Shown here piece after piece: positions 1 to 64,000 of a stretch of 64,000 bases of DNA. The DNA is from Tomitella biformata AHU 1821 (GTDB lineage: Bacteria > Actinomycetota > Actinomycetes > Mycobacteriales > Mycobacteriaceae): contig NZ_BAVQ01000003.1 in assembly GCF_000524475.1 (NCBI RefSeq), forward strand, positions 1 through 64,000. Reading direction: 5' to 3'. How positions within the stretch are numbered: the stretch's first letter is position 1; every line of letters begins with the position of its first letter. Below the pieces are notes generated by a model. The model was not told the DNA's origin, did not search any database, and saw only the letters and a program-made list of their open reading frames with translations. A program made the translations under genes and the position numbers.

Positions 1-296
1 GGGATTCGCCAGGGGCGCGTTCCCGGCTAACTTGCGGCCGGGCGTCTCTCGCTGACTTCCAATAAGTTACGCGAGTGCGGCAGCAATGCCAAATCGGTCG
101 AATCCGAGCTCTCTCATGGCCATCCATGCAGGCCACGGACCTGCGGACCTCTCGAATCTCGCCGATTAGGGCGATCCGGCGAGCCCGTTGTGAGCGAGGA
201 CACTAGCTGGAGGACAACTCGGCCCCCGCTCCGTGGCCCGCCCTCTTGTGCCGGGGCGAGCATGTGGAGCGGGGGCGAAGTAGGCCTGGAGCGAGC
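1..296. other. Intergenic region left of tyrS
   Basis: No open frame here has the look of a protein gene, and no tRNA or rRNA body is visible. The stretch lies downstream of tyrS, which ends at 297 on the minus strand. It holds a minus-strand promoter candidate at 64-92 and, just past its expected start, a small inverted repeat (cccggc 22-27, gccggg 37-42). Whatever is transcribed from it lies outside the window. Confidence 0.5.
64..92 (-). promoter_or_regulatory. Outward-facing sigma-A-type promoter
   Basis: Read on the minus strand, TTGGCA (92-87) is followed by a 17-bp spacer and TAACTT (69-64), a good fit to a housekeeping promoter. Transcription would start near 57 and run out of the window. 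In several relatives tyrS is followed by an rRNA operon, so an rrn leader is a reasonable guess, but no rRNA sequence is present to prove it. Confidence 0.45.
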
Positions 297-1604
297 TCAG
301 CGGCGAACGCCGGCGATGTTCTTCTTTCCTCTACGCAGAACCAGCCAGCGGCCGTGGAGGAAGTCGGTCTCGGCGGGCGTCCAGTCGTCCTCCCCCACCC
401 GGGAGTTGTTCACGTACGCGCCGCCCTCCTTCACCGTCCGCTTGGCCGCGCCCTTGCTCTCACACAGGCCGGTGGCAACGAGGAGGTCGACGATGGTGGT
501 GGGGTCACCGGCCGCGAGCTCCGCGACAGGCGCCTCCGTCAGTGAGGCCGCGAGGGTCGGCTCGTCCAGTTCCCCCAGCTCGGCCCGGCCGAACAGCGCC
601 TGGCTAGCGAGCTCCACCGCGCGGGTCTGGTCGACGCCGTGCACCAGGTTCGTCATCTCCGTCGCGAGGCGACGCTGCGCGGTGCGGGTGTGCGGGCGTT
701 CCTCCACCTCGACCTGAAGCTCCGCCAGCTCCTCGCGGCTCAGGAAAGTGAACCACCGCAGGTACTTCATGACGTCGGCGTCCGCGGTGTTGATGAAGTA
801 CTGGTACCAGGCGTACGGGCTGGTCATCTCCGGGTCGAGCCACAGGCTCCCGCCGCCGGTGGACTTCCCGAACTTCTTGCCGTCAGACGCGGTCACCAGC
901 GGCACCGTCATGCCGTGCACCGCGGTGCCGTCGATCTTGCGGGACAGGTCGACGCCGGCGACGATGTTCCCCCACTGATCAGAGCCGCCAACCTGCAGCG
1001 CGCAGCCGTGGCGGCGGCGCAGCTCCAGGAAGTCGTTGGCCTGCAGCAGCATGTAGCTGAACTCGGTGTAGGACATCCCGTCCGACTCGAGGCGCTTCTT
1101 GACGGTGTCCCGCGCGAGCATCACATTGACGGAGAAGTGCTTGCCCACCCCGCGCAGCAGGTCGATCGCGGTCAGCTCGCCAGTCCAGCGCATGTTGTTC
1201 TCGACGATAGCGCCGGAGGGCGAGTCGTCGAAGTCCACAAAGCGCTCGAGCTGCGCGCGGATCCGGTCGGACCAGTCCGCCACCGTGTCCGCGGAGTTCA
1301 TGCTCCGCTCCCCCACATCGCGGGGGTCGCCGATGAGTCCGGTCGCGCCGCCGGCGAGCACGATCGGCCGATGGCCGGCGCGCTGGAAACGCTTGAGCGC
1401 CAGCAGCGGGACGAGGTGGCCCGCGTGCAGGCTGGGCCCGGTGGGGTCGAAGCCCGCATAGAGCGTCAGCGGTCCGGCATCGAGATCCCGGCGCAGATTG
1501 TCCAGGCTCGTCGACTGCGCGATGAGCCCGCGCCACTCGAGCTCGTCCAGGATGTTCTCGGCGTTCTCGGCCACGGCATTCTCCCTACCAGCATTCTCAG
1601 TCAC
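297..1604 (-). CDS. tyrS: Tyrosyl-tRNA synthetase
   Basis: This class I synthetase charges tRNA-Tyr with tyrosine in the cytosol. The HIGH-type motif is HAGH at residues 60-63, the KMSKS loop appears as KFGKS at 244-248, and the TyrRS signature GGSDQWGN is at 206-213. The last 70 or so residues form an S4-like RNA-binding domain ending in [15 protein letters not shown]. At 435 aa it is slightly longer than usual because of an N-terminal tail with four ENA triplets. The GTG start overlaps the mpg stop by 4 bp (GTGA), implying translational coupling. A start further inside the ENA tail cannot be excluded. Confidence 0.97.
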
Positions 1605-2266
1605 GACTCTGATCTTCCCGCATCGCCGTGGGCAGCATCGAGTCGGGCGGGGTCGGCAGCGAAAGGCCCAGCATCCGACGGGTCAGCGGCGCGCGGGCTG
1701 CGCCGGTAGGCCGAGACAGCCCGTGAGTCCGGCACCCACAGCCGCCAGGGCACCTCGGCATTGGTGCTGACGCCCACCCTCGGCCCGGCGCGGAACGGCG
1801 ATTCGGCGGCGGGCAGCATCAGGCGGATTGCCGAGTGCGGGTCGAGCAGGTCGGCGCCGCCGTCGCCCAGGGTGATGCCCAGCGCCGCGCCGAGGTTGCC
1901 CGGGCCGCGGGCCAGATTGTCGGGGGCGGCCTTCGGACGACGACTCACAGCGACCTCGGCGCCGTCGAGCACCTCCCCCGCCCGCAAGAGCACAGCCCAC
2001 CCGATCCCGTCGGGCCCGGCGCTGACGTTCAGACACGTGTGGATGCCGTAGCTGCGGTACACGTATAGGTGTCCGGCGGGCCCGAACATCACCTTGTTCC
2101 GCTCGGTGATTCCCCGAAATGCATGGGACGCAGAATCCTCTGAGCCGTGATACGCCTCTACCTCGACGATCCGCACCGTCACGCCGTTCGACCGCAGCCG
2201 CGCGCCGAGCAGCCGCCGCGCCGCGATCAGCGGTTCGACGGCCAGCCGTGCGCGCGGCCCTGGCAT
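1601..2266 (-). CDS. mpg: 3-methyladenine DNA glycosylase (AAG family)
   Basis: This is a monofunctional base-excision glycosylase that removes alkylated purines such as 3-methyladenine and hypoxanthine. The 221-aa protein has the AAG-family core: [16 protein letters not shown] near residue 35, containing the catalytic Glu region, then [20 protein letters not shown], which holds the tyrosines that line the flipped-base pocket. A Ser/Asp/Ala-rich tail follows about residue 190. The ATG start lies 5 bp after the upstream ligase gene and the stop overlaps tyrS. The mpg-tyrS pair is conserved in mycobacteria. Confidence 0.93.
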
Positions 2267-2271
2267 GGCGG

Positions 2272-5253
2272 CTAACCCCGGATCAGGGTGAGGAGTTCCG
2301 CCGTCAGCTCCTGGTAGTGGCCGCTCGCCGGGTCCAGGCCGAAGACTCCGACACCCGGCGCGGGCAAGCCCGAGGCCTGCAGGTCCACCGTCATCGGCCG
2401 GTACCAGCGGGATTTCGCGATCTTGTCGACGACGTGCACCAGCGCGGGGCGCTTCTCGGCGGGCAGCACGGACAGCGCCTCGTCAAGGTCCTCGTGCGAG
2501 AGCTGCTCACCGGGGTGCACGGTCACAGCGAGCACCGCGATCTGGGTCTCGCCGTCGGGCACCCCGTAGGTGACCGCCGAGTCGATCTCGGGGAGCCGGC
2601 CGGCTGCGTCCGAGATCGGCAGCGTGAAGACAGGACCGCGGGCCGAGTGCACCACAGCGTCAACGGTGTCCACCATCCAGAAGTCGCCGTCGGAGTCCTT
2701 ATAGAACAGGTCGCTCGAAGCCACCCACGCGTCGCCCTGCGCGAAGACTCCACGCATGATCACCGGCGAGTAGTCCATGTCCGCGCGGGCCTTCGCCAGC
2801 AGGCGGCCGACCTCGCCCGTCTGCGCCTCCCGCACCAGGCCGTTCTTCTTCTCGAGGTATCGATCCTCGGTGGAGTCGTAGGCCGCGAGCTTGACGAGGG
2901 CGCTGCCGGGCATCGGCCGACCCTTCGACCCGAGCTTGTGCTTGGACAGGTTGGCGAGCACCGCGCCGCCCTCGGTCGAGGCGTAGAACTCCACCACACG
3001 GGCGGGGCTGAACTGCTCGGTGACCCGCTCCCACAGCCCCAGCGGCATGCCGGAGCCGATGAACAGGCGGATGGCGTGGTGCTTGCCGAGGTCGAACTCC
3101 GGATTGTCAACGAGTTCGCTGAGCTGCGTCCACGTGTAGGAGACGACGGTGACGCCGTAGCGCGGGACCTCGGCCGCGAAGCGCGCCGGATCGAACTTGC
3201 CTGTGAGCGCGATGCGGGAGCCTCCGGCCACCGCGCCGCCGACGCTGGTGAGCAGGCCCGACGGGTGGTTGAGCGGGGTCAGGCAGTAGACGGTGTCGCC
3301 GCTGCCGAGTGCCGCCGCGCTGGCGGTGCCGAACGCCGAGGTGGCCCAGCGCCGGTTGGTGATGCGGCGGGCCTCTGTGCGGCCGCCCGAGCCGGAGAAC
3401 ATGATGAACGCGAGGTCGCGGGCACGGCCAGGGTTGGCCTCGTACCACTTCGGCATCCGCACCCTGTCCGGGTCGATGCGCTCCATGTCGATGACGCCCT
3501 CGCGCTGGTCCAGCTCGCGCTCGGCGCTTCCGCCGCCGAGCACGAACACGGGGCGCCCGGAGTCGACCGCCGTGTCGAGGTGGTCGGGATCGGCGATGAT
3601 GGCGACGACGTCGGACTGCTCGATCGCGTCGTGCATGGCGCTGCTTGCGGGGAGCAGCACCGCGATGGCGCCGATCCGCGAGAGTGCGGCGATGGCAACG
3701 AGCGCGCTGGGACGGGTCTCCATCAGCACACCGACCTCGGTGCCCTGCCGGACGCCCAGGTGCACGAGCCCCCGCACGACGTTGTTGATGCGCTCGTCGA
3801 CGGCGGCGTTGGTGTGCACGCGGTCCTCGAACAGGAAGCACTCCCCGCCCGGGTTGTTCTGCGCCTGCTCGGCCAGCAGCTGCCCCAGTGAGACGCGGGT
3901 GTGCGACTGCATCTCGCCGAGCCGGGCCAGGCGCGGCAGGGTGCGGGCCGCCTCCTCGGCGATGGCGACCGTGCTGCGCGTGACGCCAACCGCGAGTCCG
4001 ATGACACTGCGGGTCGCCCCAACCCCGACCTCCGCCATCGTGTTCACGCCGTGGGTGATCCGCGACGTCACCGAGACGCCGGTCTCCCCCGCATCTGCGG
4101 CGTCGGCTGGCTCCATCGGGTGGATGTTCTCCGGCCGCTCCGCCGCCACGTTGCCGATGCGGACGGCCTCCTGCCAGTGCATCCACCCAGCGGCACCCGG
4201 CCAGGTCAGGTTCGCGGCGGTGGAGCCGACGACCAGGCCGAAGTGCCCCGACGGGAGCATCTGCTCGTAGATGCTGGCCTTCGGCGAGGCCTGCAGGATC
4301 CCGCGGACGGCGACAGGCTGGCCGATATCGTCGACCTCGCCGATGAACGCCAGCACCGGGCAGGTGATCTCGGCGAGGCTCACGAGCTGGCCCTCGATCA
4401 CGAACCCGCCGGTCATCATGCGGTTGTGCGCGATGAACTGCTTGAGCAGCTCGGCGATCGCAGGGCCGGAGTACGCCACGTAGCCGTCGTTCTCCAGGAA
4501 CCGGCGCTGCGGCTCGCGCGGGAGCAAGGCGTCCCGGTCATGGAGCTGGCGGACGAAGTCGATCCGCGACTTCGCCGTCTTCACCGGGTCCAGCAGCTGG
4601 AAACCGATCCGCGCCCCCCAGGCCGGCAGGTACAGGCGGCTGATGATGTGGTCGGCCAAGAAATCGGCGCCGCGCGTGGCCAGGCCCGCGGGCAACCCGA
4701 AGGGCAGCGCGGCGAGCGTGTCGACGGGGCTGCCGAACGTGATGACGCTGGCGAGTCCGGCGGACTGGCGGAACGCCGCGGTCTGGTAGGCGAACATGCC
4801 GCCCTGGGAGTAGCCGGACAGGTGCACGTCGCGGCCGGTGTGGGCGATCACCTGGTCCACGGCCTGGCTGACGGCGACGATGTGATCGGCGAGGTTGCGG
4901 GCGAGGCCGCCGTCCTCGCGGTCCGGGGAGCCGAAGTCGATGACCCATGGGTCGATGCCCTGGTCGAACAGCACGCCCGCGCCGCCCTTGTCGCGCGTGA
5001 CGTCGAAGACGTCCGCGGACATCATCATCGGGGGGATCAGCAGGACCGGGGGGCGGTCGCTGACGCCGTCGACCATGGTCGCCGCATCGGGGAAATACCG
5101 GCGCAGCCGATACATCGGGCGCCGCTCGACGACGTCGTACGGCGTGTCCTCGGACTCCGTGTCTAGGCCGCCGAGCCGCAGGACCTCCAACCCGTTCTGG
5201 GCCGTGGCCAGCAAGCGGTTGATCGGTCGTGTGAACGTGCGGCTGCTAACCAT
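2272..5253 (-). CDS. Fused alpha/beta-hydrolase and acyl-CoA-ligase-like protein (Rv1683 type)
   Basis: The 993-aa protein has two parts. Residues 1-370 form a PhaC-like alpha/beta hydrolase with the nucleophile elbow GYSQGG at 147-152 and a late GHFG histidine. From about 440 to the end it resembles AMP-forming acyl-CoA ligases, including YASTE of motif A5. Several ligase motifs are altered: the P-loop reads SGSGGRTEARR instead of SGTTGxPK, the GRxKD region reads MVDTVDAVV, and the C-terminal catalytic-lysine motif reads AKSRWYRP. The M. tuberculosis homologue is tied to lipid metabolism; the reaction here is unknown. A strong Shine-Dalgarno (AGGAGGGG) precedes the ATG. It leads the mpg-tyrS run. 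Confidence 0.85.
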   Translation of the reverse strand: MVSSRTFTRPINRLLATAQNGLEVLRLGGLDTESEDTPYDVVERRPMYRLRRYFPDAATMVDGVSDRPPVLLIPPMMMSADVFDVTRDKGGAGVLFDQGIDPWVIDFGSPDREDGGLARNLADHIVAVSQAVDQVIAHTGRDVHLSGYSQGGMFAYQTAAFRQSAGLASVITFGSPVDTLAALPFGLPAGLATRGADFLADHIISRLYLPAWGARIGFQLLDPVKTAKSRIDFVRQLHDRDALLPREPQRRFLENDGYVAYSGPAIAELLKQFIAHNRMMTGGFVIEGQLVSLAEITCPVLAFIGEVDDIGQPVAVRGILQASPKASIYEQMLPSGHFGLVVGSTAANLTWPGAAGWMHWQEAVRIGNVAAERPENIHPMEPADAADAGETGVSVTSRITHGVNTMAEVGVGATRSVIGLAVGVTRSTVAIAEEAARTLPRLARLGEMQSHTRVSLGQLLAEQAQNNPGGECFLFEDRVHTNAAVDERINNVVRGLVHLGVRQGTEVGVLMETRPSALVAIAALSRIGAIAVLLPASSAMHDAIEQSDVVAIIADPDHLDTAVDSGRPVFVLGGGSAERELDQREGVIDMERIDPDRVRMPKWYEANPGRARDLAFIMFSGSGGRTEARRITNRRWATSAFGTASAAALGSGDTVYCLTPLNHPSGLLTSVGGAVAGGSRIALTGKFDPARFAAEVPRYGVTVVSYTWTQLSELVDNPEFDLGKHHAIRLFIGSGMPLGLWERVTEQFSPARVVEFYASTEGGAVLANLSKHKLGSKGRPMPGSALVKLAAYDSTEDRYLEKKNGLVREAQTGEVGRLLAKARADMDYSPVIMRGVFAQGDAWVASSDLFYKDSDGDFWMVDTVDAVVHSARGPVFTLPISDAAGRLPEIDSAVTYGVPDGETQIAVLAVTVHPGEQLSHEDLDEALSVLPAEKRPALVHVVDKIAKSRWYRPMTVDLQASGLPAPGVGVFGLDPASGHYQELTAELLTLIRG

Positions 5254-5363
5254 CGCGTGTCCCCTCCTGTGGCGGCCGTGTCACGTTGCGGGCCTCTTGT
5301 GCTGGCCGACACAGTCCTTACCTGATCTTCCCACAGTCACTGCACGCAATACTCCCGGGTAGG

Positions 5364-5397
5364 GTCGGGCCGGGAACCTCTCGATTCCCGGCCCGAC
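5364..5397 (-). terminator. Terminator of the arg operon
   Basis: A perfect 13-bp stem (gtcgggccgggaa at 5364-5376, complement at 5385-5397) with an 8-nt loop begins 24 bp past the argH stop. There is no long T-run, as is common for actinobacterial terminators. Confidence 0.75.
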
Positions 5398-5420
5398 TGA
5401 CCATCCTTGTGCGCAGCCAG

Positions 5421-6854
<1,434 letters not shown>

Positions 6855-8054
6855 TTACAGGCCCAGGTCCCGCTTGGCCGCGACCTTCGAGGACAGGCCG
6901 TGGATGTTGACGAAACCCTTGGCGTAGGACTGGTCGAACGTGTCGCCCTCGTCGTAGGTGGCCAGGTTGAAGTCATACAGCGACTCCGGGCTGCGGCGGC
7001 CGTTGACGGTGATCGCGCCGCCGTGCAGGTACAGGCGGATGTCACCGGTGACGCGCTCCTGCGTGTTCTGGACGAACGCGTCCAGGGCGTACTTGAGCGG
7101 GGAGAACCACAGGCCGTCGTAGACCAGCTCCGACCAGCGCTGCTCCGTCTGACGCTTGAAGCGGCCCAGCTCACGCTCGAGGGTGACGTGCTCCAACTCC
7201 TGGTGGGCGGTGATGAGCACCATCGCGCCGGGGGCCTCGTAGATCTCGCGGCTCTTGATGCCGACGAGGCGGTCCTCGACGACGTCCAGGCGGCCGACGC
7301 CCTGGGCGCCCGCGCGGCGGTTGAGCTCCTCGATGGCCTGCAGCACGGTGACCGGGCGGCCGTCGATGGCGGTGGGGACGCCGGCGGTGAAGCTGATGAT
7401 CAGCTCGTCGGGCGCGTTCCAGTTGACGGTGGGGTCCTCGGTGTAGTCGTACACGTCCTTGGTGGGCGCGTTCCACAGGTCCTCGAGGAAGCCGGTCTCA
7501 ACGGCGCGGCCCCACACGTTCTGGTCGATCGAGAACGGCGACTTGGCCGTCACGTTGATCGGGATGTTGTTCTCCTCGGCGAACTTGATCGCCTTCTCGC
7601 GGGTCCACGCGTAGTCGCGGACCGGGGCGAGGACCTCGAGGTCCGGGGCCAGGGCGCCGAAGCCGACCTCGAAGCGGACCTGGTCGTTGCCCTTGCCGGT
7701 GCAGCCGTGCGAGACGACGGTGCCGCCGTGCTCACGCGCCGCCTCGACGATGTGCTTGACGATCAGCGGGCGGCTGATCGCCGAGACCAGCGGGTAGCGG
7801 TCCATGTACAGGGCGTTGGCCTGGATGGTGGGCAGGCAGTACTCGTTGGCGAACTCGTCCTTGGCGTCCACGACGACGGACTCGACCGCGCCGCAGTCGA
7901 GGGCGCGCTGGCGCACGAGGTCCATGTCCTCGCCGCCCTGGCCGAGGTCGATGGCGACGGCGACAACTTCCTTGCCGGTCTCCTTCGCGATCCAGCTGAT
8001 GGCCACCGAGGTGTCCAGGCCGCCCGAGTAGGCGAGAACAACGCGATCAGACAT
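6855..8054 (-). CDS. argG: Argininosuccinate synthase
   Basis: ArgG condenses citrulline and aspartate using ATP. The N-type ATP pyrophosphatase P-loop AYSGGLDTS occupies residues 8-16, and [15 protein letters not shown] is the conserved citrulline/aspartate-binding block. Its 399 aa are typical. The ATG is preceded by AGGAG with a 10-nt gap. The 72-bp space between argR and argG is the largest inside the cluster; an extra internal promoter is possible there, but I see no clear ARG palindrome. Confidence 0.97.
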
Positions 8055-8126
8055 GATATTTACGCTCCTAATAAGTACTGATGTGGTGTGCAGTTATGTC
8101 TATCTTGCCGGGGCCGGGCCCCAGGG

Positions 8127-10724
<2,598 letters not shown>

Positions 10725-10728
<4 letters not shown>

Positions 10729-11656
10729 AGGTTCTCGCCTTCCTTGGCAGGCTCGGCAGCGGTGGGGGTCACCATCGTGCCGATGCCTTCTTCTGTCAGT
10801 AGCTCTAGCAGGATCGAGTGCGCCAGGCGGCCGTCGATGACGTGGGCGCTGGGCACCCCGCCGCGCACGGCCCGCAGGCAGGCTTCCATCTTCGGGACCA
10901 TGCCCGAGTCCAGGCGCGGCAGCAGCTGTTCCAGCGCCTCGGTGTCGATCCGGGTGACGAGCGAGTCCTTGTTGGGCCAGTCGGTGTAGAGGCCCTCGAC
11001 GTCGGTGAGGATCACGAGCTTCTCCGCGCCGATCGCCGCGGCCAGCGCGCCGGCGGCGGTGTCCGCGTTGACGTTGTGCACGACCCCGTCCGAGTCGGGC
11101 GCGATCGTCGAGACGACAGGGATGCGGCCCGCGTCGATCAGGTCGAGCACCGCGTCCGGGTTCACGGACGCGATATCGCCGACCAGGCCGATGTCGGTGG
11201 AGACTCCGTCGACCATCACGTTGCGTTGCTGCGCGGTGAACAGGTGCGCGTCCTCGCCAGAGATGCCGACGGCGTACGGGCCGTGCGCGTTGATCAGCCC
11301 GACGAGCTCGCGCCCGACCTGCCCGAACAGCACCATCCGCACGATGTCCATCACCTCGGGGGTGGTGACGCGGAAACCGCCGCGGAACTCCCCCTCCATG
11401 CCGAGGCGGGCGAGCATCGCGCTGATCTGCGGGCCGCCGCCGTGCACCACCACTGGCTGGATGCCCACGGTGCGCAGGAAGACCATGTCGGCGGCGAACG
11501 CGCGCTTGAGGTCGTCGTCGATCATGGCGTTGCCGCCGTATTTGATGACGACCTTGCGGCCGCGGAACTGCTGCAGCCACGGCAGCGCCTCCGCGAGGAC
11601 ATAGGCCTTGTCCATCGCGGTCAGGGCTGAGAGCGCAGCTGACTTTGTGGTTTCGG

Positions 11657-11660
<4 letters not shown>
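10725..11660 (-). CDS. argB: Acetylglutamate kinase
   Basis: ArgB phosphorylates N-acetylglutamate and belongs to the amino-acid kinase family. [10 protein letters not shown] gives the ATP-phosphate lysine, [10 protein letters not shown] the glycine loop, and [11 protein letters not shown] the nucleotide-binding strand. The ATG at 11660 overlaps the argJ stop by 4 bp (ATGA) and yields 311 aa. The open frame extends further upstream but is antisense-like noise inside argJ. Enzymes of this linear/cyclic pathway are often inhibited by arginine; that is family knowledge, not visible here. Confidence 0.96.
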
Positions 11661-13949
<2,289 letters not shown>

Positions 13950-14073
13950 GAGTGCTGGGTACGGCGCCGCGCGGTCGCCGAACGTGAAGAACATCCGACA
14001 TCGGCCGAGTGGCACCCGGAAGTTCTGCATGCTCGAGGACAGCCAACTGGTGGGGCTTGCCGATCAGGAGCGG

Positions 14074-16560
14074 TCAGCCCCGGATGACTGCACCCACCGC
14101 GGCCGAGGCTGCGGCGACCGCGGCGTCACGACCCGCGCTCGCGTCGTCCTCGGTGAGCGTGCGGTCATCCGCGCGGAACGTCAGGGCATAGGCCAGGGAC
14201 TTCTTGCCCTCCCCCACCTGCTCGCCGGTGTAGACGTCGAACAGCGAGAGGTCCTCGAGGAGCTCCCCTGCGCCGGCCCGCAGCGCGGACTCGACGGCGG
14301 CGGCGGGGACGGCGGCGTCCACGACGACGGCCACGTCCTGCAGCACGGCCGGGAACTGCGAGATACGCGGCGCGGGCAGGTTCTCCACCAGCGGCAGCGC
14401 GTCCAGGTCCAGCTCCAGGGCGCACAGGCGCGGGGGCAGGCCGGCCCGCTCGAGCACTGCGGGGTGCAGCTCGCCGGCATAGCCGACCACCACGCCGTCG
14501 ACCGTGAGCTCGGCGCAGCGGCCCGGGTGCCACGGCAGGTGCTGCGCCGCGTTCACCTCGAGCTCGACGCCAGCCGCACGGGCGATCTGCTGCGCGGCGG
14601 CGAGGGCATCAGCGGTGTCTGCCACGCGGCCCGGACCCCACGGCCCGCGTGGCTCGCGCAGCCCGGTCAGGACCAGCGCGACATGCACGGGCTGCTTGGG
14701 CAGCGAGTCGAACAGGTGCTGGACCTGCGCGTCGGTGGGCCGACGGTCCACCGGCAGCGCGTCGACGGTGATGGAGCCGTGCACGGGCTGGACGACCTGG
14801 GCGACGCTGAACAGCGACAGATCGCGGCGACCGCGCGAGATGTTGCGGGCGACGACCTCGAGCAGGGCGGGCAACAGGGTGGTGGCCAGCTCGGGGCGGT
14901 CGGCCTCGAGCGGGTTGAGGACCTTGGTGGTGACGCGGCGCGGATCATCCGCGTCGAGCCCCCAGGAGTCGAAGATGCCCGCCGGCAGGAACGGGGTCGC
15001 GAGGACCTCCGCGTAGCCGCCCAGGGCGAGCGCCTTGCCAACGTTGCGGCGGCGGCGCTGCGCGGCGGTCAGCCCACGCCCGGCGGGGGCGGTCGGCAGG
15101 ATCGAGGGGATCTTGTCGAGACCCTCGAGCCGCAGCACCTCCTCGACGAGGTCGGCGGGCTGGGTGAGGTCCGGGCGCCAGCTCGGCGGGGTGACCATCA
15201 GCTCGCCCACGCCGTCGTCGGTCACGGCCAGGTCGACGACGCAGCCGACCTGGGTCAGGCGGCGGGTGACGGCGCCGTTCTCGTAGGTGGCGCCCGCGAT
15301 GCGCTCGGGCAGGCTCAGCGCCATCTCGATGGGCGCGGCGGCGGGCACGGACCCGACGTCGGTGAGCACCGGCAGCACCTGGCCGCCGGCGATCTCCACG
15401 AGCAGGCTCGCGGCCCGGTCGAGGGCCGCTGCGGCGATCGCCGGGTCGACGTTGCGCTCGTAGCGGCGGCTCGCCTCGCTGGGCAGCTTGTGCCGGCGCG
15501 AGGTCTTGAACACGGCCAGTGGGCTCCAGCATGCGGCCTCGAGGAGCACGTTCTTGGTGCTGGCGGAGACCTCGGTGGTGGCGCCGCCCATAACGCCAGC
15601 TAGAGAAATGGGGCCGGTGTCATCGCAGATCACGATGTCCTCCGCGTCGAGCGTGCGCTCGACGTCGTCGAGGGTCCTGAGCTTCTCGCCCTTGGCGGCG
15701 GGCCGCACGACGAGGTCGCCCTCGACCAGATTCGCGTCGAACGCGTGCAGCGGCTGCCCGAGCTCGAGCATCACGTAGTTGGTGACGTCGACGGCCGGGG
15801 AGATCGGGCGGATGCCGGAGAGCAGCAGGCGGCGGCGCAGCCACCACGGGGTGACTGCGGCGGCGTCGATGCCGGCGACCTCGCGCAGCGCGAAACGGCT
15901 CACACCGGAGCCGGGCTGCAGGTCGATCGCGCGGGAGGGGCCGTCAACCGGAACTGCGGGCAGCTCGGAGGGATCAGCGAAGGGCAGGTCGAAGCCGCAC
16001 GCGAGCTCGCGGCCGAGACCGCGCAGGCTCAGGCAGTAACCGCGGTCCGGCGTGACGGCGAGGTCGAAGACGATGTCGTCGAGGCCCAGCAGCGGCAGCG
16101 CATCCGCGCCGGGATCCGCAATACCGGGCTCGAGCACCAGAATGCCCGAGTGATCGTTGCCCACACCCAGCTCGGAGCCGGAGCAGATCATGCCGTCGGA
16201 CGTCTGCCCGTAGGTCTCGCGGGTGGCGATGGCGAAGCCGCCGGTCAACACCGCGCCCGGTAGCGCGGCGATGACGAGGTCGCCCTCGGCGAAGTTCCGC
16301 GCGCCGCACACGATGCTGCGGGGCAGGCCCTCGCCGACATCCACCTGGCAGTGCCGGATCGGCTTCTTGAACTCGGTGAGCTCGGTGATCGACACGACGC
16401 GGGCCACCACGACGGGGCCGGTGATCGGCTCGAACCGCTCGACCTCCTCAACCTCCAGGCCGACCCGCACGAACCCTGCGTCAAGCTCCTCGGGATCAAC
16501 CTGCCAGCCCGGATTGGACCGCTGCAGGATCTCGGTAACCCACGATTGCGCTACTCGCAC
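14074..16560 (-). CDS. pheT: Phenylalanyl-tRNA synthetase beta subunit
   Basis: This is the beta subunit of the alpha2-beta2 synthetase that charges tRNA-Phe. The 828-aa protein shows an N-terminal tRNA-binding domain (about 40-150), the B3/B4 editing domain in the centre, B5 near 400-480 with [20 protein letters not shown], and a C-terminal anticodon-binding FDX-ACB domain beginning near [18 protein letters not shown]. The start is GTG, 45 bp after the pheS stop, so the two form an operon. Confidence 0.97.
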
Positions 16561-16604
16561 GTCTACTCTGCTCTCTCGCTAAATTTCAGGAATTGGGGTC
16601 GCGG

Positions 16605-17735
<1,131 letters not shown>

Positions 17736-17796
17736 TCACAAAACCGTGCCGACCCGGGGCCGGCACCAACACTGATGATATTGGATCGGCGTGCCG

Positions 17797-18636
17797 CTAG
17801 CCGCCGGCGCGGGCCCGGCGCTGGCTCCGAGCCGTCGCATGCAGGCAGATCGCGGCGGCGGTGGCCAGGTTGAGGCTCTCCGCCCGGCCGCCGATGGGGA
17901 TGCGCACGCGGTGGTCCGCGGCGGCGGCGACGGCGGCGTCCAGCCCGTGCGCCTCGTTGCCGAACAGCCAGGCGGTGGGCTGGGCCAACAGCTCGTCGGC
18001 GTCATCCAGGTCGACCTCGCCGTCCGCGGCGGTGGCCAGAATCTGCAGGCCCGACGCGCGCAACGCGGTCAGGACGGCGCCGATATCGCGCTCGCGGGCG
18101 ATGGGCAGGTGGAACACGCTGCCCGCAGAGGAGCGCACGGCCTTGCCGTTGTGCGGGTCCACGCTGTCGCCGGCGAGGACGACGGCGTCCGCGCCCACGG
18201 CGTCCGCGATGCGGATGATCGTGCCCGCGTTGCCCGGGTCGGACGCCTCGACGGGCACGGCGACAATCGTCGGCGCACCGCCCAGGGCTGCCTCGAGGGG
18301 CACGTCGAGCAGCGCGCACACCGCGATGATGCCCTGCGGGGTGACGGTGTCCGAGAGCCCCTTCGCGGCACGCTCGGTCACCTCCGACAGTTGCACGCCA
18401 CGGGCCTGCGCGTCGGTCAGCAGCGCATGGTTCTTGATGGCCGCGTCCTCGGTGAAGAAGACCTCCCGAGCCACGTCAAGCTCGATGGCCTGGCGGACGG
18501 CGTTGACGCCCTCGGCGAGGAACTTTCCCTGCTTGCGGCGCTCGGCCGACCGCAGGAGCTTGACAGCAGAAACGACCCGCGGGGTCCGCTCGGTGAGCAG
18601 ATCCGCGGGCCGTTCTGAATCCTGAGTGTCGCTCAA
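17797..18636 (-). CDS. tsnR: TrmH/SpoU-family RNA 2'-O-methyltransferase
   Basis: This protein probably methylates a ribose in rRNA using S-adenosylmethionine. The three SpoU motifs are clear in the C-terminal half of the 279-aa protein: ASDPGNAGTIIRIADA, WLFGNEAHGLD and IPIGGRAESLNLATAAAI, which build the knotted cofactor site. The N-terminal part is the substrate-binding region. The TTG start lies one base after the rplT stop, so it is read as part of the infC-rpmI-rplT operon. The exact target nucleotide cannot be told from sequence. Confidence 0.85.
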   Translation of the reverse strand: MSDTQDSERPADLLTERTPRVVSAVKLLRSAERRKQGKFLAEGVNAVRQAIELDVAREVFFTEDAAIKNHALLTDAQARGVQLSEVTERAAKGLSDTVTPQGIIAVCALLDVPLEAALGGAPTIVAVPVEASDPGNAGTIIRIADAVGADAVVLAGDSVDPHNGKAVRSSAGSVFHLPIARERDIGAVLTALRASGLQILATAADGEVDLDDADELLAQPTAWLFGNEAHGLDAAVAAAADHRVRIPIGGRAESLNLATAAAICLHATARSQRRARAGG

Positions 18637-18637
18637 A

Positions 18638-19024
18638 TCACGCGACGCCGGCAGGCGCGTTCACGTCGGCGGGCAGTGCCGCCTTCGCGATTGCGACCAG
18701 GCTGGTGAACGCAGCGGGATCGCTGACGGCCAGCTCGGCCAGGTTCTTGCGGTCGATCTCCACACCGGCGAGCTTGAGGCCCTGCCAGAAGCGGTTGTAG
18801 GTCATGTCGTTCTGGCGTGCCGCGGCGTTGATGCGCGTGATCCACAGCTTGCGGAAATCGTTCTTGCGCTGACGACGGTCGCGGTACGCGTACGTCATCG
18901 AGTGGAGCATCTGCTCCTTGGCCTTGCGGTACAACCGCGAACGCTGGCCCCGGTAGCCCTTGGTGGACTCGAGGATTGTACGACGCTTCTTATGGGCGTT
19001 GACTGCCCTCTTTACGCGTGCCAC
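18638..19024 (-). CDS. rplT: Ribosomal protein L20
   Basis: L20 is an assembly protein of the 50S subunit. The 128-aa sequence starts [15 protein letters not shown] and continues with [17 protein letters not shown] and [20 protein letters not shown], which are diagnostic. The C terminus carries a short Ala-rich extension (DVNAPAGVA) beyond the usual 118-120 residues. The start is GTG. In other bacteria L20 represses its own operon, and the infC leader here carries an attenuator that could serve such control. Confidence 0.97.
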
Positions 19025-19087
19025 TGGTTAATCCTGTCGATCTCGGGGGCGCCGTCGCCGACACCCGAAGTCAAAAGTCGGAGCGTA

Positions 19088-19285
19088 TTACTTGAGGCCG
19101 AGCAGGCGCTTGATGCGCGGGGCGTCGTTCTTACTGACGTCCGTGGTGCCATCAAGGCGACGCTTGCGAGTCGACGTCTTGTGCTCCAGCAGGTGGCGAC
19201 GGCCAGCCTTCTCGCGGCGGAGCTTGCCACTGCCGGTGACCTTGAAGCGCTTTGACGCGCCGCTGTGGGTCTTTGCCTTGGGCAT
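19088..19285 (-). CDS. rpmI: Ribosomal protein L35
   Basis: L35 is a small 50S protein of 65 aa, recognised by [20 protein letters not shown] and the basic middle [15 protein letters not shown] use the ATG at 19285, with GAGG six bases ahead; the frame is open for 18 further codons upstream, but family members begin at MPK. It lies between infC and rplT in the conserved operon order. Confidence 0.97.
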
Positions 19286-19393
19286 AGTGATCCTCAGTTC
19301 TTCATTGTTGTGTCCTGGCAGCCGGGCCTTGCGACCCAACTACCACGTATGTCTGTCTATCGCTGCCGGCTGCCCGTGAGGACGGCCCCAGCT

Positions 19394-20083
<690 letters not shown>

Positions 20084-20177
20084 GGGGCCTCCTCGGTAGG
20101 GTTATCACTCATACGTCCGCAGGCGATGCGGCGGAGCCCTCTACCCGGCCTACCCCTGTCAGGGTTGGCGCCTCAGC

Positions 20178-20212
20178 AAAAAGGACCTCTCGCGATTTCT
20201 CGCGAGGGGCCC
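20178..20212 (-). terminator. Attenuator in the infC-rpmI-rplT leader
   Basis: Read on the minus strand, a 13-bp stem (one mismatch, one G-U pair) with a GAAA loop is followed at once by five T residues (plus-strand A at 20178-20182). This is a textbook intrinsic terminator, but it lies upstream of infC rather than behind a minus-strand gene. It should therefore work as a regulated attenuator for the IF3-L35-L20 operon. Confidence 0.75.
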
Positions 20213-20410
20213 GTTACCGACCGATCCACGTCGCTGTCCCCAGATATCAAAACTTCTAGGTCTTGCGGCGGACCGGACCACAAAGCTGTCGTCTCCGAAT
20301 ACCTGCTGTTGAGAGCGCATATTCGGGGCAGTTGCCCGGTGGTGGGAGCGGGACTCCACTTGTTGCCCCCGGAGTATCCGGAAGCGGTCGTGAATGAAAC
20401 GATACCAGCC

Positions 20411-20788
20411 ATGACCGATAACTCCCAGCCAGGCCCCGACAACACAACCGAGATCGACGGCGAACTGCCCGTCCGCGAACTCCATGACATTCCCGCCATC
20501 GAGGTCATCTCCCGCGCCGCGGTGATGCTGATGAGCTCGTCCGCCGAGAAACTCGGCCTGTCCTCGGACGATCCCGACAACAGCCCCCACCGCGACCTCG
20601 ACGAGGCCCGCCGGCTGATCACAGCCCTCGCAGGCCTGGTCACCGCCTCCGCGGAGTACCTCGGACCGCACGCCGCACCGCTGCGCGACGGGCTCCAGAG
20701 CCTGCAGCGCGCGTTCCGCGAGTCCTCCGCGATCCCCGACGAGGCCGGCCAGGGCCCCGGCGAGAAGCAGACCGGGCCTGTGTACTAG
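20411..20788 (+). CDS. DUF1844 protein
   Basis: This is a 125-aa protein of the DUF1844 family, often found divergent to infC in actinobacteria, of unknown function. The recognisable part is VISRAAVMLMSSSAEKLGL, then HRDLDEARRLITALAGLVTASAEYLGPHAAPLRDGL, an all-helical, mildly amphipathic region, and a polar C-terminal tail. I give the ATG at 20411; a GTG at 20390 in the same frame has a better ribosome site (GGAAG, 5-nt gap) and may be the true start. A large hairpin terminator follows. Confidence 0.8.
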   Translation: MTDNSQPGPDNTTEIDGELPVRELHDIPAIEVISRAAVMLMSSSAEKLGLSSDDPDNSPHRDLDEARRLITALAGLVTASAEYLGPHAAPLRDGLQSLQRAFRESSAIPDEAGQGPGEKQTGPVY

Positions 20789-20810
20789 GACACTTGCACC
20801 ACCGCGGACA

Positions 20811-20860
20811 CGTCGCCGCGCACTCAAAAAATCGGGGGGAACCCCGATTGCGCGGCGACG
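20811..20860 (+). terminator. Double-stem terminator after the DUF1844 gene
   Basis: An outer 12-bp stem (cgtcgccgcgca 20811-20822 with 20849-20860) encloses an inner 8-bp hairpin with a GGAA loop (20830-20849). It lies 22 bp past the DUF1844 stop and just before the ABC-exporter promoter. Confidence 0.7.
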
Positions 20861-20867
20861 ACGCGTG

Positions 20868-20873
20868 TATAAG
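20868..20873 (+). promoter_or_regulatory. -10 element of the ABC exporter operon
   Basis: TATAAG is the best sigma-A -10 in the gap. CGATTG at 20845-20850 is spaced 17 bp but is a poor -35 and overlaps the terminator stem. The transcript would have a leader of about 55 nt. Confidence 0.4.
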
Positions 20874-20934
20874 AGTTGTCACCGAACCGCACCGGACACG
20901 CTTGATCTGGGCGGCACAAGTTGGGAAGGCTGAA

Positions 20935-21672
20935 ATGACCTCCACCGAATTCGCCGCGCAGGCCAGCGGCGTCAGCAAGGGCTACGGCGCCGGCGACACC
21001 CGGGTGGACGCGCTAATCGACGTCAGCATCGAGTTCCGGCGCGGGGAGTTCACCGCGATCATGGGCCCGTCTGGCTCTGGCAAGTCCACGCTCATGCACT
21101 GCCTCGCCGGTCTGGACTCCGCGGACTCCGGCTCGGTGCGGATCGGCGAGACGGACCTGACCGGGCTCTCCGACAAGGAGATGACCAAGCTTCGCCGCGA
21201 CCGCATCGGGTTCGTCTTCCAGTCCTTCAACCTCGTGCCGACGCTCACCGCGCTCGAGAACATCACGCTGCCCCTGGACATCGCGGGCCGCAAGGCAGAC
21301 CAGCAATGGCTCGACAGCGTCATCGACACGCTCGGGCTGCGCGATCGCCTCAGCCACCGCCCGTCAGAGCTCTCCGGCGGCCAGCAGCAGCGGGTCGCAT
21401 GCGCCCGCGCCTTGGCCGGCCAGCCGGAGATCATCTTCGGCGACGAGCCGACGGGCAACCTGGACTCGCGCTCGTCCGGCGAGGTGCTCGGCATCCTGCG
21501 CCGCTCGGTGGACCAGCTGGGCCAGACCGTTGTCATCGTGACCCATGACCCCCGCGCGGCCGCCCACGCAGACCGCGTCGTCTTCCTCGCCGACGGCCGC
21601 CTGGTTGACGAACTGCACTCCCCCACAGCCGATTCCGTGCTGGACCACATGAAGCAGCTCGAGGCCAGCTGA
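20935..21672 (+). CDS. ABC transporter ATPase (MacB/LolD type)
   Basis: This 245-aa subunit powers the permease encoded next. It has Walker A GPSGSGKST, the Q-loop FVFQSFNLVPTLTALEN, signature LSGGQQQR, Walker B IIFGDEPTGNLD and the switch His in IVTHDPRAA, and belongs to the MacB/LolD subgroup. I use the ATG at 20935, which has GGAAGG seven bases upstream. Its stop overlaps the permease ATG by one base. The cargo is unknown; relatives export lipoproteins, peptides or antibiotics, or act in cell-wall stress. Confidence 0.9.
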   Translation: MTSTEFAAQASGVSKGYGAGDTRVDALIDVSIEFRRGEFTAIMGPSGSGKSTLMHCLAGLDSADSGSVRIGETDLTGLSDKEMTKLRRDRIGFVFQSFNLVPTLTALENITLPLDIAGRKADQQWLDSVIDTLGLRDRLSHRPSELSGGQQQRVACARALAGQPEIIFGDEPTGNLDSRSSGEVLGILRRSVDQLGQTVVIVTHDPRAAAHADRVVFLADGRLVDELHSPTADSVLDHMKQLEAS

Positions 21673-24203
21673 TGGCCCCCACCAACGCGATGCGTCGCGT
21701 CTCGCTACGCAACCTGGCTGCCCACAAGGTCCGCCTGGCCCTCACTGTGCTGTCCGTGGTGCTCGGCACCGCCTTCGTCGCCGGCTCCTTCGTGTTCACC
21801 GACACCCTCCACAGCACCTTCAACGGGGTCTTCGCCAACACCGCCAAGGGCGTCGACGTCCATGTGGCGGAGAAGGTGTCCGGCGGCAGCGGCGTCCCCC
21901 TCTCCGACGTCGACAAGATCCGGGAACTCCCCAACGTCCGCGCGGTGGAGCCTGCCATCCGCGGCTCGGTGGTGCTGATCGCCGCCGACGGAAAGCCCAT
22001 CCAGAGCGGGGGCGCGCCCAGCTTCGGCGCCGCATATTCCCCGCCCGGGACCCAGTTGGGTGACCCCACGGAGTTCCTCGAGGGCGGCCCGCCTGACGCC
22101 GCCGGACAGATCGCGATCAATCAGGGCGCCGCCACGAACGGCGACCTCCACGTCGGCTCCAGCACGCAGGTTCTTGTCCCGGCATCCGGCATGCACGACG
22201 TCACGGTCTCCGGCGTGTACTCCACCTCCACCGACACCGGCGGTTTCGTCGGTGTCCTGATGGAACCGGCGCAGGCGGCCTCGCTGTTCACGGACGGCCA
22301 ACATGTGCAGTCCATCGACATCGCCGCGACGCCCGGCACCAGCCCTGAGACTCTCCGCGACGAGGTGTCCAGCGCACTGCCGAACTTCGACGTCAAGACC
22401 GGCGACCAGGTCCGCGCCGAGACCCAGGAGGATCTCGACACCGCGCTCCAGTTCGTCAACTACTTCCTACTGGCGTTCGGCGCCATCGCGCTGCTCGTCG
22501 GCACCTTCATCATCTACAACACCTTCTCGATGATCGTGGCGCAGCGGCTGCGCGAGCTCGCCCTGCTGCGGGCAATTGGAGCTAGCCGTCGGCAGGTCAG
22601 CCGGTCGGTGCTGCTCGAGGCGGCCGTCGTCGGCCTCATCGGCAGCCTCATCGGCCTCGCGGCCGGCATCGCCCTGGCCTTCGGGCTGCGGAACCTTCTC
22701 AATGCCTTCGACCTGGGTCTGCCGACCGGAGCCCTCGACGTGCAGCCGAGTACGGTCGCGATCTCCCTCAGCGTGGGCATCATCGTCACGCTGTTCAGCG
22801 CTTGGGCCCCGGCCCGGCGCGCGTCGAACACCCCGCCCGTGGCCGCAATGCGGGCCGAGTTCGCGTCGGTAGGCACCTCCCTGCGCACCCGCACCGTAGT
22901 CGGCTCCGTCATCATCGCGATCGGCGTCGCCGCGCTCATCGCCGGCTCTCTGGCAGACACCACGAGCGTGGCCGCATCGCTCGTCGGCGCGGGCGCAGCC
23001 GCCGTGCTGATCGGCGTGCTGCTCGTCTCCCCCGCACTGTCCTCCCCCGCCATCCGCGTGCTCGGCTACCCGGCGGAGAAACTCGGCGGCACTGTCAGCC
23101 GTCTCGCCCGCACCAACGCTGTGCGCAACCCCCGGCGCACCGCCGCTACCGGGTTCGCACTGACCCTTGGCCTGATGCTCGTGACGACCATCGCCGTGTT
23201 CGGCGCCTCCGCCCGCGCCAGCGTGGACACGATCGTCGACAACGGCATCACCGCCGACTACATCCTCACCGGCACGGGCCCCAGTGGCGTGCCCGTCAGC
23301 GCGGCCCAACCCGTCGCCGCGGCCAAGGGCGTCGCGGAGGTCGTACAGTTCCATCCGGCGAGCGCCCAGCTCGATGGCGAGACCATTACCGGGATCGCCG
23401 TCACCGGCCCCATCGCCGACGTCCTCTCGTTCACCATGGACTCCGGCACTCCCGACCTGACCGGCGACGGCATGATTGCCTCCCAGTCCGAGGCTGCGGC
23501 GCGCGGTTGGCAGCTGGGGTCGACCGTCACCCTCATCGGGCCCGACCGCAACGAGGTGCCCAATACGATCACCGGCATCTACGCCGACAGCCCCACGCTC
23601 GGCAACTGGATCATCGGCCAGGAGTCCTACGCGAAACTGACGCCGGCGCTGTTGGCCAGCGACCTGTTCGTGCTGATCAAGGCCCAGCCCCGCGCGAACC
23701 TCGAGGAGCTGCGCGGAGCGCTCACCGACGCCACCGACCCGTTCGTGGTGGTGAAGGTGCAAGACCGTGAGCAGTTCAAGGGGGAACAGGCCCAGCAAAT
23801 CGACCAGTTGCTCGCGATCCTCTACGGGCTGCTGGCACTCGCCGTGGTGATCGCCATCCTCGGCATCATCAACACCCTCGCCCTCTCGGTGGTGGAGCGG
23901 CGGCAGGAGATCGGGATGCTGCGCGCCATTGGCATGCAGCGGGCCCAGGTGCGACGGCTGATCTACCTCGAGTCTGCGCTGATCGCCGTGTTCGGCGCCG
24001 TGCTCGGCATCGCCATGGGCCTGGCGTTCGGCACACTATTCGTGCACGCCCTGCGCGATGAGGGCATCAACCAGATCTCCATCCCGTGGGGCCAGGCGAT
24101 CGGGATGCTGGTCGGCTCCGGCGTGGTTGGCGTCCTCGCCGCACTGTGGCCGGCAGTGCGCGCCGCTCGGACCAGGCCACTGGAGGCCATCGCCGACGAG
24201 TGA
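21672..24203 (+). CDS. FtsX-family ABC permease, two-module
   Basis: The 843-aa membrane protein has two FtsX modules. Each consists of a leading helix, a large extracytoplasmic domain (about 45-255 and 505-680) and three helices. The first triplet follows residue 260 (FNYFLL-like, then LLEAAVVGLIGSLIGLAAG); the second follows residue 710 (LLAILYGLLALAVVIAILGI to the C terminus). RAIGASRRQV and RAIGMQRAQV are the two coupling-helix motifs that meet the ATPase. It is the partner of the preceding ATPase. Substrate is not evident. Confidence 0.9.
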   Translation: MAPTNAMRRVSLRNLAAHKVRLALTVLSVVLGTAFVAGSFVFTDTLHSTFNGVFANTAKGVDVHVAEKVSGGSGVPLSDVDKIRELPNVRAVEPAIRGSVVLIAADGKPIQSGGAPSFGAAYSPPGTQLGDPTEFLEGGPPDAAGQIAINQGAATNGDLHVGSSTQVLVPASGMHDVTVSGVYSTSTDTGGFVGVLMEPAQAASLFTDGQHVQSIDIAATPGTSPETLRDEVSSALPNFDVKTGDQVRAETQEDLDTALQFVNYFLLAFGAIALLVGTFIIYNTFSMIVAQRLRELALLRAIGASRRQVSRSVLLEAAVVGLIGSLIGLAAGIALAFGLRNLLNAFDLGLPTGALDVQPSTVAISLSVGIIVTLFSAWAPARRASNTPPVAAMRAEFASVGTSLRTRTVVGSVIIAIGVAALIAGSLADTTSVAASLVGAGAAAVLIGVLLVSPALSSPAIRVLGYPAEKLGGTVSRLARTNAVRNPRRTAATGFALTLGLMLVTTIAVFGASARASVDTIVDNGITADYILTGTGPSGVPVSAAQPVAAAKGVAEVVQFHPASAQLDGETITGIAVTGPIADVLSFTMDSGTPDLTGDGMIASQSEAAARGWQLGSTVTLIGPDRNEVPNTITGIYADSPTLGNWIIGQESYAKLTPALLASDLFVLIKAQPRANLEELRGALTDATDPFVVVKVQDREQFKGEQAQQIDQLLAILYGLLALAVVIAILGIINTLALSVVERRQEIGMLRAIGMQRAQVRRLIYLESALIAVFGAVLGIAMGLAFGTLFVHALRDEGINQISIPWGQAIGMLVGSGVVGVLAALWPAVRAARTRPLEAIADE

Positions 24204-24309
24204 TCGCCGGGGCCCGGCCGCGGCTGCTGCCCTTTCGTGGGTGACAGTCCTGCACGGGCCCTACGTTCCGCGGGCACCCGACGCCCGCAGAGCCGGGAAT
24301 CGAGGCGAT

Positions 24310-24351
24310 GAGGACCGGCCCTGCCCGCTCGTGCGGTCAGAGCCGGTCCTC
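24310..24351 (+). terminator. Terminator of the ABC exporter operon
   Basis: A perfect 10-bp stem (gaggaccggc at 24310-24319, complement at 24342-24351) with a 22-nt loop lies about 105 bp past the permease stop. A short tail with few T residues follows. Confidence 0.6.
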
Positions 24352-25171
24352 GTTCGCTGCCACCTGGGCTAACGATCCAATGGCGTGGTCAGGATTCTCA
24401 CGAGCGCGCACCCGACCTGCGATTGTTGTGGAGGAACGGCCTGAATCCCCCGTTGGCGAAGGCTGACCGGCCGTCACCGCTCGCGCGACCTGGGCTTTTC
24501 CCGCGGCACTCGGTATGAGGCGCGTCCACCGGGGGATTTGCGGTGTCCGATGCTCCCGATTGAGGTGATACGGGCGTTGTCTGCCCGCGCAACGTAGGCC
24601 CGCGACAGGACTATCCGCAGTCGGTGAGACTTCCGCCCAACTCCGGCGGAGATTCGACAACAGCCAGCACAGGGCTCGCTGCGACAGGTGCGGCGCGCAT
24701 TGCCCGTCCCGCTACGGAGACCGTGTCCTGCCGCTACGGTGAGGCACGAGCCTTGGCTGGTCCCTCCACCGCGTCGAGCCGGAGTCCCAGGCACCCAGCA
24801 GACCGCCGCCCGCTCCCCCTGGACTAACCATCGCGGTTCTGACCTTGGCCTGCGTCGCCCTGCTGCAATGCTTGCGTCTCGACCTTTGGCCTGCTTCCTT
24901 CGGTCGGGTGGACAGATACGACCAACTGTTCCTCGGCGCCCTCGTGCTGACTGTTCTGGGGATCACTGCGGCGTGGTGGCTCGCGCGCACTGTCAAACGC
25001 CTGCGGTGGGCGAGCTGGTCCTGGTGGATCGCGGTGGCGCCAATGATTCTGGCCGCCGGAGCGGTGACCGCGTTGCTCACGCCGTCGTAATCCGCAACAG
25101 GCCAGCGCCACTCCCCGGCGGCTGTCGGCAGTGCGTTTCAGAGACAGGAGGTCCCGCGGCCCTGCGCCAAC
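24352..25171. other. Largely gene-free gap between the exporter and uvrA
   Basis: About 0.8 kb without a convincing gene. Between 24360 and 24740 no frame on either strand looks like protein. A 9-bp inverted repeat (aatcccccg at 24444-24452, cgggggatt at 24530-24538) could be part of a structured RNA, but this is weak. The right half contains a short membrane-type reading frame, listed separately. No mobile-element ends or tRNA were seen. Confidence 0.5.
24845..25090 (+). CDS. Possible small membrane protein
   Basis: From about 24820 to the stop at 25090 one frame reads as three hydrophobic segments: LTIAVLTLACVALLQC, LFLGALVLTVLGITAAWWLA and WWIAVAPMILAAGAVTALL, joined by short basic and acidic loops. 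That pattern and the positive-inside charge placement suggest a real protein, but the only start inside the frame is a TTG (24845) within the first segment. The frame is open back to 24743 with no ATG or GTG. It may be a decayed gene, use a rare start, or be chance. No family recognised. Confidence 0.35.
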   Translation: MACVALLQCLRLDLWPASFGRVDRYDQLFLGALVLTVLGITAAWWLARTVKRLRWASWSWWIAVAPMILAAGAVTALLTPS

Positions 25172-28100
25172 CTACTTCGCCGGCAACTTCTTGGTTGCGG
25201 CCTTGGCGCCGGCCTTCTTCGCCGGTACCTTTTTCGCGGTGGCCTTCTTCACGGGGGCCTTCTTCGCGGGGGCCTTTTTGCCCGGGGCGTCCAGCTCCGG
25301 TGCCCTCTTGACTGGAGCCGGGGCCACGGTGGGCGTGGTGCCCGCCGCGATGAGCGCATCCTTTAGAAACCTGCCGGTATAGCTCGTTCCGACCCCGGCC
25401 ACGTGTTCGGGTGTGCCGGTCGCGACCACCATGCCACCGCCAGAACCACCTTCCGGTCCCATATCGATGACCCAGTCCGCCGTCTTGATCACATCGAGGT
25501 TGTGCTCGATCACGATCACCGAGTTGCCCTTGTCGACAAGGCCGCCGATGACCTTGAGCAGCTTTGCGATGTCCTCGAAGTGCAGGCCTGTCGTGGGCTC
25601 GTCGAGCACGTAGATGGTGCGCCCGGTCGACCGCTTCTGCAGCTCGGCCGACAACTTGACGCGCTGCGCCTCACCACCGGAGAGCGTGGGTGCGGGCTGG
25701 CCCAGGCGCACGTAGCCGAGGCCGACCTCTACGAGCGTCTTGAGGTAACGGTGGATGGACGTGATCGGCTCGAAGAACTCCGCAGCCTCGTCGATGGGCA
25801 TGTCGAGGACCTCGGCGATGGTCTTGCCCTTATAGCGGACCTCGAGGGTCTCCCGGTTGTACCGCGCGCCTTGGCACACCTCACAGGGCACATACACGTC
25901 GGGCAGGAAGTTCATCTCGATCTTCAGGGTGCCGTCGCCAGAGCATGCCTCGCAACGCCCGCCCTTGATGTTGAACGAGAACCGTCCGGGCTGGTAGCCG
26001 CGCACCTTCGCCTCGGTGGTGGAAGCGAACAGGGTCCGAATCTTGTCGAACACGCCGGTGTAGGTTGCCGCGTTGGAGCGCGGGGTGCGGCCGATCGGCG
26101 ACTGGTCGACCTGCACCAGCTTGTCCAGATGCTCGAGCCCCGTGATGCGGGTGTGCCGGCCGGGCACCTGGCGGGCGCCGTTGAGCTTGTTGGCCAGGAC
26201 TGTCGCGAGGATCGAGTTCACCAGCGTCGACTTGCCGGACCCGGAGACGCCGGTGACAGCGGTCAGCACGCCGAGGGGGAACTCGACGGCGATGTCGTCG
26301 AGGTTGTTCTCCCGGGCGCCTAAGACCACGAGTTGGCGGTCGCGGTCGACGTGCCGCCGCTGCGCGGGCAGCTCGATGCGGGAGCGGCCCGCCAGATAGG
26401 CGCCGGTCAGCGACTCCTCATTGGCGAGCAGCCCCTCATAAGACCCGGAGTGCACGATCTTGCCGCCGTGCTCGCCGGCGAGGGGTCCGATGTCGACGAT
26501 CCAGTCGGCGGCCTTGATCGTGTCCTCGTCGTGCTCGACGACGATCAGCGTGTTGCCGAGGTCCCGCAGCCGGGTCAGGGTCTCAATGAGCCGATGGTTG
26601 TCGCGCTGGTGCAGGCCGATGGACGGCTCGTCCAGTACGTACAGCACGCCGACGAGGCCGGAGCCGATCTGGGTGGCCAGGCGGATGCGCTGTGCCTCGC
26701 CGCCGGACAGCGTCGCGGCGGGCCGATCCAGCGAGAGGTACTCCAGGCCGACGTCGAGGAGGAATCCAAGCCGGGCCTGGACCTCGCGCAGCACCTGGCC
26801 GGCGATGGCCTCCTCGCGGTGACCGAGCGTGAGCTCGCCCAAGAAGCGGGAGCACTTCGAGATCGACAGGTTGCAGACCTCGGCGATGGACAGGGCGCCG
26901 TGGGAGCCGGCCGACAGGGTGACTGACAAGATCTCGGGTCGCAACCGCGCACCGCCGCAGGCCGGGCACGGCACGTCGCGCATATACCCCTCGTAGCGCT
27001 CCTTCATCTGGTCCGACTCGGTTTGGTCCAGCCGGCGCTGCAGGAACGGCATGACGCCCTCGAAGTCCGCGTAGTACGAGCGGGTGCGGCCGTAGCGGTT
27101 CTTATAGCTGACGTGGACCTGGTCGCTGCTGCCCTCGAGAACGGCCTTGCGCACCGTGGCGGGCAAATCCTCCCAGGGCGTCTCGATGTCAAAGCCCATG
27201 ACGTCCGCGAGGCCCGTCAGCAGGCGAGTGAAGTACTCCGCGGTCTGTCCCATCGACCAGGGCGCGATGGCGCCGTCGAGCAGACTCAGGCCCCCATCCG
27301 GCACCACAAGGTCCGGGTCAACCTCCTTGTTCACGCCCAGGCCCGCGCAATCCGGGCAGGCGCCGTACGGCGAGTTGAAAGAGAAGGAGCGGGGCTCGAG
27401 GTCGTCGACGGCGAGGGCGTGGCCATTGGGGCAGGCCAGCTTCTCGGAGAAACGTCGCTCACGGTCCGGGGCCTTCTCGTCGCGCTCGACGAAGTCCAGG
27501 ACCACGATGCCGTCGGCCAACCGCAGCGCTGTCTCCACCGAGTCCGTCAGCCGCTGCTTCGCGGAATCCTTGACAGTGAGACGGTCGACGACCACTTCGA
27601 TATCGTGGCGCTCCTGCTTCTTCAGCTTCGGCGGATCCATCAGCGAGTGGACTGTGCCGTCGACCCGCACGCGCGAGAATCCCTGCGAGTTGAGCTGGTC
27701 GAACAGGTCCACGAACTCGCCCTTGCGGGTACGGACCACGGGCGCGAGCACCTGGAAGCGCAGGCCCTCCTCCATGGTGAGGACCTGGTCCACGATCTGC
27801 TGCGGGGTCTGCTTGGCGATGGCCTCCCCGCAGTACGGGCAGTGCGGGCTGCCGGCGCGGGCATAGAGCAGGCGCAGGTAGTCGTAGACCTCGGTGATGG
27901 TGCCGACGGTGGAGCGCGGGTTCCGGTTGGTCGACTTCTGGTCGATGGACACCGCCGGAGAGAGGCCCTCGATGAAGTCCACATCCGGCTTGTCCATCTG
28001 CCCCAGGAACTGACGGGCATAGGCCGACAGCGACTCGACGTACCGGCGCTGCCCCTCCGCGAAGATCGTGTCGAACGCCAAGCTTGATTTCCCGGAGCCC

Positions 28101-28201
28101 GAGAGTCCGGTGAACACCACCATGGCGTCACGAGGCAGATCGATATCAACCCCACGCAGATTGTGTTCCCGCGCGCCGCGCACGATCAGCCGATCAGTCA
28201 C
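25172..28201 (-). CDS. uvrA: Excinuclease ABC subunit A with basic C-terminal tail
   Basis: UvrA scans DNA for bulky damage with UvrB. Both ATPase cassettes are complete: Walker [17 protein letters not shown] and [15 protein letters not shown], signatures LSGGEAQRI and LSGGEAQRV, and the zinc modules ([17 protein letters not shown]...CEVCQGARY). At 1009 aa it exceeds the usual 950-975 because residues 962-1009 are a Lys/Ala/Pro tail of repeated KKAPAKK-like units resembling histone-H1-type DNA-binding tails. The start is GTG with AAGGGG 9 nt upstream. A damage-type promoter lies 75 bp upstream. Confidence 0.97.
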
Positions 28202-28276
28202 CTAAGAGTCCCCTTGCCACGGATTCGGCCGACGGACACTGCCGCCAGCCGGCCCAGATCCATCAGAGCCGTCTCC

Positions 28277-28299
28277 ATCGTAGAGCCGGGGTCTGACAA
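28277..28299 (-). promoter_or_regulatory. RecA-independent (PafBC-type) damage promoter of uvrA
   Basis: On the minus strand TTGTCAGAC (28299-28291), an 8-bp gap and TACGAT (28282-28277) match the TTGTCRGTG-N8-TANNNT promoter of the mycobacterial RecA-independent damage response, activated by PafBC. Transcription would start near 28270, giving a leader of about 70 nt. Seven of nine bases of the upstream element agree. Confidence 0.7.
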
Positions 28300-28502
28300 C
28301 GTCGCGGGTACTGGCCCGGGACTTCGTCACACTGACGGCGAGTCCGCAAACATAACCCCAGTTCACCACCGAGATCTTCCCACCTGGACACCCCCGCCTC
28401 CCCACAGGCGTCGAGCGACTCTGGCCTGGCCGGGGCCAACGCGGGACCGGACTGGCACGGGCCACCAATGGGTTTCAGCTCGTGTCTGGCCGCCCGCACA
28501 GG

Positions 28503-28508
28503 TAGCGT
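28503..28508 (+). promoter_or_regulatory. -10 element for a leaderless metallo-hydrolase transcript
   Basis: TAGCGT (TANNNT type) ends 7 bp before the ATG at 28516, the spacing at which transcription starts on the start codon. No Shine-Dalgarno is present. A -35 is not obvious. Confidence 0.5.
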
Positions 28509-28515
28509 TCTGAAA

Positions 28516-29199
28516 ATGACATCAGCCCCGATGACCGTCGACGACAACTACACCGGCGCAATCGCCGCCGGCGGCGCCCCGCAGCGGCGCACGCTCTCTG
28601 GCGCACGCATCATCAAGGCCTCGGTGGGCCCGATGGACAACAACGCCTATCTAGTGACGTGCACCCAGACCGGACAAGCACTGCTGATCGACGCGGCGAA
28701 CGACGCCGGCACACTGGTGCAGCTGATCGATGAGAACGCCCCGCAGCTGGCGCTCATTGTCACCACCCACCAGCATCCCGACCACTGGCAGGCACTGGCG
28801 GACGTGGTCGGCGGATTCGAGTCCCCCACCGCCGCGCACGAGGTCGATGCGAGCGAGCTGCCGGTCCAACCCTCCCAGCTGCTGCACGACGGCGACACCA
28901 TCAGCGTCGGGCGGCTGAGCCTCACGATCACGCACCTGCGCGGGCACACCCCCGGCTCCATCGCGCTGGCGCTGAACGCAGACGGCGTCACCCATCTGTT
29001 CACCGGCGACAGCCTGTTCCCCGGCGGCCCCGGGAAGACCAACGCGCCCGAAGAGTTCACGCAGCTGATGGACGACCTGGAGCAGCGGATCTTCGGCAAG
29101 TACAAAGACGAGACCATCGTCTACCCGGGCCACGGCAAGGACACCACCCTCGGCGCCGAGCGTCCGCACCTGCAGGAGTGGCGCAAGCGCGGTTGGTGA
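28516..29199 (+). CDS. Metallo-beta-lactamase-fold hydrolase
   Basis: This 227-aa MBL-fold protein of the glyoxalase-II-like group is divergent to uvrA, as is Rv1637c in M. tuberculosis. The metal motif TTHQHPDHW (HxHxDH-like), then HLRGHTPGSIAL, FTGDSLFPGG and the late YPGHGKDTTLG provide the expected ligands. It could hydrolyse glutathione/mycothiol thioesters or another small substrate; the reaction is not known. I choose the ATG at 28516, supported by a -10 seven bases upstream; an internal ATG at 28531 is an alternative. Confidence 0.85.
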   Translation: MTSAPMTVDDNYTGAIAAGGAPQRRTLSGARIIKASVGPMDNNAYLVTCTQTGQALLIDAANDAGTLVQLIDENAPQLALIVTTHQHPDHWQALADVVGGFESPTAAHEVDASELPVQPSQLLHDGDTISVGRLSLTITHLRGHTPGSIALALNADGVTHLFTGDSLFPGGPGKTNAPEEFTQLMDDLEQRIFGKYKDETIVYPGHGKDTTLGAERPHLQEWRKRGW

Positions 29200-29335
29200 T
29201 CCCGGCTGGCACAGCATTATCCGAGCCAAGGTCAGCACAATTCCCCCGCTCCTGGAAGAATGACCAGAGCACGATCGACCCCAACTCAATCGCTGCCAGA
29301 TCTACCCGAACTGTCCGTCCCACAAGGAGGCACTC

Positions 29336-30163
29336 GTGCTCGTTCGTAGAATCGCCCGGCCCATGCTCGCCAGCACCTTCGTCGCCATGGGCATCGATGT
29401 TCTCCGCAAGCCCGGTGGCCGCACCGAGGTCGCCGCTCCGCTGGTCGAGCAGTCAAGGGCGCTGCTGCCCGGGCCCGCCGCCGCGCTCGTGCCGGCCGAT
29501 CCGGAGAACGCGGTGCGCCTGAACGCCCTGGTGCAGATCGGCGGCGGGCTGATGCTCGCCACCGGGAAGTACCCGCGCATCGCGTCGTCCGTGCTGGCCG
29601 CCACACTGCTCCCCACCACGGTTGCGGGCCATCCCTTCTGGGCGGAGACCGATCCCGAGCGACGCCAGATACAGCAGGTCCAGTTTCTGAAGAACATCAG
29701 CATCCTGGGCGGACTGCTGCTCGCCGCCGTCGACACCGAGGGCAAGCCTTCCCTGGGGTGGCGCGGGCGTCGCGCGGCCGCGGAGGCCAGCGCTAAGGTC
29801 GCGGACGCGCTGCCGTCGCAGTCCGCCACCGAGTCCTTCGCGGAGTCCTTCACCCAGAATCTCGGGGAGACCGCGCACCAGGCCAGCGAGCGGGCCACCG
29901 CCCTCGCGGAGACCGCGGCGGCACGCGGCTCGGCCATCGCAGACCTTGCCGTGCAGCGTGGTTCCGCGCTCGCCGACGCGGCGAGCGTCCGCGGCTCGGC
30001 TCTCGCAGACGCGGCGAGCGTCCGCGGCTCGGCTCTCGCAGACCGGATTGTCGCCGAGGCTCCCGAGCTGCGCCGTCGGGCCCGCAAGGCCGCAGAGCGC
30101 GCTGACCACGCCGCGAAATCGGCGCTGGCCAAGGCGGAGGAGCTGCGGCACAACTTGGCGTGA
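29336..30163 (+). CDS. DoxX-family membrane protein with 11-residue repeats
   Basis: The first 145 residues resemble DoxX-like proteins: about four hydrophobic stretches with RKPGGRTEVAAPLVEQSR and a conserved PFW...QFLKNISILGGLLL block. The remainder (about 150-275) is soluble, helical and Ala-rich, with four tandem 11-residue units of the type RGSALADAASV. Two adjacent units are identical at DNA level. The GTG start has a strong AAGGAGG five bases ahead. DoxX proteins are linked to redox or membrane functions; the role of the tail is unknown. Confidence 0.75.
   Translation: MLVRRIARPMLASTFVAMGIDVLRKPGGRTEVAAPLVEQSRALLPGPAAALVPADPENAVRLNALVQIGGGLMLATGKYPRIASSVLAATLLPTTVAGHPFWAETDPERRQIQQVQFLKNISILGGLLLAAVDTEGKPSLGWRGRRAAAEASAKVADALPSQSATESFAESFTQNLGETAHQASERATALAETAAARGSAIADLAVQRGSALADAASVRGSALADAASVRGSALADRIVAEAPELRRRARKAAERADHAAKSALAKAEELRHNLA
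29975..30040 (+). repeat. 33-bp tandem duplication within the DoxX gene
   Basis: Two exact 33-bp copies (29975-30007 and 30008-30040) encode successive 11-residue units. Flanking diverged units suggest older duplications. Being a multiple of three and of 11 codons, copy changes would keep the frame. Confidence 0.9.
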
Positions 30164-30206
30164 CAGGGCACACGCGCACCGTCTGTCCACCAGCTCCACT
30201 CTGGAC

Positions 30207-30212
30207 TAGACT
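30207..30212 (+). promoter_or_regulatory. -10 element of helR
   Basis: TAGACT fits TANNNT; CTGTCC at 30183-30188, 18 bp upstream, is a weak -35. The start point would be about 30218-30219, which is also where the 5' arm of a large hairpin begins. Confidence 0.5.
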
Positions 30213-30216
30213 TGAT

Positions 30217-30251
30217 GATCCGTGTCGGCAAGAAGGTGGCCGACACGGATC
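30217..30251 (+). promoter_or_regulatory. 5'-terminal hairpin in the helR leader
   Basis: A perfect 13-bp inverted repeat (gatccgtgtcggc at 30217-30229, complement at 30239-30251) with a 9-nt loop lies at the predicted 5' end of the mRNA, 32 bp before the chosen GTG start. It has no T-run, so it is not an intrinsic terminator. It could stabilise the mRNA, bind a protein, or be a DNA operator just downstream of the promoter. Confidence 0.65.
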
Positions 30252-30283
30252 TCGCCGCCCAGCCAGGAGAGTGCCCCCACATC

Positions 30284-32614
30284 GTGTCCGACAACGCAGT
30301 GTCTGAAGCCGCCATGCCAGAAACCGCGGCGACCACCGCCCCACAAGACCCCGAAACCTCTGCACTCACAGGCGAGCAAGCACACCTGGACACCCTCTAC
30401 CAACGCCTCGACCAGATGCGGGAGTACGCCTCGACCAGGCTCAGCCGCGTCCTACTCGAGGGCGGCGGCACCCCCCAAGCCCGCTCCGAGCGAGAGTCCT
30501 TCACCCAGCTCTACTCCGAGGACCTCGCCCGCTACGACGCCGCCGAGAACGGCATGTACTTCGGCCGTCTGGACTTGGTCGATGGCGAGGTGCGGCACGT
30601 CGGCCGGCTCGGCATCCTCGATGAGGACGACGACTTCGAGCCACTCCTGCTGGACTGGCGCGCACCGCTGGCCCGGCAGTTCTACTTGGCCACCCCCGCC
30701 GCGCCAGACGGCGTCGCACGGCGGCGGCATGTGCGCACCCGCAACCGCTCGGTCAACGCGGTCAACGACGAGTACCTCGACCTCTCGCAGGCGAGCCTCC
30801 CCGGCCCGGAGACCTCCGGCGTGGCGGGCGAGGTCGCACTGCTCGAGGCGTTGAACGCGGCACGCACCGGCCAGATGACCGACATCGTGGAGACCATCCA
30901 GGGCGAGCAGGACGGCATCATCCGCTCCGAGCACCGCAGCGTGCTGGTGGTCCAGGGTGGGCCTGGCACCGGCAAAACGGCCGTCGCGCTGCACCGCGCC
31001 GCCTACCTGCTGTACACGCACCGCAAGCAACTGTCTCGCAGTGGCGTGCTGATCATCGGCCCCAACAGCACCTTCCTCGACTACATCGCGCGCGTGCTGC
31101 CCTCGCTCGGCGAGACCGGCGTGCTGCTCTCGACGATCGGCGATCTGTATCCCGGAGTCGTCGCTACCGTGGCGGACTCCGCCGAGGCCGACCAGATCAA
31201 GGGCTCCCTCGACTTCGCCGCAGCTCTCAAGCTCGCGGTCCGGGACCGGCAGTCTGTCCCGTCGGCGCCGATGGAGATCCGCTTCGACAATTACACGCTC
31301 AAGCTCGACCGCAAGATCGCCACGCGGGCGCGCGGGCGGGCCCGCTCCTCGCGCCGCCCCCACAACCTGGCACGGCCAATTTTCGCGTCCATGATCGTCG
31401 AGGATCTGGCCGATCAGCTGGCGCAAACGATCGGCGGGAGCGTCGTCGACGGCTCGAACCTGCTCAGCCGCGACGACATGGCCGATATCCGCGACGAAAT
31501 GCGTGAGGACGCCGCGGTGCAGTCCGCAATCTCCGAGCTGTGGCCCGAGCTCACACCGCAGCAGGTCCTCGCCGAGCTGCTCACCTCTGCGGACCGCCTG
31601 GCCACCGCCACGCCGAAGCTGGCGGAGGCACAGAGGAAAACCCTGCTGCGCAATGGCTTTGGCGGGTTCAGCGCGGCGGACGCGCCCCTGCTCGACGAGC
31701 TGGCAGAGCTGCTCGGCGTCGACAACTCGGCGGCGGCCGAGCGGGAGAAGGCGCAGTGGCGCCAGCAGATCGCCGACGCCCAGGGCGCCCTCGACATCCT
31801 TACCGGCTCGCAGCCCCAGGACCTCGAGGACGAGCTGGACCCAGAGATCCTCATGGCCTACGACCTTATCGATGCCAGCCAGCTGGCCCGGCGCCACGAC
31901 AACGCCGAGCACCAGACCACCGCCGAGCGCGCCGCCGAGGACCGCACCTGGACCTACGGGCACGTCATCGTCGACGAGGCCCAGGAACTGTCACCCATGG
32001 CGTGGCGGATGCTGATGCGCCGCTCCCCCAACCGGTGGATGACCGTCGTCGGCGACACGGCCCAGACCGGCTCCGCCGCGGGCACCGCCTCTTGGGCCGA
32101 TGTGCTGTCCCCCTACGTGGCGCAGCGCTGGCGACTGCGGGAGCTGACCGTCAACTACCGCACCCCGCGCGAGATCATGGACCTCGCCGCCGACGTGCTG
32201 GCCGTGATCGACCCCAGCCAGGTCCCGCCACGCTCCATCCGCGACTCCGGCCACACCCCGCGCGCGATCCAGGTCGAGCCGGGCCTGCTGCCCGACGCGG
32301 TGGCGGACAGCCTGCGCGCGCTGCCCGACGAGGGGATCGCCGTGGTGCTGGCCCCCGCCGCGGAGCTACCCCGCCTGGCGCACCTGGCCAGCGACAACGT
32401 GAGTGTGCTGAGCGTGTCCAGCGCGAAGGGCTTGGAGTTCGACTCGGTGCTGATCGTCGAGCCGCAGCAGATCATCGACGAGTCCGAGCGCGGGCTCAAC
32501 GACCTGTACGTTGCGCTCACCCGGGCCACCCAGCGCCTCGCGGTGCTGCACAGCGCCGCGCTGCCAGATGTGTTGTCCGCGTTGGCCCGTACCTCCGCCG
32601 GGGTCTCCCGATGA
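30284..32614 (+). CDS. helR: HelR/HelD-type RNA polymerase recycling ATPase
   Basis: This is a UvrD-like superfamily 1 ATPase that, in characterised relatives, pulls stalled RNA polymerase off DNA; HelR also removes rifamycin from the enzyme. Key parts are an N-terminal coiled region (EQAHLDTLYQRLDQMREY), LLLDWRAPLARQFY, Walker A GGPGTGKTAVALHRAAYLLY, DEAQELSPMAWRML (Walker B) with GDTAQTGS, LTVNYRTPREIM, and the late VLSVSSAKGLEFDSVLIVEP and YVALTRATQRLAVL. The GTG at 30284 (776 aa) is my start; an in-frame ATG at 30215 would put coding sequence through the hairpin and lies before the predicted transcript start. HelR rather than HelD is inferred from overall resemblance. Confidence 0.8.
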   Translation: MSDNAVSEAAMPETAATTAPQDPETSALTGEQAHLDTLYQRLDQMREYASTRLSRVLLEGGGTPQARSERESFTQLYSEDLARYDAAENGMYFGRLDLVDGEVRHVGRLGILDEDDDFEPLLLDWRAPLARQFYLATPAAPDGVARRRHVRTRNRSVNAVNDEYLDLSQASLPGPETSGVAGEVALLEALNAARTGQMTDIVETIQGEQDGIIRSEHRSVLVVQGGPGTGKTAVALHRAAYLLYTHRKQLSRSGVLIIGPNSTFLDYIARVLPSLGETGVLLSTIGDLYPGVVATVADSAEADQIKGSLDFAAALKLAVRDRQSVPSAPMEIRFDNYTLKLDRKIATRARGRARSSRRPHNLARPIFASMIVEDLADQLAQTIGGSVVDGSNLLSRDDMADIRDEMREDAAVQSAISELWPELTPQQVLAELLTSADRLATATPKLAEAQRKTLLRNGFGGFSAADAPLLDELAELLGVDNSAAAEREKAQWRQQIADAQGALDILTGSQPQDLEDELDPEILMAYDLIDASQLARRHDNAEHQTTAERAAEDRTWTYGHVIVDEAQELSPMAWRMLMRRSPNRWMTVVGDTAQTGSAAGTASWADVLSPYVAQRWRLRELTVNYRTPREIMDLAADVLAVIDPSQVPPRSIRDSGHTPRAIQVEPGLLPDAVADSLRALPDEGIAVVLAPAAELPRLAHLASDNVSVLSVSSAKGLEFDSVLIVEPQQIIDESERGLNDLYVALTRATQRLAVLHSAALPDVLSALARTSAGVSR

Positions 32615-33042
32615 GGCCCCGGCACCTGCGGGCCGTGCTGGCCGGCGCGGCGGCGTCCTGCGCGCTCGCCGCGTGCTCGTCGCCCGTCGCCGTGGAGGTG
32701 GCCCCCGCCATAGCCCCCAGCGCCAGCGCGCAGGACGCGGCCGCCCTGGGATCCAAGGCCCAGAACTCCGCAGAGCAGGACAACCTGGAGCAGATTGGCG
32801 CCGCCTATGCGGCCGCGCTGGCGGACGGCGGCCTGAGCTTGCCCCCCACCTCGAACCACTCCACGCTCGCGCAGGTGGCCCGCGGGATATGCAGCCAGCT
32901 CGCCGCGGGCACCTCGGAGTCCGAGATCCGTGCGCAGCTTCAGCCGTTCTCGCTGTTCGCCGTGTCGCAGGCGGTCGGCGATATCAACGAGGCCCAGGCC
33001 GGGCAGGCCTACCTCGACGCGGCCCGCACCCACATCTGTTGA
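32611..33042 (+). CDS. DUF732 lipoprotein
   Basis: A 143-aa exported protein. The signal peptide (RHLRAVLAGAAASCALAAC) ends in the lipobox LAAC, making Cys22 the predicted lipidation site. The mature part has the DUF732 pattern: a helical domain with a conserved cysteine pair (GICSQLAAGTS and the C-terminal THIC) and a segment like FSLFAVSQAVGDINEAQAGQAYLDAA. Such small proteins are common and uncharacterised in mycobacteria. Its ATG overlaps the helR stop (ATGA), so it is co-translated with the ATPase although it functions outside the membrane. Confidence 0.85.
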   Translation: MRPRHLRAVLAGAAASCALAACSSPVAVEVAPAIAPSASAQDAAALGSKAQNSAEQDNLEQIGAAYAAALADGGLSLPPTSNHSTLAQVARGICSQLAAGTSESEIRAQLQPFSLFAVSQAVGDINEAQAGQAYLDAARTHIC

Positions 33043-33053
33043 GGCGTAGAAAA

Positions 33054-33097
33054 AACGCGCCGCCGACGAACCGGATTCGGTTCGTCGGCGGCGCGTT
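33054..33097. terminator. Bidirectional terminator, lipoprotein gene / usp
   Basis: A perfect 20-bp stem with a GATT loop lies between two convergent genes. On the minus strand it is followed by a run of six T residues (plus-strand A at 33050-33055), making it strongest for usp. On the plus strand it should also stop the helR-lipoprotein transcript. Confidence 0.9.
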
Positions 33098-33122
33098 CGC
33101 TGCGGAGCAGGCTGTCAGGGTC

Positions 33123-33572
33123 TCAGCGGACTGTGTGCACGATGAGCACGTCGACCTTGGCCTTGCGTGCCGCGTCCGAGGGCACGGAACCGAGCAGGCG
33201 GCCCGTGATGGTGTTCAGTCCGCGGTTGCCGATCACAAGTAGGTCCGCGCTGGCGTCGTCGACGAGCTGCAGCAGCGACTCCACCGGCGGCCCCACGATC
33301 GAGCGCTCCTCGACCTTGGTGGCGCCGGCGGCGCGAGCGTGCTCGTTGGCGGTGCGCAGGATCTCGTATGTGGGCGCCGCGCCATGCACCTGGTACGCGT
33401 CCTCACCCAACTGGTCGGACGCCGCGCTCACCTCACGGGAGTCGGATGGGAAGTAGGCGCATGCGATGATCAGCTTCGCGGTGTCGCCCGCGATGGCCGC
33501 CGCCCTCTGGACGGCTTTCAGCGACGACTCGGAGCCGTCGGTCCCGACGACAATAGTGTTGTAGGCGCTCAT
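33123..33572 (-). CDS. Universal stress protein, ATP-binding type
   Basis: A 149-aa single-domain Usp of the Rv1636 type. It begins YNTIVVGTDGSESS, where the Asp contacts the nucleotide, and carries the G-x2-G-x9-G-S phosphate loop as GNRGLNTITGRLLGS. In mycobacteria the homologue binds cAMP and ATP and may buffer cAMP. GGAGG stands five bases before the ATG. Position between uvrB and uvrA-side genes is conserved. It is monocistronic, bounded by the bidirectional terminator. Confidence 0.92.
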   Translation of the reverse strand: MSAYNTIVVGTDGSESSLKAVQRAAAIAGDTAKLIIACAYFPSDSREVSAASDQLGEDAYQVHGAAPTYEILRTANEHARAAGATKVEERSIVGPPVESLLQLVDDASADLLVIGNRGLNTITGRLLGSVPSDAARKAKVDVLIVHTVR

Positions 33573-33861
33573 TCAATCCTCCATGTCTCGGACCGGCAAT
33601 TCTCATTGCGGGTTGGCCCGACGATGCTTCTCGATGACTGTGCAGTGCTCGCGACTCTCGACATAAGCTGTGGAAGACCGACAGCGCGGCAGTCTCCGCA
33701 GCGATCTTAACCCCATTGTCGGCCCGCCACACACTGTTGCGGATCTCCCGCGATCTGACGCATCGGCCCTGCGCACACATTGATTCAATATTCTTCTATA
33801 TGCACGTCTGGAGCAGGTAACTCCCGCGGAGCGGCGCCCCGGTGTCCTTTCTCGCCCATGG
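33573..33861. other. Intergenic region between usp and uvrB
   Basis: No gene is visible. A conspicuously AT-rich stretch at 33780-33803 (ttgattcaatattcttctat) stands out in the GC-rich background and, on the minus strand, offers -10-like hexamers such as TATAGA that could drive usp with a leader of about 200 nt. No hairpin terminator for uvrB was found. Confidence 0.4.
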
Positions 33862-36018
33862 CTAAGCCAATCCGGCGGCGTCCATTCCCCGGAGTTCCTT
33901 CTTCAGATCGACAATCTCATCGCGCAATCTGCCCGCGAGTTCGAATTGCAGGTCCCGGGCGGCGTTCATCATCTGCGCACTCATCTCGGAGATCAGATCC
34001 GCCAACTCGGCCCGTGGCATCGACGCGGTGTCCACGCCCTCGTAGATCCCCGCGCTGACCGCGCGCCCGGCCTCCCCTGGCGCCCGGCGCCCACGGCTGG
34101 CGTTGCGGCCGCCGACCTCCACGAGGTCCGCCGAGTCCGCCGCCTCCTCGTATACCCGGTCGAGGATGTCCGCGATGTGCTTGCGCAGCGGCTGCGGGTC
34201 CACGCCCATCTTCTCGTTGTAGGCGACCTGCTTCTCACGCCTCCGGTCGGTCTCCTCGATGGCCTGGCGCATGGAGTCGGTGATCCGGTCCGCGTACATG
34301 TGCACCTCGCCAGAGACGTTGCGGGCCGCGCGGCCGATCGTCTGGATAAGGCTGGTGCTGCTGCGCAAGAAGCCCTCCTTGTCCGCGTCCAGGATCGCCA
34401 CCAGGGAGACCTCTGGCAGGTCGAGGCCCTCGCGCAGCAGGTTGATGCCCACCAGCACGTCGTACTCGCCGAGGCGCAGCTCCCGCAGCAGTTCCACCCG
34501 GCGCAGGGTGTCAATGTCCGAGTGCAGGTAGCGCACACGAATCCCCAGTTCGAGGAGGTAGTCCGTGAGGTCCTCGGACATCTTCTTCGTCAGCGTGGTG
34601 ACCAGAACCCGCTCGTTGCGCTCGCTGCGCACCCGGATCTCGTGGACCAGGTCGTCGATCTGCCCCTCCGTCGGCTTGACGATCACCTGCGGGTCGACCA
34701 GGCCGGTCGGGCGGATCACCTGCTCAACGAACTCCCCGCCCGCCGCGGCCATCTCGTATTTTCCGGGCGTCGCGGACAGATACACCGTCTGCCCCACCCG
34801 CTCGGTGAACTCCGTCCACGTCAACGGCCGGTTGTCGGTGGCCGAGGGCAGCCGGAAGCCGAACTCGACGAGGTTGCGCTTGCGGGACATATCGCCCTCG
34901 TACATGGCCCCGATCTGCGGCACGGTCACGTGGGACTCGTCGATCACCAGCAGGAAGTCCTCCGGGAAGTAGTCCAGGAGGGTCGCGGGCGCGGAGCCCG
35001 CGGGGCGGCCGTCGATGTGCCGCGAGTAGTTCTCGATGCCGGAGCAGAAGCCGACCTGCTTGATCATCTCGAGGTCATAGCTGGTGCGCATCCGCAGCCG
35101 CTGCGCCTCGAGCAGCTTGCCACGCGCCTCCAGGTCCTCGAGCCGTACCTCGAGCTCGGCCTCGATGTCCTTGACCGCGCGCTCCAGTCGCTCCGGCCCG
35201 GCCACATAGTGCGTCGCCGGGAAAATGCGCAGCGAGTCCACGCGGCGGACGACATCGCCGGTCAGCGGATTGAGGTAGTACAGCGCGTCGATCTCGTCAC
35301 CGAAGAACTCGATGCGCACCGCCAACTCCTCATAGGCCGGGATGATGTCGATGGTGTCGCCCTTGACCCGGAACGTGCCGCGGGTGAACGCCATGTCGTT
35401 GCGCTTGTACTGGATGTCCACGAGGAGCCGCAGCAGCGCGTCCCGCGGCACCTCCACGCCGAGCTCCAGCTGCACGGAGCGGTCGAGGTAGGACTGCGGG
35501 GTACCCAGGCCATAGATGCAGGACACGGACGCGACCACCACGACGTCGCGGCGCGAGAGCAGGCTAGAGGTGGCCGAGTGCCGCAGCCGTTCCACATCGT
35601 CGTTCACCGAGGAATCCTTCTCGATGTAGGTGTCCGTCTGCGCGATGTACGCCTCGGGCTGGTAATAATCGTAGTAGGAGACGAAGTACTCGACGGCGTT
35701 ATTGGGCAGCATCTCCCGGAGCTCGTTGGCCAGCTGCGCGGCGAGCGTCTTGTTCGGCGCCATCACCAGCGTGGGCCGCTGCTCCTTCTCGATCAGCCAC
35801 GCGGTGGTGGCCGACTTGCCGGTGCCCGTCGCGCCCAACAGCACGATGTCCTTCTCGCCCCGCCGCAGCCGCTTGCTCAGGTCCTCGATGGCCGCCGGCT
35901 GGTCCCCCGCGGGGGTGTACTCGCTGACGACCTCGAAGTCGCTGGACGCCCGCTCGATGTCCCCCACCGGGCGGAACTCCGACTGCGCGACAACGGGGTG
36001 CTCAGATGGGAAAGCCAT
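33862..36018 (-). CDS. uvrB: Excinuclease ABC subunit B
   Basis: UvrB verifies damage handed over by UvrA and recruits UvrC. The 718-aa protein has Walker [14 protein letters not shown], the beta-hairpin [31 protein letters not shown], helicase motif [39 protein letters not shown], and the C-terminal UVR coiled coil ([31 protein letters not shown]) that binds UvrC. The ATG at 36018 stands 6 bp after a -10 element with no ribosome site, so the mRNA is probably leaderless. Its promoter is of the PafBC type. Confidence 0.97.
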
Positions 36019-36024
36019 GCGACC

Positions 36025-36047
36025 AGACTATGCCCGTCCTCTGACAA
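36025..36047 (-). promoter_or_regulatory. RecA-independent (PafBC-type) damage promoter of uvrB
   Basis: On the minus strand TTGTCAGAG (36047-36039), an 8-bp gap and TAGTCT (36030-36025) match TTGTCRGTG-N8-TANNNT. Eight of nine bases of the upstream element agree. The start codon follows 6 bp after the -10. Confidence 0.75.
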
Positions 36048-36068
36048 TTTCGCATTTGCGCGGGCCTG

Positions 36069-37262
36069 CTAGCCGCGGGCCGCGGTGAGCTCCGCGATCT
36101 CGCGGGCGACCAGGCTCTGGTACGGCGCATAGGAGAAGCCGCCGATCTCGACCTCCTCGCCGATCCGATACAGGTTCTCCGTCGCCATCTCATGCCCGCC
36201 GGAGCGGCCGACGAGCTCATCGATGCGGTGGTCGAGGTTCCGCGCCTGGTCCGCCGCCCGGGCCTCGCCGAGGTGCCGCTCGACGTTGCCCAGCGCCCCG
36301 AATATCCGGGCCAGCGATGCCACCCGCTCGACAAGCTGGTCCCAAACGCCGTCGAGCACTCGGGTGCGCTGCTCGACCTGCAGCCGCACGTCGAGGCTGG
36401 TCGTGCTCGACGCGGTGTGGGCCAGCGCCCGGTACAGCTGCTGGAGCTCCGCGGTGTCCACGGACAGCGCCACCACCTCGGCGCCGAGGTCCACCTGGAT
36501 GCGCTGCATGTCGAAGACCGGCGAGAGCCAAGTGGGCGAGACCGTGATGTGGTCGAAATAGACGCCCGCCAAGTACAACAGCGTCTCGTACCGATCGTTG
36601 AAATGCAGGGGGCCGGTGCCGTCGGGGGCCACCGGGCGACCCCAGCTCTCCACCCTCCGCAGGGCCGCCGCGGAGGAGCTGCCCTCGCCGAGCCGGTCGA
36701 CGCGAGCCGCCGCCGCCGAGGCCACGTCCGCGATGGCCGCGGACCCGACGCTCACGACGTAGCCGCGGCCATCCGGCTGCGGCACCGGCGTCCAGCACAG
36801 CATGCCGAACAACTCGGTGCGCTGCGCCACGGTCAGATGCACCCCCTCGCGGCGCTCCCGCCGCACCCCGCGCACGCCGCCCGGATAGATCACCGCCGAG
36901 CCCACTACGCGGGAGCGCACCGCGTGCAGTCGCCGCCGGAGGTCCTCGGCGCGCAGGCTCAGCGCCATCAGGCGGGCGCCCCGCTCCAGGCCCCGCATCA
37001 TCTTCTCGGTCCGGTCCAGCCGCTCGGCCATCTCCCGCACCTGCGCGAAGCCGCCGACCGAGGGCACGCCCACACCCGCCCGGCAGCGGGCGAGGAGGAT
37101 GTGACGCATCGATGGCTCGAGCCGGCCGGCCGCGATCAGCACCGCCGCGCTATCGGACAGATCGCGCCGCGCACCGTCGATGGTCGCGCCGTCGCACCAG
37201 GCCCGCACGTGCGCGAGCACCCGGGCCCGGTTGGCCTCCGCGTCCTCAATAAAACCAGTCAT
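36069..37262 (-). CDS. Uncharacterised 397-aa protein
   Basis: I do not recognise a family. The sequence is Arg/Ala/Glu-rich and mostly helical, with no signal peptide or membrane segment. There is a Ser/Ala-rich helical stretch near 175-200 (IADVASAAAARVDRLGEG) and a distinct central segment with aromatic and acidic residues (FNDRYETLLYLAGVYFDHIT). DUF-like DNA- or nucleotide-binding motifs are absent. AGGATGG precedes the ATG by about 8 bases. Codon use looks like that of its neighbours. It stands immediately upstream of uvrB and divergent to the DUF402 gene, an insertion relative to the M. tuberculosis order as I remember it. Confidence 0.7.
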   Translation of the reverse strand: MTGFIEDAEANRARVLAHVRAWCDGATIDGARRDLSDSAAVLIAAGRLEPSMRHILLARCRAGVGVPSVGGFAQVREMAERLDRTEKMMRGLERGARLMALSLRAEDLRRRLHAVRSRVVGSAVIYPGGVRGVRRERREGVHLTVAQRTELFGMLCWTPVPQPDGRGYVVSVGSAAIADVASAAAARVDRLGEGSSSAAALRRVESWGRPVAPDGTGPLHFNDRYETLLYLAGVYFDHITVSPTWLSPVFDMQRIQVDLGAEVVALSVDTAELQQLYRALAHTASSTTSLDVRLQVEQRTRVLDGVWDQLVERVASLARIFGALGNVERHLGEARAADQARNLDHRIDELVGRSGGHEMATENLYRIGEEVEIGGFSYAPYQSLVAREIAELTAARG

Positions 37263-37402
37263 CGATCGCCATCCTGTCCCGAGAACTCGACGCCGTCGCC
37301 GAGGCGAGGCTGCGTCCGTCGTTCCAGGATGCCCGAACTTCCCCCGCCGCGCACCGTCGATCCGCAGTACGGCGGGGGAATCCGTGCGAGGCTGGCACCG
37401 CT

Positions 37403-37924
37403 ATGACGAACAACACCGCCGCGCATCCCCCGAAGCATGAGACCTTCGACTTGGACGCGATGACTAATACCGATCCGAAGGGGTTCGTCCGCCCCGTCGA
37501 CGAGTACCGCCGCGAGCCGTGGGGCCTCTATATGGCACGTCCGGCCGACCACCCGCGCTTTTACTATCTGGAATCGTGGCTGCTGCCGACGCTGGGTCTG
37601 CGCGCCTCGGTCTTCCACTTCACACCCGGCCATGAGCGGGACCAGGACCACTACGTGGATATCGGCGAGTTCTCTGACGGCGGTCGGACTTGGCAGTCGG
37701 AGGACCACTACCTGGATCTGGTGGTGCGGACCGGCACCTGCACAGAGCTGCTCGATGTGGACGAGCTGTTCGACGCCCGCCTCGCCGGGCTGCTCGACCA
37801 GGAGCGGGCCGAGGCGGCGGTGCACCGCGCGGTGGCCGCGGTCGACGGCATCGCCGCCCACGGCCACGATCTGCTGGCGTGGCTGGGCTCGTTGGGGATG
37901 CCGGCAGTCTTCCGCCCCGGCTAG
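37403..37924 (+). CDS. DUF402 protein (Rv1632c type)
   Basis: A 173-aa DUF402 (FomD/NDPase-like barrel) protein. Relatives hydrolyse nucleoside di/triphosphates or bind RNA; the substrate here is unknown. The core reads NTDPKGFVRPVDEYRREPWGLYMARPADHP, followed by ESWLLP, DHYVDIGEF and EDHYLDLVV, whose aspartates would hold the metal. I take the ATG at 37403 because HPPKHETFDLDAMTNTDPKG is shared with mycobacterial homologues; an internal ATG at 37460 is possible. Its stop shares the palindrome CTAG with the convergent coaE stop. Confidence 0.85.
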   Translation: MTNNTAAHPPKHETFDLDAMTNTDPKGFVRPVDEYRREPWGLYMARPADHPRFYYLESWLLPTLGLRASVFHFTPGHERDQDHYVDIGEFSDGGRTWQSEDHYLDLVVRTGTCTELLDVDELFDARLAGLLDQERAEAAVHRAVAAVDGIAAHGHDLLAWLGSLGMPAVFRPG

Positions 37925-38901
37925 GCGGGGCTGATCAGGTGCACGGCGACCGGCCGGAGCGGGTCGCAGCCGCGGTGCAGCCGGTAGCTGTTGCCGACCG
38001 CCCGCGCCTGTAGATCCGCCAGGTCCGGCGTGGTGGCGCCGCTGTCGACGGGGAAGCCGGCGCCGCCCAAGATTGCGGAGAGCTCCTGCGCCGTCGCCGC
38101 GTCCGCGATGGTCACGAGGATGTCGAGGCAGTCCCGGGCCGGCTGACCGGGCACCGAGGTGGGCCCGACATGCTCGATGGCGAGCGACCGCCCGCCCGTG
38201 GCGAGGCCGAGACGGGCGATGGCGCGTCGCGCCTGGCCCGCCCACTCTGGGTTGGCTTCCACGATGTCCGACGCGGCGATCACGCCGGACTGCTCGCTGA
38301 TATTGCGCTCGAACGGGATCAGCCGCTCGATCCACAGCGTGCGGACGTCCTCGACGATCGCGCCCGGCGCGCCGCCGTTGTCTAGCCACACATCTGCGGC
38401 GGCCCGGCGCTGTTCCACGGTGGCCTGCGCGGCCATCCGCGCGCGGACATCGGACTCCTCCATGCCGCGGTACTCGGTGAGCCGCCGCAGCCGCTCAGCC
38501 TCGTCCACGTGCACCACCACGACCAGGTCGAAGGCCGCGCCCATGCCGCCTTCGACGATCAGCGGGATGTCCTGGACCAGGATCCCGTCGGCTGGCGCCG
38601 CCTGCACATACTCCTGTGTGCGCGCGCCGATCCGCGGATGCAGGATCGAGTTCAGTGTCAGCCGCGACTCGTCGTCCGCGAAGGCCCGGGCGGCCAGCGC
38701 CGCGCGGTCGAGGGACCCGTCCGCGGCGATCACCGTCGGCCCGAAGGCCGCCGCCAGCTCGGCGAGGCCCTCGCTGCCGGGCTCGACGACCTCGCGCGCG
38801 ATACGGTCCGCGTCGACGATCACCGCCCCCAGGTCGGCCAGCGCCCCCGCCACCGTCGACTTGCCTGCCCCGATTCCACCGGTCAATCCCACTCTCAGCA
38901 C
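37921..38901 (-). CDS. coaE: Dephospho-CoA kinase fused to a shortened GrpB domain
   Basis: CoaE phosphorylates dephospho-CoA, the last step of CoA synthesis. Residues 1-200 are a complete kinase: P-loop GLTGGIGAGKST near the N terminus, then DADRIAREVVEPGS and HPRIGARTQEY. From about 210 a UPF0157/GrpB domain follows (IEHVGPTSVPGQPARDCLDILV), as in mycobacterial CoaE of about 400 aa, but it ends at VAVHLISPA after only about 115 residues, so the last third is missing. The GTG at 38901 is chosen so that the protein begins just ahead of the P-loop (326 aa). The stop falls in the CTAG shared with DUF402. Confidence 0.92.
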   Translation of the reverse strand: MLRVGLTGGIGAGKSTVAGALADLGAVIVDADRIAREVVEPGSEGLAELAAAFGPTVIAADGSLDRAALAARAFADDESRLTLNSILHPRIGARTQEYVQAAPADGILVQDIPLIVEGGMGAAFDLVVVVHVDEAERLRRLTEYRGMEESDVRARMAAQATVEQRRAAADVWLDNGGAPGAIVEDVRTLWIERLIPFERNISEQSGVIAASDIVEANPEWAGQARRAIARLGLATGGRSLAIEHVGPTSVPGQPARDCLDILVTIADAATAQELSAILGGAGFPVDSGATTPDLADLQARAVGNSYRLHRGCDPLRPVAVHLISPA

Positions 38902-38930
38902 GCCGTCGAGTGTTCCATACCGACAGTGAA

Positions 38931-38968
38931 GGCCGGGCCCCACCTCCGTGTGAAGGTGGGGCCCGGCC
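38931..38968 (-). terminator. Terminator of rpsA
   Basis: A perfect 14-bp GC-rich stem (ggccgggccccacc at 38931-38944, complement at 38955-38968) with a 10-nt loop begins 39 bp after the rpsA stop and before coaE. Confidence 0.75.
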
Positions 38969-39007
38969 CTGTGTCTAGCTTGTACTGCGTCTAGCTAGCT
39001 CGGCAGA

Positions 39008-40477
39008 TTACGCGTTGCCGGCAAGCTTCTCGCGCAGTGCAGCGAGCTGCTCGTCGCTGGCCAGCGAGCCACCGGTCGAGACCGCAGCGGTCTCGCCGTC
39101 AACGGCGTCATCCTCGGAGCCACCGGACGAGTAGTTCGCCGCAGCGGCGCTCTCGGTCTCGGCGTCGGCCGCCATCTTCTCGATCTGAGTGGTGTGCATC
39201 TTGTGACGACGCTCGGCCTCCTGGTAACGGCCTTCCCACTCCTCACGCTGCTTGTCGAAGCCCTCAAGCCACTCGTTGGTCTCCGAGTCGAAGCCCTCCG
39301 GGAAGATGTAGTTCCCGGCCTCGTCGTAGCTGTCGGCCATGCCGTACTTGGAGGGGTCGAACTCCTCCGAGTAGTCCTCGTTGGCCTGCTTGAGGCTCAG
39401 CGAGATGCGGCGACGCTCCAGGTCGATGTCGATGACCTTGACCATGGCGTCGTCGTTCACGCCGACAACCTGGTCCGGAACCTCGACGTGGCGCTCGGCC
39501 AGCTCGGAGATGTGGACCAGACCCTCGATGCCCTCGTCCACGCGGACGAACGCGCCGAACGGCACGAGCTTCGTGACCTTGCCGGGCACGATCTGGCCGA
39601 TGGCGTGCGTGCGGGCGAACTGGCGCCACGGGTCTTCCTGCGTCGCCTTGAGCGACAGGGAGACACGCTCGCGGTCCATGTCGACGTCGAGGACCTCGAC
39701 GGTGACCTCGTCGCCCACCGTGACGACCTCGGACGGGTGGTCGATGTGCTTCCAGGACAGCTCGGAGACGTGCACCAGGCCGTCGACGCCACCCAGGTCC
39801 ACGAAGGCACCGAAGTTGACGATGGAGGACACGACGCCCTTGCGGACCTGGCCCTTCTGGAGCTGGTGCAGGAACTCGCTGCGGACCTCGGACTGGGTCT
39901 GCTCGAGCCATGCGCGACGCGACAGGACCACGTTGTTGCGGTTCTTGTCGAGCTCGATGATCTTGGCCTCGATCTCCTTGCCGACATACGGCTGGAGGTC
40001 GCGGACACGACGCATCTCGACGAGCGACGCCGGGAGGAATCCACGCAGGCCGATGTCGAGGATCAGGCCGCCCTTGACGACCTCGATGACGGTGCCTGTG
40101 ACGGCCTCGTCCTTCTCCTTGAGCTCCTCGATGGTGCCCCAGGCGCGCTCGTACTGGGCGCGCTTCTTCGACAGGATGAGCCGGCCGTCCTTGTCCTCCT
40201 TGGTGAGGACGAGGGCTTCGATCTCATCGCCGACGGAGACAACCTCATTGGGGTCGACGTCGTGCTTGATCGAGAGCTCGCGCGAGGGGATGACACCCTC
40301 GGTCTTGTAACCGATGTCGAGCAGGACCTCGTCGCGATCAACCTTGACGATGGTGCCCTCAACGATGTCGCCATCGTTGAAGTACTTGATCGTCTTGTCG
40401 ATTGCGGCGAGGAAGTCCTCGGCGGTGCCAATATCGTTAATGGCGACCTGCGGCGAGGTATGAGTAGGCGTGGACAT
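39008..40477 (-). CDS. rpsA: Ribosomal protein S1
   Basis: S1 helps 30S subunits bind structured mRNA. The 489-aa protein has four S1 (OB-fold) domains: about 36-105 (GDIVEGTIVKVDRDEVLLDIGYK), 123-188, 209-277 (VVSSIVNFGAFVDLGGVDGLVHVSEL) and 294-363 (VTKLVPFGAFVRVDEGIEGLVHISEL). An acidic, Ser/Ala-rich tail of about 90 residues follows. Four domains instead of six is normal for actinobacteria, where many mRNAs are leaderless. It is transcribed alone, with a hairpin terminator. Confidence 0.97.
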   Translation of the reverse strand: MSTPTHTSPQVAINDIGTAEDFLAAIDKTIKYFNDGDIVEGTIVKVDRDEVLLDIGYKTEGVIPSRELSIKHDVDPNEVVSVGDEIEALVLTKEDKDGRLILSKKRAQYERAWGTIEELKEKDEAVTGTVIEVVKGGLILDIGLRGFLPASLVEMRRVRDLQPYVGKEIEAKIIELDKNRNNVVLSRRAWLEQTQSEVRSEFLHQLQKGQVRKGVVSSIVNFGAFVDLGGVDGLVHVSELSWKHIDHPSEVVTVGDEVTVEVLDVDMDRERVSLSLKATQEDPWRQFARTHAIGQIVPGKVTKLVPFGAFVRVDEGIEGLVHISELAERHVEVPDQVVGVNDDAMVKVIDIDLERRRISLSLKQANEDYSEEFDPSKYGMADSYDEAGNYIFPEGFDSETNEWLEGFDKQREEWEGRYQEAERRHKMHTTQIEKMAADAETESAAAANYSSGGSEDDAVDGETAAVSTGGSLASDEQLAALREKLAGNA

Positions 40478-40715
40478 TGAGTGAGTAGCTCCGGAGGGAT
40501 TGAAAGTCGGTGTGTGGACTGACCTGCGAGGATCGATGACGGAATAGGTCCGTCGCGCCCTCGCCTGCCAGTTATGCAGATTCAGCTTGCGCCGATGGTC
40601 TTAGCTGGTCACGATTCGTGCTCTTCGCTTGCGCCCAACGATGAGGGCACTCGCGATACTCGACACTACTCGACGCCCGTGGCCACGGGCAAACGCGCCG
40701 GGCTCCTGGACCAGG

Positions 40716-40721
40716 TACCTT
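40716..40721 (+). promoter_or_regulatory. -10 element for a leaderless methyltransferase transcript
   Basis: TACCTT (TANNNT) ends 8 bp before the ATG at 40730, and the intervening bases contain no ribosome site. The -35 is unclear. Confidence 0.45.
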
Positions 40722-40729
40722 TTGATCCG

Positions 40730-41584
40730 ATGACCGAGCAAAATGATCGACACCAAGACGCCAGCGCCGCGCTAGGCGAGGCCACCGTCAGCCGCGCCCG
40801 GATCGGAACCGCGGAGAGCCAGCACGCCAGCCGCGTGTGGTGGGACGCCGACGCCGACGATTACCACCGCACCCACGGCGACTTCCTCGGCGTGGACAGC
40901 GACCACGGCGAGTTCGTCTGGTGCCCGGAGGGCCTCCACGAGGGCGATATGCACCTGCTCGGCGAGGTGGCCGGCCAGCGGATCCTCGAGATCGGCTGCG
41001 GCTCCGCCCCGTGCTCACGGTGGCTCGCCGATCAGGGTGCGCACCCGGTGGGCCTCGACATCTCCATGCAGATGCTCCGGCATGGGGTGGCCGCGATGGA
41101 CCGGGTCGGCAAGCGGGTGCCTCTCGTCCAGGCCGGCGCGGAGGCGCTACCCTTCGCCGACGAGTCCTTCGACGCGGCCTGCTCCGCGTTCGGCGGCGTC
41201 CCGTTCGTGGCCGACTCGGCGCTGGTCATGCGCGAGGTCGCCCGCGTCCTCAAGCCCGGCGGGCGCTGGGTGTTCTCCGTGAACCACCCGATGCGCTGGT
41301 GTTTCGCGGACGATCCCGGCCCGATGGGCATGGTCGCGTCAATCCCCTACTTCGACCGCTCCCCCTATGTGGAACTGGACGAGCAGGGAAATGCCATCTA
41401 TGTGGAGCATCACCGCACCATCGGCGACCGGGTCCGCGAACTCGTCGCCGCCGGACTCCTCGTGGAGGACATCGTGGAGCCGGACTGGCCGGAGTGGCTC
41501 GACCGCGAGTGGGGACAGTGGAGCCCGCTGCGGGGCCAGGTCTTCCCCGGCACCGCGATCTTCTGCGCGCGCAAGCCCGGCTAG
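40730..41584 (+). CDS. Class I SAM-dependent methyltransferase
   Basis: A 284-aa soluble protein with the Rossmann methyltransferase fold: motif I ILEIGCGSAPCSRWLADQG, motif II GLDISMQML with the acidic residue that binds the ribose, ALPFADESFDAACSAFGGVPFV (motif IV region) and EVARVLKPGGRWVFSV (post-motif). The N-terminal piece has WWDADADDYHRTHGDFLG and WCPEGLHEGD, a pattern seen in actinobacterial homologues near rpsA. Substrate is unknown. I use the ATG at 40730, where a -10 sits 8 bp upstream, although the frame is open for 52 more codons. Confidence 0.85.
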   Translation: MTEQNDRHQDASAALGEATVSRARIGTAESQHASRVWWDADADDYHRTHGDFLGVDSDHGEFVWCPEGLHEGDMHLLGEVAGQRILEIGCGSAPCSRWLADQGAHPVGLDISMQMLRHGVAAMDRVGKRVPLVQAGAEALPFADESFDAACSAFGGVPFVADSALVMREVARVLKPGGRWVFSVNHPMRWCFADDPGPMGMVASIPYFDRSPYVELDEQGNAIYVEHHRTIGDRVRELVAAGLLVEDIVEPDWPEWLDREWGQWSPLRGQVFPGTAIFCARKPG

Positions 41585-41690
41585 CGCCCCGCGGCTGGTT
41601 CGCCGGAAGCAGGTCCCGGTCGCCGCGGGCAGGTCGCCGCGGTTACACAGCCGAACCTCGCTTGCAACGACGGCGTCGCTACGAAGCCGC

Positions 41691-41780
41691 GGCGAACTCG
41701 GTCGTGGTGAACTCGGTCGTGGTGAACTCGGTCGTGGTGAACTCGGACGCGGCGAACTCGGCCGTGGCGAACTCGGCCGC
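41691..41780. repeat. 15-bp tandem repeat, six copies
   Basis: Six head-to-tail copies of a 15-bp unit (consensus ggtgaactcggtcgt) start at 41691, 41706, 41721, 41736, 41751 and 41766. Copies 2 and 3 are identical; others differ at one to three positions. It lies between two convergent genes, and ends 11 bp before the patatin stop. I see no gene that needs it as coding sequence. Confidence 0.95.
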
Positions 41781-41790
41781 GGTCAGAGTG

Positions 41791-42639
41791 TCAGAGCGAG
41801 AGCAGGATCCCGATCCGCATCGCCTCGGCCCGGCCCTGCGCCCGGCCGGCAAGCGCCGCGGGCAGCCGGGTCGACGGCGCGAGGGGATTGGTGCCGAACG
41901 CCTGTCGCGAATTGGCGTCGGGGACGATCGCCGCGGTGCGGGAGTCCTGCAGCGCGTCGAGCTCGGCGGCCAACGTGGGACCGGCCACCGCCTCCGAGAA
42001 CGGCGCGATGACCAGCACCTCGGAGCAGCCCGCCGCGAGGTCCGCGTGGGTCGACGAGTTCAGCCCGCCGTCGAAATACCGCTTCCCGGCGATCGGCACC
42101 AGCGGCATCAGCCCCGGCACGGCGCAGCTGGCCATCACCGCCTCTAGCAGCGACGCCCCGGAATCGGCCGCCCACACCGTCAACTCGCCCGTCGCCGCGG
42201 CCACCGAGGTGAGCTGTAGGTCTGCGCCCGCCGGCCAGTCCTGGACGGGCAGCTGGCCGTCGATCACCGCCCGATAGACCTCCAGCGACGCCGTCTGCGC
42301 CTCCGCCGCCATCGCGCCGATGCGGCGCATCAGCGCGCGCAGACCATCGTCATGGGACTCCGGCCCCCGCTCGAAGAGCAGCTCCGACCACACATCGAGG
42401 TCATGTTCTGGCCGCTCCGCGCCCTCTCCGGGTGGTAGGGCTGCCAGTTGCGCGTCGAGCATGGCCGCGACCTCGGCCCCAGCCGCGACCTGCGCGCCGA
42501 CGATCGAGCCCGCGGAGGTGCCGATGACGCGGCTCGGCCGGCCCAGCTCCACCCCCGCCTCCGCCAGGCCCGCGAGGATGCCCACCTCCCAGGCAATCCC
42601 GGCCACCCCGCCGCCGCCGAGCACCAATCCCAGTGCCAT
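41791..42639 (-). CDS. Patatin-like phospholipase
   Basis: A 282-aa patatin-fold esterase with a Ser-Asp dyad. The oxyanion hole is GGGGVAGIAW, the nucleophile elbow is GTSAG (G-x-S-x-G) near residue 44, and the catalytic Asp lies in FDGGLNS. No signal peptide is seen, so it is likely cytosolic or membrane-associated and may hydrolyse acyl chains from lipids. It is divergent to plsB, an acyltransferase gene, which fits a lipid-turnover context but does not prove one. Confidence 0.9.
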   Translation of the reverse strand: MALGLVLGGGGVAGIAWEVGILAGLAEAGVELGRPSRVIGTSAGSIVGAQVAAGAEVAAMLDAQLAALPPGEGAERPEHDLDVWSELLFERGPESHDDGLRALMRRIGAMAAEAQTASLEVYRAVIDGQLPVQDWPAGADLQLTSVAAATGELTVWAADSGASLLEAVMASCAVPGLMPLVPIAGKRYFDGGLNSSTHADLAAGCSEVLVIAPFSEAVAGPTLAAELDALQDSRTAAIVPDANSRQAFGTNPLAPSTRLPAALAGRAQGRAEAMRIGILLSL

Positions 42640-42839
42640 CGCCTACCTCCTCGAACGTCCCCGCAGCATAATTCCCGGCAAACCCGAACCGACGGGTCGC
42701 GGAATCTGAGACAACGTGATGGGGGCCGCGATGACCCGGTAGGTTCAGCGATGCTGACACTACAGTTCTCGGCGCGTACCTAGCTATTGATCTCACTGCG
42801 CACGCTCGGCGGCCCGCACAGGCCAGATATGGGGTTCGA

Positions 42840-45182
42840 ATGGGTTCAGGCACACAGGATTCCGTGGTGGTGCTCGTTGACGCCTCGACTCCGATCGAGC
42901 GCCGCCTCATCGACGAGTGGCTGGCTGGCGGCGGATTGTCCGTGGCGGACAGCCCCGCCACGCAGATCCCGCTCAAGGCCCGCAGCCTGGAGCACCGGCT
43001 CGTCGGCCGCAGCGACGATCCGCTGATCGTCCCCGTGAAGATCGCCTGGCTCCCGCCCGAGCGCGACGGCGCCCGCCGCGCCCGGTTCTCCGATGTCATT
43101 GCCCTGACCAACCCGCGCAACCCGAACCGCCTGATCCAGCGGAGCATCGTCAAGCACTCCCCCGACCGCTTCGCCGTCCTCACCGGCGAGCCGGCACGGC
43201 TGAGCGAGATGCACACCCGGCTCATCGCGTCCGACGGCGATCCGGCACCCTCGTCGTTCTCCCGCTTCATCGTCCGCAACGCGGTCGTCACACTAGAGCG
43301 CGCGGAGCGCAAGCTGGTCGGCGACCGTTATAAGGTCCCGCGGCTGCTGGCTGAGCAGATCCTGGACTCGCCGGCGTTCCGGCGGCGCCTGTCCGTTATC
43401 GCGAGTGAGACCGGCACCAGCGACGCGGAGGCCGTCGCCGCGGCTCAGTCCTCCCTGCGCGAGCTTGTCGCGGTGCAGTCTCGCCTGGTCACGGATCTTT
43501 TCACGCAGGTCATGCACCCCATCTACGGCAATGCTTGGACGGTGGACGTCGACGAGTCCGGGCTGGCGGAGCTGCGGGAGCTGAACAAGACCAATCCCCT
43601 GGTGTTCATGCCCTCGCATCGCTCCTACGCCGACGCGTTCGTGCTCGGGGACGTGTTGTCCGGCCATGATTTTCCCCGAAATCACCTCATGGGCGGCGCG
43701 AACCTGACGTTCTGGCCCCTCGGCCCCATCGCCCGCCGCGCCGGCACCGTCTTCATCCGCCGCAGCTTCGGCGACGACCGGATCTACAAGGCCTCACTCG
43801 AGGAGTACTTCGCCCATCTGCTGTCCAAGCGGTTCAACCTCGAGTGGTACTTCGAGGGCGGCCGTACCCGCACGGGCAAGCTGCGCCCGCCGAAGTACGG
43901 GCTGCTGGCCTACGTGGCCAATGCCATCCGCACCAACCGCGCGCCGGACGCGATGCTGGTGCCTGTCTCCATCACCTATGAGCGGATGGCCGAGGTGGGG
44001 GCCGTCGCCGCGGAGCAGACCGGCGCGAAGAAGCAGCCCGAGGGGCTCAAGTGGCTCGCAAACTACGCGCGCAACCAGCAGCGCAGCGCGGGCAACGTCT
44101 ACGTCCGCTTCGGCACGCCCCTATCCCTGCGCCAGCAGCTCGTGGCCGCCGGGGACCCGGATCTGGTCCCCACTCTGGAGGATCCGGCCGGGCCCGAGCT
44201 GAGCGAGGACGACCATCGGAGCCGGTCCCGCCTGGCCCTGCAGAAGGTCGGCTTCGAGGTGGCGGTGGGCATCAACCGCGCCACCCCGATCACGGTCAAC
44301 GCGCTGGTCACCCTGGCGCTGCTCGGCGTGCGGGACCGGGCCCTGACGCTCAACGAGGTGCGTGCGGTGATCAGCCCGGTGCGCCGCTACATCGAGCAGC
44401 GGGACCTGCCCCAAGGCGAGCTGTCCATGCTCGACGACGACGCGGGCCTGGCCCGAGTGCTCAGCCGGCTCGACGCCGCGGGCGTGCTGACCACCTACGA
44501 CGGCGGCCTCGAGCCCGTCTACTCGATCGAGCGCGGCCAGCACCTGGTCGCCGCGTTCTACCGCAACAGCGGCATCCACTGGTTCGTCAACCGCGCCATC
44601 CTGGAGCTCGCGATCCTGCACGCGCACCTCGGCGGCTACACCGACTCCGCCAACGCCGGCTGGCAGGAGTCCAAACGCATCCGGGACCTGCTCAAGTTCG
44701 AGTTCTTCTTCCCTGAGCGCGACACCTTCGAGGCGGAACTCCTCGCCGAGCTGGGCCTGGTCGTGCCGGAGTGGCGCGACCACATCCCCACCGCGCAAGA
44801 CGCCCTGACCCGACTCGTGGACACTGGCTTCTTCATGGCCCACCGCACCCTCCGCTCGTTCTTCGACGCACAGCTTGTCGTCGCCGAGCGGCTCGCCGAC
44901 CGCCCGCTGGACGCGCCGCTGGACAAGAAAGAATTCCTCGACGAGTGCGTGGCCGTCGGGCAGCAGATGCTGCTCCAGGCGCGCCTGCACGGGCCGGAGT
45001 CGGTGTCCTCCGAGCTGTTCGCCTCCGCCCTCCAGCTGGCGGACAACCAAGGCCTGCTGCGGCACAGCGACGACACCCTGCTGGCCGACCGACAAGAATT
45101 CGCGGAGCAGCTACGCACCCTCGGGGAGAGCCTTGCCCTCGCCGAATCCCTCGACATCTCCAATAGGAAGGTACAGCCGTGA
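42840..45182 (+). CDS. plsB: Glycerol-3-phosphate acyltransferase
   Basis: PlsB adds the first acyl chain to glycerol-3-phosphate at the membrane. The 780-aa protein carries the four acyltransferase blocks: I in MPSHRSYADAF (HX4D), II in GTVFIRRSF, III in WYFEGGRTRTGKLRPPKYG, and IV in VPVSITYE. About 300 residues of helical C-terminal domain follow, as in mycobacterial PlsB2. The GTGA overlap with the next gene couples its translation to the lysophosphatidate acyltransferase that performs the following step. Confidence 0.95.
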   Translation: MGSGTQDSVVVLVDASTPIERRLIDEWLAGGGLSVADSPATQIPLKARSLEHRLVGRSDDPLIVPVKIAWLPPERDGARRARFSDVIALTNPRNPNRLIQRSIVKHSPDRFAVLTGEPARLSEMHTRLIASDGDPAPSSFSRFIVRNAVVTLERAERKLVGDRYKVPRLLAEQILDSPAFRRRLSVIASETGTSDAEAVAAAQSSLRELVAVQSRLVTDLFTQVMHPIYGNAWTVDVDESGLAELRELNKTNPLVFMPSHRSYADAFVLGDVLSGHDFPRNHLMGGANLTFWPLGPIARRAGTVFIRRSFGDDRIYKASLEEYFAHLLSKRFNLEWYFEGGRTRTGKLRPPKYGLLAYVANAIRTNRAPDAMLVPVSITYERMAEVGAVAAEQTGAKKQPEGLKWLANYARNQQRSAGNVYVRFGTPLSLRQQLVAAGDPDLVPTLEDPAGPELSEDDHRSRSRLALQKVGFEVAVGINRATPITVNALVTLALLGVRDRALTLNEVRAVISPVRRYIEQRDLPQGELSMLDDDAGLARVLSRLDAAGVLTTYDGGLEPVYSIERGQHLVAAFYRNSGIHWFVNRAILELAILHAHLGGYTDSANAGWQESKRIRDLLKFEFFFPERDTFEAELLAELGLVVPEWRDHIPTAQDALTRLVDTGFFMAHRTLRSFFDAQLVVAERLADRPLDAPLDKKEFLDECVAVGQQMLLQARLHGPESVSSELFASALQLADNQGLLRHSDDTLLADRQEFAEQLRTLGESLALAESLDISNRKVQP

Positions 45183-46615
45183 CCCTCGACGAGGCTCTCG
45201 ACAGGATCCACGCCAGCCCCGACGGCCCGCAGGTGGCGGCGTTTTTCGACTTTGACGGCACCATCGTGCACGGGTTCTCCGGCATCCACTTCTTCCGCGA
45301 CCGGCTGTTCGCGGGCAAGGTGGGCCCCGGCGAGCTGCTCGGCACCCTGCTCAACGGCGCCCGCGGCACCGACAGCGAGGCGGACTTCGAGCGCTTCGTC
45401 GCCGTCGCGTTCCGGGCCTGGGGCGGGCACACTGAGGCGGAGATGTCCACAGTGGGCCAGCACCTGTTCGAGAACACCCTCGCGGGCCTGATCTACCCGG
45501 AGGCCTGGCAGCTCATCCGCGCGCACGACGCGAAGGGCCACACCCTGGTGATCGCGTCGTCCGCGTCCAAGTTCCAGTTCGAGGCCGCCGCCCATGCCCT
45601 CGGCGTGGAGCACCTGCTGTACACCCCACTCGAGGTCCGGGACGGCGTGCTCACCGGGAAGGTCGATGGCAAGTCCCTCTGGCGCAGCGGCAAGGCCCGC
45701 GCCACCCGGGAGTTCGCCGAGGAGCATGGCATAGACACCGCCGCGAGCTTCACGTACTCGAACGGCGGGGAGGACGTCGAGTTCCTCAGCGTCGTCGGCA
45801 ATCCCACCGCCACCAACCCCGACAAGTCTCTGGCCGAGGACGCCGGCGCCCGCGACTGGCCCATCTTGCGCTTCCGCCCGCGCGGCACTCACAGCGTCAA
45901 GGACGTCGCCCGCACCGCCGCCGCGTTCGGCACTATGGTCGGCGCCGCCGGCGCGGGCGTCGGGCTCGGTTTGCTCAACCGCAACCGCAAGGTCGCCCTC
46001 GACACCATCACGTCCATGTCCGGAGAGATGGCCCTGGCCACCGCGGGCGTCGACATCCGCGTCATCGGCGAGGACCACGCATGGAGCCAGCGCCCCGCCG
46101 TGTTCATCTTCAACCACCAAAGCCAGCTCGACATCCTCGTGCTGGCCAAGCTGCTGCGCGAGGGCATCACCGGCGTCGCGAAGCAGGAGATCGCCACCGA
46201 CCCCATCCTCGGCGTGCCGCTGCGGCTGGCCGGCGCGACCTTCGTCGACCGGAAGAACTCGACCAAGGCCAAAGAGGCCCTGGGACCCGTCGTCGACACG
46301 CTGCGCGCCGGCACCTCCGTGATCATCGCGCCCGAGGGCACCAGGTCCCTCACCCCCTCGATCAACCCGTTCAAGAAGGGCGCCTTCCACATGGCGATGC
46401 AGGCCGGCGTGCCCATCGTGCCCGTGGTCCTGCGCAACACCGGAGAACTGATGTGGAAACATTCCACGCTGGTGCGGTCCGGCACTGTCGACGTGCTGGT
46501 GCATGAGCCCATCGACGTGAGCGGATGGCACGCCGACAATCTCGACGAGCACATCGCCGAGATCGAGGCCTTCTACCGGGACACGATCGCCAATTGGCCG
46601 AAGGGTGGACACTGA
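45179..46615 (+). CDS. plsC: HAD phosphatase / 1-acylglycerol-3-phosphate acyltransferase fusion
   Basis: A 478-aa bifunctional protein. Residues 15-245 are a HAD-IB (SerB-like) phosphatase with the nucleophile motif FFDFDGTIV. Residues 255-478 are a PlsC acyltransferase with HX4D in NHQSQLD, FVDRKNSTKA, and APEGTRSLTP. The acyltransferase would convert lysophosphatidate to phosphatidate; the HAD half may dephosphorylate a lipid phosphate, but that is unproven. The same fusion follows plsB in mycobacteria. It starts at a GTG that overlaps plsB (GTGA). Confidence 0.93.
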   Translation: MTLDEALDRIHASPDGPQVAAFFDFDGTIVHGFSGIHFFRDRLFAGKVGPGELLGTLLNGARGTDSEADFERFVAVAFRAWGGHTEAEMSTVGQHLFENTLAGLIYPEAWQLIRAHDAKGHTLVIASSASKFQFEAAAHALGVEHLLYTPLEVRDGVLTGKVDGKSLWRSGKARATREFAEEHGIDTAASFTYSNGGEDVEFLSVVGNPTATNPDKSLAEDAGARDWPILRFRPRGTHSVKDVARTAAAFGTMVGAAGAGVGLGLLNRNRKVALDTITSMSGEMALATAGVDIRVIGEDHAWSQRPAVFIFNHQSQLDILVLAKLLREGITGVAKQEIATDPILGVPLRLAGATFVDRKNSTKAKEALGPVVDTLRAGTSVIIAPEGTRSLTPSINPFKKGAFHMAMQAGVPIVPVVLRNTGELMWKHSTLVRSGTVDVLVHEPIDVSGWHADNLDEHIAEIEAFYRDTIANWPKGGH

Positions 46616-48182
46616 CTTGTCCGAGAACGAAGCGACGGCCGAGAACCACTCGGCCGCGCCGCAAGAACGCGAGATGTGGTCGCGCAGATCAGTCTTCATC
46701 CTCGCGGCGATCGGCTCGGCCGTCGGGCTCGGCAACATCTGGCGCTTCCCGTACGTGGCGTATGCCAACGGCGGCGGCGCGTTCATCATCCCGTATCTGA
46801 TCGCCCTGCTCACCGCGGGCATCCCGCTGCTGTTCCTGGACTACGCGATCGGCCACAAGTTCCGCGGCTCGCCCCCGCTGGCGTTCAAGCGCCTGCGCAA
46901 GCGCACCGAGGCCATCGGCTGGTGGCAGGTGGGCATCTGCTTCGTCATCTCCGTGTACTACGCGGTGATCATCGCGTGGGCGCTGCGCTACACGTTCTTC
47001 TCCCTCACGAGGGCCTGGGGCGACGACGCGGAGGGCTTCTTCGTCAAGGACTTCCTGAAGCAGTCCGACGCGAACTTCGGGTTCGACTACGTCGGCAACG
47101 TCGCCTGGCCGCTCATCCTGGTGTGGGTCGGCGTGATCGCGATCCTCGCGTTCGGCGTGCAGAAGGGCATCGGCGCGATCTCCCGGATCTTCGTCCCCGT
47201 CCTGATCCTGCTGTTCCTCGCGGTGGTCGTGCGCGCGCTGTTCCTGCCGGGCGCCGCCGCGGGCCTCGACGCGTTCTTCACCCCCGACTGGTCCGCGCTG
47301 ACGAACACCAGCGTGTGGATCGCCGCCTACGGGCAGATCTTCTTCTCGCTGTCGGTGGCGTTCGGCATCATGGTCACGTACTCGTCGTACTTGAAGCGCA
47401 AGACGAACCTCACCGGCTCCGGCCTGGTCGTCGGCTTCTCCAACAGCGCCTTCGAGATCCTCGCCGGGATCGGCGTGTTCGCCGCCCTCGGCTTCATGGC
47501 CTTCCAGGCGGGCGAGCCGGTCTCGGAGGTGGTGGACGGCGGCATCGGCCTCGCGTTCATCGCGTTCCCGACGATCATCTCCCAGATGCCGGGCGGCGCG
47601 CTGTTCGGCTTCCTGTTCTTCGGCTCCCTGGTGTTCGCCGGGTTCACGTCGCTGATCAGCATCTCGCAGGTGGTGATCGCGGCCGTCGAGGACAAGCTGA
47701 GCCTCGGCACCGTGCGCTCCACGCTGCTCGTCGGCGGCGCGTCGGCCATCGTCTCGGTGGCCTTGTTCCCCACCACCACCGGCCTGAACCTGCTCGACGT
47801 CGTCGACCACTTCGTCAACAGCTTCGGCATCGTCACCGTCGCACTGGTCGCGATCGTCACGGTGTCCTGGCTGCTGCGCAGCCTCCCCGCCCTGCAGCTG
47901 CACCTGAACTCGGTGTCCTCGTTCAAGCTGGGCCGGCTGTGGCAGGTGTGCGTCGGGCTGCTCACGCCGATCGTGCTCGGCTACATGATGATCAGCGAGT
48001 TCGTCGACGTGATCCGCAACGGCTACGGCGGGCTCCCCACGGTGCTCGTCGTGTCCGCCGGCTGGGCGGTGCAGGTCGCGATTATCGTGTTCGCGATCCT
48101 GCTCTCGCTGACCCCGTGGCGGCACTACGGCGACCGCGTGCCCGAGTACACCGACCCCGTCCCCGCAGGAGCCGTCAAATGA
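46605..48182 (+). CDS. metP: NSS-family Na+-dependent amino-acid transporter (MetP-like)
   Basis: A 525-aa integral membrane symporter of the neurotransmitter:sodium symporter family. The first helix carries the sodium-site signature AIGSAVGLGNIWRFPYVAYANGGGAF, and about twelve helices are evident. Followed by a 35-aa small subunit, it matches the MetPS methionine (and alanine) importer of Corynebacterium. The GTG at 46605 overlaps plsC by 11 bp; a TTG at 46617, with AAGGGTGG 8 nt upstream, may be the real start. Confidence 0.88.
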   Translation: MDTDLSENEATAENHSAAPQEREMWSRRSVFILAAIGSAVGLGNIWRFPYVAYANGGGAFIIPYLIALLTAGIPLLFLDYAIGHKFRGSPPLAFKRLRKRTEAIGWWQVGICFVISVYYAVIIAWALRYTFFSLTRAWGDDAEGFFVKDFLKQSDANFGFDYVGNVAWPLILVWVGVIAILAFGVQKGIGAISRIFVPVLILLFLAVVVRALFLPGAAAGLDAFFTPDWSALTNTSVWIAAYGQIFFSLSVAFGIMVTYSSYLKRKTNLTGSGLVVGFSNSAFEILAGIGVFAALGFMAFQAGEPVSEVVDGGIGLAFIAFPTIISQMPGGALFGFLFFGSLVFAGFTSLISISQVVIAAVEDKLSLGTVRSTLLVGGASAIVSVALFPTTTGLNLLDVVDHFVNSFGIVTVALVAIVTVSWLLRSLPALQLHLNSVSSFKLGRLWQVCVGLLTPIVLGYMMISEFVDVIRNGYGGLPTVLVVSAGWAVQVAIIVFAILLSLTPWRHYGDRVPEYTDPVPAGAVK

Positions 48183-48286
48183 GCACCTCCGCCATCGTGA
48201 TGATGATCGTGGCCCTGACCATGCTGTGGGGCGGGCTGATCCTCAGCATCCTGCACCTGCGCAGGCACCCCGACGAGGAGGAGTAG
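48179..48286 (+). CDS. metS: MetS-like small subunit
   Basis: A 35-aa single-pass membrane peptide: a hydrophobic helix (IVMMIVALTMLWGGLILSIL) followed by a charged tail HLRRHPDEEE. It matches the small subunit that accompanies MetP in actinobacteria and is needed for methionine uptake there. The ATG overlaps the metP stop by 4 bp (ATGA), so production is coupled to the large subunit. Confidence 0.9.
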   Translation: MSTSAIVMMIVALTMLWGGLILSILHLRRHPDEEE

Positions 48287-48315
48287 CGGCTTCCGTCGCC
48301 CCAGCCTGAACGGAA

Positions 48316-48351
48316 TCGCGGGCCCGTTGTCCATGGACAACGGGCCCGCGA
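48316..48351. terminator. Bidirectional terminator, metS / polA
   Basis: A perfect 36-bp palindrome, centred on ccatgg at 48331-48336, lies between two convergent genes. A short T-rich stretch (gtctttg) follows on the plus strand. Confidence 0.85.
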
Positions 48352-48367
48352 GTCTTTGTGCTGGCGC

Positions 48368-51118
48368 CTAGTGCGCGGCGAGATCCCAGGACGCGCCGAC
48401 GCCAACCGAGACGTCGAGCGGCACCGACAGCTTCATCGCGCCCGCCATCTCGCGGCGGACCAGCACCTCGACCTGCTCGCGCTCGGACTCGAGGATCTCG
48501 AGCACCAGCTCATCGTGGACCTGCAGCAGCATCCGCGACTGCACGCCGGCCTCCACCAGGGCCTTCTGCACGTTGATCATCGCGACCTTGATGATGTCCG
48601 CGGCGCTGCCCTGGATGGGGGCGTTGAGCGCCGCGCGCTCGGCGACGTCGCGGCGCTGGCGGTTGTCGCTGTTGAGGTCCGGCAGGTAGCGGCGGCGGCC
48701 GAACAGCGTCGACGTGTAGCCGTCCTTGCGGGCCTGCTCGACGACGGCGCGCAGGTAGTCGCGGACCGCGCCGAAGCGGGCGAAATACGCGTCCATCTGG
48801 GCCTTGGCCTCGTCGTTGCCAATCTTGAGCTGCTGCGCCAGGCCATAGGCGCTCAGGCCATACGCCAACCCGTAGGACATCGCCTTCACCCGGCTGCGCA
48901 ACTCCGGGGTGATCTCGTCGATGGGCACGCCGAACGCGCGCGAGCCGACGAAGCTGTGCAGGTCCTCGCCGGTGTTGAAGGCCTCGATCAGGCCCTCGTC
49001 GCCGGACAGGTGCGCCATGATGCGCATCTCGATCTGGCTGTAGTCCGCGGTGAGCAGGGTGTCGTAGCCCTTGCCGACGACGAAGCCGTGGCGGATGCGC
49101 CGGCCAGCCTCGGTGCGGACGGGGATGTTCTGGAGGTTCGGGTCGGTGGACGAGAGCCGGCCGGTCGCCGCGACGTTCTGGTTGAACGTGGTGTGGATGC
49201 GGCCGTCGTCGGCGATCGTCTTGAGCAGCCCGTCGACGGTGACCTTCATGCGTGTCGCGTCGCGGTGTTCCAGCAGGTGCTGCAGGAACGGGTGGCTGGT
49301 CTTCTCGAAGAGCGTCTCCAGCGCGGCGGCGTCGGTGGTGTAGCCGGTCTTGGTCTTCTTCGTCTTCGGCATGTCGAGCTTGTCGAACAGCACCACCTGC
49401 AGCTGCTTCGGCGAGCCGAGATTGACGCGCTCGTCGATGACCTCATAGGCGGCCTCGGCGGCCTCGTGCACGCGAGACGCGAAGTCCGACTGCAGATCCT
49501 GCAGCTGGTCCAGGTTCATCGCGATGCCGGTGGCCTCGCACTCCGCGAGGACCTGCAGCAGCGGCAGCTCCATGTCGGTGAGCAGGCTCGCGGAGTGGAT
49601 CTCCGTGAGCTCGGTGTCGAAGGCGGCGGCGAGGTCCAGCACGGCCTGCGCCCGCAGGATCTCCAGGCTCGCCTCCTTGGCGAGGCCCTCCGCGGGGGTC
49701 TCCTCCGCGTCCAGCAAGGACAGCTGGCCATCGCCGCCGTCCTCCACCCGCAGCTCCAGCTTGAGATAGCGCAGGGACAGGTCGTCGAGGTTGAAGCTGC
49801 GCTGGCCGGGGCGCAGCAGGTAGGCGGCCAGCGCGGTGTCGCTGGTGAGACCGCCGAGCGTCCAGCCGCGGCCGCGCAGCGCGTGGATCGCCCACTTCGC
49901 CTCGTGCAGCGCCTTCGGCTCCGCCTCGTCCGCGAGCCACTGGCCGAGCGACTTCTCGTCCTCCGGTGTCAGGTCGGAGGTCCGCACGTACCCGCACTCC
50001 CCGTCGGAGGCAGCGATGGCGATGGCCGTTGCGTCGGACCCGAACACCTTGTGCTCGCCGATGATGCCCAGCCCGTGGCGCGCGCCGGTCCGGGCGTGCG
50101 CGTCCAGCCACGCGGTCAACGCACCCGGCTCGACGGGTCCGCCGCGCACCGCGAAACCCTGCTCGGCCTCCGGCTCGGCGGACTCCAGGGTGTCGAACAG
50201 GCGCTTGCGCAGCGCCTCGAACTCCAGATCGTCGAACAGCGTGTGGATCTTCTCGCGGTCCCAGGGGGCGAGCTCGAGCTGGTCCGGGGTGTACTCGAGC
50301 TCCATGTCCCGCACCATCTCGGTGAGCTGGCGGTTGAGCTGCACCGTCGCCAGGTTCTCCCGCAGCGAGTCACCGACCTTGCCGCGTACCGCGTCCGCGT
50401 TCTCGATCAATCCGTCGAGGGAGCCGTACTCGCGGATCCACTTGGACGCCGTCTTCTCCCCCACCCCGGGGATGCCCGGCAGGTTGTCGCTGGGGTCCCC
50501 GCGCAGCGCCGCGTAGTCCGGGTACTGCTTGGGCGTCAGATTATATTTGCGCTCGACCTCTTCGGGCGTGAAGCGCGTCAGCTCCGAGACTCCCCGCATG
50601 GGGTAGAGCACGGTGACGTTCTCGGTGACCAGCTGCAGCGCGTCGCGGTCGCCGGTGCACACCAGCACCCGGTAGCCGAGCTGCTCGGCCTGGGTGACGA
50701 GGGTGGCGATGATGTCGTCCGCCTCGAAGCCCTCGACGGCCATCGTGGGGATGTTCATCGCGTGCAGGACCTCCCGTGCGAGGTCGATCTGCCCCTTGAA
50801 CTCGTCGGGCGTCTTCGCACGGTTCGCCTTGTACTCCGGGAACTGCGCGGCGCGGAACGTCTTGCGGGACACGTCGAACGCGGTCGCCACATGCGTCGGC
50901 TTCTCATCGCGCAACAGGTTGATCAGCATCGACGTGAAGCCGAACACCGCGTTCGTGGTCTGTCCCGTGCTGGTCTTGAAATTGTCCGGCGGGATCGCGT
51001 AGAACGCCCGGAACGCCATCGAGTGGCCGTCGATCAGGAGAAGCGTGGGCTTCTCGTCACCCGATTGGGCGGTCTCGGATGCGGGGGTGGATGCCGGGGC
51101 CTTCGCTGCTGGACTCAC
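48368..51118 (-). CDS. polA: DNA polymerase I
   Basis: PolA fills gaps in repair and replaces RNA primers. The N-terminal 5'-3' exonuclease (about 25-320) includes LLLIDGHSMAFRAFYA, EADDIIATL and GDRDALQLV. The central 3'-5' exonuclease-like region lacks the DxE metal motif, as in mycobacterial PolA, so proofreading is unlikely. The polymerase domain has TADYSQIEMRIMAHLSGD (motif A), KAMSYGLAYGLSAYGLAQ (O-helix) and LLQVHDELVLE (motif C). The GTG start is 7 bp after a -10, so the message is probably leaderless. Confidence 0.97.
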   Translation of the reverse strand: MSPAAKAPASTPASETAQSGDEKPTLLLIDGHSMAFRAFYAIPPDNFKTSTGQTTNAVFGFTSMLINLLRDEKPTHVATAFDVSRKTFRAAQFPEYKANRAKTPDEFKGQIDLAREVLHAMNIPTMAVEGFEADDIIATLVTQAEQLGYRVLVCTGDRDALQLVTENVTVLYPMRGVSELTRFTPEEVERKYNLTPKQYPDYAALRGDPSDNLPGIPGVGEKTASKWIREYGSLDGLIENADAVRGKVGDSLRENLATVQLNRQLTEMVRDMELEYTPDQLELAPWDREKIHTLFDDLEFEALRKRLFDTLESAEPEAEQGFAVRGGPVEPGALTAWLDAHARTGARHGLGIIGEHKVFGSDATAIAIAASDGECGYVRTSDLTPEDEKSLGQWLADEAEPKALHEAKWAIHALRGRGWTLGGLTSDTALAAYLLRPGQRSFNLDDLSLRYLKLELRVEDGGDGQLSLLDAEETPAEGLAKEASLEILRAQAVLDLAAAFDTELTEIHSASLLTDMELPLLQVLAECEATGIAMNLDQLQDLQSDFASRVHEAAEAAYEVIDERVNLGSPKQLQVVLFDKLDMPKTKKTKTGYTTDAAALETLFEKTSHPFLQHLLEHRDATRMKVTVDGLLKTIADDGRIHTTFNQNVAATGRLSSTDPNLQNIPVRTEAGRRIRHGFVVGKGYDTLLTADYSQIEMRIMAHLSGDEGLIEAFNTGEDLHSFVGSRAFGVPIDEITPELRSRVKAMSYGLAYGLSAYGLAQQLKIGNDEAKAQMDAYFARFGAVRDYLRAVVEQARKDGYTSTLFGRRRYLPDLNSDNRQRRDVAERAALNAPIQGSAADIIKVAMINVQKALVEAGVQSRMLLQVHDELVLEILESEREQVEVLVRREMAGAMKLSVPLDVSVGVGASWDLAAH

Positions 51119-51125
51119 GCCGATG

Positions 51126-51148
51126 AGTCTAGGCGGTGGCGCCGACAG
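51126..51148 (-). promoter_or_regulatory. RecA-independent (PafBC-type) damage promoter of polA
   Basis: On the minus strand CTGTCGGCG (51148-51140), an 8-bp gap and TAGACT (51131-51126) match TTGTCRGTG-N8-TANNNT with two differences in the upstream element. The GTG start is 7 bp after the -10. Weaker than the uvrA and uvrB sites, but spacing is exact. Confidence 0.55.
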
Positions 51149-51175
51149 TCACGCCCTCGCTCAGGCCATCCCGGC

Positions 51176-51796
51176 TCAGGACCCGCCGAGATTGTCGATG
51201 ACGACTTGGGCGACCGCGCGCATCGTGGTGCGCCGGTCCATCGCGGCCCGCTGGATCCACGCGAACGCCTCGGGCTCGGTCATGGCGTTGGACGCGATCA
51301 GCACAGACTTCGCCCGCTCCACCAGTTTGCGTGTCTCCAACCGCTCGGTCAGCGACTCCACCTCGCGCTCGAGCGCGTGCAGCTCCGCGAACCGGCTCAC
51401 CGCCAGCTCCATCGCCGGGATCAGATCCGCCTGGAAGAACGGCTTGACCAGGTAGGCCATCGCGCCGGCGTCCCGCGCCCGCTCGACGAGCTCGCGCTGG
51501 CTGAAAGCGGTGAGGATCACCACGGGCGCGATGCGGCGCGACGCGATCTCGGAGGCCGCGTCGATACCGTCGCGCCGGGGCATCTTCACGTCCATAATCA
51601 CCAGGTCCGGGCGCAGCTCGACGGCGAGGTCCACCGCCTGCTGCCCATCGGACGCCTCCCCCACCACGTCATAGCCCTCGTCGCGGAGCATCTCCACGAG
51701 GTCCATCCGGATCAGGGACTCATCCTCCGCGACCACGACCCGCCAAACCTTGCTGGGGCCGCCGGCCTTGCCGGACTGCGCGGACAGCAAGTCCAT
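51176..51796 (-). CDS. pdtaR: ANTAR response regulator PdtaR
   Basis: A 206-aa response regulator with an RNA-binding output. The receiver domain (about 17-135) has the acidic pair in VVVAEDESLI, the phospho-acceptor Asp in DLVIMDVKMP, and the switch residues in ILTAFS and YLVKPF. A coiled-coil linker leads to the C-terminal ANTAR domain (ETRKLVERAKSVLIASNAMTEPEAFAWIQRAAMD), which binds paired hairpins in mRNA to prevent termination. Its partner kinase PdtaS is not in this window. It is next to polA, as in M. tuberculosis (Rv1626). Confidence 0.95.
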   Translation of the reverse strand: MDLLSAQSGKAGGPSKVWRVVVAEDESLIRMDLVEMLRDEGYDVVGEASDGQQAVDLAVELRPDLVIMDVKMPRRDGIDAASEIASRRIAPVVILTAFSQRELVERARDAGAMAYLVKPFFQADLIPAMELAVSRFAELHALEREVESLTERLETRKLVERAKSVLIASNAMTEPEAFAWIQRAAMDRRTTMRAVAQVVIDNLGGS

Positions 51797-51870
51797 GGTC
51801 GGGGCGCTCCTTCAACTCTGCGGCTAGGCCCCAATTGGGACGGAAGTCCATCCTACGATGCGGGGTCGAT

Positions 51871-51899
51871 TTCCCCACGCCCGCACAGTCTTCTACACT
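51871..51899 (+). promoter_or_regulatory. Candidate promoter of tRNA-Leu
   Basis: TACACT (51894-51899) fits the TANNNT -10, with TTCCCC at 51871-51876 spaced 17 bp as a weak -35. The precursor would carry about 54 nt of 5' leader. Confidence 0.4.
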
Positions 51900-51959
51900 G
51901 AGACCTCGAGTGACGCGCTGCCCGGATTCCCGTCTGTGCGGCGCGCTCGCACGCAGGGA

Positions 51960-52033
51960 GCCCCCGTAGCCCAATTGGCAGAGGCAACGGATTCAAAACC
52001 CGTCCAGTGTCGGTTCGAGTCCGACTGGGGGCA
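51960..52033 (+). tRNA. tRNA-Leu (anticodon CAA)
   Basis: A 74-nt cloverleaf. The acceptor stem (51960-51966 with 52026-52032) has one G-U pair. The D arm is short (3 bp). The anticodon loop TTCAAAA places CAA at 51994-51996, and the T arm GTCGG-TTCGAGT-CCGAC is perfect. The discriminator is A, as expected for leucine. CCA is not encoded. Oddities are a 5-nt variable loop, although leucine tRNAs usually have a long class II arm, and an A-C mismatch closing the anticodon loop. It would read UUG codons. A strong terminator follows. Confidence 0.85.
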
Positions 52034-52049
52034 CAAGATCACACAGGTC

Positions 52050-52083
52050 AAAGGCACTATCCAGAATCTTGGATAGTGCCTTT
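52050..52083 (+). terminator. Intrinsic terminator after tRNA-Leu
   Basis: A perfect 14-bp stem with a 6-nt loop (gaatct at 52064-52069) merges into a T-rich tail. It is also positioned to stop the convergent 78-aa gene on the minus strand. Confidence 0.85.
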
Positions 52084-52144
52084 CCTATTTCAGCACGCAG
52101 AGCCTACGCAGCAAATTCAGCGGCGAACCGGTGGCCACACGCAG

Positions 52145-52381
52145 TTAGAGGGACTGCTCCCGGACAAACGTGGCGAACTGCTCCGAGATCACGTACTCGT
52201 CCCCATTGGCAGTTTTCCTAATCTGTGAACCCATCGTGTACGTGCCACTCGCGCCGATCACCCCGAGCTGCATCAGCCGGGGAACCAGGTGTGCCGGCAC
52301 CGGACCACTGGGGTTCGCAGCCAGCGCGGCCTTCGCGTCGACAGACATCCTGGACCAGGGGCGTTCATAGTTCGTCGTCAT
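52145..52381 (-). CDS. Small orphan protein (78 aa)
   Basis: I do not recognise this family. It is a soluble, slightly basic protein with two likely helices (SVDAKAALAANP and AHLVPRLMQLGVIG), a Gly/Thr turn (GASGTYTMGSQIRKT) and a C-terminal helix ISEQFATFVREQ, which together could form a small winged-helix-like domain. The ATG has no ribosome site. It lies just beyond a tRNA gene, between two hairpin terminators, a place where integrated DNA often accumulates, and it has no counterpart in the conserved neighbourhood that I recall. Confidence 0.5.
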   Translation of the reverse strand: MTTNYERPWSRMSVDAKAALAANPSGPVPAHLVPRLMQLGVIGASGTYTMGSQIRKTANGDEYVISEQFATFVREQSL

Positions 52382-52477
52382 GCCGACTAGCGTCGCTTAA
52401 GCAGCCAAAGTTTGTCCACTCCGCCGTTGGATCCTCCACCGAATCCACTCGTTGTTGATCAGCGGTGGGGGCACACA

Positions 52478-52519
52478 CAAAGAAGACGTCATCCGAACCA
52501 TTGGATGGCGCCTTCTTTG
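52478..52519. terminator. Hairpin terminator, septum lipoprotein gene
   Basis: A 17-bp stem with one mismatch and one wobble (52478-52494 with 52503-52519, 8-nt loop) lies 12 bp past the stop of the minus-strand lipoprotein gene. Its arms end in AAAG/CTTT, so it can act in both directions. Confidence 0.7.
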
Positions 52520-52530
52520 ACAATTGCCCG

Positions 52531-53103
52531 CTACCGGTTCGCCCCCCGCAGCGTGCCGGTCGTGCTCCCCGCCGGGTCGACGATGAGGCACAGGATCTCC
52601 CGGTCGCCCCCAGCCCACGAGGTCGACGTCGGGGTCAGCATAGAGATGTCGAGCTCAGATTCTGCATAGTCCATCCCCACAAAAGGCGCGAAGGCCTCCG
52701 CGCAGTACTCGTTCGCGGCGTCCGAGACCCCGGAGGAGCCGGGAAAGTCAGCGCCGATCATGTCCTTCTTCGCGAACAACTCGGACGCGTGGGGGCTCGA
52801 GCAGTCCACCGTGTTCTGATCGCCCTCCACGTCGCCGCCGCCGCCGATGATGTCGTCCGCCATACAGTCGCCCACCGAGAGCTCGAAGACGTCCACTGCG
52901 GCCGTGGTGGGCGCGGCACTGGTCCGGCTGGTGGTGGTGCTGCTCCCCGGGGACCGGCTCGTGGTGGCCGAGGTCGAATCCGTTGCCGCCGCATCGCTGC
53001 TGGCGGCGGTCGCGTCGCCGGCGGCTGTGGAGGTGCAGCCTGCCAGAACCAGCGTGGCGCATGCGGCGGTGGCCAGTGCTGCGGTTCGTGCGAGAGTTTT
53101 CAA
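52531..53103 (-). CDS. Lipoprotein with septum-formation domain
   Basis: A 190-aa secreted lipoprotein. The signal peptide (LARTAALATAACATLVLAGC) ends in the lipobox LAGC. A Ser/Thr/Ala linker of about 45 residues spans the wall. The mature domain matches the septum-formation family by its cysteine pattern: ELSVGDCM, TVDCSSPHASELF, EYCAEAF and REILCLI. The role of this domain is poorly known. I keep the TTG start because AGGAG stands six bases ahead of it. It is divergent to arfB. Confidence 0.8.
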   Translation of the reverse strand: MKTLARTAALATAACATLVLAGCTSTAAGDATAASSDAAATDSTSATTSRSPGSSTTTSRTSAAPTTAAVDVFELSVGDCMADDIIGGGGDVEGDQNTVDCSSPHASELFAKKDMIGADFPGSSGVSDAANEYCAEAFAPFVGMDYAESELDISMLTPTSTSWAGGDREILCLIVDPAGSTTGTLRGANR

Positions 53104-53222
53104 GTGACGCTCCTATCGGTACTGCGCCGGGCAGCGCCTGATCAGATGCGCAACCCCGCCGGAATGTTCCCAACTCCCCCATTATCCCGTCCGCGATCGC
53201 AGACCTGAGGTTGGCCACTCGC

Positions 53223-53228
53223 TAGGAT
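53223..53228 (+). promoter_or_regulatory. -10 element for a leaderless arfB transcript
   Basis: TAGGAT (TANNNT) ends 6 bp before the arfB ATG at 53235, and no ribosome-binding sequence lies between them. TTGG at 53211 is too close to be the -35. Confidence 0.55.
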
Positions 53229-53234
53229 CAAGCG

Positions 53235-53705
53235 ATGGACACACGGCGAGGTCAGGGGCGCTCCGCCCCGCAAGAGTCGGTGTCTAGCGACCTGCCCATC
53301 ACCGCCAACCTCATCATCCCCGGCGCCGAGCTGCGGTGGCGGTTCTCCCGCGCCAGCGGGCCCGGCGGACAGGGCGTGAACACGACGGACTCGCGCGTGG
53401 AGCTCACGGTGAACCTGCTCGGGCTCGACGCGCTCAGCCCCGAGCAGTTCGCCAGGGTCGCCGACGCGCTCGGCGCCAGGCTGGTCGACGGCGCGCTGAC
53501 CTTGGTCGCGTCGGAGCACCGCTCCCAACTGCGCAATCGCGAGGCCGCGCGGGGTCGGCTGACGGCGCTGTTGCAGTCCGCCCTTGCCGCGCCGCCGAAG
53601 CAGCGCAAGGCCACGAAGGCGACCAGGGGTTCGCGCCGGCGCCGGCTGGAGGCTAAGAAGCAACGCTCTCAGACGAAGGACCTACGCCGCAGGCCGGAGC
53701 ATTAG
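53235..53705 (+). CDS. arfB: Alternative ribosome-rescue factor B (peptidyl-tRNA hydrolase)
   Basis: ArfB frees ribosomes stalled on broken mRNA by hydrolysing peptidyl-tRNA. The 156-aa protein has the release-factor catalytic loop SGPGGQGVNTTDSRVEL, with GGQ at about 37-39, and lacks stop-codon-reading domains. The C-terminal basic tail (RGSRRRRLEAKKQRSQTKDLRRRP) is the part that enters the empty mRNA channel. Its last 53 bp overlap the 3' end of the convergent GT87 gene. A -10 directly upstream indicates a leaderless mRNA. Confidence 0.93.
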   Translation: MDTRRGQGRSAPQESVSSDLPITANLIIPGAELRWRFSRASGPGGQGVNTTDSRVELTVNLLGLDALSPEQFARVADALGARLVDGALTLVASEHRSQLRNREAARGRLTALLQSALAAPPKQRKATKATRGSRRRRLEAKKQRSQTKDLRRRPEH

Positions 53706-54933
53706 GCGGCACCGGCTTCCAGACCCGCACGATAGCCCCGATCAGCACCGCCGCGAACACGGTGATGTAGATGTTCAACAGGAACTGGATACCGGTCCAC
53801 CAGGGCGGGAACAGGAACAGCCCGACGGCGATGATGTCGGTGCCGTCGTAGACATAGGTCCACGCCGCGGTGGCCGCGAACAGCGCGACGGCGGCGATCC
53901 ACCACCAGGCACAGCCCAGCGCCCGGTGCACCAGGTAGACGAATAGCGGCACGAACCACACCCAGTGGTGCCCCCACGAGAACGGGGACACGGCCGCGGA
54001 GGTCAGGCCGGAGAGGATGACCGCGAGCAATTGCTCGTCACGCTGGTAGAGGCGCACCGTCACGGTCAGGCTCACTGCGGTGATGAGCACGACGAGGAGC
54101 AGCCACAGCCAGGTGGGGGCGGCCCCCTGCACCAGATGCCCGAGCAGGCCGCGGATCGACTGGTTGGCCGGGTGCCGATCTTCGCCGATGCGGTCGGCCT
54201 GGAAAAAGGTGTGGGTCCAGTACTCGCGGGATTTCCTCGGCAGGATCGCCCAGGTGACCAGCACGGAAAGCGCCACCGTGCCCGTCGCGACGGCGGCCGT
54301 CCGCCATTGCCGCAGCGCCAGCAGCATCACGATGAAGTAGCCGGGGGTCAGCTTGATGCCCGCCGCGACGCCGATCCCGATGCCGCGCAGCAGGCCCTTC
54401 TCGTGGCGGGAGAAGTCCCATAGGACGAGGAGCATCAGCCACAGGTTGATTTGGCCGTAGAACAGGGTGGTCCGCACGGGCTCGAGGAACACCATGATGC
54501 CGGTGATCAGGACACTGGCGAGCACAACAGGCGGTGTCAGCCGGTAGCGCAGCATCCGCCAGGACATCAGGACGCATGCCAAGAGGGCGCAGAGGTTCGC
54601 GAGCATCCACGCGCTCACCACATGTGCCGTGGGGAATGCGTGCAGCGGGATGAACACGATGGTGGAGAACGGGGTATACGTGTACATCAGCCCGTAGATG
54701 ACAGGTTCGGTGTACAGGGGCAGGCCCTCGAGAATCCGCCCCGCGCCGTCGCGGTAGACGTTCAGGTCCACGCCCCCGGCGAGGATTCCGATGCCAGGCG
54801 CCCGCGGGCTGACCTGGGTCACCAGCAGCACGAGGGCCGCGACCGCCCAGGCTCCCAAGCCCACGAATACCGCCGGACGCCAGGACAGGCTGCGGACGGC
54901 GACGACCTCGTGCTCGGCGTCCACGTCCGACAC
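53653..54933 (-). CDS. GT87-family polyprenyl-phosphate sugar transferase
   Basis: A 426-aa integral membrane protein with about 10 helices, of the DUF2029/GT87 family. Such enzymes add mannose or arabinose from polyprenyl-phosphate donors to cell-envelope lipoglycans. The acidic residue in GGVDLNVYRDGAGRILEGLPLYTEP in the first outer loop is the family catalytic region, and HHWVWFVPL is a later conserved segment. I use the GTG at 54933, which has GGGGAGGAG a few bases upstream; the frame is open 19 codons further. Its 3' end overlaps arfB. Confidence 0.85.
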   Translation of the reverse strand: MSDVDAEHEVVAVRSLSWRPAVFVGLGAWAVAALVLLVTQVSPRAPGIGILAGGVDLNVYRDGAGRILEGLPLYTEPVIYGLMYTYTPFSTIVFIPLHAFPTAHVVSAWMLANLCALLACVLMSWRMLRYRLTPPVVLASVLITGIMVFLEPVRTTLFYGQINLWLMLLVLWDFSRHEKGLLRGIGIGVAAGIKLTPGYFIVMLLALRQWRTAAVATGTVALSVLVTWAILPRKSREYWTHTFFQADRIGEDRHPANQSIRGLLGHLVQGAAPTWLWLLLVVLITAVSLTVTVRLYQRDEQLLAVILSGLTSAAVSPFSWGHHWVWFVPLFVYLVHRALGCAWWWIAAVALFAATAAWTYVYDGTDIIAVGLFLFPPWWTGIQFLLNIYITVFAAVLIGAIVRVWKPVPPNAPACGVGPSSESVAS

Positions 54934-55041
54934 ACCGTCTCCTCCCCTGGGCTGCCCGGTCCACGGGCAATTGAGACGAGGATAGATCACGGCAGCCCTA
55001 ATACCGGGGAGCTATGCGGTGTGGGGCCCACCGAAATAATT

Positions 55042-55103
55042 CCGCGGGCGCGTCGTCGGTCTGCGGGCGCTATCGCACCCGCACATTGACAACGCGCCCG
55101 CGG
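55042..55103 (-). terminator. Terminator of the KstD-like gene
   Basis: A 12-bp outer stem (ccgcgggcgcgt 55042-55053 with 55092-55103) encloses a smaller hairpin (tgcggg/cccgca). It starts 26 bp past the gene's stop. Confidence 0.6.
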
Positions 55104-55128
55104 AAAGGGAACCGGCGGAGGCCGGGAG

Positions 55129-56676
55129 TTAGCCCTGCTTCGCGAGGATGTCGAGCACCGCGAGGTGGCTGAACACCATCGACGTGCCGATGGGATTGCC
55201 GCCGCCCGGGTAGGTGAAGCCGCTGGGCGCCGCCATCGAGTTGCCGGCCGCGTATAGCCCGCCGATGAGCGCGCCGTCCGTGCCGAAGACCTGGCCGGCA
55301 TTGTTGGTGCGCAGGCCGCCCTTGGTGCCCAGATCCGACAGCCCGAACTGTGCGGCGTGGAACGGGCCCTCGGTGATCGGGTACAGCGGGGGCTCGCCGC
55401 CGCTGAACGCGCGGTCGTAGGCCTCGTCGCCGCGGCCGAAGTCGGGGTCGACGCCGTCGCCCACAAAGCCGTTGAAACGGTCGACGGTCTTGACCAGCAC
55501 GTCGGCGGGGACACCGATCAGCTCGGCCAGCTCCTCGAGGGTGTCGGCGGTCTTCCACAGGCCGGCCTCGACGTACTTCTCGGTCTCCACCATCGGGACG
55601 TTGGTGGCCTTGCAGGGCGGCACCTCGCCGTCGCGGTTGTCATAGACCATCCAGAACGGCAGGGTCATGCCCTTGTCCATCTGGTCGAGGATCTCGCGGC
55701 CCTGGCGGTCGTAGGCGGCGGACTCGTTGATGAACCGCTCGCCGTCCTGGTTGACGAAGATGCCGCCGGTGAACCACAGCGCGAACGCCGAGTTGCCGTC
55801 CGGGTGCGTCATGCCAGGCGCCCACCAGGCCTGGTCCATCAGGTCGGTGTCGGCGCCGATGTCGATGCCGGCCGTGATGGCCTTGCCGAGGCTGCCGGGG
55901 GTGCCCATCGAGTCGCGGGCCGCGCCGGGCACGCCGAACTTGTCACGCAGCTCCTGATTGCGCTCGAAGCCGCCGGACGCGATAACGACGCCCTTGTTGA
56001 CCTTGACGTTGATCCGCCCGCCGTCGCGCACGATGACCGCGCCGACGATCTTCTTCGCGCCGTCCACCGTCTCGGTGAGCAGCTCCTCGCAGGGGCTGTT
56101 CAGCTGCGTGCGCACGTTCGGGTACTGCTGCATCGCCAGTAGGAACCGGCCGATCAGGGCCTGGCCGCCGATGACCATGTCCGGCAGTGGTTGGCCGAGC
56201 CAGTCGGTGCCCAGCGGCGGGCGCAGGGAGTCGCGCAGGTCGCCCATCTCCTCCGGCTTGAGCGGGATGGGGATGATGTGGCGGCCCTTGGCACTGGCCT
56301 TGGGCGCCTTGCCGTAGTAGTCCGGCCAGGGCAGCTCCATGAACTTGAGCGTCTCGTCCTGCTCCAGGTAGTCGATCAACGGCGCGCCGGCGCGCACGAA
56401 GGTCTCCTGCAGATCCTTGGGCGTGCGGTCGCCGACGACGGCGTGGTAGTACTCCAGGGCATCCTCGATGGTGTCCGTGTCGCCGTTGCGCTTGAGCACC
56501 GCGTTGCAGGGGAACCAGACGCCGCCGCCGCCGGAGTACGAGGTGACGCCGCCGAAGCGGTCCGTGGCCTCCACCAGCAGGGTGTTCAGGCCCTCGCGCG
56601 CCGCGGTGTAGGCGCCCGTGACGCCGCCGCCGCCGGAGCCGACCACCAGTACGTCACACTCGTCATCGAAATTCAT
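55129..56676 (-). CDS. FAD-dependent dehydrogenase, KstD/fumarate-reductase-like
   Basis: A 515-aa flavoprotein. The N-terminal dinucleotide fold is VLVVGSGGGGVTGAYTAAREGLNTLLVE, followed by FGGVTSYSGGGGVWFP, and the C-terminal FAD block is GLYAAGNSMAAPSGFTYPGGGNPIG. This domain order fits the 3-ketosteroid-delta1-dehydrogenase group, which desaturates steroid ring A, but related enzymes act on other ketones or fumarate-like acids. No other steroid genes are nearby, so the substrate is unproven. GGAGAG precedes the ATG. Confidence 0.8.
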   Translation of the reverse strand: MNFDDECDVLVVGSGGGGVTGAYTAAREGLNTLLVEATDRFGGVTSYSGGGGVWFPCNAVLKRNGDTDTIEDALEYYHAVVGDRTPKDLQETFVRAGAPLIDYLEQDETLKFMELPWPDYYGKAPKASAKGRHIIPIPLKPEEMGDLRDSLRPPLGTDWLGQPLPDMVIGGQALIGRFLLAMQQYPNVRTQLNSPCEELLTETVDGAKKIVGAVIVRDGGRINVKVNKGVVIASGGFERNQELRDKFGVPGAARDSMGTPGSLGKAITAGIDIGADTDLMDQAWWAPGMTHPDGNSAFALWFTGGIFVNQDGERFINESAAYDRQGREILDQMDKGMTLPFWMVYDNRDGEVPPCKATNVPMVETEKYVEAGLWKTADTLEELAELIGVPADVLVKTVDRFNGFVGDGVDPDFGRGDEAYDRAFSGGEPPLYPITEGPFHAAQFGLSDLGTKGGLRTNNAGQVFGTDGALIGGLYAAGNSMAAPSGFTYPGGGNPIGTSMVFSHLAVLDILAKQG

Positions 56677-56817
56677 GTTCTCTCCAGTTCATGCTCGCCC
56701 AGACAGGTATTCACCCCAATCTAGGCGCCGTCTGCCGTGGCCCCATGCCCTCCTCCCAGTGACAGGGACATTCCTCGTATCGGCCCACCGGGGGCTCCGC
56801 CCTGCGATGGTGGACGG

Positions 56818-58197
56818 GTGACTCGCTCCACGCCCCGCCGCCTGCCGCTGCTGCTCGCCACGCTGCTCGCGCTGGCCGTCCTGTCCCCCGCCTCCGCCGC
56901 CGCCGAGCCCGAGCAGCCGGGGTTCTACTGGGGCGCCGCGCAATCAGGTTTCCAGGCCGAGGGCGGCTATCCACCCGGCTCCCGGCCTGACGCCGCGACC
57001 CCGCCGGACAGCAACTGGAGCCGCTACGCCACCGCCAACGCGGGCAACGGGAAGGTCGACCCGTATGAGCGCGCCAACGACTTCCGCAACCGCTACCACG
57101 AGGACATCGCGAATGCCCGCGCGATGGGGCTGAACACATTCCGATTCGGCGTCGAGTGGGCCCGCGTGCAGCCCGCGCCGGGCGTGTGGGACCAGGCCGA
57201 GCTCGCGTACTACGACGACGTGGTCGCCACGATCCGCGCGTCGGGCATGACGCCCATGATCACCCTGATCCACTACGTCTACCCCGGCTGGGTCGCGGAT
57301 GCCGGCGGGATGTTGACCGACGCGAACATCGCGGCGTTCGGCGAGTACGCCCGCGCGATCACCGCCCGCTATGCCGGGCTGGGCGTGCTGTGGGTGGCGG
57401 TCAACGAGCCGCTGGTGTTCGTCAAGCACGAGCTGACGATCGGCGCGATCAACCCACTGGAGGCCGGCGCGCTGCTCGACGGCCTCGAGCGGGCACACCG
57501 GGCTGCGTATGGGGCGGCGCACGACGCGGACCCGGCCGCGATGGTCACCAGCAACGAGGCGTTTCTGCCGGCCGTCACGCCGGTCACCGACGCGCTGTTC
57601 TCCGACCGCGTCGCGGACACGCTCGACTACGTGGGCATCGACTACTACTACGGCGTCGCACTGGACAACCTGACAACGATCAACGCCGCCTGGGACGATT
57701 TCTGGGCGGTGCGTCCACAGCCGGAGGACATCTACCACGCCCTGCGCCACTACTCGGACCGGTTCCCCGACAAGCCGCTGTACATCGTGGAGAACGGACT
57801 GCCCACGGACGGTGACCGCGTCGAGGCTGGGGCCCAGCCGCGTGCGGACGGCGTGACCCGCGCCGACAATCTGCGGGACACCATCTTCTGGGTCCAGCGC
57901 GCGAAGGCCGACGGCATGAATGTCATCGGCTACAACTACTGGTCCATCGCCGACAACTACGAGTGGGGCAGCTACCGCCCGCGCTTCGGGCTGTACACCG
58001 TCGACGCGCTGACGGATCCCGCGCTGACCCGGGTGCCCACCGACGGCGTCGCCGCGTATCGCGAGATCACCGCGCACGGCGGGGTGCCCGACGGCTACCG
58101 CCCGGTGAGCGCGCCCGTCACGTGCTCGCTGGCATCGATCCCGCGCAGTTGCGTCGAGCCCGCCGACGCAAGCGGGCCTGTTGTCCCGTTGAACTAA
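56818..58197 (+). CDS. Secreted glycoside hydrolase family 1
   Basis: A 459-aa beta-glycosidase of the GH1 TIM-barrel family. A Sec signal peptide covers about the first 30 residues (RRLPLLLATLLALAVLSPASAAA). The acid/base Glu is in VAVNEPLV, the nucleophile Glu in YIVENGLP, and SIADNYEW is the late GH1 substrate loop. Two Cys near the C terminus (VTCSL, RSCVEP) may form a disulfide. Export is unusual for a family that is mostly cytosolic. I use the GTG at 56818; an ATG 27 codons earlier lacks support. The natural glycan is unknown. Confidence 0.85.
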   Translation: MTRSTPRRLPLLLATLLALAVLSPASAAAEPEQPGFYWGAAQSGFQAEGGYPPGSRPDAATPPDSNWSRYATANAGNGKVDPYERANDFRNRYHEDIANARAMGLNTFRFGVEWARVQPAPGVWDQAELAYYDDVVATIRASGMTPMITLIHYVYPGWVADAGGMLTDANIAAFGEYARAITARYAGLGVLWVAVNEPLVFVKHELTIGAINPLEAGALLDGLERAHRAAYGAAHDADPAAMVTSNEAFLPAVTPVTDALFSDRVADTLDYVGIDYYYGVALDNLTTINAAWDDFWAVRPQPEDIYHALRHYSDRFPDKPLYIVENGLPTDGDRVEAGAQPRADGVTRADNLRDTIFWVQRAKADGMNVIGYNYWSIADNYEWGSYRPRFGLYTVDALTDPALTRVPTDGVAAYREITAHGGVPDGYRPVSAPVTCSLASIPRSCVEPADASGPVVPLN

Positions 58198-58357
58198 CTG
58201 GCTATAAGTCTTGTCAAGTGCGGGCTGGCCCAGGTGGCATCGCCGTCGCGAGTGGCGGCGGTGCCAGGGCCGGTGCTGTTCGGCCGGTGTGCCGGTTCGG
58301 GGGGGTGGGTGCCCAGCGCCCACGCTGACATATGCGACCTCACCCGAGATTGGCGGG

Positions 58358-59329
58358 TCATCTGGCGACGTTCGGGCTGCTATGAGGGCGAGGGGCCGGG
58401 TCGGCGCTAGTCGTCGCCAGCACGGGATCCTTCTCGAGAGGGGTGTCGAGGAGTACGCGCAACGCGCCGATCCACACCAGCGCCGCCCCGAACAGGTGCA
58501 GGCTCACGAGCACCGCGGGCAGGTCGGTGAGGCTCTGCACGATGCCGATCACGCCCTGCAGGCCGAGCACTCCGAGGAAGACGAGGACCCGCAACCGCGC
58601 GGTGGTGTCCGACTTGCGCAGCGAGAGCAGCAGCGCGACGGTCAGCGCGAGCACCATCGCGACGAGGAGCCCGTGGAACCACGTGATCGCGGTCCAATTA
58701 AGGGGGATGCGGTGCACCGGATCCGGGTCGCCCGAGTGCGGGCCGCTGCCAGTGACCAGTGTGCCCACGGCGAGCGCGAGGCCCGTGGAGACCAGGACGC
58801 CGATGCCCAGCACGCGGGAGGTGGGGCCGACGGGTTCCGGCTTGCCGAAGTCGGCGACCCGCACGCGGTGCCACGTCAGCACCGTGGTGGTCAACAGCGC
58901 GGTGGCGGCGAGGAAGTGCCCGGCCACGATGTAGGGGTTCAGGCCCGTCCACACGGTGACGCCGCCGATGACGGCGTTGAGGACGACCATCCAGAACTGC
59001 GACCACGCGAGTCGGGTGATGGTGCGATCTTGGGGCTTCTGCAGCCGCGCGGCGATGATCGCCCAACCCACCGCGGCGCTGAGCGCCCAGGTCAGCATCC
59101 GGTTGCCGAACTCGATGATGCCGTGGATGCCCATCTCGGCCGTCGTGGTGATGGACTCGTCCGTGCACATCGGCCACTCCGGGCAGCCGAGGCCCGAGCC
59201 GGTCACGCGCACCACGCCGCCGCCGACTATGAGCACCACGGCCATCACCATCGCGGCGGTGGTCGCCCAGCGCAACCCCCGCCGGCTTACGGTATAGCGC
59301 TCGGCCAGCCAATCAAACGGCGTCGACAT
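58358..59329 (-). CDS. ctaA: Heme A synthase
   Basis: CtaA oxidises heme O to heme A for the aa3 cytochrome oxidase. The 323-aa membrane protein has eight helices and the conserved histidines of two heme sites (GIHGIIEFGNRM, YIVAGHFLAAT, TWFHGLLVAM and SLHLFGAALVW). The loop after the first helix has GLGCPEWPMC, the two Cys of the COX15/CtaA family. I start at the ATG at 59329; the frame is open for 54 more codons that do not look like protein. Confidence 0.93.
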   Translation of the reverse strand: MSTPFDWLAERYTVSRRGLRWATTAAMVMAVVLIVGGGVVRVTGSGLGCPEWPMCTDESITTTAEMGIHGIIEFGNRMLTWALSAAVGWAIIAARLQKPQDRTITRLAWSQFWMVVLNAVIGGVTVWTGLNPYIVAGHFLAATALLTTTVLTWHRVRVADFGKPEPVGPTSRVLGIGVLVSTGLALAVGTLVTGSGPHSGDPDPVHRIPLNWTAITWFHGLLVAMVLALTVALLLSLRKSDTTARLRVLVFLGVLGLQGVIGIVQSLTDLPAVLVSLHLFGAALVWIGALRVLLDTPLEKDPVLATTSADPAPRPHSSPNVAR

Positions 59330-59390
59330 ATAACAGACACACCCTCTCGCACGGAAAACCCGTCCAAGTCTAGCGAGTGCAGATAGCCGC

Positions 59391-60344
59391 TCAATTCTCC
59401 CGGGCGGCAAAGTGGCGCACGACGCACTCCTGCGCGACGCTCGCCACCAGCTGCCCGTCGCCGCGGATAAACCGGCCTGTCGCCAGTCCACGGGTGCCAG
59501 CCGCGACCGGCGACTCCGTGGAGTACAGCAGCCAGTCGTCGAACTGCAGCGGCCGATGCAGCCACATCGAGTGGTTGATCGTGGCCACCACGACGCGGTC
59601 GAGCCCCCAGGAGAGGCCGTGGGACGTCAGGATCGAGTCCAGCAGCGTGGTGTCGGACGTGTACGCCAGCAGTGCCGCCTGGACGTTGGGGTCCGCGGGC
59701 ACGACGCCGTCGGGCCGCATCCAGACGCGGTTGTGGCCCAGCTGCTCGCCCGTCGCCTTCTGGATCCACGCCGGGTCGTTGGCATAGCGGAACTCGATGG
59801 GACGGATGGCGTCGACGAACCAGCCCAGATTCGACTCGTAGCCGGCCAGGACCTCCGTCAAGCCCGGCAGAGTCTCGGGCGCTGGCATGCTCGCCACCGC
59901 CGAGAGCTCCGGCTGGTGCTCCAAGCCAGGCTTGTCGCTGGTGTAAGAGAGCAGGATGGAGCACAGCAGCTCGCCGCCCTGGCTCACCTCGACGAGCCGG
60001 TTGGAGATCGACGCGCCGTCGCGCAGCCGGGTCACCCGGTAGTCGATGTCCGCGTCGATCTCGCCGCCCCGGATGAAGTGCCCGTTGACGGCGTGCAGGC
60101 GCAGCGGCTCCACAGGCTTTCCGCGGTCCGCGGACTTGGCGGCCGCGACAGCATCGACCGTGCGCCCGCCGGCGATGATGGCCTGGGCCATCAGCAGCCC
60201 GCCGAAGGTGCGGGCCGCGGTCTGCCGAGGCTGCGTTCCCCGGTACTCGTCTGCCCCCGTCTCCTCGAGGTCCAGGACGCCGAGGAGCATGCTGAGATCG
60301 CCGAGTACGGCGGGTGCGGCAGCCTCAGCGCGGTGCTTCCCCAC
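59391..60344 (-). CDS. tesB: Acyl-CoA thioesterase II
   Basis: TesB hydrolyses medium- to long-chain acyl-CoAs to free acids. The 317-aa protein has two hotdog folds: the first with RTFGGLLMAQAIIAG and LHAVNGHFIRGG (the TesB signature), the second with LLAYTSDTTLLDS and INHSMWLHRP, whose Asp, Thr and Gln make up the active site. The GTG start follows the pyk stop without a gap, using GAGGA inside pyk as its ribosome site. The pyk-tesB pair is conserved in mycobacteria (Rv1617-Rv1618). Confidence 0.95.
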   Translation of the reverse strand: MGKHRAEAAAPAVLGDLSMLLGVLDLEETGADEYRGTQPRQTAARTFGGLLMAQAIIAGGRTVDAVAAAKSADRGKPVEPLRLHAVNGHFIRGGEIDADIDYRVTRLRDGASISNRLVEVSQGGELLCSILLSYTSDKPGLEHQPELSAVASMPAPETLPGLTEVLAGYESNLGWFVDAIRPIEFRYANDPAWIQKATGEQLGHNRVWMRPDGVVPADPNVQAALLAYTSDTTLLDSILTSHGLSWGLDRVVVATINHSMWLHRPLQFDDWLLYSTESPVAAGTRGLATGRFIRGDGQLVASVAQECVVRHFAAREN

Positions 60345-61763
60345 TCAGCGGTCCTCGACGCCAATACGGTGCACGTGCACCAGGTTCGTCGAGCCCACCG
60401 TGTGCGGCGGGGAGCCGGCGACGATCACGACGACGTCGCCGCGCTCGTAGCGGCCGATCTCGAGGACGGCCTTGTCCACCTGGTGCATCATCTCGTCCGT
60501 CGAGGCGACCTTGTCCACCAGGAACGCCTCGGTGCCCCACGTCAGCGTCAGCTGGTTGCACACGGACTGCAGCGGGGTGAACGCCAGGATCGGCAGGCGG
60601 GTGTGCAGGCGGGAGATGCGGCGCACGGTGTCGCCAGACTGGGTGAACGCCGCGATCGCGGCGGCGTCGAGACGCTCGCCGATCTCGCGGGCGGCGTCGG
60701 TGATCACGCCGCGACGGGTGCGCGGACGGTGGGTCAGCGGCGGCACGTCGACGGAGTCCGCCTCCACCGCGTCGATGATCTTGCCCATCGCCTGCACGGC
60801 CACGACCGGGTACGCGCCGACCGAGGTCTCGCCGGAGAGCATGACGGCGTCCGCGCCGTCGAGCACGGCGTTGGCGACATCTGAGGCCTCGGCACGCGTC
60901 GGGCGGGCGTTCTCCATCATCGAGTCCAGCATCTGCGTGGCGACGATGACGGGCTTGGCGTTCTCGCGGGCGACCTGAATCGCGCGCTTCTGCACCAGCG
61001 GCACATCCTCCATCGGCAGCTCCACGCCGAGGTCGCCGCGGGCGACCATGACGGCGTCGAAGGCCAGCACGATGGCCTCAAGGTTCTCGATGGCCTCCGG
61101 CTTCTCCAGCTTCGCGATCACGGGGACCCGGCGGCCCACGCGGTCCATGACCTCGTGCACCAGCTCGATGTCCGACGGCGCCCGCACGAACGAGAGCGCG
61201 ATGAAGTCCACGCCCATGTTCAGCGCGAACTCGCAGTCCGCGATGTCCTTCTCGCTCATCGCGGGGACCGAGACGTTCATGCCGGGCAGGGAGACGCCCT
61301 TGTTGTTGCTGACCGGGCCGCCCTCGACGACCCGGCACACGACGTCGTTGCCGTCGACCTCGACGACCACGAGGCCGACCTTGCCGTCGTCCACCAGGAG
61401 TCGGTCGCCGGGGACGGCGTCCTGGGCCAGGCCCTTATAGGTGGTGGAGACGCGATCGTGGGTGCCGTCGACCTCGTCGACGGTGATGCGCACAATCTCG
61501 CCGGTGGCCCACACGGTCTCGTTGTCGATGAAGCGGCCGAGGCGGATCTTCGGCCCCTGCAGGTCCGCCAGCACGCCCACCGGGCGGTCGAGTACGGCCG
61601 AGGCGGCCCGCACGCGGTCGTAGGCGACCTTGTGGTCGGCGTGATCGCCGTGGCTGAAGTTCAGCCGGGCAACATTCATGCCGGCCTGGACCAGTTCGTT
61701 GATTCGCTCGTCGGTGGCCACTGCAGGGCCAAGGGTGCAGACAATCTTCGCGCGTCGGTTCAC
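60345..61763 (-). CDS. pyk: Pyruvate kinase
   Basis: Pyk makes pyruvate and ATP from phosphoenolpyruvate and ADP. The 472-aa protein shows RRAKIVCTLGPA, MNVARLNFSHG, the active-site lysine signature VIAKLEKPEAIENLE, MVARGDLGVELP, and QMLDSMMENARPTRAEASDVANAVLDGADAVMLSGET. The C-terminal allosteric domain is present. I choose the GTG at 61763, seven bases after a TAGGCT -10, so the transcript should be leaderless; the length then equals that of the M. tuberculosis enzyme as I recall it. Confidence 0.96.
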   Translation of the reverse strand: MNRRAKIVCTLGPAVATDERINELVQAGMNVARLNFSHGDHADHKVAYDRVRAASAVLDRPVGVLADLQGPKIRLGRFIDNETVWATGEIVRITVDEVDGTHDRVSTTYKGLAQDAVPGDRLLVDDGKVGLVVVEVDGNDVVCRVVEGGPVSNNKGVSLPGMNVSVPAMSEKDIADCEFALNMGVDFIALSFVRAPSDIELVHEVMDRVGRRVPVIAKLEKPEAIENLEAIVLAFDAVMVARGDLGVELPMEDVPLVQKRAIQVARENAKPVIVATQMLDSMMENARPTRAEASDVANAVLDGADAVMLSGETSVGAYPVVAVQAMGKIIDAVEADSVDVPPLTHRPRTRRGVITDAAREIGERLDAAAIAAFTQSGDTVRRISRLHTRLPILAFTPLQSVCNQLTLTWGTEAFLVDKVASTDEMMHQVDKAVLEIGRYERGDVVVIVAGSPPHTVGSTNLVHVHRIGVEDR

Positions 61764-61770
61764 CTGTCCC

Positions 61771-61776
61771 AGCCTA
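61771..61776 (-). promoter_or_regulatory. -10 element for a leaderless pyk transcript
   Basis: TAGGCT on the minus strand (61776-61771) is 7 bp ahead of the GTG start of pyk. No ribosome site is seen in between, and the -35 region has only a weak TTCTCA. Confidence 0.5.
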
Positions 61777-61855
61777 GTCAATCGCGGCTGTGAGAATCGC
61801 CTCGGATACCTGAGCCGCACCAGAATTCGCTAAAATTCATGCGATGTTCACTGGG

Positions 61856-62290
61856 TTAGGCGGGTGTCAGCGGCCAGCCAGGCAGGTTCCGGACCACTGT
61901 GAAAACGATCGCTACCACCAGGATCGAGTACCCCACCTTGGGCGCCACGCGCAGCGGCCGGCCCTGCCAGCGCGCCTTGGTCGCGATCCACAACAGCACG
62001 ACCACCACGGGGATCATCGACAGGAGGAAGGCGTTACTGTGCGCGGCGCCCACGAAGTCGCCGTGCAGCAGGTCGTGCGTCATGCGCAGGCCTCCGCAGC
62101 CGGGGCAGTCCAGGCCCGTCAGCAACTTTGTAGGGCATTTGGGCATGAGAACACCCGGGTCATGGGGATTGGCGACTGCCAGATACCCAAGCCCGAGTGC
62201 GACAAGCGAGCCCGCCACCGCCCACGTCCAGACCAGCCCGACGCGGGCGGCGTGCAGGGCGTCAGGGGCGGAGCTTGCGACCGTTCGCAT
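61856..62290 (-). CDS. DUF2752 membrane protein
   Basis: A 144-aa protein with three hydrophobic helices. The family motif KLLTGLDCPGCGGLRMTHDLLHGDF has a CxxC pair followed by a His and lies between helices 1 and 2. The function of DUF2752 is not known; the cysteines could bind metal or act in redox. Its start lies 29 bp inside the TM2 gene, so the two overlap and are co-translated. It corresponds to Rv1616. Confidence 0.88.
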   Translation of the reverse strand: MRTVASSAPDALHAARVGLVWTWAVAGSLVALGLGYLAVANPHDPGVLMPKCPTKLLTGLDCPGCGGLRMTHDLLHGDFVGAAHSNAFLLSMIPVVVVLLWIATKARWQGRPLRVAPKVGYSILVVAIVFTVVRNLPGWPLTPA

Positions 62291-63092
62291 CCCGCACGTT
62301 CCCGGTCAGCATCATGATCGCGTCGATCAGGGCCCAGATGCCCAGCCCACCGCAGGTGAACAGCTGCGCGATCGCGATGCCCGTGTGGCCGGTGTACCAG
62401 CGGCCGGCGCCGAAACCACCAGCGAACAGCTGCAGCAGGCCCGCGACCAGCTGCTGCTTGTCCGAGAACGGCTCGCCCGTGATCGGGTCCCGGCCGTAGG
62501 GCGCCGAGGGGTCGATGTTGGGGTTGTACAGCTGCCCCGGCGCGTACTGCGGCTGGCCATACCCGGGCTGGCCATACGGCTGACCATACGGCTGCTGCGG
62601 CTGCCCATAGGCCTGCGGTCCGGGCTGCCCGTACTGCTGCTGCTGTTGCCCATACTGGGGCTGGCCGTAACCAGGCTGGCCGTAGTCGGGCTGGCCCTGG
62701 CCGTAGCCGTAGCCGTAGCCAGACTGACCGGTGGACCCAGCGGGCTGCCCGGGGGCGCTAGCCGGCCAGGGCGGCACATCGCCAGTCCCCTTGGACAAGT
62801 TCACCGGATCGATGTTGTCGGCGGCCGACTCGATGGGCGCGCCCGCAACCGGGTTCTGGATCGGCGTCTCGCCATACGTCGAGCCGGACGCGGTGGCATC
62901 CGACTCGTAGGTGGGCGCGCTCCCCCAACCCGGGCCGCTGCCCGCACCAGCCTGAGTGGTCCAGCCCGGGCCAGCCGAGTCCTTGTGGACGGGCCTGTCC
63001 CCCTCGGCGCCATCGGCGATGGGCGCGTCGTAGCTGGGCACCGCTGGCGCCGGCTGATCTGCCGGCTTCTTGGTTCCCTCGGAGTCGGTCAT
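62262..63092 (-). CDS. TM2-domain protein with Tyr/Gln/Pro/Gly-rich region
   Basis: A 276-aa protein with three parts: an acidic, disordered N terminus (1-130), a low-complexity stretch at about 130-195 built of YGQPQ/GYGQP units, and a C-terminal TM2 domain of two helices (KQQLVAGLLQLFAGGFGAGRWYTGHTGIAIAQLFTCGGLGIWALIDAIMM is interrupted by the usual short loop). TM2 proteins are small membrane proteins of unclear role; the repeated Tyr/Gln/Gly stretch is prone to self-association. It precedes the DUF2752 gene and follows lgt. Confidence 0.85.
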   Translation of the reverse strand: MTDSEGTKKPADQPAPAVPSYDAPIADGAEGDRPVHKDSAGPGWTTQAGAGSGPGWGSAPTYESDATASGSTYGETPIQNPVAGAPIESAADNIDPVNLSKGTGDVPPWPASAPGQPAGSTGQSGYGYGYGQGQPDYGQPGYGQPQYGQQQQQYGQPGPQAYGQPQQPYGQPYGQPGYGQPQYAPGQLYNPNIDPSAPYGRDPITGEPFSDKQQLVAGLLQLFAGGFGAGRWYTGHTGIAIAQLFTCGGLGIWALIDAIMMLTGNVRDANGRKLRP

Positions 63093-63149
63093 TACGAAGA
63101 TCCTTCCAGAACTGACGGCCTCAAAACTAGAAGACGCCGATTGACCCGG

Positions 63150-64000
63150 TCACTTGTCTTGGGTTGATGATTCCCCGCTGTCCGCAGGCTCGCTCTCACC
63201 GGAGACCGGTGTGGCGAGTGCCGCGCGGGTCTGTCGCGACTTCAGATCGTCGGGGTCCTCGCGGCCCTTGGTCGCCAGCACGATGTAGGCCACTGCGGCG
63301 AGGAACACCACGGCGGAGGTGATCGTGTTGACCCGCAGTCCGAGGATGAGCGACGCGTGGTCGCTGCGCAGCAACTCGATCCAGAACCGGCCCAGGCAAT
63401 AGCCCGCGACATACAGCGCGAACAGCCGGCCGTGCCCGAGGCGGTATCGCTTGTCCACCTGCACCAGCAGCACAACGATCAGCAGGTTCCAGATGACCTC
63501 GTATAGGAAAGTCGGCTGGACCGTCGTGAGGACGACCCCGTTGGAGACGCCCTCCATCTGATCCAGCGCGCCGGCGCCGTTGACCCGCTGGTAGATCTCC
63601 AGCCCCCACGGCATGGTCGTGGCGCTGCCGTAGAGCTCCTGGTTGAAGTAGTTGCCGAGCCGGCCGATACCCTGCGCCAGCACGATGCCCGGTGCGATGG
63701 CATCGCCGAACGCGGGCAGCGGGATCCCGCGCCGACGGCAGCCGATCCACGCGCCGACGGCACCGAGCGCCACCGCGCCCCAGATGCCGAGGCCGCCCTC
63801 CCAGATCTTGAGCGCGTTCAGCGGATCCTTGCCCGCGCCGAAGTACATGGGCCAGTCCGTGATCACGTGGTAGAGCCGACCGCCGATGAGGCCGAACGGC
63901 ACCGCCCAGATGGCGAGGTCGAAGACCGTGCCCTTCTCGCCGCCGCGGGCCACCCAGCGCTTGTCGCCCCACACGATCGCGACGATGATGCCGATGATGA
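63150..64000 (-). CDS. lgt: Prolipoprotein diacylglyceryl transferase, 5' end missing
   Basis: Lgt attaches diacylglycerol to the lipobox Cys of lipoprotein precursors, including those encoded here. The Lgt signature GRLGNYFNQELYG, the YHVITDW segment and the late helices (FLYEVIWNLLIVVLL, GRFWIELLRSD) are all present. The frame is open to the window edge, so the N-terminal part lies outside. The C terminus has an acidic, Ser/Thr-rich tail typical of actinobacterial Lgt. The internal GTG at 63974 is not the start. Confidence 0.95.
   Translation of the reverse strand, partial: IIGIIVAIVWGDKRWVARGGEKGTVFDLAIWAVPFGLIGGRLYHVITDWPMYFGAGKDPLNALKIWEGGLGIWGAVALGAVGAWIGCRRRGIPLPAFGDAIAPGIVLAQGIGRLGNYFNQELYGSATTMPWGLEIYQRVNGAGALDQMEGVSNGVVLTTVQPTFLYEVIWNLLIVVLLVQVDKRYRLGHGRLFALYVAGYCLGRFWIELLRSDHASLILGLRVNTITSAVVFLAAVAYIVLATKGREDPDDLKSRQTRAALATPVSGESEPADSGESSTQDK

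Follow-up and report, generated by a model that had tools for sequence, protein, structure and literature searches.

The infC operon of Tomitella biformata is preceded by a conserved leader that we read, with good confidence, as an autogenous transcription attenuator of the L20 type, to which an ATC start codon adds feedback by IF3. The leader lies on the minus strand of the window, that is, the whole stretch of 64,000 nucleotides analysed here, and related leaders stand ahead of infC throughout the class. Their anatomy is conserved, it bears covariation across hairpin Pa, P1, helix P2, the terminator and an antiterminator, and it contains the site motif of the L20_leader of Firmicutes (Rfam RF00558). 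Judged by sequence comparison, this is a real attenuator of infC across the class, and it most likely responds to L20; from these observations we infer L20 as the ligand, the direction of control and the working of the switch in this particular organism.

Pfam domains give the minus-strand gene order infC (IF3), rpmI (L35), rplT (L20), a gene for a SpoU-type rRNA methylase and pheS, and a divergent DUF1844 gene begins at 20411 (Table 1). The first-pass annotation had placed a stem and a T5 tract about 95 bp ahead of a non-ATG infC start, which is confirmed on the minus strand, with 94 nt between T5 and the ATC codon. The interval that it had assigned to this control, 20084-20212, rightly runs from the terminator to the start and is too short, the conserved leader being larger and starting near 20391. 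A scan of 4 kb returned six terminator-like sites against 1.9 (sd 1.5) in shuffles, so that a single match proves little. Across 216 distinct infC leaders, a hairpin of -14 kcal or better followed by a T-tail was found within positions -200 to -20 in 133, compared to 84 of 1080 dinucleotide shuffles; in the other 83 leaders no terminator reaches -14 kcal. These 216 leaders derive from 245 infC loci, 11 of which gave no IF3 anchor, while 18 of the 234 anchored loci were dropped for having the same last 150 nt as another, for being too short or for containing N; the mis-anchored loci L028, L035 and L065 were kept and scored as P1 misses. Elsewhere in the window, a second terminator-like hairpin (20849-20830, minus strand; 8 pairs and a T-run) lies antisense to the 3' end of the DUF1844 gene, and no minus-strand gene was identified for it to terminate.

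Table 1. Features of the infC leader and operon in the window, in the direction of infC transcription
Feature	Positions	Strand	Basis
Motif A (CGACCG), 5' end of the conserved leader	20385..20390	-	Family conservation; model match starts here
Hairpin Pa (GCTTCCGG..CCGGGGGC)	20365..20385	-	Covariation across leaders with register specificity
P1 (AAGTGGAGTCCCGCTCCCACC), L20-type hairpin; 5' strand and loop form the putative antiterminator strand	20341..20361	-	203/216 leaders, RF00558 pattern, R1 match
Motif B (TGTGGTCCGGTCCG), candidate 3' strand of helix P2/H2	20269..20282	-	Conserved; P2 covaries across leaders
Predicted antiterminator partner of P1 (CGGGCCCCT), overlapping the terminator 5' arm	20205..20213	-	Class-level covariation; -10.2 kcal in the window
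Terminator hairpin, 13 pairs with one C.A mismatch	20183..20212	-	Terminator scan, leader conservation
T5 tract	20178..20182	-	Directly after the terminator hairpin
Shine-Dalgarno GAGGAGG	20088..20094	-	Read from the window sequence, ahead of ATC
infC (IF3)	19394..20083	-	Pfam IF3_N and IF3_C; ATC start 20083-20081
rpmI (L35) region	19088..19303	-	Pfam Ribosomal_L35p; start position approximate
rplT (L20), presumed ligand	18638..19024	-	Pfam Ribosomal_L20

Upstream of the terminator the leaders share a GACC motif, followed by hairpin Pa and then by P1, which is located about 130 nt ahead of the terminator. P1 takes the form AAGYGGAG-loop-CTCCCACC in 203 of the 216 leaders when one mismatch is allowed per half. 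Within these 203 the AAG, GGAG and CTCCCACC columns are 92-100% conserved, a figure that is due in part to the choice of these leaders by the P1 pattern. Pa and P2 covary across leaders in a register-specific manner according to permutation scripts, on which the covariation claims rest; RNAalifold, run on the MAFFT alignment A1, recovered P1 and H2, missed Pa and gave little covariation (covariation term -0.29). The partner of motif B in the window is uncertain, because the covariance model R1 described below pairs ACC with GGU near 20303 instead. Just before the terminator, CGGTCG (20227-20212, minus strand) is complementary to the CGACCG of motif A (20390-20385); both are conserved in the family, and the two do not covary. 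Pairing of motif A with motif B or with motif C was tried and rejected, being conserved, yet without covariation (z -0.5 and 0.4). The start codon of DUF1844, the divergent gene, is about 21 nt away from the 5' end of the leader (20390), and at this distance the two transcripts probably have overlapping 5' ends or promoters. The infC 5'UTR of Mycobacterium tuberculosis likewise overlaps the divergent lysX (PMC3207917; this and the other papers cited by PMC number are represented here by the portions of their text that were available).

The leader is found in the expected place in related genomes. Among 198 genomes of the phylum, the exact P1 pattern occurred in 15 of the 17 that belong to the class, with one match each and every one of the 15 at infC by coordinates. 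Outside the class it was met in 5 of 181 genomes, with no infC found beside the match; four of these matches are on contigs other than that of infC, and the fifth genome (G440) was judged by anchor search alone. The covariance model R1 was built on 30 leaders judged to be outside the family of the window organism, taken from 65 candidates (alignment A1) among which Corynebacterium loci had been left out; the division into leaders inside and outside the family was manual, going by locus numbers, and approximate. In the genome of the window the sole match of R1 is 20298-20391, at infC (E 0.002; 2.9e-5 within the window). R1 matches 84 of 101 family genomes, and in 82 of these 84 the best match is placed 105-331 nt ahead of infC. 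Six family matches are situated away from a checked infC, the match in G030 was not placed, its infC being a fragment on another contig, and in 17 of the 101 genomes R1 gave no match.

The first-pass annotation had proposed a search of infC leaders for a conserved antiterminator pairing. Such a pairing, a candidate for the terminator-excluding alternative of RF00558, covaries at the level of the class, while in the window's own sequence it is weak. It joins the 5' strand and loop of P1 to the 5' arm of the terminator. In leaders folded unconstrained to the end of this arm, the arm-P1 pairing took 48% of the mass (mean of 108 leaders), and each segment other than P1 took at most 6.5% of the arm pairing mass. 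In the 134 leaders that have P1 as well as a terminator of -12 kcal or better, P1 5' strand and loop paired with their own arm at -14.70 kcal, against -12.72 (sd 0.19) when arms were permuted, a value reached by 0 of 300 permutations; because the leaders share ancestry, neither this count nor those that follow are probabilities. When each P1 type was represented by a single leader (n=58), the matched value was again reached by 0 of 300 permutations, and the signal was gone in segments shifted by at least 16 nt. The same was seen outside the family, by a like manual and approximate division that placed the Corynebacterium loci on this side, and inside it (0 of 500 in both), as well as for one leader per P1 type inside the family (n=20; 1 of 500), and the P1 loop alone also bears the signal (0 of 500). 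Examples of the arm pairing are GGAGATCT/AGATCTCC and GGAGTTTCT/AGAAACTCC in the Corynebacterium leaders L044 and L049, and GATCC/GGATC with AAGCGG/CCGCTT in L228.

The number of expected antiterminator pairs fell from 6.3 in truncated leaders to 1.3 once the 3' arm was included, and was 3.3 in truncated leaders whose arms had been swapped between leaders. Of the 134 leaders, 83 had at least five expected pairs when truncated, compared with 40 when truncated with swapped arms and 15 when full, and 116 of the 134 full leaders formed the terminator. Since the pairs are lost in the presence of the 3' arm, P1 belongs at any one time to the L20-type hairpin or to the antiterminator, and by these folding predictions the conserved antiterminator is exclusive of both the P1 hairpin and the terminator. 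Several other pairings were rejected. Motif B in the role of antiterminator partner gave -12.24 matched and -12.05 swapped, no support; z was 1.3 for the P1 3' side and -1.8 for the segment before P1 in the antiterminator role, and -1.4 for the terminator 3' arm as a strand hiding the Shine-Dalgarno sequence.

A switch of this kind would work as follows. The nascent P1 5' strand and loop would pair with the 5' arm of the terminator and block it, which would allow read-through into infC-rpmI-rplT. L20 present beyond its rRNA sites would bind the AAG-N-[P1]-C-A-CC..GG junction and keep P1 closed, the arm would then be freed, and the terminator would form and stop transcription. The leader RNA released at this stop would measure about 200 nt and would, in Streptomyces, be the 'sRNA' Scr1601, and the ATC start would contribute the usual IF3 feedback at translation. 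The earlier suggestion that the attenuator could sense free L20 draws support from the conserved L20-type hairpin and the covarying antiterminator, binding of L20 itself being presumed; nothing was found in favour of its companion, the sensing of 'initiation state'.

In the window the antiterminator is not only weak in energy (Table 1), it also has 1.3 expected pairs, and P1 is favoured at 0.66. This weakness would suit a decayed switch, that is, a fixed partial terminator in this genome that perhaps lowers read-through or guards against the divergent gene, with regulation left to the rest of the class. The leaders of three congeners (L083, L084 and L085), which keep P1, point in the same direction: they have no terminator by the criterion of -14 kcal and a T-tail, and a broken T-run such as CCTTACTG comes after the hairpin region. 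In the 11 leaders with P1 type AAGTGGAGTCCCACTCCCACC, which is characteristic of mycobacteria, the antiterminator is still weaker (mean -8.9). We nevertheless regard decay as doubtful, given that the window retains P1, Pa and the terminator intact, that a model derived from other families matches the module and that the two forced states of the leader are only 1.7 kcal apart, a gap which by itself fits a balanced and a partly decayed switch alike.

The ligand of the proposed attenuator is suggested by its likeness to RF00558, the infC-rpmI-rplT leader of Bacillus subtilis, with which the window shares the operon, the AAG-N-[H1]-C-R-CC..GG site and an intrinsic terminator before infC. In B. subtilis, binding of L20 at the H1/H2 junction stabilises the terminator of the leader (PMC6097659). 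The RF00558 consensus reads AAGa-[AGAAGC ACCC GCUUCU]-C-gCC...GGc, and actinobacterial P1 with its flanks reads AAG-Y-[GGAG..CUCC]-C-ACC...GGU. Element order, the single C and CC:GG are the same, whereas the R:Y pair is g-c in RF00558 and A-U in the P1 leaders, the H1 letters are AGAAGC/GCUUCU in the former and GGAG/CTCC in the window-type leader, and the latter has Pa as an extra hairpin. The L20-site pattern AAG-N-[H1]-C-R-CC, read off the Rfam consensus, is present in the window at P1 (20361-20341). The form AAG-N-hairpin-C-R-CC occurs in 210 of 216 leaders versus 24 of 1080 mononucleotide shuffles; the GG partner downstream of CRCC is clear in other families and less so in the window.

With the RF00558 model itself, neither the window leader (E<=10) nor 20 relatives (E<=5) gave a match, and the model exceeded its cut-off (58.7 bits) in 0 of 60 class genomes, so the window leader is not filed under RF00558, though it would work like this L20_leader and is probably related to it. 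Mimicry of 23S rRNA by plain sequence was also considered and rejected. The 23S rRNA of M. lepraemurium has AAGTGGA in a stretch which we take to be the L20 site, and short-word alignment of the leaders with that rRNA locus gave weak, scattered matches among those listed; the window organism's own 23S rRNA was not found in its assembly. What L20 leaders have in common, according to PMC7247131, is an AA dimer with two consecutive G-C pairs. The candidate deltaproteobacterial L20 leader of that paper has these elements as its presumed L20 site, on a different scaffold and with another gene in its table; the portion of the table available contains no actinobacterial L20 leader.

Outside the class, the general L20-site motif was found in 9 of 22 infC leaders versus 6 of 440 shuffles (22 of 30 loci entered the test, eight having no anchor, and L274 and L276 among the loci seem mis-anchored). 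Some of these leaders read AAGAAGAAGC..GCTTCTCACC, nearly the letters of RF00558. In L275, L287, L291, L294 and L297 the RF00558 model reached 28-45 bits, below its cut-off of 58.7, with matches ending 34-78 nt before infC, and from their sequence these are probable unlisted L20 leaders. T-box leaders above cut-off are also found in infC loci (L275, 2651-2875; L291, 592-368; L294, 522-247). We lean towards the view that L20 attenuation of infC-rpmI-rplT is one homologous system of Bacillota and Actinomycetota, in which the AAG..CRCC..GG contacts would have been kept, the helix, scaffold and antiterminator would have co-evolved and Scr1601 would be the terminated product.

Covariation reveals a switch and not which ligand works it, and the same P1/antiterminator device might answer to IF3, to another ribosomal protein or to an RNA-binding protein. 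Arnvig et al. saw a likeness between the infA and infC leaders and considered a shared regulator (PMC3207917). Such a ligand is unlikely in our view, as the conserved paired and unpaired letters are those of the RF00558 L20 site and are bridged to it by the loci below the cut-off, rplT is within the operon and R1 has a single match in its own genome, at infC.

L20 attenuation also offers a way to interpret a known Rfam family. RF02830 (Scr1601; cut-off 100 bits) lies above cut-off just upstream of infC in all six named Streptomyces loci tried (L055, L056, L062, L066, L069 and L075), and in L218 it reaches 171 bits and ends at the terminator. Of 118 class genomes, 7 have a match above cut-off, and each of these belongs to genus g49, which we take to be Streptomyces; in four genomes outside g49 it scored 20-25 bits, each time in the infC leader (4/4), and no match was obtained in the window or its genome. 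Scr1601 is the Streptomyces version of the window-type infC leader, and differs in that Rfam types RF02830 as an sRNA gene, whereas the window-type leader is read here as an attenuator; it may be re-read as an infC attenuator and be better typed as a cis-regulatory leader. The available parts of two papers on Streptomyces RNAs contain no attenuator or L20 reading (PMC8388888; PMC3765725). The first counts scr1601, credited to Vockenhuber et al., among S. coelicolor ncRNAs, which together with the Rfam type would agree with a leader that mainly makes a trans-acting sRNA and controls infC secondarily. We consider this very unlikely: the S. ambofaciens homologue is in a UTR (PMC8388888), 12 earlier sRNAs, whose names are not given, resembled 5'UTRs (PMC3765725), the P1-pattern matches of the class are at infC throughout and antiterminator covariation is a cis feature.

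Since RF02830 and RF00558 already exist, the first-pass statement that no actinobacterial leader of this form is well described was partly wrong: the Streptomyces branch is listed, as an sRNA, and has a Firmicutes counterpart. As regards a description as an attenuator, a literature search of partial coverage found no account of an actinobacterial L20 attenuator.

The translational layer is ordinary. The infC start of the window is a codon other than ATG, GTG or TTG behind a strong Shine-Dalgarno sequence, a feature of infC genes autoregulated by IF3, and comparison of start codon and Shine-Dalgarno sequence showed no difference from such genes (E. coli ATT, Streptomyces ATC). For Streptomyces, infC is said to start with ATC and to be autoregulated by IF3 (PMC5472188), and the proposed sensing of free IF-3 is plausible in the window. 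ATC is the infC start in 206 of 216 actinobacterial leaders, a near-universal rule in the class, so this layer is not special to the window. The ten remaining rows comprise the three mis-anchored loci, five that by eye seem offset by one residue (L175, L207, L226, L233 and L241) and two that differ: L040 (Lentzea kentuckyensis) has GTG at the usual ATC place, and L025 (a Kutzneria MAG) has GCG where ATC usually stands. That only the ATC/IF3 layer regulates, the hairpin being a chance or structural terminator-like element, would accord with the near-universal ATC and with the autoregulation stated for Streptomyces (PMC5472188) and is highly improbable in the face of a conserved terminator and of terminator/antiterminator covariation.

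Feedback by ribosomal proteins in Actinobacteria has been summarised as 'almost no information' (PMC8470358). The infC 5'UTR of M. tuberculosis measures 326 nt, with a UTR/CDS read-density ratio of 2.6 in exponential and 4.9 in stationary phase, and the authors bring up the L20 case of B. subtilis by analogy (PMC3207917); an attenuator could explain this excess of infC leader over infC message, and the same reading offers a function for the Rfam sRNA Scr1601. The L20 leader has been described as confined to Firmicutes (PMC6097659). If the homologous system proposed here is true, it would instead be a widespread ribosomal leader that crosses phyla. At the level of the class, a leader with a covarying antiterminator provides a testable switch for an essential operon.
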